A DNA stretch of 64,000 nt, taken from positions 50,457 through 114,456 of the forward strand of contig DAIDKS010000040.1 of NCBI GenBank assembly GCA_027449885.1. Reading direction: 5' to 3'. Both the position numbers and the translations under genes were made by a program. Source of the stretch: Acidimicrobiaceae bacterium (GTDB taxonomy: Bacteria > Actinomycetota > Acidimicrobiia > Acidimicrobiales > RAAP-2). The notes beneath the pieces were generated by a model, which saw only the letters and a program-made list of their open reading frames with translations, ran no database searches and had not been told where the DNA came from. This document shows positions 1 to 64,000 of this stretch, piece by piece. The first letter of the stretch is position 1. Each line of letters begins with the position of its first letter.

Positions 1-818
1 TCGGCGCGGGCGAGGTCGGCGAGGACGTCCTCACCACGGTCGAGGAGGTCCTCTTGCGCAGTGACGTCGGTCTCGCGACCACCGAAGCCGTCCTCGACGC
101 CCTGCGACGTGACGGGGCGCCCGAGGGGGTGGCGACGGCGGTGCGCGGCGTGCTGCGCGCGTCACTCGATCGACCTCGCGAGGTCGTCGAGGAGGCCGAC
201 GAGGGACGCGTCGCCGTCTGGCTCTTCGTGGGCGTGAACGGCGTCGGCAAGACCACGACGATCGGGAAGCTGGCCCGCCGCGAGGGTGAGCGGGGACGCC
301 GCGTCGTGATCGCGGCCGGGGACACCTTCCGGGCCGCCGCCGCGGACCAGCTCGCCCTGTGGGCGGAGCGGACCGGGGCGGACCTGGTGCGCGCCCACGA
401 GGGTGCCGATCCCGGCTCGGTCGTCCACGACGCCGTGGGCCGGGCGGCGGCCCGGGGGGCCGACCTGGTGTTCGCCGACACGGCGGGTCGCCGGGCCAAC
501 TCCGCGAACCTGCTCGACGAGTTGGCCAAGGTTCGCCGGGTGGCCGACCGAGGGCCGGGCCAGGTCCTCGAGACCCTGCTGGTGCTCGACGCCACCACCG
601 GGCAGAACGCGCTGAGCCAGGCCCGCGAGTTCCTCGCCGCCGCCCAGGTGAGCGGCATCGTCCTCACCAAGTTGGACGGGACGGCGCGCGGGGGCGTCGT
701 CGTCGCCATCGAGCGCGAGCTCGGCATCCCGGTGAAGTTCGTGGGGGTGGGGGAGGGGGTCGACGACCTCGTGCCCTTCGACCCCGACGAGTTCGTCGAC
801 GCTCTGCTGCGGGCCTGA
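1..818 (+). CDS. ftsY: Signal recognition particle receptor FtsY, 5' truncated by window edge
   Basis: Frame is open upstream of the listed ORF start (GAGEVGEDVLTTVEEVLLRSDVG). NG-domain GTPase motifs GVNGVGKTTTIGKLA, DTAGR, TKLDGTARGG. Confidence 0.95.
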   Translation, partial: GAGEVGEDVLTTVEEVLLRSDVGLATTEAVLDALRRDGAPEGVATAVRGVLRASLDRPREVVEEADEGRVAVWLFVGVNGVGKTTTIGKLARREGERGRRVVIAAGDTFRAAAADQLALWAERTGADLVRAHEGADPGSVVHDAVGRAAARGADLVFADTAGRRANSANLLDELAKVRRVADRGPGQVLETLLVLDATTGQNALSQAREFLAAAQVSGIVLTKLDGTARGGVVVAIERELGIPVKFVGVGEGVDDLVPFDPDEFVDALLRA

Positions 819-834
819 CGGTAGCCTGACGGGC

Positions 835-2304
835 ATGTTCGACGCCCTCACCGATCGCTTCGAACGACTCTCGGCGTCACTTCGCTCGCGGGGCCGACTG
901 AGCGACGCGGATCTCGACGAGGCGTTGCGCGACGTGCGGTCGGCCCTGATCGAGGCCGACGTCGAGTTGTCGGTGGTGCGCGCCTTCCTCGACGCCGTCC
1001 GTGATCGCCTCCGGGGCCAGGCGCTCAGCCAGAGCCTGTCGCCCGGTCAGCAGGTCATCAAGGCGGTCCACGCCCAGCTCGTCGAGATCCTGGGCGGCAG
1101 CGCCCTCAAGATCACCTACGCGCCGCGTCCGCCCACCGTGGTCCTCCTGGCCGGCCTCCAGGGCGCGGGCAAGACCACGACGGCGGCCAAGCTCGCTCGG
1201 TGGTTCGCCCAGCAGGGTCGCCACCCGATGCTCGTCGCCGCCGACCTCCAGCGACCGGCCGCCGTGGAGCAGCTGCGCGTCCTCGGCGCCTCGATCGGGG
1301 TCGACGTCTTCAGCGAGCCGACGACGCCAGTCGAGGTCGCCCGGCGGGGCCTCGAGACGGCGCAACGGATCGGGCGCGACGTCGTGATCGTCGACACCGC
1401 CGGTCGCCTGGCGGTCGACGAGGCGCTCATGGACGAGGTGGCCCAGGTGAGCGCCGCGGTCGGGCCGCACTACACGTTCCTCGTCATCGACGCCGTGACC
1501 GGCCAGGACGCCGTCCACACGGCGCGCGCCTTCCACGACCGGCTCGAGTTGACCGGCCTCATCGTCACCAAGCTCGACTACGACGCTCGCGGGGGAGCGG
1601 TGCTGTCGGCGCGGGGCGTCGTGGGACGGCCGGTCGTCTTCGCCGCCACCGGGGAGAAGGTCGAGGACTTCGACCTCTTCCACCCGGATCGGATGGCCTC
1701 ACGCATCCTCGGCATGGGCGACGCGCTCACCCTGATCGAGCAGGCCGAGCGAGCCATGGACCCCGAGGTGGTGGCCGAGTCGGCCGGACGCCTCATGAGC
1801 GGCACCTTCACGCTGGACGACTTCCTCGCCCAGCTGAACCAGGTGCGCAAGATGGGGTCACTCGGGGGGCTGATGCGCCTCATGCCGGGCATGACCAAGG
1901 AGATGCGCACGGCCGCGTCGAGCATCGACGAGCGCCAGCTGGGCCAGGTCGAGGCCATCATCCGGTCGATGACCCCCCGCGAGCGACGCGAGCCCGCCCT
2001 CATCGACGGATCCCGGCGGGCGCGCATCGCCCGCGGGTCGGGGACCACCGTCCCGGCCGTGAACCAGCTCCTCAAGCAGTTCACGGAGATGCGCAAGATG
2101 ATGCGCTCGATGGGCTCGGGAGGACTGCCGCCCCAGATGGGTCGCATGGCCCAGTTGGCGGCCCGCGCCCGTCCCCAGGACCTACCGCCCGGCTTCGAGG
2201 CCCTGGGCGACGCGACCCGCACGGCCCCGAGCGCTCCCGCGCCCCGCGGCGCGCGGGGCAAGAAGAAGAAGGGCGGTCGGGTGACCCCTCCCAAGGGGCG
2301 CTAG
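835..2304 (+). CDS. ffh: Signal recognition particle protein Ffh
   Basis: GLQGAGKTTTAAKLA, DTAGRL, TKLDYDARGGA, and the Met-rich M domain (MRKMMRSMGSGG). Confidence 0.97.
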   Translation: MFDALTDRFERLSASLRSRGRLSDADLDEALRDVRSALIEADVELSVVRAFLDAVRDRLRGQALSQSLSPGQQVIKAVHAQLVEILGGSALKITYAPRPPTVVLLAGLQGAGKTTTAAKLARWFAQQGRHPMLVAADLQRPAAVEQLRVLGASIGVDVFSEPTTPVEVARRGLETAQRIGRDVVIVDTAGRLAVDEALMDEVAQVSAAVGPHYTFLVIDAVTGQDAVHTARAFHDRLELTGLIVTKLDYDARGGAVLSARGVVGRPVVFAATGEKVEDFDLFHPDRMASRILGMGDALTLIEQAERAMDPEVVAESAGRLMSGTFTLDDFLAQLNQVRKMGSLGGLMRLMPGMTKEMRTAASSIDERQLGQVEAIIRSMTPRERREPALIDGSRRARIARGSGTTVPAVNQLLKQFTEMRKMMRSMGSGGLPPQMGRMAQLAARARPQDLPPGFEALGDATRTAPSAPAPRGARGKKKKGGRVTPPKGR

Positions 2305-2361
2305 ACTGTCACCTTCGGATGTCTCCCGTTTGGCGGGGACCGGTTCGGAGGAACGTTCGAC

Positions 2362-2748
2362 GTGGCAGTGAAACTTCGCTTGGTGCGGATGGGCAAGAAG
2401 AAGCAGCCGACCTACCGCGTCGTCGCGGCCGACAGTCGCCGGGCCCGTTCGGGGGCCTTCCTCGAGGTCGTGGGCACCTACCAGCCCCGCGGCCTCTCGT
2501 CGGCCGAGCCCGACACCGTGGTCTCCATCGACAACGAGAAGGCCGTTCGATGGCTGCGCCAGGGTGCCCAGCCGACCGACCGGGTGGCGCGCCTGCTCGA
2601 GACGAGCGGTGCGATGGCCGTGTTCCGTGCCGGCCCGAGCGCCACGGTGACCCCGACGCCGACTCCCGTCGAGGTGGCCGAGGAGTCGACGGCTCCCGTC
2701 GCGGTCGCCGAGGAGACGGTGGTGCCGAACGAGGTCGCCGAGTCGTGA
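2362..2748 (+). CDS. rpsP: 30S ribosomal protein S16 (bS16) with Pro/Thr/acidic C-terminal extension
   Basis: MAVKLRLVRMGKKKQPTYRVVAADSR N-terminus; location in rpsP-rimM-trmD-rplS operon. Confidence 0.97.
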   Translation: MAVKLRLVRMGKKKQPTYRVVAADSRRARSGAFLEVVGTYQPRGLSSAEPDTVVSIDNEKAVRWLRQGAQPTDRVARLLETSGAMAVFRAGPSATVTPTPTPVEVAEESTAPVAVAEETVVPNEVAES

Positions 2749-3047
2749 GCGACGCCGAGTACGTCGAAGGCGACGTGAACGTCGTCGCCGAGCCGGCGGG
2801 ACCGGTGGCGCCGATCGCCGCTCGGGTCCTGCGCTACATCGCCGAGGCGATGGCCGATGACCCGTCCGCGGTCTCGGTCGAGGTCGGAGAGCGCCACGAT
2901 CGCGTCGTTCTCTCCCTCAACGTCGCCCCCGACGACATGGGACGCATCATCGGACGGCGCGGGCGTACCGCCCAGGCCATCCGAGTCGTCGTCGGTGCGG
3001 CCGGGGTTCGCGACGGCGTGACGACCTCGGTGGACATCGTCGACTGA
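2745..3047 (+). CDS. KH-domain RNA-binding protein (KhpA/YlqC type)
   Basis: GTG start overlapping rpsP stop (GTGA); GRIIGRRGRTAQAIRVVV KH motif; between rpsP and rimM. Confidence 0.9.
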   Translation: MSDAEYVEGDVNVVAEPAGPVAPIAARVLRYIAEAMADDPSAVSVEVGERHDRVVLSLNVAPDDMGRIIGRRGRTAQAIRVVVGAAGVRDGVTTSVDIVD

Positions 3048-3048
3048 G

Positions 3049-3525
3049 GTGACCGACGAGCCGATGCTCGACGTCGGCCGGATCGTCAAGGCGCACGGCC
3101 TACGGGGTCAGCTCCTCGTCGACCTCTGGAGCGACCGCACGGAGCGGTTGGCCCCGGGATCGATCCTGCAGACCGATCGAGGGCCCCTCGTCGTACGCCA
3201 GTCCGCGGAGCACCAGGCTCGCTTCATCGTGTCCTTCGAGGGCGTCGCCACGCGAGAGGACGCCGAGCGCTGGCGCGGGGTCGTGCTACGCGCCCCGCGA
3301 CTCGACGTCGAGGACGAGGACGTCATCTGGATCGACCAGCTCTACGGAGCGACGGTCGTGGAGCGCGACGGCACCGTACGCGGCACCGTGGTCGAGGTCG
3401 AGGCGAATCCCGCGAGCGACCTACTCGTGCTCGACTCCGGGCACCTCGTGCCCCTCACCTTCGTCGTCGAGGTGACCGCGCACGAGCGGATCGTCGTCGA
3501 GGTTCCCGAGGGGCTCTTCGAGTGA
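3049..3525 (+). CDS. rimM: 16S rRNA processing protein RimM
   Basis: VGRIVKAHGLRGQLLVDLWSD N-terminus and operon position. Confidence 0.93.
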   Translation: MTDEPMLDVGRIVKAHGLRGQLLVDLWSDRTERLAPGSILQTDRGPLVVRQSAEHQARFIVSFEGVATREDAERWRGVVLRAPRLDVEDEDVIWIDQLYGATVVERDGTVRGTVVEVEANPASDLLVLDSGHLVPLTFVVEVTAHERIVVEVPEGLFE

Positions 3526-4274
3526 CGTGGCGGGCCGACGTCATCACGTTGTTCCCCGAGTCGGTCGCCGGCTACGCGAGCACGTCGGTGCTGGGTCGGG
3601 CCCGCGATCGGGGGGCGTGGGAGCTGCGAACCTTCGATCCGCGCGAGGCGACCGACGACGTTCACCGCACCGTCGACGACACGCCCTACGGGGGCGGGGC
3701 CGGGATGGTCCTGCGCGCCGACCCGATCGTGCGCACGGTCGAGGAGCACCCCGACCTCGCCCGCCCGCTGATCGCCCTGACCCCCTCGGGACGCCCCTTC
3801 GACGACGCGTGGGCCCGCGAGCTCGCCGCCGGGTCGGGCGCGACCCTGCTGTGCGGCCGCTACGAGGGCTTCGACCAGCGGGCGCTCGACCTCGTCGCCG
3901 ACGAGGAGATGTCGGTGGGGGACTTCGTCCTCGCCGGAGGCGAGCTCGCCGCCCTCTGCGTGATCGAGGCCGTCGTACGTCTCCTGCCCGGGGCGCTCGG
4001 GAACGACGCGTCGCCCGAGGAGGAGACCTTCGCGGACGGACTGCTCGAGTACCCGCAGTACACCAAGCCCGCGGCGTACCGCGGCCGGGAGGTTCCCGCG
4101 GTGCTGCGGTCCGGGGACCACGGGGCGATCGCCCGTTGGCGCCGGGCCCAGGCCCTGGCGCGCACCCTGGAACGTCGGCCCGACCTGATCGCCCGGCGGG
4201 GCGGACTCAGCGACGAGGATCGTCGCCTCCTCGTGGCGCACGGCCTCCTGGCCGGTTCCGACACGAACGGCTAG
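3522..4274 (+). CDS. trmD: tRNA (guanine-N1)-methyltransferase TrmD
   Basis: DVITLFPESVAGYASTSVLGRA, DDTPYGGGAGMVLRADPI, LLCGRYEGFDQR, VGDFVLAGGELAAL. Confidence 0.97.
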   Translation: MTWRADVITLFPESVAGYASTSVLGRARDRGAWELRTFDPREATDDVHRTVDDTPYGGGAGMVLRADPIVRTVEEHPDLARPLIALTPSGRPFDDAWARELAAGSGATLLCGRYEGFDQRALDLVADEEMSVGDFVLAGGELAALCVIEAVVRLLPGALGNDASPEEETFADGLLEYPQYTKPAAYRGREVPAVLRSGDHGAIARWRRAQALARTLERRPDLIARRGGLSDEDRRLLVAHGLLAGSDTNG

Positions 4275-4304
4275 ACTTACCTAGCCCGAGATCTCGAAGG
4301 ACCC

Positions 4305-4664
4305 GTGATGAACCCGACAGAACTGATCGACCGCGACTCGCTCCGCGACGACGTCCCCTCGTTCCGTCCCGGCGACACCCTCAAGGTGCACGTTCGGGTC
4401 GTCGAAGGCAACCGGGAGCGCGTCCAGGTCTTCCAGGGCGTGGTGATCCGTCGCCAGGGCACGGGCGTCCAGGAGACCTTCACCGTTCGCAAGGTGAGCT
4501 TCGGCGTGGGAGTGGAGCGCACGTTCCCGGTCCACGCCCCCACGATCGCGAAGATCGAGGTGGAGACCTACGGCGACGTGCGTCGGGCGAAGCTCTACTA
4601 CCTGCGCGAGCTGCGCGGGCGCGCGGCCAAGATCAAGGAGCGGCGCGTCACCGAGCGCGCCTAA
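4305..4664 (+). CDS. rplS: 50S ribosomal protein L19 (bL19)
   Basis: [33 protein letters not shown]...[18 protein letters not shown]. Confidence 0.97.
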
Positions 4665-4670
4665 GCCCTC

Positions 4671-4967
4671 ATGGGCGACGAAGAGCTCGACGACTACGAG
4701 GCCACCCTCGAGTTGGCCCTGGTCCAGGAGTACAAGGCCGTCGTGGGCATGTTCCACTACGCCGTCGAGACCGACCGACGCTTCTACCTGGCCAACGACG
4801 TCCAGGTCGAGATCCGGGGCACCGAGCCCCCGCTCGTGGAGGTGACCCTCACCGACGCGTGGGTCTGGGACATGTACCGAGCCGCCCGCTTCGTGCCGTC
4901 CGTGCGCGTGCTCACGTTCCGCGACGTCAACATCGAGCGGCTGCCCAAGGAAGACCTCGAGCCCTGA
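4671..4967 (+). CDS. DUF2469 family protein
   Basis: LDDYEATLELALVQEYKAVVGMFHYAVETDRRFYLANDV...DAWVWDMYRAARFVPSVRVLTFRDVNIE, a typical actinobacterial family downstream of rplS. Confidence 0.85.
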   Translation: MGDEELDDYEATLELALVQEYKAVVGMFHYAVETDRRFYLANDVQVEIRGTEPPLVEVTLTDAWVWDMYRAARFVPSVRVLTFRDVNIERLPKEDLEP

Positions 4968-4968
4968 C

Positions 4969-5430
4969 GTGGAGCGGGTCGTCGTCGACCTCGCGGACCC
5001 GCCACGCGAGTGGCGGCCGGGCACCATCTATCGGAGTTCGCTCGACGTCGTGGTCCTCGTGGCCGCCGCCGCGCACGCCCTCGCCGGTCCCGTGGGGGTG
5101 TGGCTGAGTATCGGTGACGCCTATCCCGCCGCCCTCGCCGCGCGGGATCTGCGGACGTTGAGCCACCTCGTCCCACTCGCCGAGGCCGTGCTCGATGGGC
5201 CGTCCGCCGCCGACGCCGTCGACCTCGTGGGCGCGCTGCTCGAGGGCGGGCCGGTGACCAGAGACTCCCCGGCGGGGGTGCTCCGAGACGCCTACAGCCT
5301 CCCCGTACCGCCCCGTCCCCTCGCCCTCTGGTGGCGCGAGGGTCGGCGCCTCGTCGGCGCCGCGGCGACCCTCGAACGGGTGGTCGGGCGCGAGGAGCGC
5401 TACGCGCTGATCACTCCGGCTGCTGGCTGA
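4969..5430 (+). CDS. Hypothetical protein
   Basis: Intact ORF abutting the DUF2469 gene; no family recognised. Confidence 0.55.
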   Translation: MERVVVDLADPPREWRPGTIYRSSLDVVVLVAAAAHALAGPVGVWLSIGDAYPAALAARDLRTLSHLVPLAEAVLDGPSAADAVDLVGALLEGGPVTRDSPAGVLRDAYSLPVPPRPLALWWREGRRLVGAAATLERVVGREERYALITPAAG

Positions 5431-5809
5431 TGCGGTCGGGACGGATGCGCACGGTGACGCGCACCTCGCCCTCCTGACGGTAGGGGTAGGTGTCGACGCC
5501 GAGGTACTTCTTCGCCAAGCGGTCGATGACCTCGTCGGCGCCGTCGGTCGTGAAGGCGACCACGGTCCCGCGCACCGCGATCGCGGTGTAGGGATTGTCG
5601 GGGTCGGTCAGGGAGACCCCGACGCGCGGGTCGCTCGCGAGGTTGCGCGCCTTCGCCCGTCCGAGCGACGTGTTGATGACGATGTCGTCGCCGTCGAGCT
5701 CGACCCACACGGGCGTCACGTTGGGGCTGCCGTCCTCCTCGAGGCTCGCGACGTGCGCGAACACGTTCTTCGCGAAGATCGCTCGGGCGGCGTCGGTGAA
5801 GCTGGGCAT
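5411..5809 (-). CDS. PPOX-class F420/FMN-dependent pyridoxamine-phosphate-oxidase-like enzyme
   Basis: MPSFTDAARAIFAKNVFAHVASLEEDGSPNVTPVWVELDGDDIVINTSLGRAKARNLASDPRVGVSL; internal ATG chosen within the longer ORF. Confidence 0.85.
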   Translation of the reverse strand: MPSFTDAARAIFAKNVFAHVASLEEDGSPNVTPVWVELDGDDIVINTSLGRAKARNLASDPRVGVSLTDPDNPYTAIAVRGTVVAFTTDGADEVIDRLAKKYLGVDTYPYRQEGEVRVTVRIRPDRISQQPE

Positions 5810-5851
5810 GTCGCTCCTATCGTTGGGGGACCGACTAGTAGTTTTAGTGCA

Positions 5852-6739
5852 ATGGACGTCGGCGCGCACGTACGGGGCGGGGGGACCCTGATCCCCTCCC
5901 TCGCGGCGGGCGACGAGATCGGGGCCACGTCGATCCAGGTGTTCGTGCAGAGCCCCCGGATGTGGAAGCCGACGCAGTACGCGCGCGCGGTCACCGAGGC
6001 CTTTCGTGAGGCTCACGCGGAGCACCCGAGGATCGGTCGCGTCTTCTGCCACGCCACCTACCTGATCAACCTGGCGACCGGGGACCCCGAGCTCTACGCC
6101 AAGTCGGTGGCCGCGCTCGCGCACAACGTGGCCGTGGGGCGGGCGATGGGGGCCGACGGCGTCATCCTGCACGTCGGCAGCCACCGGGGGGCGGGCTTCG
6201 AGGAGGTGCTCCCGGCCGTCGCCGAGGGGCTCACGCGGGCCCTGGACGCCGGTGAGCCGGGAGACCCCGACTGTCCGATCCTGATCGAGAACGCGGCGGG
6301 AGCCGGCGGGACCGTCGGACGCAGCCTGGAGGAGATCGGCGCCATCGTCGAGGTGTGCGGTCGCGACGAGCGACTGGGACTCTGTCTCGACACCCAGCAC
6401 CTGTGGGCGAGCGGGGTCGACACGACGACGACCTCCGGGGCCCGGCGCCTGGTGCGCGAGGTGGAGGACCGACTGGGTCTCGGGCGGCTGCGGGCGCTCC
6501 ACCTGAACGACTCGAAGACGGCGTTCGGGTCGAACAAGGACCGCCACGCCAACATCGGCGAGGGGACGATCGGGGCGGACGGACTCGCGGCGCTGGTGGG
6601 CCACGCGCGCGTGCGGGACCTGCCGCTGCTGCTGGAGGTGCCGGGCGACGGCGACGGGCCGCGGGCCCAGGACGTCGTCCAGGCTCGTGAGGTCGTGCGC
6701 GCCGGGACGGCGATGTACCGTCGTCGGGCGGCTGAATGA
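5852..6739 (+). CDS. nfo: Deoxyribonuclease IV (endonuclease IV, AP endonuclease)
   Basis: [13 protein letters not shown]...[13 protein letters not shown]...HATYLINLA...HVGSH...[13 protein letters not shown]...[12 protein letters not shown]...[22 protein letters not shown]. Confidence 0.93.
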
Positions 6740-8139
6740 GAGGAGACGACGTGAGCAACGTGAGGATCGAGTCGGACACCATGGGCACCATCGAGGTCCC
6801 CGCCGACCACTACTGGGGTGCTCAGACCCAGCGCAGCCTGCACCACTTCTCCATCAGCCACGAGACCATGCCGCCCGCCCTCATCCGGGCCTTCGGCGTT
6901 CTGAAGATGGCGTCCGCCCGCGTCAATCGGGAGCTCGGCAAGCTCGACGGCGAGCGTGCCGAGCTGATCGAGCGAGCGGCCGCCGAGGTGATCGACGGGA
7001 CGCTCGCGGCGGAGTTCCCCCTGCGGATCTGGCAGACCGGCTCGGGCACCCAGACGAACATGAACGTGAACGAGGTCATCTCGAATCGGGCGATCGAACT
7101 CGCGGGAGGACAGCGCGGCTCGAAGGACCCGGTACACCCGAACGACCACGTCAACATGTCCCAGTCCTCGAACGACACCTTTCCGACGGCCATGCACATC
7201 GCCGCGGCCACCGAGATCGTGGACCGGCTGATGCCCTCGGTGCGCCGACTGCGCGACGAGCTGGACGCGAAGGCCCGGGCGTACGCGGGGGTGACCAAGA
7301 TCGGTCGGACCCACCTGATGGACGCCGTCCCACTCACCCTGGGTCAGGAGTTCTCCGGCTACGTCGCCCAGCTCGACGCCGACCTCGATCGCCTGGCGGC
7401 CGTCCTGCCCGGCCTCTTCGAGCTGGCGGCCGGCGGGACCGCCGTGGGCACGGGTCTCAACACCCACCCGGAGTTCGGCGAGCGCGTCGCCGCGGAGATC
7501 GCGGAGCTCACCGGGAAGCCGTTCGTCACCGCGCCCAACAAGTTCGCGGCCCTGGCGGCCCACGACGCGCTGGTCTTCGCGCACGGGGCCATCAAGACCC
7601 TCGCCACCAGCCTCATGAAGATCGCCGACGACCTGCGGTGGCTGGGCTCGGGTCCGCGCGCCGGACTCGGGGAGCTGCGCCTACCCGAGAACGAGCCGGG
7701 CAGCTCGATCATGCCGGGCAAGGTCAACCCCACCCAGTCCGAGGCCATGATCATGGTCGGCATCCAGGTTCACGGGAACGACGCCGCCGTCGCCATGGCG
7801 GGAACGCGCGGCAACCTCGAGCTCAACGTCACGAAGCCGGTGATCATCCACAACGTCTGCAACTCGGTGGACCTCCTCACCGACGCCTGTGACGCCTTCC
7901 GGGAGTTCTGCGTCGAGGGTCTCGAGCCCGACTACGAGCAGATCGATCACCACCTGCGGAACTCGCTGATGCTGGTGACGGCCCTCAACCCGATCATCGG
8001 CTACGACAAGGCCGCCCAGGTGGCGAAGAAGGCCCACAAGGAGCGCTCCACGCTGCGCGAGGCGGCCCTGGCCCTCGGGTTCCTCACGGCCGAGCAGTTC
8101 GACGCGGCCGTCGTGCCCGAGGACATGACGCACCCGTGA
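6736..8139 (+). CDS. fumC: Class II fumarate hydratase
   Basis: [48 protein letters not shown]. Confidence 0.97.
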
Positions 8140-8450
8140 GCCGGCCGGATCCCCTGGAGCCGGCCGCGGTCGCGGCCTGGCTGAGCGACCACCCCGCGTG
8201 GTCGGTGGAGCAGGGACACCTGGTGCGGGTGCTGCGGCTGCGCAGCTACCGCGACGGCGCCCGGCTGGTGGGCGCTCAGGTCGACCTCGCCGAGCGACTC
8301 GATCATCACCCGGTGGTGACCGTCGGATTCCGGGAGGTCCGCCTCGAGCTGTGGACGCACGACCGCGACGCCGTGACGGATCTCGACCTCGCCTACGCCG
8401 AGGGGTTCGAGGAGATGGTGGCGATGCTCTTCGCCGACGCCCTGGCCTGA
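8136..8450 (+). CDS. Pterin-4-alpha-carbinolamine dehydratase family protein
   Basis: [25 protein letters not shown]...[13 protein letters not shown]-like motif. Confidence 0.85.
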
Positions 8451-8452
8451 GG

Positions 8453-9025
8453 TCAGCCGACGGGCAGGTCCCAGAGCGCCATCCAGCGCGACAGGTCCTT
8501 CTCGAGGGGGAGGTCGCCGTCCAGGAACGACCGCACCCGTAGCTCGAGCTCGTTGTCGCGCTGCTGGCCGTCGCGCGGGGCGAAGGGATAGAAGGTCCCC
8601 TGCTTCAGGAGGTAGACCAGGCGCACCGCCCCGTCTCCGGGGGGGCTCTTCGGGACGAACCCCACGACCGCGCACAGCATTCGCGATCCGAGCCCGTGCT
8701 CCACCAACGTCGTGTTCGCCCCGTGGAGGCGAGTGACGAGCGAGGAGAGGTCGGCGTCACGCACCGTGACCCAACGGAATCCGAACGAGTCGGTCGTGAG
8801 GTCGACCCCGGTGGGATCCCCCAGACTCACCAACTCGCGAATCTCGGCGTCCGAGGTGATCTCGCTCTCGCCGCTCCCGGCCTTGAAGCACAGTCCGCCC
8901 TGGCCGGACGGGACGAGGTCGAGCTCGGTCTCGAGCGTGAGGGCCGCCGTGGGCAGGGCGAACAGGTTGTCGAGTTGGGGGGGGACCGGTCGGGTCCGGC
9001 CGAAGAGGACGTCGCGCAGGCCCAC
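8453..9025 (-). CDS. PspA-associated protein PspAB-like
   Basis: VGLRDVLFGRTRPVPPQLDNLFALPTAALTLE...; directly downstream of htpX, GTG overlapping the htpX TAG by 1 nt. Confidence 0.7.
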   Translation of the reverse strand: MGLRDVLFGRTRPVPPQLDNLFALPTAALTLETELDLVPSGQGGLCFKAGSGESEITSDAEIRELVSLGDPTGVDLTTDSFGFRWVTVRDADLSSLVTRLHGANTTLVEHGLGSRMLCAVVGFVPKSPPGDGAVRLVYLLKQGTFYPFAPRDGQQRDNELELRVRSFLDGDLPLEKDLSRWMALWDLPVG

Positions 9026-9933
9026 TAGTGCTGGTTCATCTCTCGCTCGAGCCGATTCAGCTGGTCGAGTCGACGCTCGAGCGAGGGGTGGGTCGAGAAG
9101 AGGGACGCCGCCGTTCCCCCGGCGAGCGCCGGGGTGAAGAAGAAGGCGTTCATGCCCTCCACCTGGCGCAGGTCGGTGCGCGGGATGCGCCCCATGTCGC
9201 CGGTGATGTGCACCAGGGCGCTCGCGAGCACGCTCGGCTTGCCGATGAGGATGGCGCCGGAGCGATCGGCGGCCAACTCGCGGTAGCGCGAGAGGGCCAT
9301 GGTCAGCAGGTAGGCGATGACGTAGACGACGAGCGACACGAGCCACGTGAGCATCTCGAGCAGGACGAGGTTCTCACCGTCACGACTGCGCTGACCCCCG
9401 TTGAGCATGGCGCCCCACATGGCCATGCGGCTGATGAGGCCGGCCAGCATGCCCACGCCCGAGGCGATGGTCATCACGGCGACGTCGCGGTGGGCGACGT
9501 GGCTCAGCTCGTGGGCGAGGACCGCCTCGAGCTCCTCGTCGTTCAGCCGGTTCATCAGCCCCCGGGTCGCGCAGACCACGGCGGCCTTCGGGCTGCGCCC
9601 CGTGGCGAAGGCGTTCGGGATGTCGAGCTCCGAGACCCCGACGCGGGGCTTGGGCATGTTGGCCATGAGGCACAGTCGGTCGACGATCGCGTGCAGTCGC
9701 GGCTCGTCCGCGGGGGTGACCTCGTGGGCCCGCATCGAGAACATCGCGATCTTGTCGCTGAAGTAGAACTGGGCGACGAGCGATCCGCCGGCGATCGCGA
9801 TCACGAGGACCGTGGAGACGCCCAGGCGGACGAGCACCGTGATGACGATGGCGTAGAGCAGGACGAGGGCGAGCCCCGTGAGGAACATCCTCAGGCTCAG
9901 CCCCCGGTCGGACTCGATGCGCGTGGCGCTCAC
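9025..9933 (-). CDS. htpX: Zinc metalloprotease HtpX
   Basis: Multi-TM N-terminus, VLAHELSHVAHRDVAVMT (HExxH), ELAADRSGAILIG. Confidence 0.93.
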   Translation of the reverse strand: MSATRIESDRGLSLRMFLTGLALVLLYAIVITVLVRLGVSTVLVIAIAGGSLVAQFYFSDKIAMFSMRAHEVTPADEPRLHAIVDRLCLMANMPKPRVGVSELDIPNAFATGRSPKAAVVCATRGLMNRLNDEELEAVLAHELSHVAHRDVAVMTIASGVGMLAGLISRMAMWGAMLNGGQRSRDGENLVLLEMLTWLVSLVVYVIAYLLTMALSRYRELAADRSGAILIGKPSVLASALVHITGDMGRIPRTDLRQVEGMNAFFFTPALAGGTAASLFSTHPSLERRLDQLNRLEREMNQH

Positions 9934-10667
9934 GAGGCCTCCCCGGCGGGGGGCAGCGGCGCGGCGTCGGGGCTCGCGATCTCGGCCTTCAGGGCGGCGA
10001 GCTGGGCGTCGACGCTGGACGTGGCGCTCGCCTGGTCGAGCTGGGCCTGGATGTCGTCGCGGGAGCTCGTGAGGTCGGTGAGGGCGCCCGACGACAGCAA
10101 CTCGTCGAGGGCGCCGCTGCGGGCCTGCATCTCGGCGACCTTGTCCTGCGCTCGTTGCAGTGCGGCTCCGGCATCACTCATCGATGCCGAGATCCCGCTC
10201 ACGGCCTCGGAGACATGCGCCGAGGCCTCGGCCGCGGTGTAGGTGGCCTTGATGGTCTCCTTGCGCGTGCGGAAGGCCTCGACCTCCGTCTGGAGCCGCT
10301 GGGCCGTGTCGGAGAGCTTCTCCTCCTGCTCCACGACCGTCGCGTGTTGGGCGTCGAGGTCCTTCAGCTGCCCGGCGATGGCCTCCCGGCGCGTGAGCGC
10401 CTCGCGGGCCAGGGCCTCGTTGTTCTGTCCGAGGGCGGCCTTCGCCTGCTCGGCGAGCTTGTCGCCCTGAGCCTTCAGTTGCTCGGCCTGGATCTCGATG
10501 CGCTTGCGGGCCGTCGCCACGTCCGCGAGGGCCCGACGAACCTTGGTGAGGTTCTCGAGTTGCTCCTCGTAGGACAGGTCCAGCGTCTGTCGCGGGTCCT
10601 CCATCTTGTCGAGGGCCGCGTTGGACTTGGCCTTGAAGATGGTCGCGAGGCGCTTGCCGACTCCCAT
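9930..10667 (-). CDS. pspA: PspA/IM30 family protein
   Basis: MGVGKRLATIFKAKSNAALDKMEDPRQTLDLSYEEQLENL; extended coiled coil. Confidence 0.9.
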   Translation of the reverse strand: MGVGKRLATIFKAKSNAALDKMEDPRQTLDLSYEEQLENLTKVRRALADVATARKRIEIQAEQLKAQGDKLAEQAKAALGQNNEALAREALTRREAIAGQLKDLDAQHATVVEQEEKLSDTAQRLQTEVEAFRTRKETIKATYTAAEASAHVSEAVSGISASMSDAGAALQRAQDKVAEMQARSGALDELLSSGALTDLTSSRDDIQAQLDQASATSSVDAQLAALKAEIASPDAAPLPPAGEAS

Positions 10668-10749
10668 AGGACCTCCTTAGTGGGGTCTAAACCAGATACA
10701 GACTAGGGGCCCGGGGGGCCGCACCGGCGGCCGAGGGGCTAAAAAGCGG

Positions 10750-11235
10750 CTAAGGGCGGGGGAGGTCGCGGTCCTGCGCCCGGGCCTCCTCGGCGAGGCC
10801 GTCGCGGTAGCGGGCGAGCGCCGCGGTCAGCGCCGCGTCACCGGAGGCCAGGATGCGAACCGCCAGCAGTCCCGCATTGGCCGCGCCGTTGACGGCCACG
10901 GTGGCGACCGGGACGCCACGGGGCATCTGGACGATGGAGAGCAGGGAGTCCAGCCCGTCCAGTCGAGCGAGCGCGACCGGGACGCCGATGACCGGTAGAT
11001 CGGTGACGGCGGCGAGCATGCCCGGTAGGTGGGCCGCCCCACCCGCCCCGGCGATGAGGACCCGTAGGCCCCGCTCGGCGGCCGTCGACCCGTAGTCGAT
11101 CATGTCGCGTGGGGTCCGGTGCGCCGAGACGACGCGGACCTCGTACTCGACGCCGAATCGCTCCAGGACCTCGGTCGCGCCCTCAAGGACGGCGTAGTCC
11201 GAGGAGCTGCCCATCACCACGCCGACCGTCGTCAT
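10750..11235 (-). CDS. purE: 5-(carboxyamino)imidazole ribonucleotide mutase
   Basis: [14 protein letters not shown]...[11 protein letters not shown]...[27 protein letters not shown]. Confidence 0.96.
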
Positions 11236-12371
11236 CCCACCTCCGCCGGGGCCGCGCCACACGCGCGGGCCTGGCTCCATGCTCTCACGCGGGCGCGCTC
11301 CACGTCCTCGGCGAGCGCCGTGACGTGACCGATCTTGCGGGCGGGTCGCCAGGCCTTGCGGTAGTCGTGGACGACGACGCCAGGTGTCGCGGGGACCGTG
11401 AGACGGGCCGGGGCCGCGCCACCGACGAGGTTGACCATCACCGCGGCCGGCGCGACCGGGTCGGTCGACCCGAGCGGGTGGCCCGCGACGGCCCGCAGGT
11501 GGTTCTCGAACTGGCTCGTCCTCGCCCCCTCGATCGTCCAGTGCCCGGTGTTGTGCGGCCGCAGCGCGACCTCGTTGACGAGGAGCCGTCCGGCGACGTC
11601 GAAGAGCTCGACGGCGAGGAGCCCGATCGCTCCCGAGAGATCGGCGATACGCGTGGCGAGGGTGACGGCCTCGTCCCGCCGGGCCTCGGCGAGGGTGGCG
11701 GGAAAGGAGGTCTCGACGCACATGCCGCTCGCCTGGACGGTGGAAACCGTCGGGTACGCGAGCAGGTCGCCGCCGACGGATCGCACGACGATCTGGGCCA
11801 GCTCCCCGTCGAGCGGCAGGCGCTCCTCGACGACAGCGGGACTCACCCGTGCGACGACGTCACGCGCCTCGGCCGCCCCGTGGCAGAAGAAGACGCCGCG
11901 ACCGTCGTATCCGCCGGTCGCGGCCTTGACCACGGTGTGCGTGTGAGCGGCGAGGAATCGCTCGAGGCTGGGGTCATCGGGGTCGTTCGCCACGACGAAG
12001 TCCGGCACCGGCAGCCCGGCGGCCGCCAGGGTGGTGCGCTGATAGGCCTTGTCGACGCTGAATCGCAGGGCGCGCGGTGAGGGTCGCACGACGACGCCCG
12101 TGGCCTCCAGCCGGCTCAGCAGATCGAGGTCGACGAGCTCGTGATCGAAGGTCACCACCTCGGTGAGGTCGCCGAGTCGCCGGAGCATCTCGGGGTCCCG
12201 GGGGGAGCCCACCAGGTGGTGGGCGGCGACGGCGGACGCCGGATCGTCGGCCGACGCGGCGAGCACCGTGAGCTCCACTCCGGCGGACGCCGCGGCCTCG
12301 GCCATCATGAGGGCCAACTGGCCGCCCCCCACCACCCCCACCCGGGTCGGGCTAGGTTCACGGGGGGCCAC
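11232..12371 (-). CDS. purK: 5-(carboxyamino)imidazole ribonucleotide synthase
   Basis: [17 protein letters not shown]..., [43 protein letters not shown] at 12371; overlaps purE. Confidence 0.95.
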
Positions 12372-12406
12372 GACATTGACGCTACCGGCCTCGAGGGGGT
12401 GACCCG

Positions 12407-13312
12407 ATGCGCATCGCGGTAGGGCTCGACATCGCTGATTCGATCGACACGACCCTGGCGCGCGCCCACGACCTGCACGGTCTTGGCGTGCGATCGCTCT
12501 GGTCCTCGCAGATATTCGGCCCGGACACCCTGACCGTCCTCGCGATCGTGGGACGTGAGCTGCCCGACCTCGACCTCGGCACCGCGGTCGTCCCGGTCCA
12601 GCCCCGCCACCCGGCCGTTCTCGCCGCTCAGGCGCGCACCGTGCAGGAGGCCATGGGGGGCACCCTGACGCTGGGGGTCGGCCTGTCGCACCAGGTCGTC
12701 GTGGAGGGGCTCTGGGGCCTCTCCTTCGAGCGCCCCGCGCACTACATGCACGAGTACCTGAACGCCCTCGCCCCGCTGCTGCGCGGGGAGCCGGTGACCA
12801 GTTCCGGCGAGATGGTCTCGGTGGCCGCCACGGGGGTGCTCGGCCCGCGCGACGTGCGGGCGCCGGGGCTCGTGGTGGCGGCGCTCGGCGAGCGCATGCT
12901 CCGTCTCGCCGGGTCGCTGACCGACGGGACGGTGCTCTGGATGACGGGTCGGCGGACCATCGAGACGCACATCGCCCCCGTGCTGCGCGCGGCCGCCGAC
13001 GAGGCGGGGCGCCCCCAGCCACGGGTCGTCTGCTCACTGCCCGTCTGCGTGACCGACGACCCGGCCCGCGCGGCCGAGGCGATCGACCGTCAGTTCGCGA
13101 TCTACCCCACGCTGCCCAGTTACGCCGCGATGCTCGAGCGCGAGGGGGCGACGAGGGCCTCCGACATCGCCGTCGTCGGTTCGAGCGAGCAGGTCCGCGA
13201 CGAGCTCGGCCGTCTCGCGGCGGCCGGTGTGACGGAGTTCTCCGCGGTGGTCGTCGGGGATCGGGACGAGCGCGTGGCCACGACGACGCTGATCGCGTCG
13301 ATGGCCTCCTAG
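12407..13312 (+). CDS. LLM class F420-dependent oxidoreductase
   Basis: Luciferase-like fold motifs (SLWSSQIFGPDTLTVLA, LTLGVGLSHQVVVE). Confidence 0.8.
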   Translation: MRIAVGLDIADSIDTTLARAHDLHGLGVRSLWSSQIFGPDTLTVLAIVGRELPDLDLGTAVVPVQPRHPAVLAAQARTVQEAMGGTLTLGVGLSHQVVVEGLWGLSFERPAHYMHEYLNALAPLLRGEPVTSSGEMVSVAATGVLGPRDVRAPGLVVAALGERMLRLAGSLTDGTVLWMTGRRTIETHIAPVLRAAADEAGRPQPRVVCSLPVCVTDDPARAAEAIDRQFAIYPTLPSYAAMLEREGATRASDIAVVGSSEQVRDELGRLAAAGVTEFSAVVVGDRDERVATTTLIASMAS

Positions 13313-13400
13313 GCCCTCGACCGACCGTGACGAGCGAGCCCTCGGGAGCCCTGAACTAGAGTCGTCGGGTCCCGGGATGTCCCCGGAAAAGGGAGTCGCA

Positions 13401-13769
13401 GTGGTCGAGGTCGCCAGCATCCTGTCGCTCGCGCTGTTCGTCGCCTTCGTGACGGCGGGCGCGCAGAAGGTCATCTTCAATCCCTCCATGTCGCACGCCG
13501 CGGAACGTCTCGGCTTCTCGAAGAGCGCCTACCAGCGCATCGGCGTCGCGGAGATCGTGGCCGGCGTGGTCCTCATCGCGGGACTGTCCGCCACGGGGTC
13601 CTCCCTGCTCGCGATCCTCAACGAGGTGGCCGCCGCGGGTCTCGTGCTGCTCATGATCGGAGCGGTGCGGAGCCACCGTCGAGCGGGCGAGGCGTGGCGA
13701 TCCGCCCTGCCGGCCCTCGCTCTCGGGGCGGCCGCGCTGCTCGAGGTCGTCTTTCGCCTGGTTGGTTAG
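13401..13769 (+). CDS. DoxX-like membrane protein
   Basis: Four hydrophobic segments; LALFVAFVTAGAQKVI...QRIGVAEIVAGVVLIAG. Confidence 0.7.
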   Translation: MVEVASILSLALFVAFVTAGAQKVIFNPSMSHAAERLGFSKSAYQRIGVAEIVAGVVLIAGLSATGSSLLAILNEVAAAGLVLLMIGAVRSHRRAGEAWRSALPALALGAAALLEVVFRLVG

Positions 13770-14362
13770 GCCGGCAGGCGCGTGTGCTTGAACTCGTTGA
13801 GGGCGGCCTGGTGGGTCATCATCTCGACGAGTGAGCCGATCAGGCGCGCGGAGGCCTTGCCGTCGGACGTCGGCGGGTCCATGTAGCGCACGAAGGTCGC
13901 GTCGTGGCCGACCACGAAGGTGGGCACGCCGAAGGCCTCGACCTCCGCGAAGCGCTCGTGACTCTGCGCGATCACCCGGTGCGGCCGGCGGGAGGCGACG
14001 TCCGCGGCGACCCGGGCGGTGTCGACGCCGAGGGGCTCGAGGACCTCGAGCACCTCGGCGAGGTCCTTCAGACGGCGCCCCTGCTCGTGGCGAGCCCGGA
14101 ACAGGGCTTCGTGCGCGTCCACGAACCGCTCGGGCTGTTCGTCACGGACCGACACCCCGGCGGCCAGGGCGACGAGGTCGCCGTCGTAGGCGGGGTCGTC
14201 CCACACGTCGGGCGCCCCCTCGGCGCGGTGGCCCTGGCTGAGGCTCCAGGGGGCGAAGGTCACCTCGAAGGGCGCGCCGGAGCGCAGGGCGGCGATCACG
14301 TGGAGGTGGATGTTCTTCGCGAACGGGCAGCGGTAGTCGAAGGAGAGTTCGAAGGCGGTCAC
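13766..14362 (-). CDS. DsbA-family (thioredoxin-fold) oxidoreductase, possibly mycothiol-dependent nitroreductase-like
   Basis: FELSFDYRCPFAKNIHLHVI...AFGVPTFVVGHDATFVRYM. Confidence 0.75.
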   Translation of the reverse strand: MTAFELSFDYRCPFAKNIHLHVIAALRSGAPFEVTFAPWSLSQGHRAEGAPDVWDDPAYDGDLVALAAGVSVRDEQPERFVDAHEALFRARHEQGRRLKDLAEVLEVLEPLGVDTARVAADVASRRPHRVIAQSHERFAEVEAFGVPTFVVGHDATFVRYMDPPTSDGKASARLIGSLVEMMTHQAALNEFKHTRLPA

Positions 14363-14371
14363 CCCGGCAGC

Positions 14372-15169
14372 CTAGGGACGAACGTCGGGCACCTCGACGC
14401 CGCTCGCCGCGCAGCGGGCCCGGTAGGGGCACCAGCGACAGCTCCGCGGCGAGGGCCGGGCGGGGAAGTCTCCGGCCGCGTGGTAGCGGGTGATGCGACT
14501 CCACGCCTGCGCCGCGGCGTCGGTTCGGGCGGCGACCACGACGGGGGAGACGGGGCGCTCGAGGACGTCCGCGCGACCGACGTAGAGGAGCCGGATCACC
14601 CGGGGCAACTCGCCCAGGGCGGCGTCGCACAGCGCGGCGTAGAGCTCGGTGTTGGCGAAGGTCTGCGAGTCGAACTGGCGTGACGGCGGGTTCCCCGTCT
14701 TGTAGTCGATGATCGCGAGGCTCCCGTCGGGCTCTCGATCGAGCCGGTCGAGGATGCCGAGGAGCGGCGCGCCACCGAGCTCGACCTCGAGACGCAGCTC
14801 GACGCCCTCGTGGACGACCGCGGCGGGGTCCTCGAGGGTCGCGTAGACGTCGATCGCGCGCGACGCGTCGGCGCGGAGTCGCCGGTCGAGGTCGGCCTCG
14901 TGGTCGAGGTCGCGTCGGACGCCCTCGTCGACCACGGCCTCGAGGGCCGCCGGGAGGAGGGAGCGGGCGACGTCGATCGAACGCTCCTCGGCGGGGCGGC
15001 GGTGGAGGTGCTCGAGGACGTGATGGACGACCCGGCCGCGCGTCGTCGCGTAGGTCGCGGGCTGGGGGATCCGCTCGACGGCGGAGTACTGGTAGCGGCG
15101 CGGGCACGACTGGAAGTCCTGGAGCCGCGACGGGGAGAGCGCGCGGGGGAGCGGATCGGAGAGCGCCAC
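14372..15169 (-). CDS. Stand-alone RecB-family PD-(D/E)XK nuclease with Fe-S-type cysteines
   Basis: LSPSRLQDFQSCPRRYQYSAVERIP, GILDRLDREPDGSLAIIDYKTG, CRWCPYRARC. Confidence 0.88.
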   Translation of the reverse strand: MALSDPLPRALSPSRLQDFQSCPRRYQYSAVERIPQPATYATTRGRVVHHVLEHLHRRPAEERSIDVARSLLPAALEAVVDEGVRRDLDHEADLDRRLRADASRAIDVYATLEDPAAVVHEGVELRLEVELGGAPLLGILDRLDREPDGSLAIIDYKTGNPPSRQFDSQTFANTELYAALCDAALGELPRVIRLLYVGRADVLERPVSPVVVAARTDAAAQAWSRITRYHAAGDFPARPSPRSCRWCPYRARCAASGVEVPDVRP

Positions 15170-15218
15170 GGCCTCACCGTACGCGACAGGGGTGACGACG
15201 GCGGGTAGAAATGACGCC

Positions 15219-15521
15219 GTGCGTCGGCGAGAACTGTCACCCGCCCCCGTCGCGCTGCGCCGCGACGAGGCCTGGGCCGGGGTGCGCTCCGGGGATCCGG
15301 TGGAGATCGACGACGCACGACTGCGCCACGGGCGGTGGTCCTTCGAGGCCCACGTCGTGAACGAGGCGTCCGGTGAGCACTGGGTCGACGTCCGTGGGGG
15401 GCGCGACGGTGAGAGCGTGCGACGTTCCGTGCGCTGCGAACTCGTCTATCCGGGGGGAGCGCGTCGGCGGGGCCACCTGATCGGTCCCTCCCTGGTCGAC
15501 GCGCCGCGCCTACCCCTCTGA
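15219..15521 (+). CDS. Hypothetical protein
   Basis: ORF with GTG start 7 nt after TAGAAA; no family recognised. Confidence 0.5.
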   Translation: MRRRELSPAPVALRRDEAWAGVRSGDPVEIDDARLRHGRWSFEAHVVNEASGEHWVDVRGGRDGESVRRSVRCELVYPGGARRRGHLIGPSLVDAPRLPL

Positions 15522-16751
15522 ACTCGGCTGGTCGATCGCGTTCACCCGGCGCGAGACGAGGATGAGCGCGCTCGGCACCAACGTGATCAGGGCCGTGCCC
15601 ACCAGGTACGGTCGCACGCCGACGACGCCGCTCAGCGATCCCGCCACCGCGAGGCCGACCGGACTGAGGCCGAGCGAGACGAACCAGTCGACGCTGCTCA
15701 CCCGACCGAGGAGCTCCCGGGGGACCAGCTTCTGCAGCATCGACTCCCAGATGACGTTGCCGTAGAGCAGGCCGGGCGTCGTGAGGACGGGGATCACGAG
15801 GATCTCGGCGTAGTTGCGCGCCACTCCGACGATGGCGACGGCGAGGGATGCGCTGACCCACGCGAGGGACATCGCTCGAATGCGTCGTCGCGGGACGGGG
15901 AGGTTGCTCACGACGAGGGCGACGACGGCCCCGGCCGCTCCGCCGATCGCGAAGAAGAAGCCGATCGCCGGCTTCGAGGCGTGGAGATCGTTGCGCAGGA
16001 GGAAGGAGAGGAGCACCCCCGAGGGGACGAAGACCAGGGCGTTCAGGAGCGCCGCGCTGAGCAGCGTCGCCCAGATCCAGGTCTGGCCCCGCACGAAGCG
16101 CAGTCCCTCGAGGATCTCGTGCCGCATCGAGGGCGTCTCGCGACGTTCCGGGCGAGGGGTCGGGCGCATGAGCAGGAGGCTCGTCGCCGAAACCACGAAG
16201 GTCGCGGCGTCGACGCCGATGGCGACGGAGGTGGAGCTGGCGGCGAGCAGGCCGCCCACCGCGGGGCCGAGGAACTGGCCGACGACGTTGTTGGCGAGGG
16301 GTCGGGCACTGTTCATGGCGGTCAGGAGGTCGTCGGGGACGATTTCGGGGACGACGGCCGTCAGGGCGGGGGTGAAGAGCGCGTCGAAGGAGCCGAAGAC
16401 CAGGGCGAAGGCGATGAGGTCGACGTAGTGCAGGTGGTGCGAGGCGATGAGGGCGACGAGGGCCGTGGTGACGATCGCCCGGCCGACGTCGCTCACGAGC
16501 AGGAGGAGACGTCGCGAGTGGCGATCGACGACGACCCCGCCCACCAGTAGGAAGGCGACGGTCGGCGCCATCCGAGCCGCGGCGAACCACCCGAGGGCTC
16601 CCGGCGAGCGCGTGGTGTCGAGGACGAGCAGCGTCAGGGCGACCGCGGCGACGCCGTCGCCGAACATCGAGACGGTTTGGCCCGCGAGCAGGAGGGCGGG
16701 ATCGCGCCGGTGCAGCAGGCGCCACAAGGCGGGTCGGCTGGGCACCGTCAC
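15510..16751 (-). CDS. MFS transporter (macrolide-efflux-like)
   Basis: 12-TM-like hydrophobic pattern, LLLAGQTVSMFGDGVAAVALTLLVLD. Confidence 0.85.
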   Translation of the reverse strand: MTVPSRPALWRLLHRRDPALLLAGQTVSMFGDGVAAVALTLLVLDTTRSPGALGWFAAARMAPTVAFLLVGGVVVDRHSRRLLLLVSDVGRAIVTTALVALIASHHLHYVDLIAFALVFGSFDALFTPALTAVVPEIVPDDLLTAMNSARPLANNVVGQFLGPAVGGLLAASSTSVAIGVDAATFVVSATSLLLMRPTPRPERRETPSMRHEILEGLRFVRGQTWIWATLLSAALLNALVFVPSGVLLSFLLRNDLHASKPAIGFFFAIGGAAGAVVALVVSNLPVPRRRIRAMSLAWVSASLAVAIVGVARNYAEILVIPVLTTPGLLYGNVIWESMLQKLVPRELLGRVSSVDWFVSLGLSPVGLAVAGSLSGVVGVRPYLVGTALITLVPSALILVSRRVNAIDQPSSEG

Positions 16752-16776
16752 GACGCTAGCCCGGTACCCTGAGTAA

Positions 16777-17121
16777 ATGGCGCAACTCGTCTACGACGCC
16801 GGGTGCTCGTGGTGCGTGGGCGCCGTGGACTTCGCGAGGCGCCACGCGATCGAGCCGCGCCCGTTCGAGCCCGTGGGCAGCTCCCTCGCGCTCTCGGAGG
16901 GCTCGTTCGATCTCATTGCCGAGCAGTACGCCGCCTCGGTCTGGTGGATCGACGACGACGGTCCTCGTGGTGGCATCGACGCCGTCGCTGCGGTGCTCGG
17001 GACCCTGCGGGCGCCGTGGCCGTGGTTGGGTGTCGTCATCGCTCGGCGGCCCGTGCGCTGGATCGCCGAGCCGGCGTACCGCGTGGTCGCGCGGTGCCGA
17101 CCCGGGCGGCGCCGCCCCTGA
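16777..17121 (+). CDS. DCC-like thiol-disulfide oxidoreductase (DUF393-like)
   Basis: LVYDAGCSWCVGAVDFARRH...GGIDAVAAVLGTLRAPW. Confidence 0.65.
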   Translation: MAQLVYDAGCSWCVGAVDFARRHAIEPRPFEPVGSSLALSEGSFDLIAEQYAASVWWIDDDGPRGGIDAVAAVLGTLRAPWPWLGVVIARRPVRWIAEPAYRVVARCRPGRRRP

Positions 17122-17155
17122 CCCGAGTGGTCGAGCGGGGCGTTACGCTGCCGCC

Positions 17156-18127
<972 letters not shown>

Positions 18128-18199
18128 CGATTTTTCGACCAACCCCTAGAATCTCAATTCGTTAGGTCGGGAATTCCCGGACCAGGAAGGCAGAACCCC

Positions 18200-19132
18200 G
18201 TGCGCATCGCTCCCGACATCACGCACCTCATCGGCGGAACGCCGCTCGTGCGCCTCAACCGCCTCACCGAGGGCCTCCCCGCCACGGTTCTCGCGAAACT
18301 GGAGTACTTCAACCCGAGCGGCTCGGTGAAGGACCGCGCGGCGGTCGCGATGATCGACGCCGCGGAGGCCGCGGGGCTCCTCCATCCCGGCGACACGATC
18401 GTCGAGCCGACGAGTGGCAACACCGGCATCGCCCTGGCGATGATCGCGGCCGCCCGCGGCTACCGGTGCATCCTCACGATGCCCGAGACGATGAGCCGGG
18501 AGCGGCGCATGCTGCTGCGCGGCTACGGCGCCGAGTTGATCCTCACGCCGGGACCCGGGGGGATGAACGCCGCGATCGCCCGGGCCCAGGAGCTGGTCGC
18601 CGAGCACGGCTACTACATGCCCCAGCAGTTCGAGAACCCCGCGAACCCTCAGGTGCACCGTGAGACCACGGCCCAGGAGATCTGGGACGACACCGAGGGC
18701 GGCATCGACGTCCTCGTGGCGGGCGTGGGCACGGGCGGCACCATCGCCGGGATCGCTCAGGCGCTGAAGGAGCGCAAGCCGTCGCTGCACGTGGTCGCCG
18801 TCGAGCCAACGGCCTCGCCCGTCCTGTCCGGTGGCGAGAAGGGGCCTCACCCGATTCAGGGGATCGGGGCCGGCTTCATCCCGGCGAACTACGACGCGAG
18901 CGTGGTCGACGAAGTGGCGACGGTGACCAACGACGACGCCTTCGCGACGGCGCGCGCCCTCGCCACGCGCGAGGGACTGCTCCTCGGGATCTCCTCGGGC
19001 GCGGCGGTGTCGGCCGCTCTGCGCGTGGCGGCCCGACCCGAGCGCGCCGGCCAGACGATCGTGGCCATGACGGCCTCGTTCGGCGAGCGCTACCTCTCGA
19101 CGCCGCTCTTCGACGGACTGGGGGACCAGTGA
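18200..19132 (+). CDS. cysK: Cysteine synthase A
   Basis: [48 protein letters not shown]; followed by cysE. Confidence 0.95.
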
Positions 19133-19689
19133 TCCTGACTCGTCTGGTCGGGCGCTTGCGCGAGGACTTGCAGGCCGCGCTCGACCGGGATCCCGCGGCG
19201 CGCACGGCGCTCGAGGTGGCTCTCACGTATCCGGGGGTTCACGCCCTGTGGGGTTACCGGATCGCCCACTGCCTCTGGCGGCACGGGCACTTCCTCAGCG
19301 CCCGCATCGTCAGTTCGGCGGTGCGGGTGCTGACGGCGGTCGACATCCACCCGGCGGCCGAGATCGGCCGGAGGCTGTTCATCGACCACGCCGCGGGAGT
19401 GGTGATCGGGGCGACCGCCGAGGTGGGGGACGACGTCACGATGTTCCACGGCGTCACGCTCGGGGGCGTCACCATGAGCCACGGCAAGCGGCACCCCACG
19501 ATCGAGGATCGCGTCATGATCGGGACCGGGGCGACCATCCTCGGTCCCGTGACCGTGGGCCACGACAGCCGGGTCGGTGCTCAGAGCGTCGTGACCAAGG
19601 ACGTGAAGCCCTACAGCGTGGTCGTCGGCGTACCGGCTCGAGCCGTCACGAACGACGCTCACGACGGGTCCCCGTCAGAGTCGGACTGA
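19129..19689 (+). CDS. cysE: Serine O-acetyltransferase
   Basis: [62 protein letters not shown] hexapeptide repeats; 4-nt overlap with cysK. Confidence 0.95.
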
Positions 19690-19727
19690 CGGGAGTCGAC
19701 CGACACGCTCCAGCGGAGCGATCGATA

Positions 19728-19756
19728 CGGAGTCCCCGAGGAAATGGGGTACTCCG
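19728..19756. terminator. Hairpin downstream of cysE (possible intrinsic terminator lacking a T tract)
   Basis: CGGAGTCCCC-gaggaaat-GGGGTACTCCG, stem with one bulged A. Confidence 0.35.
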
Positions 19757-19902
19757 CGGTGGGACCTTCACGTCCTCGCCGTTGAGCATCCGTTCGCCGA
19801 CCCGTCGGCGCAGTCCGCCGAGTTGTTCCGGGGCACGTCGGACCTTACGGTCGCGGACGCGTGGTCGGCGGGGCGATCCACCAAGTGGGGATCGGGTCAA
19901 CG

Positions 19903-19977
<75 letters not shown>

Positions 19978-20021
19978 GTGCAACGGCCCCGACAGTCTAG
20001 GCGTCGCCGTAGCCTGGTCGG

Positions 20022-20396
20022 GTGGAACCGAGCGTCTTCGACCGAGTGGGGGGCTGGTCGTTCTTCGAGCGCCTCGTGGAGGGCTTCTACGTCGGCGTGG
20101 CGGCCGATCCGATCCTGCGTCCGATGTATCCGGAGGACCTCGGGGACTCGCGTCGTCATCTGGTCCTCTTCCTCGCCCAGTACTGGGGTGGTCCGCGAGA
20201 GTACGAGGAGCTGCGGGGACATCCGCGGCTGCGCATGCGCCACCAGCCGTTTCCGGTCACCCGCCAGGCGCGTGACGCGTGGCTCGCGGCCATGATGCAC
20301 TCGCTCGACGCCCTTCGCCCGGAGATCGACGACGAGGTCTACCAGGAGATGTCCGACTACTTCACGACGTCGGCGCGCCAGCTGCGGAACGTCTAG
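20022..20396 (+). CDS. Truncated hemoglobin (group II, GlbO-like)
   Basis: FDRVGGWSFFERLVEGFYVGVAADPILRPMYPE...FLAQYWGGPREYEELRGHPRLRMRHQPFPV. Confidence 0.93.
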   Translation: MEPSVFDRVGGWSFFERLVEGFYVGVAADPILRPMYPEDLGDSRRHLVLFLAQYWGGPREYEELRGHPRLRMRHQPFPVTRQARDAWLAAMMHSLDALRPEIDDEVYQEMSDYFTTSARQLRNV

Positions 20397-21273
20397 GACG
20401 CGACGCCTGTCGCCCCGCGAGGGCCCCCGCCAGGACGAGGAGGCCGCCGACGGGTTCGTTCCAGGTGAGCGGTTCGTGCAGCACGGTGACGCCCGCGACC
20501 ACGGCGACGACCGGGGTGATGTACGTCGTCGTGCTGGCGATCGCGCTACCGGCGGCTGCGATGACCCTCATGTTCCAGACGAACGCGAGCCCGCTCGACA
20601 GGATCCCGAGGACGAGAAGGGCGATCACCGAGTGCCCCGACACGCCGTGGACGGCGCCCGGGGCGACGAGGACGGCGGGGACGAGGACGACCGTGGCGGC
20701 GACCAACTGTCCGGCCGCGAGGGACTCCGGCGGCTCGTGTCGGGGGGAGAGGTGGCGACGCGTGTACGGGAAGGCGACGCCGTAGAGGGTGACCGCGCCG
20801 AGGAGGGCCAGGATCGACCACAGCGGGGCGCGGCCCAGTCCGCGCCACACCCCGAGGACGACGAGGACGCCGACGAGTCCGACTCCGAGCGCGACGACCT
20901 GGCGACGGTGGACCGGCTCGTCGCGGAAGACGAGGCCGATGAAGAAGAGGGAGGTGAGGGGCGTGAGGGCGTTCATCAATCCGGCGAGGATCGAGGTGAC
21001 GTGGCTCTCGGCCAACGGGAACAGGATGCCGGGCACGGCGTTCAGGCACAGGGCCACCACGGTCAGGTGTCCCCAGACCCGTCGACCCCGGGGCAGCGCG
21101 ATGCCGCGGGCGCGGGCGACGGCGAGGATCGTGAGCGCTCCGAGCAGGCACCGCGCGAAGGCGATGGCCACCGGACCGAGGCTCTCGAGGGCCCACTTGA
21201 TGAACAGGAACGACGTGCCCCACGACAGTCCGATGGCCACGTACGCGGGGACCCAGGATCGCGGGGTGGGCAC
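20362..21273 (-). CDS. EamA/DMT-family transporter
   Basis: Ten-TM-like protein, GLSWGTSFLFIKWALESLGPVAIAFARCLLGA. Confidence 0.85.
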   Translation of the reverse strand: MPTPRSWVPAYVAIGLSWGTSFLFIKWALESLGPVAIAFARCLLGALTILAVARARGIALPRGRRVWGHLTVVALCLNAVPGILFPLAESHVTSILAGLMNALTPLTSLFFIGLVFRDEPVHRRQVVALGVGLVGVLVVLGVWRGLGRAPLWSILALLGAVTLYGVAFPYTRRHLSPRHEPPESLAAGQLVAATVVLVPAVLVAPGAVHGVSGHSVIALLVLGILSSGLAFVWNMRVIAAAGSAIASTTTYITPVVAVVAGVTVLHEPLTWNEPVGGLLVLAGALAGRQASRPRRSAAGAPTS

Positions 21274-21324
21274 GGGGGAAGGTTAGACGGGGCCGACGTC
21301 ACGGGTGGGTCCTACGCTGGGGAC

Positions 21325-21897
21325 GTGGCACAGGTGCGCTGGCGCGACGGCGAGGAGCGGGTGGTGAGCGTGACGCCGAGCGCCCAGGGGATCGCCCAGC
21401 CGCTCACCCTCACCGTGGCCCTCTCCTTGAGTGTGCGCGTCGCGGTGGACTCGGTGGGTGCCTGGCACCGCTACCAGTGGTGGCTGGCCCTCGTGGTGGT
21501 GGGACCCGCCACTCTCGTCACCCTCGGGCGGATCGCCCGGTGGCGTCGCCAGAAGGTGCACGTGACGAGCGAGCGCGTCCTCTGGGAGGCCGGGGTGATC
21601 GATCACTCGGTCGAGAGCGTGGACCTGCGCGACGTCGTGGCGGTTCGGGCCGAGCGTCGTCTCCGCGAACGGGTGACCGGTCGCGGCGTCGTCGTCCTCG
21701 AGACGGTCGGGGGTCCGTGGGTGCTGCCGCGGGTGCGCCATCCACTCGCCCTGGCACGCGTGATCGACGGCGCCCAGGCCCGGGGCCGATCCGTCCCCTG
21801 GGCCTACGACGCGGTCATCGATCCGGGGGTGACCACGCCGTGGCACGACGAGCGTCGGTCGGAGTGGTGGCGCGCACCCGGTACGGTGGGTCCGTGA
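21325..21897 (+). CDS. Membrane protein with PH-like (bPH) domain
   Basis: TM pair followed by RQKVHVTSERVLWEAGVIDHSVESVDLRDVVAVRAE. Confidence 0.6.
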   Translation: MAQVRWRDGEERVVSVTPSAQGIAQPLTLTVALSLSVRVAVDSVGAWHRYQWWLALVVVGPATLVTLGRIARWRRQKVHVTSERVLWEAGVIDHSVESVDLRDVVAVRAERRLRERVTGRGVVVLETVGGPWVLPRVRHPLALARVIDGAQARGRSVPWAYDAVIDPGVTTPWHDERRSEWWRAPGTVGP

Positions 21898-22103
21898 CGA
21901 CCCGGTATCGCTGCAACGCCTGCGGAAACCTGACGCGATTCGACGTGGTGGAGACGACCACCGTGCGAGCCTTCTACCACTACACGGTGGGGGGAGAGCT
22001 CACGATCGAGGATCCCGAGGTGGTCTCGTCGGCCGTCGAGTCGGTCACCTGCCGCTGGTGCGGACACGGTCGCTCCGTCGACGTCATCGACGAGACCGCG
22101 TGA
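21894..22103 (+). CDS. Small zinc-ribbon protein
   Basis: CNACGNLTRF...VTCRWCGHG (two CxxC knuckles); start overlaps upstream stop. Confidence 0.65.
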   Translation: MTTRYRCNACGNLTRFDVVETTTVRAFYHYTVGGELTIEDPEVVSSAVESVTCRWCGHGRSVDVIDETA

Positions 22104-22492
22104 CGCTGCGCTCCATCGATCCGCCGCGGCCCCGGCGCGTGGCGCCGGAGATCGAGGCGTTCGACGGAGCGGGAGACTCGACGACGGTGCGTCTCCGTGA
22201 GCGAACGCTCATCATCGCGGTGAAGGCGTCGTGCGACGGATGTCGACGCCTGCTCGAGGCCGGCGCCGACTTCTTCGGGCTGCCGCTGATGGCGCTCTGC
22301 GCCGACGACGCGACGGTGAGGGAGTACGCGGACCTGGCGACGCCGGTGCGCCGGGCCCCCGAATGGCTCGGGGCGAGCGGTGTCTCGGCGGCACCGTTCT
22401 TCCTCGTCGTCGAGACCGACGGCACCGTGGTGACCGAGGGGATCCCCTTCGACCCGCGCCAGGTCCGTGGCGAGGTGGCCGGGGCTCGGTGA
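22100..22492 (+). CDS. Thioredoxin-like fold protein
   Basis: IIAVKASCDGCRRLLEAG...APFFLVVETDGTVVTEG; GTGA overlap with the upstream gene. Confidence 0.6.
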   Translation: MTLRSIDPPRPRRVAPEIEAFDGAGDSTTVRLRERTLIIAVKASCDGCRRLLEAGADFFGLPLMALCADDATVREYADLATPVRRAPEWLGASGVSAAPFFLVVETDGTVVTEGIPFDPRQVRGEVAGAR

Positions 22493-22532
22493 CGTCACAC
22501 CCACCCGGCATCATCGTGCCGTGGAGGTGAAC

Positions 22533-22763
22533 ATGACACGAGGAAACGAGATCGTGCTGTCGATCAGCTGCGCGGGGTGCGCTCGTCGAGGGACCCCCGA
22601 CTGCGCGGACTGCCTGGTGACTCACGTGCTGGGAGCCGAGGAGGCGCTCAGTCTCACCGCCGACGACGCGCGGGTCGCCGAACTTCTCGGCGAGCAGGGC
22701 CTCGTCCCCCGCCTGCGCTACCGCGACGGCGCCGCGTCGGCGACGAGGAGTTCGCTAGCGTAG
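22533..22763 (+). CDS. Small cysteine-rich protein
   Basis: SISCAGCARRGTPDCADCLVTHVLG; immediately upstream of pimB-like gene. Confidence 0.55.
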   Translation: MTRGNEIVLSISCAGCARRGTPDCADCLVTHVLGAEEALSLTADDARVAELLGEQGLVPRLRYRDGAASATRSSLA

Positions 22764-22767
22764 GACG

Positions 22768-23931
22768 ATGGCCCGTCACCTCCTGGTGACCAATGACTTC
22801 CCCCCGAAGACCGGTGGCATCCAGGTCTACCTGTACGAGCTGTGGCGCCGACTCGAGCCGGGACGGGCGGCGGTGCTCACCGCGTCGTCAGATCCCGGAG
22901 CCGACGCGTTCGACCGTTCCAGCGAACTCGTGATCGAGCGGGTGCCGGCGAGCACGCTCTTCGCCCCGACCCCGCGGGCCCTCGCCGCGGTCGAGGCGGC
23001 GATCGAGCGCCATCGCCCCTCCCTCGTTCTCTTCGACCCGGCGTGGCCCCTGGGACTCCTCGGACCGCACGTGTCGGTCCCGTACGGTGTCGTGCTGCAC
23101 GGCGCGGAGGTCACGATCCCGGGGCGGCTGCCGCTCGTGGCCTCGAGCCTGCGGCGGGTGCTGCGCCACGCCACCGTGGTCGTGAGCGCGGGGGGCTACC
23201 CGGAGGCGGAGGCCCGTCGGGTCGCGGCCGAGTGGATGCCGCCGATCGTGAGCGTCCCCCCCGGAGTCGACACGGAGCGATTCCGACCGGCGACGCCGCC
23301 GGAGCGAGACGCGACGCGGGCGACCCTCGGCGTCTCGCCGGAGACCTTCCTCGTGAGCTCCTTCTCCCGACTCGTGCCCCGCAAGGGCATGGACACCCTG
23401 ATCGACGCCGCGGCCCACCTCGCGCCGTCCTGGCCGGAGCTCCTCGTGACGATCGGGGGCGGCGGACGAGATCGCGAGCGGCTGGAACGTCGAGCTCGAC
23501 GATCCGGTGCCCCGGTCCGATTCCTCGAGAGGGTCGCCGACGACCTGCTCGCCCCGTGGCTGGCGGCGAGCGACCTCTTCGTCATGGACTGCCGTAATCG
23601 GTGGGCGGGACTGGAGCAGGAGGGCTTCGGCATCGTGTTCCTCGAGGCGGCCGCCTGCGGCGTCCCCTCGATCGCCGGTCGGTCCGGTGGAAGCGCGGAA
23701 GCCGTCGTCCACGGCGAGACCGGCCTGGTCCTCGATCGGCCCCGCTCGACGCGCGCCCTGGTGAGGACCCTCGTCACCCTGCGCGACGAACCCGCGCGAC
23801 GCGCGTCGATGGGCGAGGCCGCACGTGACCTGACGCGACGGGACTTCGACTGGGACGTCCTCGCAGGGCGACTCGCGGCGGGACTCGATTCCTACGACGC
23901 CACCAGGTCGTCCTCGTCGACGGGACCGTGA
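22768..23931 (+). CDS. GT4 glycosyltransferase (PimB-like mannosyltransferase)
   Basis: LLVTNDFPPKTGGIQVYLYELW...VPPGVDTERFRP...SRLVPRKGMDTLIDA...EGFGIVFLEAAACGVPSIAGRSGGSAEAV. Confidence 0.9.
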   Translation: MARHLLVTNDFPPKTGGIQVYLYELWRRLEPGRAAVLTASSDPGADAFDRSSELVIERVPASTLFAPTPRALAAVEAAIERHRPSLVLFDPAWPLGLLGPHVSVPYGVVLHGAEVTIPGRLPLVASSLRRVLRHATVVVSAGGYPEAEARRVAAEWMPPIVSVPPGVDTERFRPATPPERDATRATLGVSPETFLVSSFSRLVPRKGMDTLIDAAAHLAPSWPELLVTIGGGGRDRERLERRARRSGAPVRFLERVADDLLAPWLAASDLFVMDCRNRWAGLEQEGFGIVFLEAAACGVPSIAGRSGGSAEAVVHGETGLVLDRPRSTRALVRTLVTLRDEPARRASMGEAARDLTRRDFDWDVLAGRLAAGLDSYDATRSSSSTGP

Positions 23932-24833
23932 GCCGTCCCGCCATCGGCGTCGACGTGGGCGGGACGAAGGTCCTCGGGGTCGTCGTCGACGCCGCGGGTC
24001 GCGTCCTCGCCGAGGAGCGACGCCCGACGCCCACGGAATCACCCGAGGAGCTCTGCGCGACGATTGAGGAGGTCGTGTCGGTGCTCGGGGCCGACGGTGA
24101 GTGGCGGGACGCGCCCATCGGCGTCGGACTTCCGGGGCTCGTCGACCGCGGGGGCGTCCTACGCTTCTCGCCGCACCTCCCCGCGGCCCGGGGCCTCGAC
24201 CTGCGAGCCCACTGGCCGTCGCGATGGCCCGGGCCGAGGGTGGTGAACGACGCCGCGGCGGCCGCCCGCGCCGAGGGCGCGTGGGGGGCGGGCCGCGGCC
24301 TCGACGACTTCCTCTTCGTGGCCCTGGGGACGGGCATCGGGGGGGCCCTCGTGCGCGACGGCGTCGTGCGGGCCGGTCCCCGTGGTTTCGCCGGAGAGTA
24401 CGGGCACATGGTGGTGGATCCCGGCGGCGTCGTCTGTCCCTGCGGCGGGCGGGGCTGCTGGGAGCGGTACGCCTCGGCGGCCGGACTCGAGCGCTTCGAA
24501 CGGGCCGCCGGCGGGTCGGGAGAGGGTGGGGGACCCGGCGTCGTCGCTCGGGCGAGGGCTCTCGACCAAACGGCGCTCACGGCGCTCACGTCACTCGCGG
24601 CCTGGCTGGCGCTCGGCGTCGCCAACCTGATCGCGGCGCTCGACGTGACCGACGTCGTCGTCGGAGGGGGGCTCGCACGCGAGGGCGACCTCTTCCTCCC
24701 GACCGCCGCCGCGCGTCTCGCGGACCTGCTCGAGGGAGCGTCGGCGCGCCCCCCGACCCGTTGGCACCTCGCCGGATGCGGCGAGAGCGCGGGGGCTCTC
24801 GGGGCCGGACTCGTGGCCCGGGAGGGCTCGTGA
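23928..24833 (+). CDS. ROK-family glucokinase
   Basis: IGVDVGGTKVLGVVVD, GLPGLVD, ALGTGIGGALVRDG, CPCGGRGCWERYAS. Confidence 0.9.
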   Translation: MSRPAIGVDVGGTKVLGVVVDAAGRVLAEERRPTPTESPEELCATIEEVVSVLGADGEWRDAPIGVGLPGLVDRGGVLRFSPHLPAARGLDLRAHWPSRWPGPRVVNDAAAAARAEGAWGAGRGLDDFLFVALGTGIGGALVRDGVVRAGPRGFAGEYGHMVVDPGGVVCPCGGRGCWERYASAAGLERFERAAGGSGEGGGPGVVARARALDQTALTALTSLAAWLALGVANLIAALDVTDVVVGGGLAREGDLFLPTAAARLADLLEGASARPPTRWHLAGCGESAGALGAGLVAREGS

Positions 24834-25513
24834 GGGTCGGCATCCTCCTTCCGACCTTCGAGGTGACGGCCGAACGGGCTCGCGACGTGGCGGCGCGGGC
24901 CGCACTCGCCGGTATCGACGGCGTCTTCGCCTACGACCACCTGTGGCCGATGGGCTCACCGACCCGTCCCGCCCTCGCGCCGCTGCCGGTGCTGGCCGAC
25001 GTCGCGGCCCGACATCCCGCTCTCGTGGTCGGCCCACTGGTGGCCCGGGTCGGACTGGGCTCGCCGGAGCACCTGGTGAGGGGTTTGGCGACCCTCGCGC
25101 GCGTGGCGCCGGGACGGGTGGTCGCCGCTCTCGGCACGGGTGACCGCCTGTCGTCCGCGGAGAACCTCGCCTACGGCCTGCCCTACGAGGACGCCGCCCG
25201 TCGCCGCGAGCACCTGTCCGCCGTCGCCGCGTCGCTGAGCCCGCTCGCTGAGGTGTGGATTGGTGCCGGGGGGCCCACGACCAACGGGATCGCCCGCGCG
25301 CTCGGCGTCACGCTCAACCTGTGGGACGCTCCCATCGAGCGCGTCGTCGAGGCCGCACGTGACGGGCGGGTGAGCTGGGCCGGGCCGACCCCGATCGACC
25401 TCGAGGCGCACCTCGACGCGTTGCGCGAGGCGGGCGTCACGTGGGCCGTGCTGGGTCCCGGGGCGGACACGGAGCGACTCGGGGTGTGGCGCCGAGAGGA
25501 CCGTGTTCTGTAG
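24830..25513 (+). CDS. LLM-class (luciferase-like) oxidoreductase
   Basis: VRVGILLPTFEVTAERARDVAARAALAGIDGVFAYDHLW; GTGA overlap with the ROK gene. Confidence 0.75.
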   Translation: MRVGILLPTFEVTAERARDVAARAALAGIDGVFAYDHLWPMGSPTRPALAPLPVLADVAARHPALVVGPLVARVGLGSPEHLVRGLATLARVAPGRVVAALGTGDRLSSAENLAYGLPYEDAARRREHLSAVAASLSPLAEVWIGAGGPTTNGIARALGVTLNLWDAPIERVVEAARDGRVSWAGPTPIDLEAHLDALREAGVTWAVLGPGADTERLGVWRREDRVL

Positions 25514-25522
25514 GGTTCCGCA

Positions 25523-26722
25523 ATGGAGTTCCGACGCATCACCGGCCTGCCCCCGTACGTCTTCGCTCAGATCAACGGACTGAAGGCCGCCGCCCGGGCC
25601 GCCGGCCGCGACGTCGTGGACTTCGGCTTCGGGAACCCCGACCTCCCCAGTCCCGACGTCGCGGTCGAGAAGCTGGCCGAGGCTGCGCACAACCCGCGTA
25701 ACCACCGCTACAGCGCGAGCCGGGGGATCCCCAACCTGCGGGCCGCGATCGCCCAGCGTTACCGCGAGGTCTTTCGCGTGGATCTCGACCCCGAGACCGA
25801 GGTCGTGACGACCATCGGGGCGAAGGAGGGTCTCACCCACCTGATGTGGGTCCTGCTCGGCCCCGGGGACAGCGCCCTCGTCCCCACGCCCAGCTACCCG
25901 ATCCATCTCGCCGGGCCCGGATTCGCGGGCGCCACGGTCGTCCCGGTGCCGGTCGGCGATCCCGGCGAGGGCGGGGATCCGGGAGCGGCCTTCTTGGCGT
26001 CAGCGGCCGCCGCCTACGACGCGGCCGAGGTGCGTCCGCGCGTCCTCATCTGCTCCTTCCCCCACAACCCGACGACGGCGACCGTCGACCTCGCGTTCAT
26101 GCGGCGCCTGGTGGCCTTCGCGGCCGAGCGGGACCTCGTCGTCTGTCACGACTTCGCCTACGCCGACCTCGGATTCGACGGCTACCGCCCGCCCTCGATC
26201 CTGGAGGTCCCGGGGGCGAAGGAGCGGTGCGTCGAGTTGTACACGCTCACGAAGTCCTTCTCGATGGCGGGCTGGCGCGTCGGCTTCATGGTGGGCAACG
26301 CCGAGATCGTCGCCGCCCTCACCAAGCTGAAGAGCTACCTCGACTACGGCACCTTCCAGCCGGTCCAGATCGCCGCCATCGTCGCGATGAACGAGGCGAA
26401 GGCGTACCCGGACGAGCTGCGGGCCGTCTACCAGTCGCGGCGCGACGCCCTCGTCGAGGGCCTCAACCGGATTGGGTGGCCCGTCGTCGCGCCGCGCGGA
26501 TCGATGTTCCTCTGGGCCCCGATCCCCGAGCCGTACCGTGCGATGGGGTCGCTCGCCTTCGCGACGCACCTCGTCGAACGGGCCGACGTCGCGACGAGTC
26601 CCGGCGTCGGATTCGGTGAGGGGGGTGACGGACACGTGCGCTTCGCCCTCATCGAGAACGAGGCCCGCACCGCCCAGGCGATGCGGGCCCTGCGACGGGC
26701 ACTACCCGAACTCCGCGGTTAG
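25523..26722 (+). CDS. Class I/II PLP-dependent aminotransferase (alanine/LL-DAP type)
   Basis: FGFGNPDLPSP, PTPSYPIHLAG, YTLTKSFSMAGWRVGFMVGN. Confidence 0.92.
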   Translation: MEFRRITGLPPYVFAQINGLKAAARAAGRDVVDFGFGNPDLPSPDVAVEKLAEAAHNPRNHRYSASRGIPNLRAAIAQRYREVFRVDLDPETEVVTTIGAKEGLTHLMWVLLGPGDSALVPTPSYPIHLAGPGFAGATVVPVPVGDPGEGGDPGAAFLASAAAAYDAAEVRPRVLICSFPHNPTTATVDLAFMRRLVAFAAERDLVVCHDFAYADLGFDGYRPPSILEVPGAKERCVELYTLTKSFSMAGWRVGFMVGNAEIVAALTKLKSYLDYGTFQPVQIAAIVAMNEAKAYPDELRAVYQSRRDALVEGLNRIGWPVVAPRGSMFLWAPIPEPYRAMGSLAFATHLVERADVATSPGVGFGEGGDGHVRFALIENEARTAQAMRALRRALPELRG

Positions 26723-27609
26723 GGCCACCCGGCTCCCGGCACGCCGACCTCGACGGCCTCGATGGCGCCGTCGCGCGCGTCGGCGACGACGAAGCGGCTC
26801 GAGGTCGGGGCGGTCATCACGAAGAGCGTGGTTCGCGTTGTCCCGCCCAGTGCGCAGGCGAAGGCCGGCTGCGTCGTCGTGACGCGGCCGAGGACCGCGC
26901 CTCCCTCCGCGACGCGACGCACCTCGGGGGCGACGGCGTTCGCGACCCACACGCACCCCTCGGCGTCGAGGCAGATCCCGTCGGGGGCGACCGGACCCAG
27001 GTCGGCGAAGACGCGCCGATCGTGGAGAGTTCCGTCGTCGGCGACCCGAAAGGCGCTCAGGCGCGACCGGAGGGTCTCGGCGACGATCAGCGTCGCACCG
27101 TCCGGCGTGAGCACCGCGCCGTTGGGGAAGGACATGTCCGCGACGACCTGTCGCACCGCGCCGTTCGGATCGAGGACGACGAGGTTCGTGGTCGGGGGAG
27201 GCGTCGCCAGGAGACCGGCGACGCCCTCGGCGGCGATGAGCGCGTCGAGATCGAAGCCGAAGTTCCCGACGTAGGCGTGCCCGCGCGGCCCGACGAGGAG
27301 GTCGTTCGCCCAGAAGCCGCAGTAGTCGCTCAGGTCGGCGAGGGTCGTCGGAGGTCCGTCCGTGACCCGCAGCAGTCGGTGATCGGTCATGGAGACGACG
27401 AGCAGGGCCCCGTCGGGCGCCCACGCCAAGCCCGACGGCTGGCCCGGGATCGACACCTCGCGCCGCTCCTCGAGCGTCGCCACGTCGAGGGAGAAGACCC
27501 CGTGTCGATAGAAGTCGCTGAACCAGAGCCGGTCGTCGTGCCAGCGCGGGCTCTCGCCGAAGGCGAGACCCTCGAGGACGACGCGCGACGAGTGCTCGAC
27601 CATGTTCAC
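26719..27609 (-). CDS. SMP-30/gluconolactonase-family protein
   Basis: GLAFGESPRWHDDRLWFSDF...VAPDGICLDAEGCVWVAN. Confidence 0.9.
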   Translation of the reverse strand: MNMVEHSSRVVLEGLAFGESPRWHDDRLWFSDFYRHGVFSLDVATLEERREVSIPGQPSGLAWAPDGALLVVSMTDHRLLRVTDGPPTTLADLSDYCGFWANDLLVGPRGHAYVGNFGFDLDALIAAEGVAGLLATPPPTTNLVVLDPNGAVRQVVADMSFPNGAVLTPDGATLIVAETLRSRLSAFRVADDGTLHDRRVFADLGPVAPDGICLDAEGCVWVANAVAPEVRRVAEGGAVLGRVTTTQPAFACALGGTTRTTLFVMTAPTSSRFVVADARDGAIEAVEVGVPGAGWP

Positions 27610-27627
27610 CCCCCTTGTCGAGCGACC

Positions 27628-29103
27628 CTAGGCGCGCTCGACCGCGCGCCGCCAGGCCGCGTAGTCGGCGTCGAGGGCCGCGGGGTCGGCCGGCCGGACG
27701 CGTCGGTCCGTCGACCATAGGTCGGTCAACTCGTCGAGCGAGCCCCAGAGTCCCGTCGCGAGTCCCGCGAGGGTGGCCGCGCCACGGGCGGTCGCCTCGA
27801 GGTGGGTGCTGCGCACGACCTCGACGCGCGAGTCCGTCGCCTGCAGTTCGAGCAGGAGGTCCATCGCGGCCGCGCCGCCGTCGGCGCGGATCTCGACCGG
27901 GGCGAGTCCGGCCCCGCTCATGGCGTCGGTCATCGCCCGCACCTGGTGGGCGAGGCTCGTCACGAGCGCGCGGGCGAGGTGGCCGGGGCCGCTCGCCGAG
28001 CTCAGCCCGGTGATCGCCCCTCGCGCGTCAGGGCGCCAGAAGGGTGATCCGAGACCGGTGAAGGCGGGGACGACCTGGACCCCTCCCGCGTCGGCCACGG
28101 TGCGGGCGAGGGGTTCGAGGTCACTCGCGCGCGCGATGAGGCCTAGCTCGTCGCGTAACCACTGCACGGCCGCCCCCGCGACGAAGGCCGAGCCCTCGAG
28201 GGCGTAGCTGACCGGTCCGACGGGCCCGAGGTCCCAGGCGACGGTGCCGAGCAGTCCGTCGACCGGCTCGGGAGGCGCGTCGCCCGCGTGGGCGAGCACG
28301 AACGACCCGGTGCCGTAGGTCGCCTTGACGACGCCCCGCGTGAAGCCGGCCTGGCCGAAGAGGGCGGACTGCTGGTCCCCGAGGACGGCGGCGATGGGCA
28401 GGTGAGCGAGCTCGGGGACGACGCGGCCGTCGACGTGACCGAACGGCCCGGTGGAGGGACGAAGGTCCGGGAGCAGATCGCGGTCGACGCCGAATGTCGC
28501 GAGTAGCGGCGGGGACCAGCGGAGTGTCGTGAGATCGAGCAGCAGCGTGCGCGACGCGTTCGACGGCTCGGTGAGGAACTCGCCGCCGTCGGCCCCACCC
28601 GTCAGCCACCAGACGAGCCAGGTGTCGAGGGTGGCGAGGGACGGGGCGACGAGGCCGTCGAGGTGGCCGTGATCGGCGAGCCACTCCATCTTGGTCGCCG
28701 AGAAGTACGGGTCCAGGACGAGTCCGGTGGCGCGGCGCAGGCGGGGCTCGACACCGAGGGATCGCAGTTCGTCGCACCGTGGTGCCGTCCGTCGGTCCTG
28801 CCAGACGAGAGCGCGGTGCGGGAGGTGACCGCTGTCGCGGTCGAACGCGAGAGTCGTCTCGCGCTGGTTGGTGAGGCCGAGGGCGACGGCGTGATGGCCG
28901 TGGTGATGGATCGTTGTCGCGACGGCGCGCAGGACGGCGACGGCGAGCTCCGCGATCTCCGCGGCGTCTTGCTCGACGAGTCCGGGCTCGGGAAACGTCG
29001 AGGCGAGGGGTCGCGACGCGGTCGCGACCTCCCGTCCGGAGCGGTCCAGGGCGACGGCCCGAACGCTCGTCGTGCCGGCGTCGAGCGCGATGACGACCTC
29101 CAC
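27628..29103 (-). CDS. glpK: Glycerol kinase (FGGY)
   Basis: IALDAGTTSVRAVALD, GLTNQRETT, WQDRRTA, GDQQSALFGQ, ATYGTGSFVLAH, GAAVQWLRDEL. Confidence 0.9.
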   Translation of the reverse strand: MEVVIALDAGTTSVRAVALDRSGREVATASRPLASTFPEPGLVEQDAAEIAELAVAVLRAVATTIHHHGHHAVALGLTNQRETTLAFDRDSGHLPHRALVWQDRRTAPRCDELRSLGVEPRLRRATGLVLDPYFSATKMEWLADHGHLDGLVAPSLATLDTWLVWWLTGGADGGEFLTEPSNASRTLLLDLTTLRWSPPLLATFGVDRDLLPDLRPSTGPFGHVDGRVVPELAHLPIAAVLGDQQSALFGQAGFTRGVVKATYGTGSFVLAHAGDAPPEPVDGLLGTVAWDLGPVGPVSYALEGSAFVAGAAVQWLRDELGLIARASDLEPLARTVADAGGVQVVPAFTGLGSPFWRPDARGAITGLSSASGPGHLARALVTSLAHQVRAMTDAMSGAGLAPVEIRADGGAAAMDLLLELQATDSRVEVVRSTHLEATARGAATLAGLATGLWGSLDELTDLWSTDRRVRPADPAALDADYAAWRRAVERA

Positions 29104-29166
29104 GCGCCGAGGCTAGCCAGAGGGCGGGGTGATTCCCTTGAGATTCCGGGCTGAACGAAGTTCTCG

Positions 29167-29196
29167 TTGACACCGTGGTAATTACAGTGGTGTAAT
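29167..29196 (+). promoter_or_regulatory. Candidate nrdJ promoter TTGACA-N18-TGTAAT with a palindrome in the spacer
   Basis: TTGACA 29167-29172, TGTAAT 29191-29196. Confidence 0.45.
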
Positions 29197-29197
29197 G

Positions 29198-29245
29198 ACA
29201 CAGCATCTTGCGATGCGATGTGCCATCGGCCACTACATATTGTGG
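29198..29245. promoter_or_regulatory. Two NrdR-box-like sequences, centre-to-centre 32 bp
   Basis: ACACAGCATCTTGCGA (29198-29213) and CCACTACATATTGTGG (29230-29245), versus the acaCwAtATaTwGtgt-type consensus. Confidence 0.55.
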
Positions 29246-29325
29246 TTGCAGGGGGGAGCGGTCGCTTCCCCGCCCATCGCGGACAGGTGCGTGCGGTGTC
29301 GGGAACGAACGAGAGAGAGACGAAA

Positions 29326-32193
29326 ATGGCTATCGCTCCGCAGCGAGTGGGGATTGGGATCCGCCGGTACTTCACGGTGGATGACCGGCACCCGTACGAC
29401 GAGGTGGTCTGGGAGCGCCGTGACGCGCGCATCACGAACTATCGCGATGGTTCGGTGGCCTTCGAGCAGCTCGGGGTCGAGGTCCCGGCGTCGTGGTCGA
29501 TGAACGCGACCAACATCCTCGCTCAGAAGTACTTTCGGGGCACCCTGGGGACCTCGGAGCGCGAGTGGAGCCTGAAGCAGGTCGTCGACCGTATCGTCGA
29601 CACGATCACCGCGTGGGGCGTCGAGGGTGACTACTTCGCCGACGACGAGGAGGCCGAGACCTTCCGCGCCGAACTGAAGCACCTGCTCGTGACCCAGAAG
29701 GCGGCCTTCAACTCGCCGGTCTGGTTCAACATCGGGGTCCCGGGCGTTCCTCAGCAGGGCAGTGCCTGCTTCATCCTCGCCGTCGAGGACTCGATGCGGT
29801 CGATCCTCAACTGGTACACGGAGGAGGGGATCATCTTCAAGGGTGGCTCCGGCGCCGGCGTCAACCTGTCGCGGATCCGCGCGAGCTCCGAGCCCCTCGA
29901 GGGTGGCGGTACGGCGAGTGGTCCCGTGTCCTTCATGCGTGGGGCCGACGCCTCGGCCGGGACGATCAAGTCCGGCGGCAAGACGCGCCGCGCCGCGAAG
30001 ATGGTCATCCTCGACGTGGATCACCCGGACGTCGAGGAGTTCATCTGGTGCAAGGCCCGCGAGGAGGAGAAGGCTCGCGTCCTGCGTGACGCCGGCTTCG
30101 ACATGGACCTCGACGGGAAGGACATCAACTCGATCCAGTACCAGAACGCCAACAACTCCGTCCGCGTGACCGACGAGTTCATGCACGCGGTCCTCGCCGA
30201 CGGTGACTGGAGCCTGACGGCTCGCTCTGACGGCTCGGTCATCACGACGGTGAAGGCCCGCCAGATCTGGCACGAGATCGCCCAGGCCGCCTGGGAGTGC
30301 GCCGACCCGGGCCTGCAGTTCGACACGACGATCAACAAGTGGCACACGTCGCCCAACACGGCCCGTATCAATGGATCGAACCCGTGCTCGGAGTACATGC
30401 ACATCGACAACTCCGCGTGCAACCTCGCGAGCATCAACCTGCTCAAGTTCCTCCTGGCCGACGGGCGGTTCGACACGGAGGCCTTCCGCGCCGCCGTGGA
30501 GGTCGTCTTCACGGCCCAGGAGATCATCGTGGGCTTCGCGGACTACCCGACCGAGAAGATTGGCGAGAACTCTCGCAAGTTCCGCCAGTTGGGCATCGGC
30601 TACGCCAACCTGGGGGCCCTCCTCATGGCGTCGGGTCTCGCCTACGACTCGGACGCCGGACGGGCGTGGGCGGCGTCGGTGTCCGCGCTGCTCACCGGGC
30701 ACGCCTACGTGACGAGTGCCCGGATCGCTGGTCGGCTCGGGCCCCACGAGGGCTACGCGGACAACGCCGAGCCCATGCTGAACGTTCTGCGCATGCACCG
30801 GGCGGCCGCCGACGAGATCGATGATCGGGAGGTGCCCGCGCACCTCGTGGGCGCGGCGCGCGAGGCGTGGCGCGAGGCCGTCGAGCTCGGCGAGCGCTAC
30901 GGCGTGCGCAACGCCCAGGCCTCGGTGCTCGCTCCGACGGGGACGATCGGCCTGCTGATGGACTGCGACACGACAGGCATCGAGCCGGACCTGGGTCTGG
31001 TCAAGATGAAGAAGCTCGTGGGTGGCGGGAACATGTCGATCGTCAACCAGACCATTCCGCGGGCTCTCGACGCCCTCGGCTACAGCGAGGACGAGGCGGC
31101 GGCGATCGTCGCCTACATCGACGAGAACAAGTCGATCGTGGGGGCGCCCGCCCTCAAGGCCGAGCACCTGCCGGTCTTCGCCTGCTCGATGGGCGACAAC
31201 GTGATCCACTACTTGGGACACGTGAAGATGATGGCCGCCGTCCAGCCGTTCATCTCCGGAGCGATCTCGAAGACGGTGAACATGCCCGAGGACGCCACCG
31301 TCGAGGAGGTGGAGGACCTCCACCTCGAGGCGTGGCGCCTGGGACTGAAGGCCGTCGCCATCTACCGCGACAACTGCAAGGTGGGCCAGCCACTCTCCAC
31401 CGTGAAGAAGGAGTCGGCGGCCACGACGCCGGACGCCACGGTCGTGGAGGAGGACGCGCACTACGCCGAGCTGTACGGGAAGATCGCCAAGCTCGAGGCC
31501 GCTCTCGAGGCCGCGAAGACGACGGCCTCCCACGTGGTGGTGGGGGCCGTGCGGGAGCGCCTGCCGCGTAAGCGCGTGTCCCAGACCTTCGCCTTCCGCG
31601 TGGCCGATTGCGAAGGGTACGTCACGGTCGGCGAGTACGAGGACGGCCGTCCGGGTGAGGTGTTCATCAAGGTCTCGAAGCAGGGGTCGACCCTCGCGGG
31701 GATCATGGACGCCTTCTCCATCTCCATCAGCCTCGGACTCCAGCACGGGGTCCCGCTCGCGACCTACGTGCGCAAGTACGTGAACATGAAGTTCGAGCCG
31801 TCGGGAATGACTGACGACGCCGATCTGCGGATCGCCACGTCACTCGTCGACTACATCTTCCGCCGTCTGGCCCTCGACTACCTGGACCCGAGCGAGCGCG
31901 AGGAGTTGGGCATCTTCTCGACCAACGAGCGCCTTCAGCCGACCCTGCCCGAGGTGGTCGAGCAAGCGACTCCGTCAGTTGGCGTGAACGCCCAGCCCAC
32001 GTTGCTCGACGCCCCAACCCCGCCCGCCACCTCGGCTCCGGTGGTAGCGGCGGCGGCTCCGACGGCCCCGGCTCCGACGCGCCGTCGGGAAGTTCGCGAC
32101 GCGCCGATGTGCTACCAGTGTGGCAACGTGATGCAGCAGGCGGGCTCGTGCTTCGTCTGTGCGAGTTGTGGCACGACGAGCGGCTGCAGCTGA
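29326..32193 (+). CDS. nrdJ: Vitamin B12-dependent (class II) ribonucleotide reductase
   Basis: FNSPVWFNIGV, SACFILAVEDSM, NPCSEYMH, LAPTGTIGLLMDCDTTGIEPD, C-terminal CYQCGNVMQQAGSCFVCASCGTTSGCS. Confidence 0.95.
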   Translation: MAIAPQRVGIGIRRYFTVDDRHPYDEVVWERRDARITNYRDGSVAFEQLGVEVPASWSMNATNILAQKYFRGTLGTSEREWSLKQVVDRIVDTITAWGVEGDYFADDEEAETFRAELKHLLVTQKAAFNSPVWFNIGVPGVPQQGSACFILAVEDSMRSILNWYTEEGIIFKGGSGAGVNLSRIRASSEPLEGGGTASGPVSFMRGADASAGTIKSGGKTRRAAKMVILDVDHPDVEEFIWCKAREEEKARVLRDAGFDMDLDGKDINSIQYQNANNSVRVTDEFMHAVLADGDWSLTARSDGSVITTVKARQIWHEIAQAAWECADPGLQFDTTINKWHTSPNTARINGSNPCSEYMHIDNSACNLASINLLKFLLADGRFDTEAFRAAVEVVFTAQEIIVGFADYPTEKIGENSRKFRQLGIGYANLGALLMASGLAYDSDAGRAWAASVSALLTGHAYVTSARIAGRLGPHEGYADNAEPMLNVLRMHRAAADEIDDREVPAHLVGAAREAWREAVELGERYGVRNAQASVLAPTGTIGLLMDCDTTGIEPDLGLVKMKKLVGGGNMSIVNQTIPRALDALGYSEDEAAAIVAYIDENKSIVGAPALKAEHLPVFACSMGDNVIHYLGHVKMMAAVQPFISGAISKTVNMPEDATVEEVEDLHLEAWRLGLKAVAIYRDNCKVGQPLSTVKKESAATTPDATVVEEDAHYAELYGKIAKLEAALEAAKTTASHVVVGAVRERLPRKRVSQTFAFRVADCEGYVTVGEYEDGRPGEVFIKVSKQGSTLAGIMDAFSISISLGLQHGVPLATYVRKYVNMKFEPSGMTDDADLRIATSLVDYIFRRLALDYLDPSEREELGIFSTNERLQPTLPEVVEQATPSVGVNAQPTLLDAPTPPATSAPVVAAAAPTAPAPTRRREVRDAPMCYQCGNVMQQAGSCFVCASCGTTSGCS

Positions 32194-32202
32194 TGTGAAC
32201 GT

Positions 32203-32298
32203 GCACCAGGTGACGGACCAAAATTTCATCAAGTGACATGTGTCCTTGCACGAAGTGACACCGCAAATTCCACTTGGTGACAGCGACGTCGACGGCGG
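32203..32298. repeat. Four direct repeats containing GTGACA at about 22-bp period; possible IS21-like terminal array
   Basis: GTGAC(A) at 32210, 32233, 32255, 32277 (spacings 23, 22, 22), preceded by related motifs caccag/catcaa/cacgaa/cacttg. Confidence 0.6.
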
Positions 32299-32719
32299 TC
32301 CTCCCCGGAGGGCCGCCGTCTCGCGTGACGCGTGACGGACCACGCCACCTTCGCCACGTCCACGGGACTGCTTCGAGACGCCTGAGGACTTCGGGCGCGA
32401 GTCCAAGATGATGTGGATCCCGGCTAGGAGCCTCGACGAGGCGGTACGGGTCGCTCGCGCGATCGATCAGCACGCGCAGGCGATGGAGGTGAACCGGTTC
32501 CTACGGCGCGGCCGCTACTCCGTGATCGATCTCGCCAGGGCCCCATGGAGCGCCCGGAGACTCTGTTGGCGAAGCCGTGACGCTGCGTGAGACCAGAGCG
32601 CGACTACGAAGTGACGCAGTCGCCACGGGCGATGTCGACGACGCGGCGTTCACGGAGACCCTCGCCACCAAAGGCGTAGCGAGTGGTCCAGGTGACCGCA
32701 CAGCGCCGAGGCGGAACCC

Positions 32720-32762
32720 GTCAGTTTCATTTGACATATATCAGGTGTCAGGCTAAACTGAC
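32720..32762 (+). promoter_or_regulatory. Leaderless promoter with two operator-like palindromes for the HTH/Clp_N cassette
   Basis: TTGACA (32731-32736)-N17-TAAACT (32754-32759)-N7-ATG 32767; palindromes GTCAGTTTCATTTGAC (32720-32735) and GTCAGGCTAAACTGAC (32747-32762). Confidence 0.7.
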
Positions 32763-32766
32763 AAGC

Positions 32767-32979
32767 ATGGATGGCAGCGATCTTAAGTTGGATGTCTCGT
32801 CGGACGACCCGGCCGTCAGTCTTCGTGCCTCGCTGGCGCTCCACCGCCTTGCAGAGAGAGTCGAAGCGAACAGCGTGGCCCTGGCTAGACAGAAGGGCTG
32901 GTCGTGGAAGCAGATCGGCGATGCCCTGGGGGTCACACGCCAGTCCGTGCACACCAAGTACAACAAGGAGTCTTCGTGA
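32767..32979 (+). CDS. Small helix-turn-helix DNA-binding protein
   Basis: GWSWKQIGDALGVTRQSVHTKYNK HTH; ATG 7 nt after the TAAACT -10. Confidence 0.8.
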   Translation: MDGSDLKLDVSSDDPAVSLRASLALHRLAERVEANSVALARQKGWSWKQIGDALGVTRQSVHTKYNKESS

Positions 32980-33488
32980 CCAGTAACTCAGTTGCGCCAG
33001 AGACCTTTCACGTCTGGGCCCTTTACCTGCGGGCCAGCGAGGAGGCCCGTCGTCGAGGAGATCGCCGGGTGGGCACCGAACATCTCGTGCTCGCTGCGCT
33101 GGAGGAACCCTCAGTGGAGACTCTCTTGGGCGTGACGTTGCAGCAGGCCCGTGACGCTCTGCAGTCACTTGATCGGTCGGCGCTGGCGACCTTCGGCGCG
33201 GGACTCGATCTCGAGGTGGCACCCGCGCCGACGCGGGCCCTACCGAAGGAACCGAAGTTCAGAGACGTGATGCGCCAAGGTCGCCTGCGCATGACACCCG
33301 CGGCCAAGAAGGTGCTCGAGGACGCAGTTCGACCCAATCGCCGCAAGACTCAGGTCACGGCCGATCAGCTTGTGAATCGCATCGTCGCGCTCCGGTCGCC
33401 TGATCCCTCGGCGGCACTGCTGGGAGCGCTGGGAGTCAATGCGTCGGACATACTTCAGCGCCTGGACACGACCGCACCGAGGAACTGA
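32976..33488 (+). CDS. Stand-alone Clp N-terminal (Clp_N) domain protein
   Basis: Two Clp_N-like repeats: RRVGTEHLVLAALEEPSVETLLGVTLQQARDAL and RMTPAAKKVLEDAV...VTADQLVNRIVALRSPDPSAALLGALGVNASDILQRL; no AAA+ domain; GTGA overlap with the HTH gene. Confidence 0.78.
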   Translation: MTSNSVAPETFHVWALYLRASEEARRRGDRRVGTEHLVLAALEEPSVETLLGVTLQQARDALQSLDRSALATFGAGLDLEVAPAPTRALPKEPKFRDVMRQGRLRMTPAAKKVLEDAVRPNRRKTQVTADQLVNRIVALRSPDPSAALLGALGVNASDILQRLDTTAPRN

Positions 33489-33777
33489 ACTTCGTTGACG
33501 ACTCAGAGAGAGTCTCACCTCGCCTTGTGTGACAGGGCGGTAGCGAATCCACGTTGTCGACGACAGAGCCGTCAACAATACGCCGCTGACGCCCCCGGCG
33601 TACGGTCCGTGCCAAGTCTGTCACGGACTAGACACCGTTGCGATCGTTCTACGGCCTATGGGCATGTTGTGCCATCGATGGCGCCGGTCGGGGACTGATT
33701 GACGGTGCCTTCTTCCCTGAACGACACGGCGGTGCGTTTGACCACGGGGAATTCACCAAATGAGACTCTCCTGCCGT

Positions 33778-34023
33778 TCATGTGGGTAGTTGGGGCCGCT
33801 GGCCGCTCAGGGTGAGCCTCGAGAGCGCGATGAGGGCACCGACGTGGTGGAAGCCGAAGGCCCGGCGAGCGATGAGCCGGATCTTCGTGTTGAACGACTC
33901 GACGAGGGCGTTGGTGAGTCCGTGCTCGATGGTCGCGACGATCGCCACGCGGGGTGTCCGACGCGCGCGAGACCTTCGTGACACGTTCGCGATGAACGTC
34001 TCGGAAGGGCTCGTCGGCGTCAT
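33778..34023 (-). pseudogene. C-terminal fragment of an ISL3-family transposase
   Basis: TIEHGLTNALVESFNTKIRLIARRAFGFHHVGALIALSRLTLSGQRPQLPT resembles the ISL3 transposase C-terminus; catalytic region absent. Confidence 0.7.
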
Positions 34024-34459
34024 CGTTCGTGATCACGTGGCGAGGAGTGTCCACCGTTGGCCACCGTGACGGATGACGGTGGCGCGATCGGTCGTCGATG
34101 GTGGGGCCCGCCGGATCGCCCACCCGTCGTCTCCACCGACGAAGGGCATCTCGGTGGCGTACGGAATCGCGCTCGGTCCGCGTGGCATCAGCGAGTCCTT
34201 CGGTCGCTCGCGAGACGGAGACGCTGGTTCACGCCGCGTGGCGCTGGTCGGCACCCTGGCCCGATCCATCAGCGAGCCCGCACGGCCACGGTCCGCCGAC
34301 GCAACGTCGACGCCCGTCACACTCTCGCGCCCGTGAGCACCCGAGAGCCCGCAGTCCGGCGAGCGAGCCGTTCGAGTCGCTCGGTCGTGCCCGGCGTGGT
34401 CGCGAGGTCGCCCCGGATAGTTTCACTGGGGTGGCGGGGCACAGCGAGAGGTCGGCATC

Positions 34460-36436
34460 GTGAGCGGCGTGACCCCCGCGCGGTTCCCCCACCTCTTCCG
34501 CCCCCTCCGGTTGGGTCCCGTGGAGGCGCCGAACCGCATCGTCTCATCGGGTCACGACACCGTGATGGTCGACAACGGGCTCGTCACCGATCAGCTGATC
34601 GCCTATCACGAGGCGCGTGCGAGGGGCGGTGCGGGATGCATCGTCATTCAGGTGGCGGGTGTCCACGAGACCGCTCGCTACACCAGTCACGTCTTGATGG
34701 CGACGAGTGACGAGTGCATCCCGGGGTACCGCGCCCTCGCCGGGGCCGTCCACCCGTTCGGTACGGTGCTGCTCGGGCAGCTGTTCCACCCGGGTCGCGA
34801 AGTCATGGAGTCGGTGGACGGCTCGGCCCCCGTCGCGGTCGCTCCCTCCGCCATCCCGACGGAGAGGTTCCGGGTGACGCCGCGCGCGCTGCGTGGCGAA
34901 GAGGTCGCCGAGATCGTCGCCGGCTACGGCGCGGCCGCCGAGCGCCTGATCAGGGCCGGCCTCGACGGAGTCGAGGTCGTCGCGAGCCACGGGTATCTCC
35001 CGGCGCAGTTTCTCAGTCCCCACGTCAATCGACGGGAGGATGCGTACGGCGGGTCGCGCGAGAACCGTCGCCGCTTCCTCGACGAGGTGATGGACGCCGT
35101 CCGGGCGGGCGCCGGGCCCGCGGCGGCCGTGGGGCTACGGATCTCACTCGACGAGCACGACCCCGCGGGCCTCGACGTCGACGAGGCGACGGAGGCGGTC
35201 GTCGCCCTGGCGGCACGGGGAGTCCTCGACTACGTGAGCGTCACGACGGGAACGTCGGCGACCCTCGGGGGATCCGACCACATCGCTCCCGACATGGGCT
35301 TCGCCAACGGCTACGTGGCTCCGGCGGCCGCGCGGCTACGGACGCAGGTCGACGTTCCGATCCTGGTGGCCGGACGCATCAACCAGCCCCAGGAGGCCGA
35401 GCGGATCCTCTCGAATGGTCAGGCGGACGCCTGCGTGATGACGCGAGCCCTGATCTGCGATCCGGAGATGCCGCGTCGTGCGGTGGCGGGCGAGCTCGAC
35501 GACATTCGATCGTGCGTCGGATGCAACCAGGCGTGCATCGGCCACTTCCACCAGGGTCACCCGATCTCGTGCATCCAGCGTCCGGAGACCGGGCGGGAGC
35601 GGCGCTACGGCACCGTCGTGAGGACCCGAGACCCCCGGCGAGTACTGGTCGTCGGCGGCGGCCCCGCGGGACTGAAGGCCGCCGCGGTCGCCGCGTCGCG
35701 GGGGCACGCGGTGCGTCTCTACGAGGCGGGCCGCCGGGTCGGCGGCCAGGTGCTGCTCGCCGAGCGCCTGCCGGGCCGCGAGGAGTTCGGGGGCGTCGCC
35801 GACAACCTCCGCCGCGAGGCGCAGCGGGCCGGCGTGGAGATCATCGTCGGCCAGTGGGTCGACGCCGACCTCGTCGAACGGGACGATCCGGAGGTGGTCA
35901 TCGTGGCGACCGGGGCCCGACCTTATACGCCGCCGGTCGAGCGGCAGGGGAGTCCCCGAGTCGTCGACGCCTGGTCGGTCGTGCACGACGTCGGGTCGGC
36001 GCCGGACGGACACGTCCTCGTCGCGGACTCGCGCGGGGAGTGGACGGGTCTCGGCGTGGCGCGCCTGCTGGCTCGTGCCGGGCGGCGGGTGACTCTCGCG
36101 GTCACCGGCTACGCGGCGGGCGACCGACTCCAGCAGTACGTACGCGACGGGCAACTGGTGGCCCTCGAGCGCGAGGGGGTCGTCACCCGACCCCTCCTGC
36201 GGCTGGGCGGGGTCGACGAGGACACGGCGTACCTCGAGAGCGTCCTCACCGGGAGCCCGGTCCTCGTCGAGGACGTGGACGGCGTCGTGGTGTCGGCGGG
36301 AGGCGCTCCCGACGCGGCTCTCGCGGAGGCCCTGCGGGAGCGGGGCCGGGCCCCGATCGTGGTGGGCGACGCTCGCGCGCCGCGCACCGTCGAGGAGGCC
36401 GTCCTCGACGGACTGGTCGCGGCGAGTGATCTCTAG
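34460..36436 (+). CDS. OYE-family NADH:flavin oxidoreductase / 2,4-dienoyl-CoA reductase-like (FMN, 4Fe-4S, FAD/NAD)
   Basis: LFRPLRLGPVEAPNRIVSSGHDT, CVGCNQACIGHFHQGHPISCIQRPETG, RVLVVGGGPAGLKAA. Confidence 0.9.
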   Translation: MSGVTPARFPHLFRPLRLGPVEAPNRIVSSGHDTVMVDNGLVTDQLIAYHEARARGGAGCIVIQVAGVHETARYTSHVLMATSDECIPGYRALAGAVHPFGTVLLGQLFHPGREVMESVDGSAPVAVAPSAIPTERFRVTPRALRGEEVAEIVAGYGAAAERLIRAGLDGVEVVASHGYLPAQFLSPHVNRREDAYGGSRENRRRFLDEVMDAVRAGAGPAAAVGLRISLDEHDPAGLDVDEATEAVVALAARGVLDYVSVTTGTSATLGGSDHIAPDMGFANGYVAPAAARLRTQVDVPILVAGRINQPQEAERILSNGQADACVMTRALICDPEMPRRAVAGELDDIRSCVGCNQACIGHFHQGHPISCIQRPETGRERRYGTVVRTRDPRRVLVVGGGPAGLKAAAVAASRGHAVRLYEAGRRVGGQVLLAERLPGREEFGGVADNLRREAQRAGVEIIVGQWVDADLVERDDPEVVIVATGARPYTPPVERQGSPRVVDAWSVVHDVGSAPDGHVLVADSRGEWTGLGVARLLARAGRRVTLAVTGYAAGDRLQQYVRDGQLVALEREGVVTRPLLRLGGVDEDTAYLESVLTGSPVLVEDVDGVVVSAGGAPDAALAEALRERGRAPIVVGDARAPRTVEEAVLDGLVAASDL

Positions 36437-36441
36437 GACCG

Positions 36442-37737
36442 CTACAGGACGAGCGAGTAGGGGTGCTCCAGGATCCCGCTCAGGGTCTGGAGGAACTGGG
36501 CCGCCAGCGCCCCGTCGATGATCCGGTGGTCGGACGACATCGTGAAGCGCATCCGGTGGTGCAGGACGATCTCGTCGCCCATCGCCACCGGCTCGCGGAA
36601 CGTGGAGCCGACGGCCAGGATCGCCCCCTCGGGAGGATTGATGATCGCGGTGAACTGCTCCACGCCGAACATCCCGAGGTTCGAGATGGTGAACGTGCCG
36701 CCCGACATGTGGTCGATGGTGAGGCGCTTCGCGTCGGCCAGGGCCGCCAGCTCCCGGGCCCGGGCCGAGATCTGGACCAGGGACATCTCGTCGGCGTCCA
36801 TGATCACCGGCACGACGAGCCCGTTGTCGGACGCGACCGCCATGCCGATGTTGATCCGCTCGTGGATGAGCATCGTGGGACTGTCGTCACCGACGTAGGA
36901 GGCGTTGACCTCGGGGTGGGACCGCAGCGCCAGGGCGACGGCGCGGATGACGAGATCGTTCAGGCTGATCTTCGGCTGGCCGGTGGCGATGAGGTGGGCG
37001 TTCATCTCGGTCCGCAGGCGGACGAGGTCCTCGACGTCGGCGACGGCCGTGACGAAGAAGTGGGGGATGGTACGCGCGCTCTCCCCGAGGCGCCGGGCGA
37101 TCACCCGACGCGGGTTGTTCATCGGGACGGTGCGGCTGCCACGCTTCTCCTCGGCCGAGGCGACCTGGACGGAGGGACGCGGCGAGCCGGGGGGAGCGGC
37201 GGCGGTCGCCACCGAGGTGGTGGCGGCGCTCGCGGCGAGGAGCTCCTCGATGTCGCTGCGGATGATGCGACCGCCGGGCCCGGTACCCGTGACGGCGCGC
37301 AGGTCGAGGTGGTGCTCGCGCGCCAGACGGCGCACGAGCGGTGAGGCGGTGCGAGCGTCGAGCTCGGCGCCGCTCATGGCCGGGGCACTCGTGGCCGGAG
37401 CCGTGGGGGCGGCCGGGACCGTGGCGGGACGGTCCGCGTCGACCGTGATCGACTCCGGCTCGGTGGCGGTCGACGCGGTGGCGGGCACCGCTCCCCCCGC
37501 TCGGCCGTCGTCGATCAGCGCGATCGGCGTTCCGATCGGCACGGTGTCGCCCTCGCGGACCAGCACGGCGGCCAGGGTTCCGGCGTCGTAGGCCTCGTAC
37601 TCCATGGTGGCCTTGTCGGTCTCGATCTCGACGAGGACCTCACCGGGCTCGACGTGGTCCCCGGGACGCTTGCGCCACGCCGAGATAGCCCCCTCCTCCA
37701 TCGTGTCGGAGAGTCGGGGCATGGTGATCTCGATCAT
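36442..37737 (-). CDS. Dihydrolipoamide acyltransferase (E2)
   Basis: Lipoyl motif EIETDKATMEYEA; peripheral-subunit domain ASPLVRRLAREHHLDL; C-terminal catalytic MSSDHRIIDGALAAQFLQ. Confidence 0.95.
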   Translation of the reverse strand: MIEITMPRLSDTMEEGAISAWRKRPGDHVEPGEVLVEIETDKATMEYEAYDAGTLAAVLVREGDTVPIGTPIALIDDGRAGGAVPATASTATEPESITVDADRPATVPAAPTAPATSAPAMSGAELDARTASPLVRRLAREHHLDLRAVTGTGPGGRIIRSDIEELLAASAATTSVATAAAPPGSPRPSVQVASAEEKRGSRTVPMNNPRRVIARRLGESARTIPHFFVTAVADVEDLVRLRTEMNAHLIATGQPKISLNDLVIRAVALALRSHPEVNASYVGDDSPTMLIHERINIGMAVASDNGLVVPVIMDADEMSLVQISARARELAALADAKRLTIDHMSGGTFTISNLGMFGVEQFTAIINPPEGAILAVGSTFREPVAMGDEIVLHHRMRFTMSSDHRIIDGALAAQFLQTLSGILEHPYSLVL

Positions 37738-37741
37738 CGGG

Positions 37742-38752
37742 TTACCTCCGCGCGGCCGGCCGGCGGCGGCCGACGGCGTCCAGGGTCTGGTACACGGCGT
37801 TGATCACGTCCTCGTGGGAGGGCAGTGCCGCGGTCTCCAGGACCTTCGAGTAGGGGAGCGGGACCTCGGCCATCGCTACGCGACGCACCGGGGCGTCGAG
37901 GTAGTCGAAGGCCCCGTCCGAGATGGTGGCGGCGACTTCGGCGCCGATGCCGTAGGTCAGCCAGTCGTCCTCGAGAACGACGGCGCAACTGGTGCGCTTG
38001 ACCGACTCGACGATCGTCGTGCGGTCGAGCGGACGCAGACTGCGCAGGTCGACGACCTCGATGTCGAGTCCCTCGGTCTCGGCGAGCTCCTGGGCGACCT
38101 GGTTCGCGACGAACGCGGTACGGGAGTAGCCGATCAGCGTGAGGTCGCTGCCGCGTCGGGTGACCGCAGCGCGACCGATCTCGGCCGGCGCGTCCCCGTC
38201 GGGCACGTCACCCTTGGTGTTGTAGAGGGCCAGGTTCTCGAGGAAGAGGACCGGGTCGTCATCGCGGATCGCGGCGAGCAGCAGGGCCTTGGCGTCGGCC
38301 GGGGTCGACGGCGCGACGACCTTCATGCCCGGGACGAAGGCGTAGTAGAGCTCGATGTTCTGCGAGTGGGTCGCGCCTAGTTGCTGTCCACCGCCGCCCG
38401 GGGTTCGGATCACCAGTGGCACGCGGGCCTGTCCACCGAACATCCCGTAGATCTTGGCGGCGTGGTTGACGATCTGGTCCAGCGCGAGCAGGGAGAAGTT
38501 GATCGTCATGATCTCCACCACGGGGCGCAGGCCCAGCATCGCGGCGCCGATCGCCGCACCGGTGAAGCCCTCCTCGGCGATCGGCGTGTCGCGCACCCGA
38601 CGCTCGCCGAACTCCGAGAGCAGGCCCGCGGTGATCTTGTAGGAGCCCTCGAAGACACCGATCTCCTCGCCCATGAGGACGACGTTCTCGTCGCGGTGCA
38701 TCTCGTCGCGCAGGGTGTCGTGCAGAGCCTGGCGGAAGGTCATCACGGCCAT
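37742..38752 (-). CDS. 2-oxoacid (pyruvate-type) dehydrogenase E1 beta
   Basis: MTFRQALHDTLRDEMHRDENVVLMGEEIGVFEGSYKITAGL...RVRDTPIAEEGFTGAAIGAA. Confidence 0.95.
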   Translation of the reverse strand: MAVMTFRQALHDTLRDEMHRDENVVLMGEEIGVFEGSYKITAGLLSEFGERRVRDTPIAEEGFTGAAIGAAMLGLRPVVEIMTINFSLLALDQIVNHAAKIYGMFGGQARVPLVIRTPGGGGQQLGATHSQNIELYYAFVPGMKVVAPSTPADAKALLLAAIRDDDPVLFLENLALYNTKGDVPDGDAPAEIGRAAVTRRGSDLTLIGYSRTAFVANQVAQELAETEGLDIEVVDLRSLRPLDRTTIVESVKRTSCAVVLEDDWLTYGIGAEVAATISDGAFDYLDAPVRRVAMAEVPLPYSKVLETAALPSHEDVINAVYQTLDAVGRRRPAARR

Positions 38753-39855
38753 CACGCCACCTCCGTGGGACGGGGGCGAGCCGCGAAGAGGGGTTCGCCG
38801 GGAAGTCGGTGCAGATCGTTCGCGACCGGGGTCGCGTAGGTGTAGTCGAAGAGGGTCGAGGGGTCGGGGTGCGGACTCGACTCCGCGAAGGCCGACGCCC
38901 GTTCCGCGATCGCCTTGGCCTCCTCGTCGAGGGCGGCGAGCCCGGCGGCGTCGAGCAGGCCTTCGACCATGAGTCGGGCTCCCACGGTGTGGATCGGGTC
39001 GTGGCTGGTCAGGGCCTCGACCTCCTCGGCGGTGCGGTACTTCGCCGGATCGACGACCGAGTGTCCGCGCAGGCGCTCGCTCACGACCTCGAGCAGGAAC
39101 GGCGCACCGGCCCGCGCCGCCGCGACCGCCGCCCGTGTCGCCTCGTAGGTCGCGAGGGGGTCCAGGCCGTCGACGCGCGCCGAGGCCATCCGGTAGCTCG
39201 CGGCGCGACGCGCGAGCTCGGGCTCGGCCGAGGACTTCTCGACCGTCGTACCCATGCCGAGCCGATTGTTGATGATGACGTAGACGATGGGGAGATGCCA
39301 CAACGCCGCGAGGTTCAGCGATTCGTGGAAGGCCCCGATGTTGGTGGTCCCGTCGCCCATAGTGCACATCACGACCTCATCGCTGCCGCGGTACGAGATG
39401 GCGAGGGCCGCTCCGGTCGCGAGCGGGAGCTGGCCGCCGACGATGCCGTAGCCACCGAGGAGGCGGTGGTCGACGTCGAAGAGGTGCATCGAGCCGCCCC
39501 AACCCTTCGAGACCCCGTCCACCCGCCCGTAGAGCTCGGCCATGACCCGTTCGGGCGAGATCCCTCGCTCGATCGCGTAGCCGTGCTCGCGGTAGTTGGT
39601 GAAGAGGTAGTCGCGCTCGTCGAGCGCGGCGACGAGGCCGACCACCGCGGCCTCCTCGCCCAGGTTGAGGTGGCAGTAGCCGCCGATGAGGGCCTGGGTG
39701 TAGCCGCGGGCCGCCCGCTCCTCGAAGCGGCGGATGACGACCATGCGGCGGTAGAAGTCGAGGAGACGACGACCCTCCTCGTCGGTCAGGCCCGGCGGTA
39801 CGCTCCCGTCGGCCGAGGGGGATCCCTTCTTCGCGCTACGCGTCCGCTCGCTCAT
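38752..39855 (-). CDS. 2-oxoacid (pyruvate-type) dehydrogenase E1 alpha
   Basis: GDGTTNIGAFHESLNLAALWHLPIVYVIINNRLGMGT TPP motif; overlaps E1 beta. Confidence 0.95.
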   Translation of the reverse strand: MSERTRSAKKGSPSADGSVPPGLTDEEGRRLLDFYRRMVVIRRFEERAARGYTQALIGGYCHLNLGEEAAVVGLVAALDERDYLFTNYREHGYAIERGISPERVMAELYGRVDGVSKGWGGSMHLFDVDHRLLGGYGIVGGQLPLATGAALAISYRGSDEVVMCTMGDGTTNIGAFHESLNLAALWHLPIVYVIINNRLGMGTTVEKSSAEPELARRAASYRMASARVDGLDPLATYEATRAAVAAARAGAPFLLEVVSERLRGHSVVDPAKYRTAEEVEALTSHDPIHTVGARLMVEGLLDAAGLAALDEEAKAIAERASAFAESSPHPDPSTLFDYTYATPVANDLHRLPGEPLFAARPRPTEVA

Positions 39856-39974
39856 CTCATCCTTCGGTCCGAACCCACGGCGGTCGAGGTCGGCGCGGGT
39901 GACGTCTCGCCATTCTAGATGTTTGGTTCACCAGGACCTCCGTCGGGTCGTGGTCGCCCTTACCCTTCAGTAGT

Positions 39975-40994
39975 GTGCGGCTCGTGAAACTTGACGCCTC
40001 GCTCGACTTCCCGGGCGACGGGGCTCGCGCCATCGAATCCCTCGGCCTCGACGGCGCCTGGGCGTCGGAGATCGGTCACGACCCGCTCCTCACCCTCGCG
40101 GGAGCGGCGCGAGTGAGCTCGTCCCTCACCCTCGGCACCAGCGTGCTCGTCGCCTTCGGGCGCAGCCCCATGAACACGGCCATGCTGGCGAACGACGTCC
40201 AGGTGCTGAGCGGCGGACGACTCGTCCTGGGACTCGGAAGTCAGGTTCGCGCCCATATCGAACGGCGCTACGCGATGCCCTGGTCGCAGCCGGCCGCGCG
40301 GATGAGGGAGTACGTGGCCGCGCTGCGGGCCATCTGGGCGAGCTGGAACGACGATCGCCCTCTCAACGTCCGTGGTGAGTTCTACCGACTCACGCTGATG
40401 CCCCCGTTCTTTCGGCCCGCTCCGCACTCCTTCGGCGCCCCCCGGGTCTTCGTCGCCGCCGTGGGGCCCGCGATGACCGAGGTCGCGGGCGAGGTCGCGG
40501 ACGGGCTGCTCGTCCACCCGTTCACCACGGCTCGCTACCTCGACGAGGTGACCCGCCCCGCTCTCGAGCGAGGCTTCGCACGGCGCGAGAGGGAACGTGG
40601 CGACTTCGAGGTGTCCCTGTCGGCCCTCGTCGGGGTCGGCGAGGGCGAGGAGGCGGCGCGGGCCGTCCGGGACCAGGTCGCGTTCTACGCCTCCACCCCC
40701 GCCTACCGGGGCGTGCTCGAGGTGGCGGGTCTCGCCGCCCTGGGCGACGAGCTCGGCCGCCACGCGGTCCGGGGTCGCTGGGAGGAGATGGGCCGACTCG
40801 TCCCCGACGACTTCCTCGAGCAGGTGGCGTCCGTCGGTCGCACCGCGTCCGTCGCCGACGGGCTGATCGCGCGGTGGGGGTCGCGTGTCGACCGACTCGG
40901 GGTGAGCGACCCCGGGGGCGATCCGGCGGCCTCCTGGGACGTGCTCGCGGAGCTGGTCAACCGTCGCGGACCCGCGACCCCGGCCCGTCGGTAG
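39975..40994 (+). CDS. LLM class F420-dependent oxidoreductase
   Basis: LDASLDFPGDGARAIESLGLDGAWASEIGHDPLLTLAGAA...VLGLGSQVRAHIERRY. Confidence 0.85.
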   Translation: MRLVKLDASLDFPGDGARAIESLGLDGAWASEIGHDPLLTLAGAARVSSSLTLGTSVLVAFGRSPMNTAMLANDVQVLSGGRLVLGLGSQVRAHIERRYAMPWSQPAARMREYVAALRAIWASWNDDRPLNVRGEFYRLTLMPPFFRPAPHSFGAPRVFVAAVGPAMTEVAGEVADGLLVHPFTTARYLDEVTRPALERGFARRERERGDFEVSLSALVGVGEGEEAARAVRDQVAFYASTPAYRGVLEVAGLAALGDELGRHAVRGRWEEMGRLVPDDFLEQVASVGRTASVADGLIARWGSRVDRLGVSDPGGDPAASWDVLAELVNRRGPATPARR

Positions 40995-41029
40995 ATTCGG
41001 GGCGAGGGGCGCGACACGGGGAGGACCCC

Positions 41030-41383
41030 ATGAAGATGCTGGTCGTCCTGAACGACCCGCCCTACGGCAGCGAGCGGACCTACAACGCGCTGCGCCTCGC
41101 CGGCAATCTCGGCCGCCGCGACGGCGACCTCGAGATCACCGTCTTCCTCATGGGTGACGCCGTCCTCGCGGCGAAGCGAGGCCAGACGACCCCCGACGGC
41201 TACTACAACGTCGAGCGAATGCTGAGGGGCGTAGGGGTGAAGGGCGGTCGGGTTCTCGTCTGCGGCACGTGCATCGACACCCGAGGGCTCGGACTCGAGG
41301 ACCTGAGCGAGGGGGTGGAGCGCAGCTCGATGGATGAGCTGGGTGACCTCGTGCTCGGCGCCGAGCGGCTTGTGTGGGTCTAA
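41030..41383 (+). CDS. DsrE/DsrF-like family protein
   Basis: MKMLVVLNDPPYGSERTYNALRLAGNL...VFLMGDAVLAAKRGQ...VCGTCIDTRGL. Confidence 0.85.
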   Translation: MKMLVVLNDPPYGSERTYNALRLAGNLGRRDGDLEITVFLMGDAVLAAKRGQTTPDGYYNVERMLRGVGVKGGRVLVCGTCIDTRGLGLEDLSEGVERSSMDELGDLVLGAERLVWV

Positions 41384-42648
41384 TCGGCGGCTGGGGCGAG
41401 CACGCGCCCGTCCTCCGCCGGGGTGAGACGTCGACGTAGTCCGAGCATCATCGCCGAGCCGACGAGGGCCGTGATGCCCGTCGAGAGCGGCCACCAGTTG
41501 CCGAGTCCCCGACTGAAGTAGAGGGCGGTGAGCAGGGGCGCCACGACGCTCGAGAGACTCCACGTCGTGCCGGCCGCCGCGTTGTAGCGACCGCGCAGGT
41601 GCTCCGGGGCGATGTCGTTGACGAGGGCCTGACCGACCGGCTGCAGCATCGTCTCGCCGATGGCGAAGACCACCATCGCGGCGCAGAGCGAGGCGACGGC
41701 GAGGCCCGCCGGGACGGCCAGGGTCACCGCGAGGATCACCCAGAAGAGGAACCAGAGGACGCCGACCGCGGCGAGGACTCGCGTGCGACTCTTGCCGGTC
41801 ACCAGGTGCAGCGTTCCGAGCTGACCGAGGACGATCGTCGTGGTGTTGAAGAAGAAGATCAGTCCGATGGCGTGGACCGAGAGGTGGACGTCGTTGACGA
41901 CGAAGAGGCTGAAGCCGGCCTCCTGGGAGCCGTACCCGCCGATCATCAGCACCAGCGCGGCGACCACGTAGCGCACGAGCCGTCGGTCCCGGATGACGAC
42001 GCCCCATCCGCGAGCCTCGTCGGCGTGGTGCTCGTCGCGAACGGCCTGACCGTGAGCCCGCAGCGGAATGATGAAGGCGCCGGCGACGAGCGTCACGGCG
42101 CCGTCGACGAGGTAGAGGAGGGTGAACGTCGCGGGGTGTCGCAGGTTCACGATCGTGGCCGAGACGAGGCTTCCGAGGCCGATGCCGAAGTTCAGCAGCA
42201 TGAAGTTCATCCCGAAGGCGCGAGCCCGCTGCTCTGGTCCGGCGATGCGTGCGAGCAGGACCATCCCCGGCCCCCACTGGGCACCGCCCAGGGCCGCCAT
42301 CGTGAGGCCGCAGGCGATCGCCTCACCGTGGGTGTGGACCGTCGCCCACCACCCCAGGACGGCGCCGTTCATCGCGAACCCCGCGAGGGCCACCCGCCAC
42401 GGGCCGACGTGGTCCACCAGGGTCCCCCACAATGGGCCGACGGCGAGGCTGGCGACCGCGGCGCCGGCGAGGAGGAGGGTGGCGAAGCCGGTCGTGAAGT
42501 GGCGGACGTTGTGCAGGTAGACGACCATGAACGAGAGGGTGAGTCCGTTGCCCACGGCGTTCAGCAGGGTGGCCCCGTAGTAGACGCGTAGGGGGCCCCG
42601 CAACGACTGCCGGAAGTCGGCCGGGAGAAGGGTGTCCAGGATTTTCAC
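41380..42648 (-). CDS. MFS transporter
   Basis: 12-TM-like, GPLWGTLVDHVGPWRVALAGF. Confidence 0.88.
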   Translation of the reverse strand: MKILDTLLPADFRQSLRGPLRVYYGATLLNAVGNGLTLSFMVVYLHNVRHFTTGFATLLLAGAAVASLAVGPLWGTLVDHVGPWRVALAGFAMNGAVLGWWATVHTHGEAIACGLTMAALGGAQWGPGMVLLARIAGPEQRARAFGMNFMLLNFGIGLGSLVSATIVNLRHPATFTLLYLVDGAVTLVAGAFIIPLRAHGQAVRDEHHADEARGWGVVIRDRRLVRYVVAALVLMIGGYGSQEAGFSLFVVNDVHLSVHAIGLIFFFNTTTIVLGQLGTLHLVTGKSRTRVLAAVGVLWFLFWVILAVTLAVPAGLAVASLCAAMVVFAIGETMLQPVGQALVNDIAPEHLRGRYNAAAGTTWSLSSVVAPLLTALYFSRGLGNWWPLSTGITALVGSAMMLGLRRRLTPAEDGRVLAPAAD

Positions 42649-42751
42649 GAGCCGATCAGCCTACGCCCGGAGAGGGGCGCCGCAGGTTGCGATGAGGTGA
42701 CAAGACGTCGAGGGGTGGTTACGATGTCGTGACTGCGCTGAAGGAGATCCC

Positions 42752-43681
42752 GTGGACAGTGAGACGACGGGTGACGCAACCCTTTACGACGCTCTGCGCG
42801 AGGAGGTGGCACGACTCCTCGACCGGCACCTGGAGAGTCCGCGCGACTGGATGCCCCACGAGCAGATCGCGTGGGGCGAGGGGGAGAGCTTCCGGGATCG
42901 TCCCTGGAGTCCCGAGGACTACCCGCTACCTGAGGGGGTCCGCAGTTCCATCTACGTCAACCTGCTGACCGAGGACAACCTGCCCTACTACACGACGTCG
43001 ATCCTGCGCCACGCCCCCCACGGTCACCCGCTACGGGACTGGACCCAGCAGTGGACCAGCGAGGAGAATCGGCACTCGATGGTGATGCGGGACTGGGCGC
43101 ACGTCTCGCGCTGCCTGGATCCCGTCGCCCTCGAGGAGGGCCGCCGGGCCCAGATGGCCGGGGCGCACGTCCCCGAGCCGGACTCGCTGGCCGACCTCGT
43201 CTGCTACGTGACCCTGCAGGAGAAGGCCACGCAGATCGCGCACCGCAACACGGCCGCTCGCCTGCCGAAGGAGGACCGTGCGGGTCGAGCGGTACTCGGC
43301 CTGGTCGCCGGCGACGAGACCAAGCACTTCCTCTTCTACCGCGACCTCGGCTCGGCCGCCTTCGCCGTCGACCCCTCCACCATGACCCGGGCCCTCTCGC
43401 GCCAGGTGGCGACGTTCGCGATGCCCGGCGTCGGCATCCCGCAGTTCACCCGTCACGCCGTGCGGATCGCGCGCGAGGGCATCTACGGGCTGGGTCACTT
43501 CGTCCGCGACGTCCTCGAACCGGTCCTCGACCTCTGGGACGTCACGGCGCTCGAGGGACTGAGTCGCGAGGCGTCGAAGGCCCGCGAGGACCTGCTCGCG
43601 ACCGTGGCGCACCTGCGCGCGACCGTCGAGCGAGCGGCCGCGAAGGCCCTGCTGCGCGGTCCGGACGCTCAGCCGGCGTAG
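42752..43681 (+). CDS. Acyl-ACP desaturase / ferritin-like diiron protein
   Basis: WTSEENRHSMVMRDW (EExxH) and AGDETKHFLFYRD (DExxH); SD gaaggag upstream of GTG. Confidence 0.85.
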   Translation: MDSETTGDATLYDALREEVARLLDRHLESPRDWMPHEQIAWGEGESFRDRPWSPEDYPLPEGVRSSIYVNLLTEDNLPYYTTSILRHAPHGHPLRDWTQQWTSEENRHSMVMRDWAHVSRCLDPVALEEGRRAQMAGAHVPEPDSLADLVCYVTLQEKATQIAHRNTAARLPKEDRAGRAVLGLVAGDETKHFLFYRDLGSAAFAVDPSTMTRALSRQVATFAMPGVGIPQFTRHAVRIAREGIYGLGHFVRDVLEPVLDLWDVTALEGLSREASKAREDLLATVAHLRATVERAAAKALLRGPDAQPA

Positions 43682-43983
43682 CCGAGGTCGCGCAGCGCCT
43701 CCACGCGGTGGGCGAGCGCGTCGGGGTCACCGACGATCCCGAGGGTCTTGTGGCGCGACGTGGCTCCGCGCAGGCAGCGCACGGCGCTGGGGCGAACGCC
43801 GAGTGCCGTGGCGACCAGGGTGCAGGCCTCGGCGGTCGCGGCACCCTCGACGGCCCGGGCTCGGACTCGCACGACGAGACCGTCCTCCGCGGACTCTATC
43901 GAGCGTTCGCGCGAGCCCGGGATCACCCGAACCCGCAGGCGCAGCCCGTCGGCGACGGGGAGGTAGGGGGGAGCCGAGCGCAC
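43669..43983 (-). CDS. DUF167 (YggU) family protein
   Basis: LRLRVRVIPGSRERSIESAEDGLVVRVRARAVEGAATAEAC. Confidence 0.85.
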   Translation of the reverse strand: MRSAPPYLPVADGLRLRVRVIPGSRERSIESAEDGLVVRVRARAVEGAATAEACTLVATALGVRPSAVRCLRGATSRHKTLGIVGDPDALAHRVEALRDLGYAG

Positions 43984-44052
43984 CCATCCGTTCTACCAAT
44001 CCCGTTCGGCCTGATGGCGTCGTTAGGATGAGGCCCAACGGAGGGGGTGTCC

Positions 44053-45729
44053 GTGGGACTGTCCATGACCGAGGCGATCGCGGCCGTGACCGCGCCGGGT
44101 CAGATGTTCGAGGTGGCGGACGTGGAGCGCGGCGGCGTGTCCCAGCGAGAGTTCGTCAACGCGCCCGAGACGCTGCGCGCGTACTTCGAGCAGCTGGCCG
44201 GCGACGAACGGACCTTTCTCGTCTACGAGGACGAGGAGTGGTCATTCGACCGCGTCCACCAGGAGATCTCGGCGCTGGCCGACGCCCTCGTCTCCCACTT
44301 CGGCGTGGCGCCGGGCGACCGAGTGGGCATCGCGATGCGCAACCTGCCCGAGTGGATCGTGAGCTTCGGGGCGATCGTGTCGATCGGGGCCGTCTCGGTC
44401 TCGCTGAACGCCTGGTGGACCGAGGACGAGATGGCCTACGCCATCGAGGACGCCGGCCTCGCGCTGCTCATCGCCGACCAGGAACGCCTCAGCCGCTCCC
44501 ACGCGACCTGTCGGGCGCGCGGCGTCGCCATGCTGGGCGTGCGGCTCGACCAGCTCCAGCCCCCGCCGCCGGGCGTCGAGCGCTGGAGCCGCGTGGTCGT
44601 CGCGGGCCGGCCCCTGCCCCCGGCGGAGCTCCACGGGGATCTCGACGCGACGATCCTCTACACGTCGGGCACGACGGGGCGTCCGAAGGGAGCCGTGTCG
44701 ACGCACCGGGCCGTCAGCCAGGCGATCATCGCCTTCGCGTCGAACACCGCCGTGATCGAGGCGCGCCGCGAGCCGGGCGAGGAGGGGTCGGGCCTCGCGC
44801 CCTGCTTCATCCTCATCGTCCCGCTCTTCCACGTGACCGGGTGCATCCCCGTCATGATGAGCTGCGTCGCGTGGCACTTCAAGCTCGTGATGATGTACCG
44901 CTGGGAGCCCGAGCGAGCCCTGCACCTCATCGATCGTCACCGGGTCACCAGTTTCGTGGGCGTCCCGACCCAGGCCTGGGACCTGCTGGAGCACCCCCGG
45001 TTCTCGGAGTTCGACACGTCGTCGCTCGTCTCGATCGGCGGTGGGGGGGCGCCCGCGCCGCCGACGCTGGTCGCACGCGTCGAGGCGAGTTTCACCCGGG
45101 GGCGCCCACAGCTCGGCTACGGGATGACCGAGACCAACGCCTACGGGCCCGGCAACTACGGCGAGGACTACGTGACGCACCCATCCTCGACGGGTCGGGT
45201 GCGCACGGCCGTGCTCGACGTGGCGATCCGTGACGATGAGGGGCGGGACCTGCCCGTCGGGGAGCGCGGCGAGATCTGGCTGAAGTCGCCAACGCTCATT
45301 CGCGGCTACTGGCGTCAGCCGGAGTCGACGTCGGCCACGATCGTGAACGGCTGGCTGCGCACCGGGGACGTCGGCCGGGCCGACGCCGAGGGCTACCTCT
45401 ACATCGAGGACCGCAAGAAGGACATGATCCTGCGCGCGGGCGAGAACGTCTACTCGGCCGAGGTCGAGGCGGCGATCTACGAGATGCCGGCCGTCTACGA
45501 GGCGGCCGTCCTCGGGGTGCCCCACGAACGGCTCGGGGAAGAGGTGGCCGCGGTCATCGTGCGCAAGGCCGGGATGGACTTGAGCGCGGAGTCCCTTCGG
45601 GACCACCTGGCGGATCGACTGGCCGCCTTCAAGGTGCCGACGCGGGTCGCCGTGATCGACGAGCCCCTCCCGCGCAACGCGGCGGGCAAGGTCCTCAAGC
45701 GCGAACTCGTCGGTCGTTACTTCGCGTAG
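44053..45729 (+). CDS. Acyl-CoA synthetase (adenylate-forming)
   Basis: ILYTSGTTGRPKGAVSTH, GYGMTETNAYG, LRTGDVGRADAEGYLYIEDRKKDMI. Confidence 0.92.
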   Translation: MGLSMTEAIAAVTAPGQMFEVADVERGGVSQREFVNAPETLRAYFEQLAGDERTFLVYEDEEWSFDRVHQEISALADALVSHFGVAPGDRVGIAMRNLPEWIVSFGAIVSIGAVSVSLNAWWTEDEMAYAIEDAGLALLIADQERLSRSHATCRARGVAMLGVRLDQLQPPPPGVERWSRVVVAGRPLPPAELHGDLDATILYTSGTTGRPKGAVSTHRAVSQAIIAFASNTAVIEARREPGEEGSGLAPCFILIVPLFHVTGCIPVMMSCVAWHFKLVMMYRWEPERALHLIDRHRVTSFVGVPTQAWDLLEHPRFSEFDTSSLVSIGGGGAPAPPTLVARVEASFTRGRPQLGYGMTETNAYGPGNYGEDYVTHPSSTGRVRTAVLDVAIRDDEGRDLPVGERGEIWLKSPTLIRGYWRQPESTSATIVNGWLRTGDVGRADAEGYLYIEDRKKDMILRAGENVYSAEVEAAIYEMPAVYEAAVLGVPHERLGEEVAAVIVRKAGMDLSAESLRDHLADRLAAFKVPTRVAVIDEPLPRNAAGKVLKRELVGRYFA

Positions 45730-46142
45730 AGGCCCTCGAGCGCCTCGCGAGCGAAGGCGGCGAGGTTGAGGTCGACGATCTCGAGCAGGGGGAACCACTG
45801 CGCGCGATCCGTCGTGCCGTGGGCCTCGTGGCGCAGGACGCCGCCGTCACGTGCGACGCGGTAGATGATGCGCACGGTGTGGAGGCGGTCGCCGTTCGGG
45901 CGACGTCGCAGGTCGCTGGTCACGCCGAGGAGCTCGGGCTCGCGGATGTTGAGCCCGGTCTCCTCACGAAACTCGCGCACGAGGGTCTGGTGCGGCGTCT
46001 CGCCGAACTCGATGCCGCCTCCGGGCAGCCACCACAGGGGTGGGACGTGCTCGGGATTGCTCGAACGGACGAGCAGGACGTGCTCGCCCTCGACCAGCAC
46101 ACCGTAGGCGCGCACCGTCGTCCGCTCGCGCGCGCGACTCAC
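45717..46142 (-). CDS. NUDIX hydrolase
   Basis: GGGIEFGETPHQTLVREFREETGLNI Nudix box. Confidence 0.93.
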   Translation of the reverse strand: MSRARERTTVRAYGVLVEGEHVLLVRSSNPEHVPPLWWLPGGGIEFGETPHQTLVREFREETGLNIREPELLGVTSDLRRRPNGDRLHTVRIIYRVARDGGVLRHEAHGTTDRAQWFPLLEIVDLNLAAFAREALEGLYAK

Positions 46143-47695
46143 GAGGGCGTGCCGTGGAGGGCGAGGTAGGTCCGCCGGCAGCCCTCGCCGCAGAAGTAGT
46201 GGGTGACGCCGTCGGCGCCCACCGCCGACAGGGCCGTCGCCGAGTCGACGCGCATCTCGCAGATCGGATCGACGGCGTCGCCGTTCGCGTCGCCGCGCAT
46301 CGGGGCCCCGGACTCCATGGCGTCGAGTTTGAGGAAGGCGCGCCGGCAGCCCTCGCCGCAGAAGTAGTGGGTGACGCCGTCGGCGCCCACCGCCGACAGG
46401 GCCGTCGCCGAGTCGACGCGCATCTCGCAGATCGGATCGACGGCGTCGCCGTTCGGGTCCTCGTTCATCATGGTGGGCTCCTCTCCCTTGTCGAAGCGCT
46501 CGGCGCAGCGCACCGAGCAGAAGTAGACGGTCTGTCCGTCGCGGTAGCGGACGGCCACCGGAGCCGTCACGTCGACGTTCATGCCGCAGATGGGGTCGAT
46601 GGCGACCTCCTCGCCCTCCTCGCGACCGCGAGAGAGGACGACCAGCACGACCACGACCACGGTCGCCAGGACGTTGAGGACCAGCGTCGAGCCGAGGGGG
46701 AAGTGCCCGCTGAGGGCCGCGGAGTGTCGAGCGCCGGGGATGAGGTGCAACTGGCGGAAGAGGACCTCGACCACGAGCCCGCCGGCGCTCATCACGACCC
46801 AGAGCAGCCCGAAGAGTCGCAGGGCCATCCCGGTGCCGTAGAAGCGCCGGTAGATGAGGAGGAGCGGCAGGGTCACGAGGTCCGCGAAGATGAAGGCGAT
46901 CACGCCGCCGAAGGCGACGCCGTGGGCCCACAGGGCGGCCGCCAGCGGAATGTTGCCGACCGAGCAGACGAAGGAGATCACCGCGAGCAGCGGGGCGATC
47001 ACGGCGTTCTCTACCACCGTCAGCCATCCGTGTCCGGTGATGAAGAGATGGCTCCAGGCGTCGTTGGAGACGTGGACGGTGAGGAAGCCCGCGATCAGGA
47101 AGCCCGCTCCCAGCTCCTTGCGGAGCATCGTGAAGTCGCCGATCGTGTAGCGGGCCGCCAGGCGGTAGTGGCGGCGCGTCGCGAGACGCTCGCGCCACGT
47201 CGAGCACGCCGGCATGGCCGGTGGGGGCGCGTCCTCGAGGACGCGCTCGCGCATCGCCGCCTGGGATCGGGCGTTGTAGACGAGGCCGGTCAGGGCCGCG
47301 AGCCCGATCACCATGATCACGCCGCCGACCAACTGGGCCGCGAGGAACTGCCAGCCGAGCAAGATGTAGAGCACGATCCCGAGCTCGATCACCAGGTTGG
47401 TCGAGGCGATCATGAAGATCAAGGAGTTCGTCCACGAGGCCCCGCGCGCGAAGAGCGCGCGCGACATGGCGCTCGCCGCGTAACTGCACGACGACGAGAT
47501 GATCCCGAGCGCCGAGGCCGTGAGCGCCGTTCGAGGCGACGTGCGGCCGAGCTGGGCTCGGAGCCCGTCGCGCGGGAGGAAGCTCTGGACGAGACCCGAC
47601 AGCGTGAAGCCCAGTACCAGGGGCCACCACGTCATCCAGACCATGGCGGCCGCCTCGCGCAGCCCCAGGTAGAGCCAGTGCGCGAGGCCGCTCAC
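46139..47695 (-). CDS. YraQ-like/DUF318 permease fused to three YHS-type metal-binding domains
   Basis: Multi-TM permease followed by DPICGMNVDVTAPVAVRYRDGQTVYFCSVRCAERF and two copies of DAVDPICEMRVDSATALSAVGADGVTHYFCGEGCRR. Confidence 0.85.
   Translation of the reverse strand: MSGLAHWLYLGLREAAAMVWMTWWPLVLGFTLSGLVQSFLPRDGLRAQLGRTSPRTALTASALGIISSSCSYAASAMSRALFARGASWTNSLIFMIASTNLVIELGIVLYILLGWQFLAAQLVGGVIMVIGLAALTGLVYNARSQAAMRERVLEDAPPPAMPACSTWRERLATRRHYRLAARYTIGDFTMLRKELGAGFLIAGFLTVHVSNDAWSHLFITGHGWLTVVENAVIAPLLAVISFVCSVGNIPLAAALWAHGVAFGGVIAFIFADLVTLPLLLIYRRFYGTGMALRLFGLLWVVMSAGGLVVEVLFRQLHLIPGARHSAALSGHFPLGSTLVLNVLATVVVVVLVVLSRGREEGEEVAIDPICGMNVDVTAPVAVRYRDGQTVYFCSVRCAERFDKGEEPTMMNEDPNGDAVDPICEMRVDSATALSAVGADGVTHYFCGEGCRRAFLKLDAMESGAPMRGDANGDAVDPICEMRVDSATALSAVGADGVTHYFCGEGCRRTYLALHGTPS
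46173..46287. repeat. Direct repeat copy A (115 bp identical to 46341-46455)
   Basis: Base-by-base identity by inspection; offset 168 bp = 56 codons. Confidence 0.95.
46341..46455. repeat. Direct repeat copy B (115 bp identical to 46173-46287)
   Basis: As above. Confidence 0.95.
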
Positions 47696-47697
47696 GG

Positions 47698-49176
47698 CTA
47701 TCGCGTCGTCGGGAATCCGAGGTCGATTTGGGACTCGGACGGCTGCGGCCAGCGCGTGGTGACGACCTTCGCCCGGGTGTAGAAGGCGATGCCCTCCGGC
47801 CCGTACATGTGCGCGTGGCCGAACAGGGAGTCCTTCCAGCCGCCGAACGAGTACGAGGCCACCGGTACCGGGATCGGGACGTTCACGCCGATCATCCCCA
47901 CGGTCACGTCACGAGTGAAGTGACGCGCGGTATTGCCGTCTCGCGTGAAGATGGCCGTGCCGTTCCCGTAGGGATTCGCGTTGATCAGGGCCACGGCGTC
48001 GGCGTAGGTGTCGACGCGAACGACGCCGAGGACCGGTCCGAAGATCTCGTCGTCGTAGGCCGGACTGCCGGGACGAACGTCGTCGATCAGGCAGGGCCCG
48101 AGGAAGAAGCCCGGGCCGAGGTCGACGGTCGTCCCGTCGCGCACCACGGTGAACCCGTCCTCGCTGGCGCGCGCGACGTAGCCCGCGACCCGGTCACGGT
48201 GGGCGGCGGTGATGAGCGGGCCGAAGTCACTGCGGGGGTCGTCGCCGGGTCCGACGACCAGCCGGTCGAGGCGCTCGGCGATCTTCGGGACCAGTCGGTC
48301 GCCCACGTCGCCCACGGCCACCACGACGCTGATCGCCATGCAGCGCTCCCCGGCCGATCCGTAGCCGGCGTTGATGGCCGCGTCCGCCGCGACGTCGAGG
48401 TCGGCGTCGGGCATCACCACCATGTGGTTCTTCGCTCCGCCGAGGGCCTGGGCTCGCTTGCCGTGCGTCGTCGCCGTCCGAAACACGTGACGCGCCACGG
48501 GGGTCGAACCCACGAAGCTCACGGCGTCCACGCCGGGGTGCTCGAGGAGCTGGTTGACGGTCGAGGCGTCACCGTGGAGGACCGTGAACACCCCGTCGGG
48601 CAGCCCGGCCTCCCTCATGAGCTCGGCGACCCGGACCGAGACGGAGGGATCGCGCTCGGACGGCTTCAGGATGACCACGTTCCCGGTGGCCAGCGCGTTC
48701 GCCGCCATCCACAGGGGCACCATGATCGGGAAGTTGAAGGGGGTGATCGCGGCGACCACGCCGACGGGCTCGCGCAGGGAGTGGACGTCGACGCCCGTCG
48801 CGACCTGAGGCGAGAACGAGCCCTTCAGGAGCTCGTTGAGTCCGCACGCGTACTCCACGTTCTCGAGGCCGCGGGCGATCTCTCCGCGCGCGTCGGCGAG
48901 GGTCTTGCCGTGCTCCGCGGTGATCAGCCGGGCCAGCTCGTCGGTGTGCTCGACGATGAGGTGGCGCAGCGTGAACAGGATGTTCGTTCGCTCCGACAGC
49001 GTGGAGCGACCCCAGGTCGCCGCCGCGCGACGCGCCCCGGCGACCACGTCGTCGACGAACGCGGCGTCGGGAACGGGGACGTGGCCGGTGATCTCACCCG
49101 TGGCCGGGTTGAAGACTGGCAGAGTCCCCGGCGCCTCGTGGCGCTCTCCATTGATGACGTGCGGGATTGTCGACAT
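47698..49176 (-). CDS. mmsA: CoA-acylating methylmalonate-semialdehyde dehydrogenase
   Basis: FNPATGEITGHVPV, ITPFNFPIMVPLWM, GGAKNHMVVMPDADLD, GSAGERCMAISV. Confidence 0.93.
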   Translation of the reverse strand: MSTIPHVINGERHEAPGTLPVFNPATGEITGHVPVPDAAFVDDVVAGARRAAATWGRSTLSERTNILFTLRHLIVEHTDELARLITAEHGKTLADARGEIARGLENVEYACGLNELLKGSFSPQVATGVDVHSLREPVGVVAAITPFNFPIMVPLWMAANALATGNVVILKPSERDPSVSVRVAELMREAGLPDGVFTVLHGDASTVNQLLEHPGVDAVSFVGSTPVARHVFRTATTHGKRAQALGGAKNHMVVMPDADLDVAADAAINAGYGSAGERCMAISVVVAVGDVGDRLVPKIAERLDRLVVGPGDDPRSDFGPLITAAHRDRVAGYVARASEDGFTVVRDGTTVDLGPGFFLGPCLIDDVRPGSPAYDDEIFGPVLGVVRVDTYADAVALINANPYGNGTAIFTRDGNTARHFTRDVTVGMIGVNVPIPVPVASYSFGGWKDSLFGHAHMYGPEGIAFYTRAKVVTTRWPQPSESQIDLGFPTTR

Positions 49177-49234
49177 ATCGCCTCGCTTCCGCTCCAATCT
49201 TACGGGGGCCGCTACGGGGGGTTAGCGTGGCGGC

Positions 49235-49642
49235 GTGACGGTCGATCCGCTGATCGCGCCGGGCGTCCATCTCCGCATCGACGACCTCTCGGAGCGCGTG
49301 ACGACCTCCGGGGGTCCCGGGGGACAGCACGCCAATCGCTCCCGCACCCGTGTGGTCGTCACCTGGTCCTTCGACGAGGTCGCGCTGCCCGATACCGTGC
49401 GCGAGCGCCTGCGGTCCCGATTCGGGGATCGGATCACCTCCAGCGCGTCGCGCTATCGCTCCCAGGGCCAGAATCGCGAGGCCGCCATTGAGCAGCTGGT
49501 CCGGCGCGTGCGCGCCGAACTCACCGAGGCACCACCGCGTCGGCCGACGCGGCCGACGCGAGCCTCCGCCCAGCGACGGGTCGAGGAGAAGCGGGCGCGT
49601 TCGCGGCTGAAGCGCGAGAGGCGGGGTGGTCCCGCGGACTAG
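49235..49642 (+). CDS. arfB: Alternative ribosome-rescue factor ArfB-like (GGQ peptidyl-tRNA hydrolase)
   Basis: TTSGGPGGQHANRSRTRVVVTW and basic C-terminal tail. Confidence 0.9.
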   Translation: MTVDPLIAPGVHLRIDDLSERVTTSGGPGGQHANRSRTRVVVTWSFDEVALPDTVRERLRSRFGDRITSSASRYRSQGQNREAAIEQLVRRVRAELTEAPPRRPTRPTRASAQRRVEEKRARSRLKRERRGGPAD

Positions 49643-50490
49643 CGGGCGCGGCCCAGGTGTCGATCGATGGCCCGAAGGGCGCCGGCGACGGCCGCGTCGA
49701 GACCCGGGTCGGACTCCTCGTGGGGTCCGCGCAAGGGGGTGAGCGACGCGTAGCCCGCGGTGATCAGGGCCCCGTCCTCGTCGGCCGCCTCGTCGCTGAC
49801 GTCACCGATCTCCGGGCTCGCCGCGCCGACGCGCAGGGTCAGCTCGCCCTCCTCGGCGAGCGGCTCTCCGCCGGCGAGCGGTCCCGCGGACTTCACGACC
49901 CCGGCCATGGAGATGCGCCCCCGCTGGACGCCACGCAACTGGGCGGTGGGGAGGTTGGGGACGTTCAGGTTGAAGAGGGTGCGCGACGGGGCGGCGAGGA
50001 GGCCCTCGACGACCTCCATGGCGACGTTCGCCGCCGTCTCGAAGTGGATCTCCTCCCCCCACTGGATCGAGACGGCGAGTCCCGAGAGTCCGAGCTGGGC
50101 CGCGGTGAGGACCGCCCCGACCGTGCCCGAGTGCAGGACGCTGCGCCCGACGTTCGCTCCCGCGTTGATGCCCGAGATCACGAGGTCGGGAGTCACCCCG
50201 AAGCTCCCGAGCGAACCGACGAGGGCGCAGAGCGCGGGCGGGGCGTCGAGGCCGTACGCCGGGATCGACTCGGCACCCGCGATGTAGTGGCGTCGGTAGG
50301 GGATGGAGGGGCGCTCGAAGACGTCGCCGACGGCGGCCGACATCCCGGAGTGGTTCGTGAGGGGGGCGACGACGACGGCCTCGCGGGTCTCCCCGTCCGG
50401 CGCATCGTCGATCCAGCGCACGACGGCTCGAGCGAGCGTCGCCAGTCCCGGCGCACCCACGCCGTCATCGTTTGTGAGCAGCAGGCGCAT
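49639..50490 (-). CDS. surE: 5'/3'-nucleotidase SurE
   Basis: MRLLLTNDDGVGAPGL, VVVAPLTNHSGMSAAV, VISGINAGANVGRSVLHSGTVGAVLTAA. Confidence 0.95.
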   Translation of the reverse strand: MRLLLTNDDGVGAPGLATLARAVVRWIDDAPDGETREAVVVAPLTNHSGMSAAVGDVFERPSIPYRRHYIAGAESIPAYGLDAPPALCALVGSLGSFGVTPDLVISGINAGANVGRSVLHSGTVGAVLTAAQLGLSGLAVSIQWGEEIHFETAANVAMEVVEGLLAAPSRTLFNLNVPNLPTAQLRGVQRGRISMAGVVKSAGPLAGGEPLAEEGELTLRVGAASPEIGDVSDEAADEDGALITAGYASLTPLRGPHEESDPGLDAAVAGALRAIDRHLGRAR

Positions 50491-50543
50491 ACGTCGTACG
50501 ATAACGGTCCGGGGTTACGTAACAGTGAGAAGGGACGCAACGA

Positions 50544-51455
50544 ATGCTCCCGTCGGGTGAACAGATCGCGATTGCCCACGGCGACCAGCGCGCCGTCATC
50601 ACCGAGGTCGGGGCGACGCTGCGCACGTACGTGCAGTCCGGCGTGCCCGTGGTGGAGGGCTTCGCCGCCGACGAGGTGCCCTCGGGCGCCCACGGGCAGG
50701 TCCTCTTCCCGTGGCCCAACCGGATCGGCGCCGAGCCGTGGGGATTCTCGGACCGAGAGGCGGAGCCGATCGTGGACGACGTCGCGGGCCGCACGGCGCT
50801 GCACGGTCTGGTGCGATGGCGTCCGTTCCGCATCGAGTCGGTCAACCAGAATCGCTGCGTCCTCTCGCTGCTGCTGCACCCGTCGCCCTCGTACCCCTTC
50901 GCCACCGAACTGGCCGTCGCGTACCACCTCGGGTCCCTCGGACTGACGGTCACCACGACGGTGACGAACCGTGACGAGGTCCCCATCCCCTTCGGCGTCG
51001 GATTCCACCCCTACCTCGCCGTCACGACGCCGACGATCGAGGGTGCCGAGCTGTGCGTGCCGGCCCGCGCCTTCATCGACGTCGACGACCGACGGCTCCC
51101 GACGGGCGTGATCCTGCCGGTGACCGGACACCCGGTCGACTTCCTCGACCCGAAGTCGGTCAGTGGCCACGAGTTGGACGTCACCTACACCGAGTTGCTG
51201 CGCGACGACTTCGGTCTCGCGACGGTGAGCGTCGTGGACCGGGAGGGTGGAGCGGTCGAGCTGTCGATGGATCGGAACTTCCCCTACGTGCAGGTCTACA
51301 CGGGTGACGGACTCGCGCACGGTCGGCGACGGACGTCCATCGCCGTGGAGCCGATGACGTGCCCCCCGGACGGGCTGCGCAGCGGCAAGGACGTCGTCGT
51401 CCTCGAGCCGGGACAGCACTGGGCCGGCTCGTGGCGCCTGCGGAGGCGGCGGTGA
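50544..51455 (+). CDS. Aldose 1-epimerase family protein
   Basis: FPWPNRIG, ALHGLVRWRPF, GVGFHPYL, VYTGDG. Confidence 0.9.
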   Translation: MLPSGEQIAIAHGDQRAVITEVGATLRTYVQSGVPVVEGFAADEVPSGAHGQVLFPWPNRIGAEPWGFSDREAEPIVDDVAGRTALHGLVRWRPFRIESVNQNRCVLSLLLHPSPSYPFATELAVAYHLGSLGLTVTTTVTNRDEVPIPFGVGFHPYLAVTTPTIEGAELCVPARAFIDVDDRRLPTGVILPVTGHPVDFLDPKSVSGHELDVTYTELLRDDFGLATVSVVDREGGAVELSMDRNFPYVQVYTGDGLAHGRRRTSIAVEPMTCPPDGLRSGKDVVVLEPGQHWAGSWRLRRRR

Positions 51456-52168
51456 GCCACGTCGTCCTCGTCACGGGGTCGACGAGTGGCATCGGCCGAG
51501 CGACGGCGCTGCGCTTCGCCGGTCGCGGGGACACCGTGGTCTTCAACTCGGCGCGCAGCGTCGACGAGGGGGAGCGTCTCGCCGCGGCGACGCCGGGCTC
51601 CTTCTACGTGCGGGGATCGATCGCCGACGACGCCGAGGACATCGTGTCGCAGGTCCTCGAGCGCGCGGGGCGACTCGACGTGCTCGTCAACAACGCCGGC
51701 ACCACCCGAGTGATCCCCCACCGGGACTTGGCGGCGGCCTCCATCGAGGTGTGGCGCGAGATCTTCGAGGTGAACGTCTTCGGGACGTGGGCGGTCTCGG
51801 TCGCCGCGATGGAGGCGCTGCGGGCGTCGCGTGGGGCGATCGTCAACGTGTCCTCCCTGGCGGGCGTGCGCGCCACGGGGTCGTCGATCCCCTACGCCGC
51901 CTCCAAGGCCGCCCTCAACCACCTGACGATGCTGCTGGCGAAGGTCGTCGGCCCCGAGGTTCGCGTGAACGCCGTGGCTCCCGGCTTGGTGGACACTCCC
52001 TGGACGGCCGACTGGGACACCGTGCGCGGATTCGTCACGGCGACGGCGCCGCTGCGTCGATCGGGGAGCGCGAACGACGTGGCTCAGGTCGTCCTCGACC
52101 TCGCGGACGCCGAGTACGTGACGGGTCAGGTCCTCGTGGTCGACGGAGGACTCGGGCTCGTCACCTGA
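51452..52168 (+). CDS. SDR-family oxidoreductase
   Basis: VTGSTSGIGRATALRF, NNAGT, YAASKAALNHL. Confidence 0.92.
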   Translation: MSHVVLVTGSTSGIGRATALRFAGRGDTVVFNSARSVDEGERLAAATPGSFYVRGSIADDAEDIVSQVLERAGRLDVLVNNAGTTRVIPHRDLAAASIEVWREIFEVNVFGTWAVSVAAMEALRASRGAIVNVSSLAGVRATGSSIPYAASKAALNHLTMLLAKVVGPEVRVNAVAPGLVDTPWTADWDTVRGFVTATAPLRRSGSANDVAQVVLDLADAEYVTGQVLVVDGGLGLVT

Positions 52169-53052
52169 GGAGCCGGCGGGACGACCGCGCGAATGGCCCG
52201 CGACAGCAGCCGCATCGTTGGTCGCACGACCACCCGTCGCCAACGCGGTCGTGCCGCCACCCCGAGGAGCTCGGGGGCCCACCACGGGAGCAGGGAGTAC
52301 GAGCTCTCCACGATGACGTGGTAGGCGGCGCGCTGCAGTGAGCTGCCGGGGACGCCCGCGGCGAGGAAGTCGCGGGCCACCACGCCGTCGGCGCTCAGGC
52401 GCAGTTCGGGGCGAAACCGCTCGAGTCGGTCCCGCAACTCGGCGTAGGTCGTGGGGGGGTCGAGGACCCCGAGGTCGCGGGCCACCTGGACCTGGTCGTT
52501 CACGTACTCGTCGCGCTCCGGCGGGCGGAGTCGGCGGGCGCCGAACTCCTCGTATGCACGCAGGAACATGTACGTGCCGGCGACGTGGACCCACTCGAGC
52601 AGATGGGGATCACTCGCCACGTAGGGAGCACCGTCGTCGGCGACGCCGCGCACCGCCTCGTGGATCGCGCGCACGCGCTCGATGGTCGCGAGGGCCGTGC
52701 GTCGCTCTCCGTACGTGGTGACACCGATGAAGTTGGCCGTCTGGAGGACCCGTCCGAGGGTGTCCTCGCGGTAGCGCGAGTGGTCGGCGACGCCGGCCAT
52801 GGAGTAGGGGTGGAGCATCTCGAGGAAGAGCGAGCCCACCCCCCCGACCAGCATCGAGGCGAGGTCTCCGTGAACGAGGCGCGCCACGGCGTCGACCCTC
52901 TGGTACGAGAGATCGGGGTCGTCGCAGCGGTCGGGCGGGTCCTGGGTGAGGCCGACGGCTCCGCGAATGCGGTGGTTCGCGGCCGTTCGCCACGCCGCCC
53001 ACGCCCGCGAGGCCCTCGCGCGCACTGCCACCGCCACTCCCTTCGTCGTCAC
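52126..53052 (-). CDS. MpaB-family oxygenase (DUF2236)
   Basis: VHGDLASMLVGGVGSLFLEMLHPYSMAGVADHSRYREDTLGRVLQTANFIGVTTYG. Confidence 0.9.
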   Translation of the reverse strand: MTTKGVAVAVRARASRAWAAWRTAANHRIRGAVGLTQDPPDRCDDPDLSYQRVDAVARLVHGDLASMLVGGVGSLFLEMLHPYSMAGVADHSRYREDTLGRVLQTANFIGVTTYGERRTALATIERVRAIHEAVRGVADDGAPYVASDPHLLEWVHVAGTYMFLRAYEEFGARRLRPPERDEYVNDQVQVARDLGVLDPPTTYAELRDRLERFRPELRLSADGVVARDFLAAGVPGSSLQRAAYHVIVESSYSLLPWWAPELLGVAARPRWRRVVVRPTMRLLSRAIRAVVPPAPQVTSPSPPSTTRT

Positions 53053-53106
53053 GAGTGTACGGGTTGGGGGCTCGCATCAGGTCGGGCGCTCTGCGACACT
53101 GGAGTG

Positions 53107-53415
53107 GTGGCCACGGGCACCCGCACGCAGCGAGAGGGGACGAGCGTCGCCGTCGCCGAGCGCTCTCGGCCGACGGCGCGGGAGACCTGGGACGTGGTCG
53201 TCTGGAACGACCCGGTGACGCCGATGAAGGTGGTGGTCGTCATCTTCAAGCGAATCTTCGGCTACGCGAACAACCGCTGTACGCAACTCATGCTGACCGT
53301 GCACCACGAAGGGCGCGCGGTCGTATGGACCGGGGCCCGCGAGCGGGCCGAGTCGTACACCGCCAAACTGCAGGCGGCCGGGCTGAGAGCCACGGTCGAG
53401 CGGTCGGGCGAGTGA
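53107..53415 (+). CDS. clpS: ATP-dependent Clp protease adaptor ClpS
   Basis: WDVVVWNDPVTPMKVVVVIFKRIFGY...MLTVHHEGRAVVWTGARERAESYTAKLQAAGLRATVE. Confidence 0.95.
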   Translation: MATGTRTQREGTSVAVAERSRPTARETWDVVVWNDPVTPMKVVVVIFKRIFGYANNRCTQLMLTVHHEGRAVVWTGARERAESYTAKLQAAGLRATVERSGE

Positions 53416-53840
53416 GTGGGCGCCTGTTCCAGCGGCGCCGGGACGGCCGGGTGGAGGTGCGTCTCAACGAGATCGGCCGCGCGGTAGTGCGGGACGCGGC
53501 CGAGCGGATCGTTCGGGCCGAGCGAGGCGAGGACGGATGGTCGTCGAGTCTTCGCCTCCCGATCGTGCCCGAGCGAGACGACGACGACCCGCTGCGCATC
53601 CTGGAGCGCGACGCCGCGGTGACGACCCAGGCCGAGCTCGTCCGGGTGACCGTCGACGAAGCGTTGCTCAGCGCCGACGAGGCGTGGGCGTGGCTCGTCA
53701 CGCTGCAGGTGGCCCTGCGGGCGACGGCTGACGAGACCGGCCTCGTGGGTGACGACGAGTGGGGACGCGCCGAGGCGGGGGTGCGTGAGCGCGTCGAGGG
53801 GCTACAGATGCTCCTCTGGAGCCTCGCCGACTGTCTCTAG
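53412..53840 (+). CDS. DUF2017 family protein
   Basis: Coupled to clpS (GTGA overlap); composition typical of the clpS-linked DUF2017 family. Confidence 0.75.
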   Translation: MSGRLFQRRRDGRVEVRLNEIGRAVVRDAAERIVRAERGEDGWSSSLRLPIVPERDDDDPLRILERDAAVTTQAELVRVTVDEALLSADEAWAWLVTLQVALRATADETGLVGDDEWGRAEAGVRERVEGLQMLLWSLADCL

Positions 53841-53964
53841 CGCCGATCTCACCGCTGTGATCAGGCGTTTCAATTCCTAGTGGACTGTTGGACTTTTTGC
53901 CCTACGGCGAGCCGACGAGCGTCGGCCATTATGGGCCCAGATCGCGAGCGATTGGGGGGACAGC

Positions 53965-55848
53965 ATGGGACCGTACCGTGACGCCTGGGAGCGCAGCATC
54001 ACCGCGCCGACGGAGTTCTGGGGCGAGGCGGCCGAGGGCATCAGTTGGTACACGAAGCCGTCGGTCGTCCTGGACGAGAGTCGGGCGCCGTTCTACAAGT
54101 GGTTCGCCGACGGCGTCATGAATACCTGCTTCAACGCCGTCGACCGCCACGTGGACGCCGGCCACGGCTCCCGCACGGCCCTCATCTACGACAGTCCGGT
54201 GACCGGGGTGAAGCGCCAGTACAGCTACGCGGAGTTGCTCGACGAGGTGTCGCGCTTCGCCGGCGTCCTCGCGTCGCTCGGGGTGACCACGGGCGACCGG
54301 GTCGTCATCTACATGCCGATGATCCCCGAGGCGGTCATCGCCATGCTGGCCTGCGCGCGCCTCGGCGCGATTCACTCCGTCGTCTTCGGGGGATTTGCCG
54401 CCCACGAGCTCGCGATGCGAATCGACGACGCCAGCCCGAAGGCCGTCGTGTCCGCGTCCTGCGGGATCGAGGTGACGCGCGTGATCGAGTACAAGCCGCT
54501 TCTCGACGCCGCCATCGAGGAGGCGACGCACAAGCCCGAGGCCTGCGTGATCGTCCAGCGACCGCAGGCGACGGCGGCGATGACGCCGGGCCGCGACCAC
54601 GACTGGGCCCAGATGATGGCGTCGGCGACGCCCGCCGCCTGCGTCCCGGTCGCCGCGACCGATCCCCTCTACATCCTCTACACCTCGGGGACGACCGGTC
54701 GCCCGAAGGGCGTCGTGCGCGACAACGGCGGGCACGCCGTCGCGCTCAACTGGTCGATGCCCAACATCTACGACACCGGCGCGGGCGAGGTCTTCTGGGC
54801 CGCCTCGGACGTCGGATGGGTCGTGGGGCACTCCTACATCGTCTACGCGCCCCTGCTCGCCGGAGCGACGACGGTCCTCTACGAGGGAAAGCCTGTCGGC
54901 ACACCCGACGCCGGCGCCTTCTGGCGAGTCATCAGCGAGTACGGCGTCAAGACGCTCTTCACCGCCCCGACGGGATTCCGGGCGATCAAGCTGGAGGACC
55001 CCGACGGTCGCCTGATCGGCGACTACGACCTCTCGGGATTCAAGTACCTCTTCCTCGCGGGCGAGCGGCTCGACCCGGAGACGCACACCTGGGCGAGCAA
55101 CCAGCTCGGCGTCCCCGTCGTCGACCACTGGTGGCAGACCGAGACCGGCTGGCCCATTGCCGCGAACCTGCTGGGACTCGAGCCGATGCCCATCAAGGCG
55201 GGATCGCCGACGGTACCCGTGCCGGGCTTCGACGTGCGCATCGTGACCGAGGGCGGGGATCCGGCTCCCGCGGGCACCGAGGGCCTCATCCTGGTCAAGA
55301 CGCCTCTTCCTCCGGGCTGCATGATCGGGGTGTGGGGCGACGACCAGAAGTTCATCGACACCTACCTCAGCCACTCCCCGGGCTTCTACCTCACTGGTGA
55401 CGGTGGGCACTTCGACGAGGACGGGTACCTCTTCGTGATGGGGCGCGTGGACGACGTCATCAACGTCGCCGGCCACCGTCTCTCGACCGGCGAGATCGAG
55501 GAGATCATCGCCTCGCATCCCGACGTCGCCGAGTGCGCCGTCATCGGCGTCGCCGACGCCCTCAAGGGACAGGTTCCGCGCGGACTCGCCGTGCTCAAGG
55601 CGGGCGTGGACCGCGATCACGACACGATCGCGGCCGAGCTCGTCCAGCGCGTGCGGGACCGGATCGGTGCCGTGGCCAGCCTGCGCCACGTGGACATCGT
55701 CGCCGCGCTGCCCAAGACCCGGTCCGGGAAGGTCCTGCGCAAGTCGATGCGCGCCATCGCCGATGGCGTCGACATGCCGGTTCCCTCGACGATCGACAAT
55801 CCCGCCGTGCTCGACGCGCTGCGTCCGGTCCTACGCCCCGAGGGGTAG
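53965..55848 (+). CDS. Propionyl-CoA/acetyl-CoA synthetase (PrpE-like)
   Basis: ISWYTKPSVVLDESRAPFYKWFADGVMNTCFNAVDRH, LYTSGTTGRPKGVVRDNGGHAVAL, TRSGKVLRKSMRAIADG. Confidence 0.93.
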   Translation: MGPYRDAWERSITAPTEFWGEAAEGISWYTKPSVVLDESRAPFYKWFADGVMNTCFNAVDRHVDAGHGSRTALIYDSPVTGVKRQYSYAELLDEVSRFAGVLASLGVTTGDRVVIYMPMIPEAVIAMLACARLGAIHSVVFGGFAAHELAMRIDDASPKAVVSASCGIEVTRVIEYKPLLDAAIEEATHKPEACVIVQRPQATAAMTPGRDHDWAQMMASATPAACVPVAATDPLYILYTSGTTGRPKGVVRDNGGHAVALNWSMPNIYDTGAGEVFWAASDVGWVVGHSYIVYAPLLAGATTVLYEGKPVGTPDAGAFWRVISEYGVKTLFTAPTGFRAIKLEDPDGRLIGDYDLSGFKYLFLAGERLDPETHTWASNQLGVPVVDHWWQTETGWPIAANLLGLEPMPIKAGSPTVPVPGFDVRIVTEGGDPAPAGTEGLILVKTPLPPGCMIGVWGDDQKFIDTYLSHSPGFYLTGDGGHFDEDGYLFVMGRVDDVINVAGHRLSTGEIEEIIASHPDVAECAVIGVADALKGQVPRGLAVLKAGVDRDHDTIAAELVQRVRDRIGAVASLRHVDIVAALPKTRSGKVLRKSMRAIADGVDMPVPSTIDNPAVLDALRPVLRPEG

Positions 55849-56526
55849 TCGCCGCCACCGCACGAGCCGAGCACGGTGCACGAATCCGAGGCCGAGGTAG
55901 AGCTGGAGCGCGCCCGCGTTCTCGAGTCCGACGCCCAGGGCGACGTCGTCGACGCCGCGGTGGGCCGCGTCGACGAGGATCTCCTCCATCAGCCGCCGGG
56001 CGTGTCCGTGGCGACGTTCGTCGGGGGCCGTCGCGACCGAGGCGATGATGTGGCGACCGGAGGCCCAGCGGGTCAGGGCCGCGACGGCGACGAGGCGGTC
56101 GTTGGCGACCTCGCCGAACCAGGCCACCACGTGGGGGTCGCCCGGCCAGACCGACGACGTGGGGGCGGCGACCTCGAGGAGGCGCCGGACCCCTTCGAGG
56201 TCGTCCGTCGTGGCGGCCGGCGATCCCGAGGGGAGGGTGGCGCGGCAGAGAAGGTCCCAGCCGCCGACGCGCGCCACGGTGGCGGATCCGGGGAAGGGTC
56301 CGTCGATCAGGCACTCCGACCACTGGTCGCGGGGCGCCGCGAGCGGTCCGGTCGCGACGCCGACGAGACCCTCCTCCTCGAGGGTGAGCCACAGCGTCTC
56401 GCCCGATCGCTCGAGCGCCACGAACCGATCGGGGTCGAGAAAGTAACCGATCGGGCCGCACCCGGCGTGGAGCCCGCGCTCCCAGTCGATCGCTTCGAGT
56501 AGGGACGTCGTTCGCTCGACGGACAC
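55831..56526 (-). CDS. GNAT-family N-acetyltransferase
   Basis: ASVATAPDERRHGHARRLMEEILVDAAHRGVDDVALGVGLENAGALQLYLGLGF. Confidence 0.88.
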   Translation of the reverse strand: MSVERTTSLLEAIDWERGLHAGCGPIGYFLDPDRFVALERSGETLWLTLEEEGLVGVATGPLAAPRDQWSECLIDGPFPGSATVARVGGWDLLCRATLPSGSPAATTDDLEGVRRLLEVAAPTSSVWPGDPHVVAWFGEVANDRLVAVAALTRWASGRHIIASVATAPDERRHGHARRLMEEILVDAAHRGVDDVALGVGLENAGALQLYLGLGFVHRARLVRWRRLPLGA

Positions 56527-56647
56527 GCGACGATGCTACGGGGAGAGCGTCGCGGGGCCCCGCTGACGCGACGTCGTTTCGGTACCCGGGGAGGCCCTTG
56601 GCTATGGTGGGGCCGCGGCGACGACGGTCGCCGCGTGGGGGTGCGCG

Positions 56648-58012
56648 ATGTCGAGTTCTCAGGGACGTCTCACACGGGAGGAGTTGCTCTCGGCGATCGA
56701 GCGGGGCGACGTCGACACCGTCGTGCTCGCGATCACCGACATGCAGGGCCGACTGCAGGGCAAGCGGCTCGACGCGACCTTCTTCGCCGAGGAGTTCCTC
56801 ACTGGCGCCGTCGAGGGGTGCAGCTACCTGCTCGCGTCCGACGTCGACATGCGCACGGTCGACGGGTTCGCCCTCACCTCGTGGGAGCGCGGCTACGGCG
56901 ACCTCGGCTTCCGGCCCGACTGGTCGACGATCCGCCTGGTGCCCTGGCACGAGCGCACGGTCATCGTCTTCGCCGACGTGGAGACGGTGGAAGGCGATCC
57001 GGTCGCCGTATCCCCCCGCCAAGTCCTCGCTCGTCAGGTCGAGCGCCTCGCCGAGCGGGGCTGGCACGGTCTCACGGGAACGGAGCTCGAGTTCATCGTG
57101 TTCCGCGACACCTACGAAGAGGCTTGGAGCCAGGGGTATCGCGACCTCACGCCGGCGAATCAGTACAACGTGGACTACTCGCTCCAGGGGACGGCCCGCA
57201 TCGAGCCGCTGCTCGGCCGGATCCGCCGGGCCATGCGGGGTGCGGGGATGGTGGTCGAGTCGGTGAAGGGGGAGTGCAACTTCGGCCAGCACGAGATCGC
57301 CTTCCAGTACGCCACGTTGATCGACAAGTGCGACGAGCACGGCCTCTACAAGCTCGGGACCAAGGAGATCGCCGCCCAGGACGGCTACAGCATCACCTTC
57401 ATGGCCAAGTTCAACGAGCGCGAGGGCAACTCGTGCCACATCCACCTCTCCCTACGCGACGCCAACGGTCGCCCGGTCTTCGCCGGCGACGGCCCCCACG
57501 GGATGTCGACCGTGTTCGGCCAGTTCCTCGGGGGACTGCTCGCCTACTCGCGCGAACTCTCGCTGTTCTTCGCTCCGAACATCAACAGTTACAAGCGGTA
57601 CGTCGAGGGCTCGTTCGCCCCGACGGCCCTGCTCTGGGGATTCGACAATCGCACCTGTGCCTTCCGTGTCGTGGGCCACGGCCCGTCGCTTCGCGTCGAG
57701 TGCCGCATCCCGGGGGGCGACGTCAACCCGTATCTCGCGGTCAGCGCCCTCGTGGCGGCGGGACTGCGCGGGGTCGAGGAGGAGCTCGCCGCGCCGGAGC
57801 CGTTCGCGGGGAACGCCTACGCGGCCGACGCCCCCCGCGTCCCCACGACGCTGCGCGACGCGATGGAGCTCTTCGCGCGCAGTACGGTGGCACGCGACGC
57901 CTTCGGTGACGAGGTCGTCGACCACTACGCGCACGCCGCGCGGATCGAGGTCGACGCCTTCAACGCCGCGGTGACGGACTGGGAACGCTACCGAGGATTC
58001 GAACGCCTATGA
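56648..58012 (+). CDS. Glutamine synthetase-family protein (GlnA-like, possibly gamma-glutamyl-amine ligase)
   Basis: LTGTELEFIVFRDTYEEAW...SVKGECNFGQHEIAFQY...MAKFNEREGNSCHIHLSL...NRTCAFRVVGHGPSLRVECRIPGGDVNPYLAV. Confidence 0.92.
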   Translation: MSSSQGRLTREELLSAIERGDVDTVVLAITDMQGRLQGKRLDATFFAEEFLTGAVEGCSYLLASDVDMRTVDGFALTSWERGYGDLGFRPDWSTIRLVPWHERTVIVFADVETVEGDPVAVSPRQVLARQVERLAERGWHGLTGTELEFIVFRDTYEEAWSQGYRDLTPANQYNVDYSLQGTARIEPLLGRIRRAMRGAGMVVESVKGECNFGQHEIAFQYATLIDKCDEHGLYKLGTKEIAAQDGYSITFMAKFNEREGNSCHIHLSLRDANGRPVFAGDGPHGMSTVFGQFLGGLLAYSRELSLFFAPNINSYKRYVEGSFAPTALLWGFDNRTCAFRVVGHGPSLRVECRIPGGDVNPYLAVSALVAAGLRGVEEELAAPEPFAGNAYAADAPRVPTTLRDAMELFARSTVARDAFGDEVVDHYAHAARIEVDAFNAAVTDWERYRGFERL

Positions 58013-59373
58013 CCACCCCCCTCGACATCATCAACCCCTCGACCGAGGAGGTCATCGCCCAGGTCGCCGTGCTCGACGTGGCCGACGCCGATCGGGCGAT
58101 CGAACGAGCCGCGGCTGCGGCGCCCGCCTGGCGACGGGTCACGCCCGCCGATCGCGGACGCCTCCTGCGCCGCTTCGCCGAAGCCGTCGACGCGCACATC
58201 GAGGAGCTGGCCCAGCTCGAGGTCGCCAACTCCGGTCACACCATCGGCAACGCTCGTTGGGAAGCGGGCAACGTCCGCGACGTCCTGACCTACTACGCGG
58301 CCGCTCCCGAGCGCCACATCGGCAAGCAGATCCCCGTGGCCGGGGGCGTCGACGTGACCTTCTACGAGCCCCTCGGCGTCGTCGGCGTCATCGTTCCGTG
58401 GAACTTCCCCATGCCCATCGCCGGATGGGGATTCGCCCCGGCGCTCGCGGCGGGCAACACGGTCGTGCTCAAGCCCGCGTCGCTGACGCCGCTCACGGCG
58501 CTGCGCATCGGTGAGCTCGCCCTCGAGGCCGGCCTGCCGGAGGGTGTCTTCCAGGTCGTGGTGGGGGAGGGCTCGACCGTCGGTCAGCGCTTCGTGACCC
58601 ACCCGTCGGTCCGCAAGGTCTGCTTCACCGGCTCGACCTCGGCGGGACAGCGGATCATGGAGGGCTGCGCGGCTCAGATGAAGCGGGTGACCCTCGAGCT
58701 CGGAGGCAAGAGCGCGAACGTGATCTTCGCCGACGCCGACCTCGAGCGGGCCGCGGCGGCCGCGCCCTACGCGGTCTTCGACAACGCGGGGCAGGACTGC
58801 TGCGCTCGCTCGCGTCTCCTGGTGGAGGCCAGCGCCTACGACCGGTTCATGGAGCTCTTCGAGGTGGCGGTGCGCAACGTCAAGGTCCTCGACCCGCGCG
58901 ACGAGGCGAGCGAGATGGGGCCGCTGATCTCGGCGAGCCACCGCGCGTCGGTGGCCTCGTACGTCGAGGGCGCTCGCGTGGCCTTCCGGGGCCACGCGCC
59001 CGAGGGACCCGGCTACTGGTTCGCGCCGACCGTCCTCGAGACGACCGACCGCTCCGAGCGCACCTACTGCGAGGAGATCTTCGGTCCCGTGGTCTCGGTC
59101 GTCCCCTTCGCCGACGAGGCGGAGGCGATCGAGATCGCCAACGACGGCCCCTACGGCCTCTCCGGCTCGATCTGGACGCGCGACGTCGGCCGCGCCCTGC
59201 GCGCCGCGCGAGGCATCGAGACCGGCACGATCTCGATCAACTCAAACTCCTCGGTGCGCTACGCGACCCCGTTCGGCGGGTTCAAGCAGTCGGGTCTCGG
59301 GCGTGAGCTCGGCCCCGACGCGCTGCGCTCGTTCAGCGAGGAGAAGAACGTCTTCATATCAACGGAGGAGTGA
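58009..59373 (+). CDS. Aldehyde dehydrogenase family protein
   Basis: [59 protein letters not shown]. Confidence 0.95.
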   Translation: MTTPLDIINPSTEEVIAQVAVLDVADADRAIERAAAAAPAWRRVTPADRGRLLRRFAEAVDAHIEELAQLEVANSGHTIGNARWEAGNVRDVLTYYAAAPERHIGKQIPVAGGVDVTFYEPLGVVGVIVPWNFPMPIAGWGFAPALAAGNTVVLKPASLTPLTALRIGELALEAGLPEGVFQVVVGEGSTVGQRFVTHPSVRKVCFTGSTSAGQRIMEGCAAQMKRVTLELGGKSANVIFADADLERAAAAAPYAVFDNAGQDCCARSRLLVEASAYDRFMELFEVAVRNVKVLDPRDEASEMGPLISASHRASVASYVEGARVAFRGHAPEGPGYWFAPTVLETTDRSERTYCEEIFGPVVSVVPFADEAEAIEIANDGPYGLSGSIWTRDVGRALRAARGIETGTISINSNSSVRYATPFGGFKQSGLGRELGPDALRSFSEEKNVFISTEE

Positions 59374-60137
59374 TGGGACGACTGGACAACAAGGTGGCGA
59401 TCATCACCGGTGCCGCGAGCGGCATCGGGCGGGCGACCGCTCGTCGATTCGGCGCGGAGGGTGCGAAGGTCGTGGTGGCCGATCTCGACGCCGAGACCGG
59501 GCGCGCCCTCGCCCAGGAGATCGGCGGACACTTCATTCACGTGGACGTGGCCGACGAGCAGAGCGTCCAGGGGATGTACGCCGAGGTCGTCGACGTCTTC
59601 GGTGGGGTGGACGTCCTCTTCAACAACGCGGGGATCTCGCCCGCGGACGACGACTCGATCCTCACCACGGGACTCGAGGCGTGGCGACGGGTGCAGGACG
59701 TGAACCTCACGTCGGTCTACCTGTGCTGCAAGTACGGGATCCCCCTGCTGCTCGAGCGCGGCGGCGGATCGATCATCAACACGGCCTCGTTCGTGGCGGT
59801 CCTCGGATCCGCGACGTCGCAGGTCTCCTACACCGCGTCGAAGGGCGGCGTGCTGTCGATGACGCGCGAGCTCGGCGTCCAGTTCGCCCGCCAGGGGGTC
59901 CGCGTCAACGCGCTCTGCCCCGGACCGGTGAACACCCCTCTGCTGCAGGAGCTCTTCGCGAAGGACCCCGAGCGGGCCGCGCGCCGTCTCGTCCACGTCC
60001 CGATGGGCCGCTTCGCGGAGCCCGAGGAGATCGCGAGCGCGGTGCTGTTCCTCGCGAGCGATGACGCCTCCTTCGTCACCTCGTCGACCTTCCTGGTGGA
60101 CGGGGGGATCTCGGCGGCGTACGTCACGCCGCTCTGA
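59370..60137 (+). CDS. SDR-family oxidoreductase
   Basis: ITGAASGIGRATARRF, NNAGIS, YTASKGGVLSMTREL. Confidence 0.95.
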   Translation: MMGRLDNKVAIITGAASGIGRATARRFGAEGAKVVVADLDAETGRALAQEIGGHFIHVDVADEQSVQGMYAEVVDVFGGVDVLFNNAGISPADDDSILTTGLEAWRRVQDVNLTSVYLCCKYGIPLLLERGGGSIINTASFVAVLGSATSQVSYTASKGGVLSMTRELGVQFARQGVRVNALCPGPVNTPLLQELFAKDPERAARRLVHVPMGRFAEPEEIASAVLFLASDDASFVTSSTFLVDGGISAAYVTPL

Positions 60138-61031
60138 TCACTCCGCGAAGTACTCGCTGAGGTACTTCTCGCCCTCGTCCGCGAAGATCGTGACGACGAG
60201 GGCGTCGGCGCCCAGTTCGTCGCGCAGGCCGCGAGCCGCGATCAGGTTGGCCCCCGAGCTGGGGCCGACCAGGATCCCGTGCTCGCGCGCCAGCCGGCGC
60301 ATCTCGGCGACCGCGTCGTCCGAGTGGACGCTCACGACCCGATCGACGAGCGACGCGTGTCGCTCGTAGATCGGGGGGACGAAGCCGTCGCTGATGCCCT
60401 CGATGCGGTGAAGCCCGGTGTCGCCGCAGGCGATGGTGCACGACTCGCTGGGCTCGAGGGCCACGATGAGGGCGTCGGGGTTCACGGCGCGGAAGGACTG
60501 GCCCACGCCGATGAGGGTCCCGCCGGTGCCCACGCCCATGACGAAGGCGTCCGGACGCCGGCCGGCGAGCTGCCCGAGGATCTCCGGTCCGAGCCAGGTC
60601 CGGTTCTCCTCGACGTTCCATTCGGACTCGAACTGGTGGGGGGCGAAGTAGCCGGGCTGGGCCGCCAGGCGATCGACCTCGGCGAGGGCGTCGTTCACGT
60701 AGAAGTTCCCCACGGTGCGGATCTGCGCACCGAAGGCCCGAGTGATGGCGGCCCGCTCCTGACTGAGCCCTTCGGGCATGACCACGATCATCCGGTAGCC
60801 CTTGACCGCGGCGACCATGCTCATGGCGTTGCCCGTGTTCCCGCTCGAGGCTTCGACGATGGTGTCACCCGGCTGCAGGAGTCCCTCACGCTCGGCGCGC
60901 TCGATGATGTAACGCGCCATGCGGGACTTGATCGAACCGGACGGGTTGCGGTACTCGAGCTTGACGGTGACCCCGTCGATCTCGATGAGCGGCGTCGAGC
61001 CTATGGCGTCGAGTACGGAACCCATCATCAC
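60138..61031 (-). CDS. Cysteine synthase-family PLP enzyme (CysK paralogue)
   Basis: IGSTPLIEIDGVTVKLEYRNPSGSIKSRMARYIIERA, EASSGNTGNAMSMVAAV, MGVGTGGTLIGVG. Confidence 0.92.
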   Translation of the reverse strand: MMMGSVLDAIGSTPLIEIDGVTVKLEYRNPSGSIKSRMARYIIERAEREGLLQPGDTIVEASSGNTGNAMSMVAAVKGYRMIVVMPEGLSQERAAITRAFGAQIRTVGNFYVNDALAEVDRLAAQPGYFAPHQFESEWNVEENRTWLGPEILGQLAGRRPDAFVMGVGTGGTLIGVGQSFRAVNPDALIVALEPSESCTIACGDTGLHRIEGISDGFVPPIYERHASLVDRVVSVHSDDAVAEMRRLAREHGILVGPSSGANLIAARGLRDELGADALVVTIFADEGEKYLSEYFAE

Positions 61032-61062
61032 GTCCCCCCGTCGACGACCGCGCGGGCCTTCC

Positions 61063-61138
61063 TGGTGCGCCGGCCGGGACTTGAACCCGGAACCTGTTGA
61101 TTAAGAGTCAAATGCTCTGCCAATTGAGCTACCGGCGC
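61063..61138 (-). tRNA. tRNA-Lys (anticodon CTT), CCA encoded
   Basis: Reverse strand GCGCCGGTAGCTCAATTGGCAGAGCATTTGACTCTTAATCAACAGGTTCCGGGTTCAAGTCCCGGCCGGCGCACCA. Confidence 0.97.
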
Positions 61139-61171
61139 GAGTCGATCTTACACGACCGCACCGGTAGGGGC

Positions 61172-62596
61172 TCAGGAGTGCTGTATGGCCTTCGTCTCGA
61201 GGAACTCCTCGAAGCCGAACTGGCCGAGTTCCCGCCCGATGCCTGACTGCTTGTAGCCGCCGAAGGGGGCCACGGTGTTGAAGCGACCACCGTTGATCTC
61301 GACCTGGCCCGTGCGGATGCGGCGGGCGACCTCGAGCGCACGCTCCTCGGTCGCCGCCCAGACCCCCCCGGCGAGGCCGTAGATCGAGTCGTTGGCGATG
61401 GCGATGGCCTCGTCGACGGAGTCGTAGGGGATGATCGAGAGGACCGGTCCGAAGATCTCCTCCTGGGCGATCCGCATGTCGTTGCGAACGTCGGAGAAGA
61501 TCGTCGGCGCCACGTAGTAGCCCCCCTCCTTGCCCTCCGGCGGCTGGGTGCCCCCGCAGAGGAGGCGGGCTCCCTCGTCGAGGCCCGACGTGATGTAGCC
61601 CCGCACCCGCTCGAGCTGGGCGGAACTGGCGAGGGGTCCGAGGAAGCTCGCACCGTTCACGGGGTCGTCCGGCGTCATGGTCGCGGCGGTCGCGACGGCG
61701 ATCTCCTCCACCTCCGAGAGCCGGCTACGGGGGACCAGCATGCGGGTGAGCGCCGAGCAGGTCTGGCCGGAGTTGAGGTAGCACTTCACGACACCGTCAG
61801 GAACGGCCGTGCTCAGGTCGGCGTCCTCCAGGATGATGTTGGCGGACTTCCCACCGAGCTCCAGCGAGACACGCTTCACCGACTCGGCGGCGAGGGCCAT
61901 GACGCGCTTGCCGGCTCGGGTCGAACCCGTGAAGGAGACCATGTCCGTTCGAGGGTGAGCGACGAGGGCTTCGCCGACGACGGGCCCGAGTCCGGTGACG
62001 AGGTTGAAGACCCCGGCCGGCAGCCCGATCTCGTGGAAGATGTCGGCGAGCAGGAAGGCGTTCACCGGGGCGACCTCGCTCGGCTTCAGCACCACGGTGC
62101 AGCCGGCCGCGAGGGCGGCCGCGACCTTGTTCGCGATCTGGTGCAGGGGGTAGTTCCAGGGCGTGATCGCGACGACGACCCCCGCGGGCTCGCGCACGAC
62201 GGTCGAGTTGCCGACCTCCTGCTCCCAGACGAAGTCGCTAGCTCGGCGGGCGTTGTCGGCGAAGGTGGCGATGGGGAGGCCGACCTGGATCGCCTTGGCG
62301 AGGCCGAGGGGCATGCCGACCTCGTGGGCGATGGTCAGGGCGATCTCGTCGGCGCGCTCCGCGAGGTGGGCGGAGGTGCGCTCGAGGTAGAGGGCGCGCT
62401 CCGAGGGGGCCGTGGTCGACCACGCGGGGAAGGCCGCCGCCGCCGCCTCCACCGCGCGGGCCGCTTCCTCTACGGTCCCCACCGGGACCGTGGCGTAGGG
62501 ATCGCCCGTGCCCGACGAGGTCACCGTGAAGACCTCTCCGGAGGTCGCGGGGACCCAGGTGCCGTTGATGTAGAGAGCGTCGCGGTCGATCGTCAT
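61172..62596 (-). CDS. Aldehyde dehydrogenase family protein
   Basis: [61 protein letters not shown]. Confidence 0.95.
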
Positions 62597-62688
62597 GTCT
62601 TCCCCCTCGATCGCCCGTCGTGGGCGCTCTAGGGGGAAATCTATCCGCGGGATGCCCTCACCGCGGCACGCCGATCGGTGAGGGAAGG

Positions 62689-62766
62689 TGGGGTGAGCGA
62701 CGGGGGTCGAACCCGCGACCTCCAGGACCACAACCTGGCGCTCTAACCAACTGAGCTACGCCCACC
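62689..62766 (-). tRNA. tRNA-His (anticodon GTG) with G-1 and CCA encoded
   Basis: Reverse strand G-GTGGGCGTAGCTCAGTTGGTTAGAGCGCCAGGTTGTGGTCCTGGAGGTCGCGGGTTCGACCCCCGTCGCTCAC-C-CCA. Confidence 0.95.
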
Positions 62767-62821
62767 AGGTCGTTCCAGTATGGCACAGCGGTCGCGGTGC
62801 CCGACCGTACGATGGGGGGGC

Positions 62822-62895
62822 GCCCCTGTAGCTCAACTGGATAGAGCGGACGGCTTCTACCCGTCAGGTTGCGGGTTCGATTCCTGCCGGGGGCA
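62822..62895 (+). tRNA. tRNA-Arg (anticodon TCT), CCA not encoded
   Basis: GCCCCTGTAGCTCAACTGGATAGAGCGGACGGCTTCTACCCGTCAGGTTGCGGGTTCGATTCCTGCCGGGGGCA. Confidence 0.96.
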
Positions 62896-62902
62896 CGAGC
62901 GG

Positions 62903-62977
62903 TCGGGAAGGCGGGATTTGAACCCGCGACCTCCTGGTCCCAAACCAGGCGCGCTAACCAAGCTGCGCTACTTCCCG
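62903..62977 (-). tRNA. tRNA-Pro (anticodon TGG), CCA not encoded
   Basis: Reverse strand CGGGAAGTAGCGCAGCTTGGTTAGCGCGCCTGGTTTGGGACCAGGAGGTCGCGGGTTCAAATCCCGCCTTCCCGA. Confidence 0.96.
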
Positions 62978-63040
62978 TCGACCCATCGTGGCACACGGCC
63001 CTCGGGGTCGGCCTAGGGTAGCGGCGACGAGGGGGTGCCC

Positions 63041-63853
63041 ATGGCCTACGAGTGGATCGTCGACGCGTTGGAGGCGACGTGGGACTCGGTCGATCGAGTC
63101 CTTCGCGACCGGCCGGCGGAGGCCTATCTCGTGGCGACCCCGTGCCCCGGCTGGAGCGTCCAGGACGTGCTGGCGCACCTCCTCGGCTTCGAGTCGGCGC
63201 TCAACGGCGAGCCGGCTCCCGAGTTCACCGGCCCGTACCCGGAGTACGTGCGCAATGACATCGGCCGTCTCAACGAGGCCTACGTCGCCTACTACCGAGA
63301 CGCGTCGGGACCGGACGTCCTGGCCCGCTTTCGCAAGGCGACCGCGACCTCCCTCGAGCGATTGCGGGGATTGAGCGACGAGGCGTGGGAGGCGATCGGA
63401 TGGAGCCCCGAGGGGGACCGCCCGTACCACCGCTTCATGGAGACGCGCGTCCTGGACAGCTGGATCCACCTCCAGGACATCCGTGACGCGCTGCTCGAGC
63501 CCGCCGATGATCACGGCCCCGGGGAGGAGATCGTGGTCAATCGCTTCGAGGCGGCCCTGCCGTACGTGGTGGGCAAGAGGATGTCGGCTCCGGAGGGCTT
63601 TCGGCTACGGCTGAACGTGAGCGGTCGGGCGGGCCGCAGCGTCACCGTCGCGGTCGAGGACGGACGAGCGAGGGCGGTGCCGAGCGTCGACGGGGAGGTT
63701 GCGGTCGAGGTGACGACCCCGGTCGCGTTGTTCTGGCGTCGCGCCGCCGGACGCATCACGGCGGACGCCTTCTTGCGGGCGTCGGCGACGGACGTGCGGG
63801 GTGATCGCGAGGCGGCCCGGGCCTTCGCCGAGGGCCTCGCCATCATGATTTAG
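63041..63853 (+). CDS. Maleylpyruvate isomerase/DinB-like mycothiol-dependent family protein
   Basis: PCPGWSVQDVLAHLLGFESALNG...RVLDSWIHLQDIRDALLEP. Confidence 0.85.
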   Translation: MAYEWIVDALEATWDSVDRVLRDRPAEAYLVATPCPGWSVQDVLAHLLGFESALNGEPAPEFTGPYPEYVRNDIGRLNEAYVAYYRDASGPDVLARFRKATATSLERLRGLSDEAWEAIGWSPEGDRPYHRFMETRVLDSWIHLQDIRDALLEPADDHGPGEEIVVNRFEAALPYVVGKRMSAPEGFRLRLNVSGRAGRSVTVAVEDGRARAVPSVDGEVAVEVTTPVALFWRRAAGRITADAFLRASATDVRGDREAARAFAEGLAIMI

Positions 63854-63890
63854 GTCGGTCGACGACGAACCCGGTAGGCTGGAAACTCCT

Positions 63891-64000
63891 ATGCGCGCAA
63901 CCGCCACTTCGCTGGAAAACAACCGGGTCAAGCTGAGCGTGGAGGTCGACGAGGACGAGATGTCCACGGCGATCGACCGAGCCGCGAAGTCCCTCGCCTC
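63891..64000 (+). CDS. tig: Trigger factor, 3' truncated by window edge
   Basis: MRATATSLENNRVKLSVEVDEDEMSTAIDRAAKSLA N-terminus after tRNA-Pro region. Confidence 0.88.
   Translation, partial: MRATATSLENNRVKLSVEVDEDEMSTAIDRAAKSLA

Follow-up and report, generated by a model that had tools for sequence, protein, structure and literature searches.

A two-gene HTH and stand-alone Clp_N cassette of an Acidimicrobiaceae genome, related to ClpC2 and recurrent in actinobacteria

Antibiotics target ClpC, and for one drug acting on ClpC a bacterial sponge and sensor is known, ClpC2. ClpC2 (Rv2667 and its orthologues in actinobacteria; Taylor et al. 2023) is a single chain in which residues 4-72 form a dimerising N-domain and the C-domain is a Clp_N domain that binds cyclomarin (PMC10030653). 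The protein represses its own, probably leaderless promoter via CGTCAAC-n5-GTTGACG sites, often present twice, and cyclomarin relieves this repression; an R57A substitution impairs dimerisation, and DNA binding has been placed in the C-terminal (Clp_N) domain from an R185A/R189A variant (PMC10030653). The ClpC1 residues F2, F80 and E89, critical for cyclomarin, are kept in ClpC2 (PMC10030653). Two further reports describe ClpC2 and ClpC3 as small Clp proteins that are induced when antibiotics are given (PMC10864484, PMC10892018). RelI, an HTH relative, is the antitoxin of the RelS-RelI system, with no evidence for DNA binding; it is a small HTH protein resembling the HTH region of ClpC2, and in its system the gene of the toxin, a RelE-like RNase, precedes that of the antitoxin (PMC13284704). 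No description of the two-gene form reported here was found in the open-access papers searched, and one may exist elsewhere.

The cassette lies in a window of 64,000 nucleotides, the whole stretch of DNA analysed, from an Acidimicrobiaceae genome assembly of 1.98 Mb that is 84% complete. Both of its genes are on the forward strand. The first (32767-32979) codes for a 70-aa protein with a predicted long dimerisation helix and an HTH, presumably an autorepressor, and the second (32976-33488) for a 170-aa stand-alone Clp_N protein with two repeats and no AAA+ module, a putative sensor or buffer that is translationally coupled to the HTH gene through a GTGA overlap. A re-check of the ORFs returned the genes, lengths, overlap and missing AAA+ module exactly as an earlier note on this DNA had given them. 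From sequence comparison, we regard it as moderately probable that the two proteins together make up an autoregulated sensor of the ClpC2 type.

The cassette is flanked by genes for a class II ribonucleotide reductase and a flavin oxidoreductase with GC3 values of 0.90 and 0.88, against 0.77 for the HTH gene and 0.72 for the Clp_N gene. Downstream sits a fragment of an ISL3-family transposase (33778-34023, reverse strand; PF01610, E 2e-9), a mobile-element remnant outside the proposed mechanism. The Clp_N gene or the pair is present in 11 of 37 same-genus genomes, the source genome counted. Together with the lower GC3 and the ISL3 remnant, this occurrence supports the earlier description of the surroundings as an accessory island. 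No relative of the pair was found in viral contigs or phage records, and the plasmid collection gave one weak match only, in an 11.9-Mb Nonomuraea record. PADLOC gave no match, PHROGs only generic HTH matches and Rfam none at the locus, and neither protein exceeded the NCBIfam cut-off.

The Clp_N protein matches PF02861 above the cut-off (E 5e-9), the match covering the first repeat only. An AlphaFold2 model built with 74 sequences folds it with confidence into two Clp_N repeats (pLDDT 86, pTM 0.83), and the best PDB matches of the model in Foldseek are N-domains of ClpC/ClpC1 (probability 1.00, target-normalised TM mostly 0.55-0.71), among them lassomycin-, MecA- and rufomycin-bound forms. 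By the modelled fold and these matches, the second repeat is genuine, though diverged. Compared with the ClpC/ClpC1 N-terminal domain, the fold is shared but the protein stands alone, has lost F2 and F80, and carries TADQ in place of the second-repeat GTEH; with respect to the ClpC/Hsp100 ATPase as a whole, the 170-aa ORF corresponds to Clp_N only. A GDRR-GT stretch in the first repeat is invariant, and the clade of the window copy has its own N-terminal H-x-W motif. A D-x-x-A-L-x-x-x-G motif between the repeats was considered as a signature of split partners only and dropped, as 3 of 11 ClpC2 sequences also match it.

The other Clp_N proteins of the source genome are one ClpC and one ClpB-like protein. 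This ClpC is canonical and has an intact N-domain, and ClpC N-domains bind adaptors such as MecA, whose complex is among the fold matches; the Clp_N protein could be an adaptor or anti-adaptor that controls how the resident ClpC-ClpP degrades the HTH repressor, with ClpC overload leading to derepression. We consider this improbable, since ligand alone relieves the DNA binding of ClpC2 in vitro, no protease being present (PMC10030653).

The HTH protein matches PF13384 (HTH_23) above the cut-off (E 1e-5). Its model, with a modest pLDDT of 76, has one long helix (15-42) and then two shorter ones (47-54 and 58-66), a predicted shape of dimerisation helix plus HTH; a Foldseek search of the PDB with this model gave no significant fold match. 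Residue E30 is kept in 70 of 71 sequences and R41 in all 71, and the two correspond to the D46-R57 salt bridge of ClpC2. By sequence, the best PDB match is RelI (E 0.006). This match, an HTH gene that comes first, the coupling, the apparent autoregulation and the mobile-looking DNA are what a toxin-antitoxin system would also present, with the HTH protein as the RelI-like antitoxin and a Clp_N toxin acting by titration of ClpC clients. Such a system is nevertheless very improbable here: the HTH protein is partnered by Clp_N and no RelS-like RNase toxin gene is present at the locus, the Clp_N fold is non-enzymatic, and ClpC2, the closest functional model, protects instead of killing.

Both halves of the pair are homologous to ClpC2, and its description as a split ClpC2-like system is in this respect strongly supported at the sequence level. 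With hhalign, the HTH protein aligns to the ClpC2 N-domain at 97% (E 4e-11), the alignment extending through the recognition helix (TKQAAQKRF in ClpC2, TRQSVHTKY in the HTH protein of the window), and the Clp_N protein to the ClpC2 C-terminal domain at 98.8% (E 4e-17). The likeness covers the correspondence of the two proteins to the N- and C-domains, the salt-bridge positions and a Clp_N domain without AAA+ module. For the operators it is partial: both systems place palindromes with half-sites of the GTCAA/GTCAG type in tandem over -35 and -10, with a start codon right after the second palindrome, but the palindromes measure 18 bp (N6) in the split pairs and 19 bp (N7 between the hexamers) in ClpC2. 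The two systems differ further in that the split pairs have two ORFs (with a 4-nt overlap in the window, and as two genes in 79 relatives) instead of one polypeptide; moreover, ClpC2 keeps the cyclomarin residues, two of which are lost in the window copy. In the ClpC2 loci of the phylum, the operators are likewise paired, each 19 bp long, and the start codon lies 0-2 nt past the second one. Genomes that are Streptomyces-like and Mycobacterium-like, as judged from ClpC2 identity, hold both ClpC2 and a split pair, and this coexistence in one genome indicates that the pair is a sister system and not a broken ClpC2. ClpC3 (Hoi et al. 2023) is, by the account of other papers, likewise a small Clp_N-type protein and is co-induced with ClpC2 by ClpC1 antibiotics; it may represent the Clp_N partner in a split pair of mycobacteria, in which case a part of the system has perhaps already been named in M. 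smegmatis.

Upstream of the cassette, two putative operators on the forward strand, absent from the earlier note, occupy positions 32719-32763. Operator 1 (CGTCAG-N6-TTGACA, 32719-32736) has as its right half the -35 element TTGACA (32731-32736), and operator 2 (TGTCAG-N6-CTGACA, 32746-32763), whose start is offset by 27 bp from that of operator 1, spans the -10 hexamer TAAACT (32754-32759) at a spacer of 17; the ATG of the HTH gene lies 3 nt past operator 2. The relatives show the same pattern of two 18-bp TGTCAR-N6-YTGACA sites over -35 and -10. Across split pairs the start codon follows operator 2 by 2-3 nt, and the transcript is therefore probably leaderless. In 79 loci, 151 operator sites fall in the 110-bp promoter segments and a single one in the remaining 397 kb, a density about 6900-fold higher in the promoter segments than elsewhere. 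At least two sites are present in 68 of the 79 loci, the -35 and -10 hexamers being in register and 16-18 bp apart in 68/68 and the operators 27-28 bp apart in 65/68. A scan of the phylum detected the tandem operator in 38 of 397 genomes, once per genome except for one with two, and no occurrence of a reversed control pattern in the same genomes; within the class, the strict tandem operator is found in 3 of 148 genomes. The gene downstream of the scanned operator is an HTH of the same family in 28 of 30 loci examined, usually with Clp_N next. This pattern is the signature of dedicated autoregulation, presumably by the HTH protein. A wider regulon in the source genome was considered and rejected: only two further single sites exist there, both within long ORFs, for about 0.9 expected by chance.

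The association of the two genes extends well beyond the source genus. GTDB genomes were scanned with the Clp_N alignment alone, which gave 80 loci from Acidimicrobiales, Nocardia, Streptomyces, Arthrobacter, Nonomuraea, Cellulomonas, Frankia and others; relatives of the source genome are mostly Acidimicrobiales MAGs, many of them carrying bog, fen or palsa in the isolate name. A gene of the same HTH family lies directly upstream of Clp_N in 79 of the 80 loci, and in the remaining one (L032) the upstream position is masked by N. Because the loci were chosen by Clp_N only, the pairing is an independent result; the co-occurrence holds across actinobacteria, and with the ClpC2-type tandem-operator leaderless promoter it lends strong support to the autoregulation proposed in the earlier note. 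A 4-nt overlap joins the two genes in 42 loci, a 7-nt gap separates them in 23, and neighbours beyond the pair recur mainly within genera. Separately, four loci (L128, L129, L130 and L132) have a related HTH gene with a tandem operator and no Clp_N gene found directly downstream; these are possible solo or re-partnered regulators.

The split arrangement also bears on which domain of ClpC2 reads DNA. The crystallised N-fragment of ClpC2 (8ada) stops at residue 72, right before the recognition helix of the genomic ClpC2 genes (L157-L168), and in the alignment the arginine at the R185 position is present in ClpC1 as well. As the complete HTH is a separate protein in the split pairs, we infer that the N-domain is the likelier DNA reader of ClpC2. 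If the published C-domain binding is right, the roles of the HTH and Clp_N proteins would change.

The ligand site of the window copy is altered. At the positions of ClpC1 F2, F80 and E89, its Clp_N protein (P0002) has V, M and E, and the own ClpC of the organism keeps F, F and E; of the ligand-binding residues E89 is thus retained and both aromatic positions are lost. The substitution is general in the Acidimicrobiales clade, where the F80 position is M, L or I in 33/33 aligned members and the F2 position mostly V, with F not among the common residues. Since the groove has lost its aromatic pair, a cyclomarin-type peptide is probably not the ligand in this clade. A sensor or decoy for ClpC-targeting natural products, as the earlier note had it, is accordingly not supported for the window copy, given F2 to V and F80 to M, and on these residues a decoy role in the source organism appears unlikely. 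In its strictest form, with peptides of the cyclomarin, rufomycin or ecumicin type inducing the pair and being sequestered from ClpC exactly as by ClpC2, local decoy action would fit the ClpC2-like architecture and operators, the kept E89 and an own ClpC with F2/F80/E89 as target; the residues lost in the window and throughout its clade make it highly improbable. Of 42 relatives in Streptomyces, Arthrobacter, Nocardia and others, 31 keep F2 and 23 keep F80; in a second set of 14, obtained from the operator search, 13 and 11 do so, respectively. A cyclomarin-type decoy role is plausible, judging by these positions, in relatives that keep F2/F80 (Streptomyces, Arthrobacter and Mycobacterium-like genomes).

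The loss of the known drug site alongside an invariant GDRR-GT could also suit a proteostasis caretaker, whose Clp_N protein would be a holdase or competitor buffering misfolded or phospho-proteins before ClpC, induced by proteotoxic stress or heat and meeting small molecules only incidentally. ClpC2 is itself heat-induced and a proposed holdase (PMC10030653), and the described antibiotic induction of the small proteins ClpC2 and ClpC3 (PMC10864484, PMC10892018) is compatible with such a role. The patchy distribution of the pair (11/37 in the genus, 3/148 in the class for the strict tandem operator) is ill-suited to a core stress factor, and some loci are flanked by divergent detoxification or export genes; this explanation is unlikely, although it keeps some weight.

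We favour a sensor divided over two proteins on account of the 79/80 pairing, the concentration of operators, the homology of both halves and the experimental precedent of ClpC2 (PMC10030653). The HTH protein would dimerise through its long helix, with E30-R41 in the place of D46-R57 of ClpC2, and dimers on both operators would block RNA polymerase and keep basal expression of the operon low. Produced during the same ribosome visit, the Clp_N protein would bind the HTH protein or its complex with DNA, and its groove would accept a ligand, which might be a small molecule or stretches exposed on damaged proteins. Ligand uptake would release the repressor and make both proteins abundant, the Clp_N protein then buffering the ligand. 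This reading is weakened by the loss of F2/F80 in the window copy, by the published DNA binding of ClpC2 in its C-terminal domain (R185/R189; PMC10030653), by the kinship with RelI, an antitoxin without DNA-binding evidence (PMC13284704), and by the modest HTH model with no significant PDB fold match.

The divergent genes that flank the operators in some lineages hint at a chemical signal. A divergent FAD monooxygenase gene is found beside them in Nocardia, Rhizohabitans, Nonomuraea, a Streptomyces and Glaciibacter (L054, L055, L076, L078, L086 and L095, and fragmentary in L068 and L072); these enzymes belong to the superfamily of the rifampin monooxygenases, to which they are related, yet score below the cut-off for them. 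In Rhizohabitans and Nonomuraea jabiensis (L076, L078) the monooxygenase ATG is 2-3 nt from operator 1, and of the roughly 1970 ORFs flanking the loci as a whole, only those directly next to the pair include such monooxygenases. A divergent ABC-exporter ATPase gene adjoins the cassette in L077, L090 and L137, and Microbacterium and Cellulomonas combine this gene with an additional operator (an extra copy in L077 and L090). At the window locus, no monooxygenase or exporter gene lies beside the cassette. From this arrangement, the pair may control detoxification or export in some lineages.

More broadly, we tentatively propose, as a serious possibility that falls short of probable, a phylum-wide and undescribed class of two-protein ClpC2-like sensors, in which an HTH repressor and a Clp_N protein control their own leaderless operon and sometimes a divergent drug-modifying or drug-export gene. 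If this is true, the DNA-reading part of ClpC2 would be its N-terminal HTH and not the C-terminal domain as published. A two-protein version with a well-conserved operator, widespread in antibiotic-producing lineages, would mean that DNA binding and ligand sensing are separable; besides questioning the DNA-binding domain of ClpC2, it predicts one inducer per clade, and the divergent monooxygenase and exporter genes may lead to the chemicals that actinobacteria sense via a borrowed protease domain. Finally, one divergent neighbour of a relative has a strong Pfam Ntox11 match, and another matches a HipA-like kinase.
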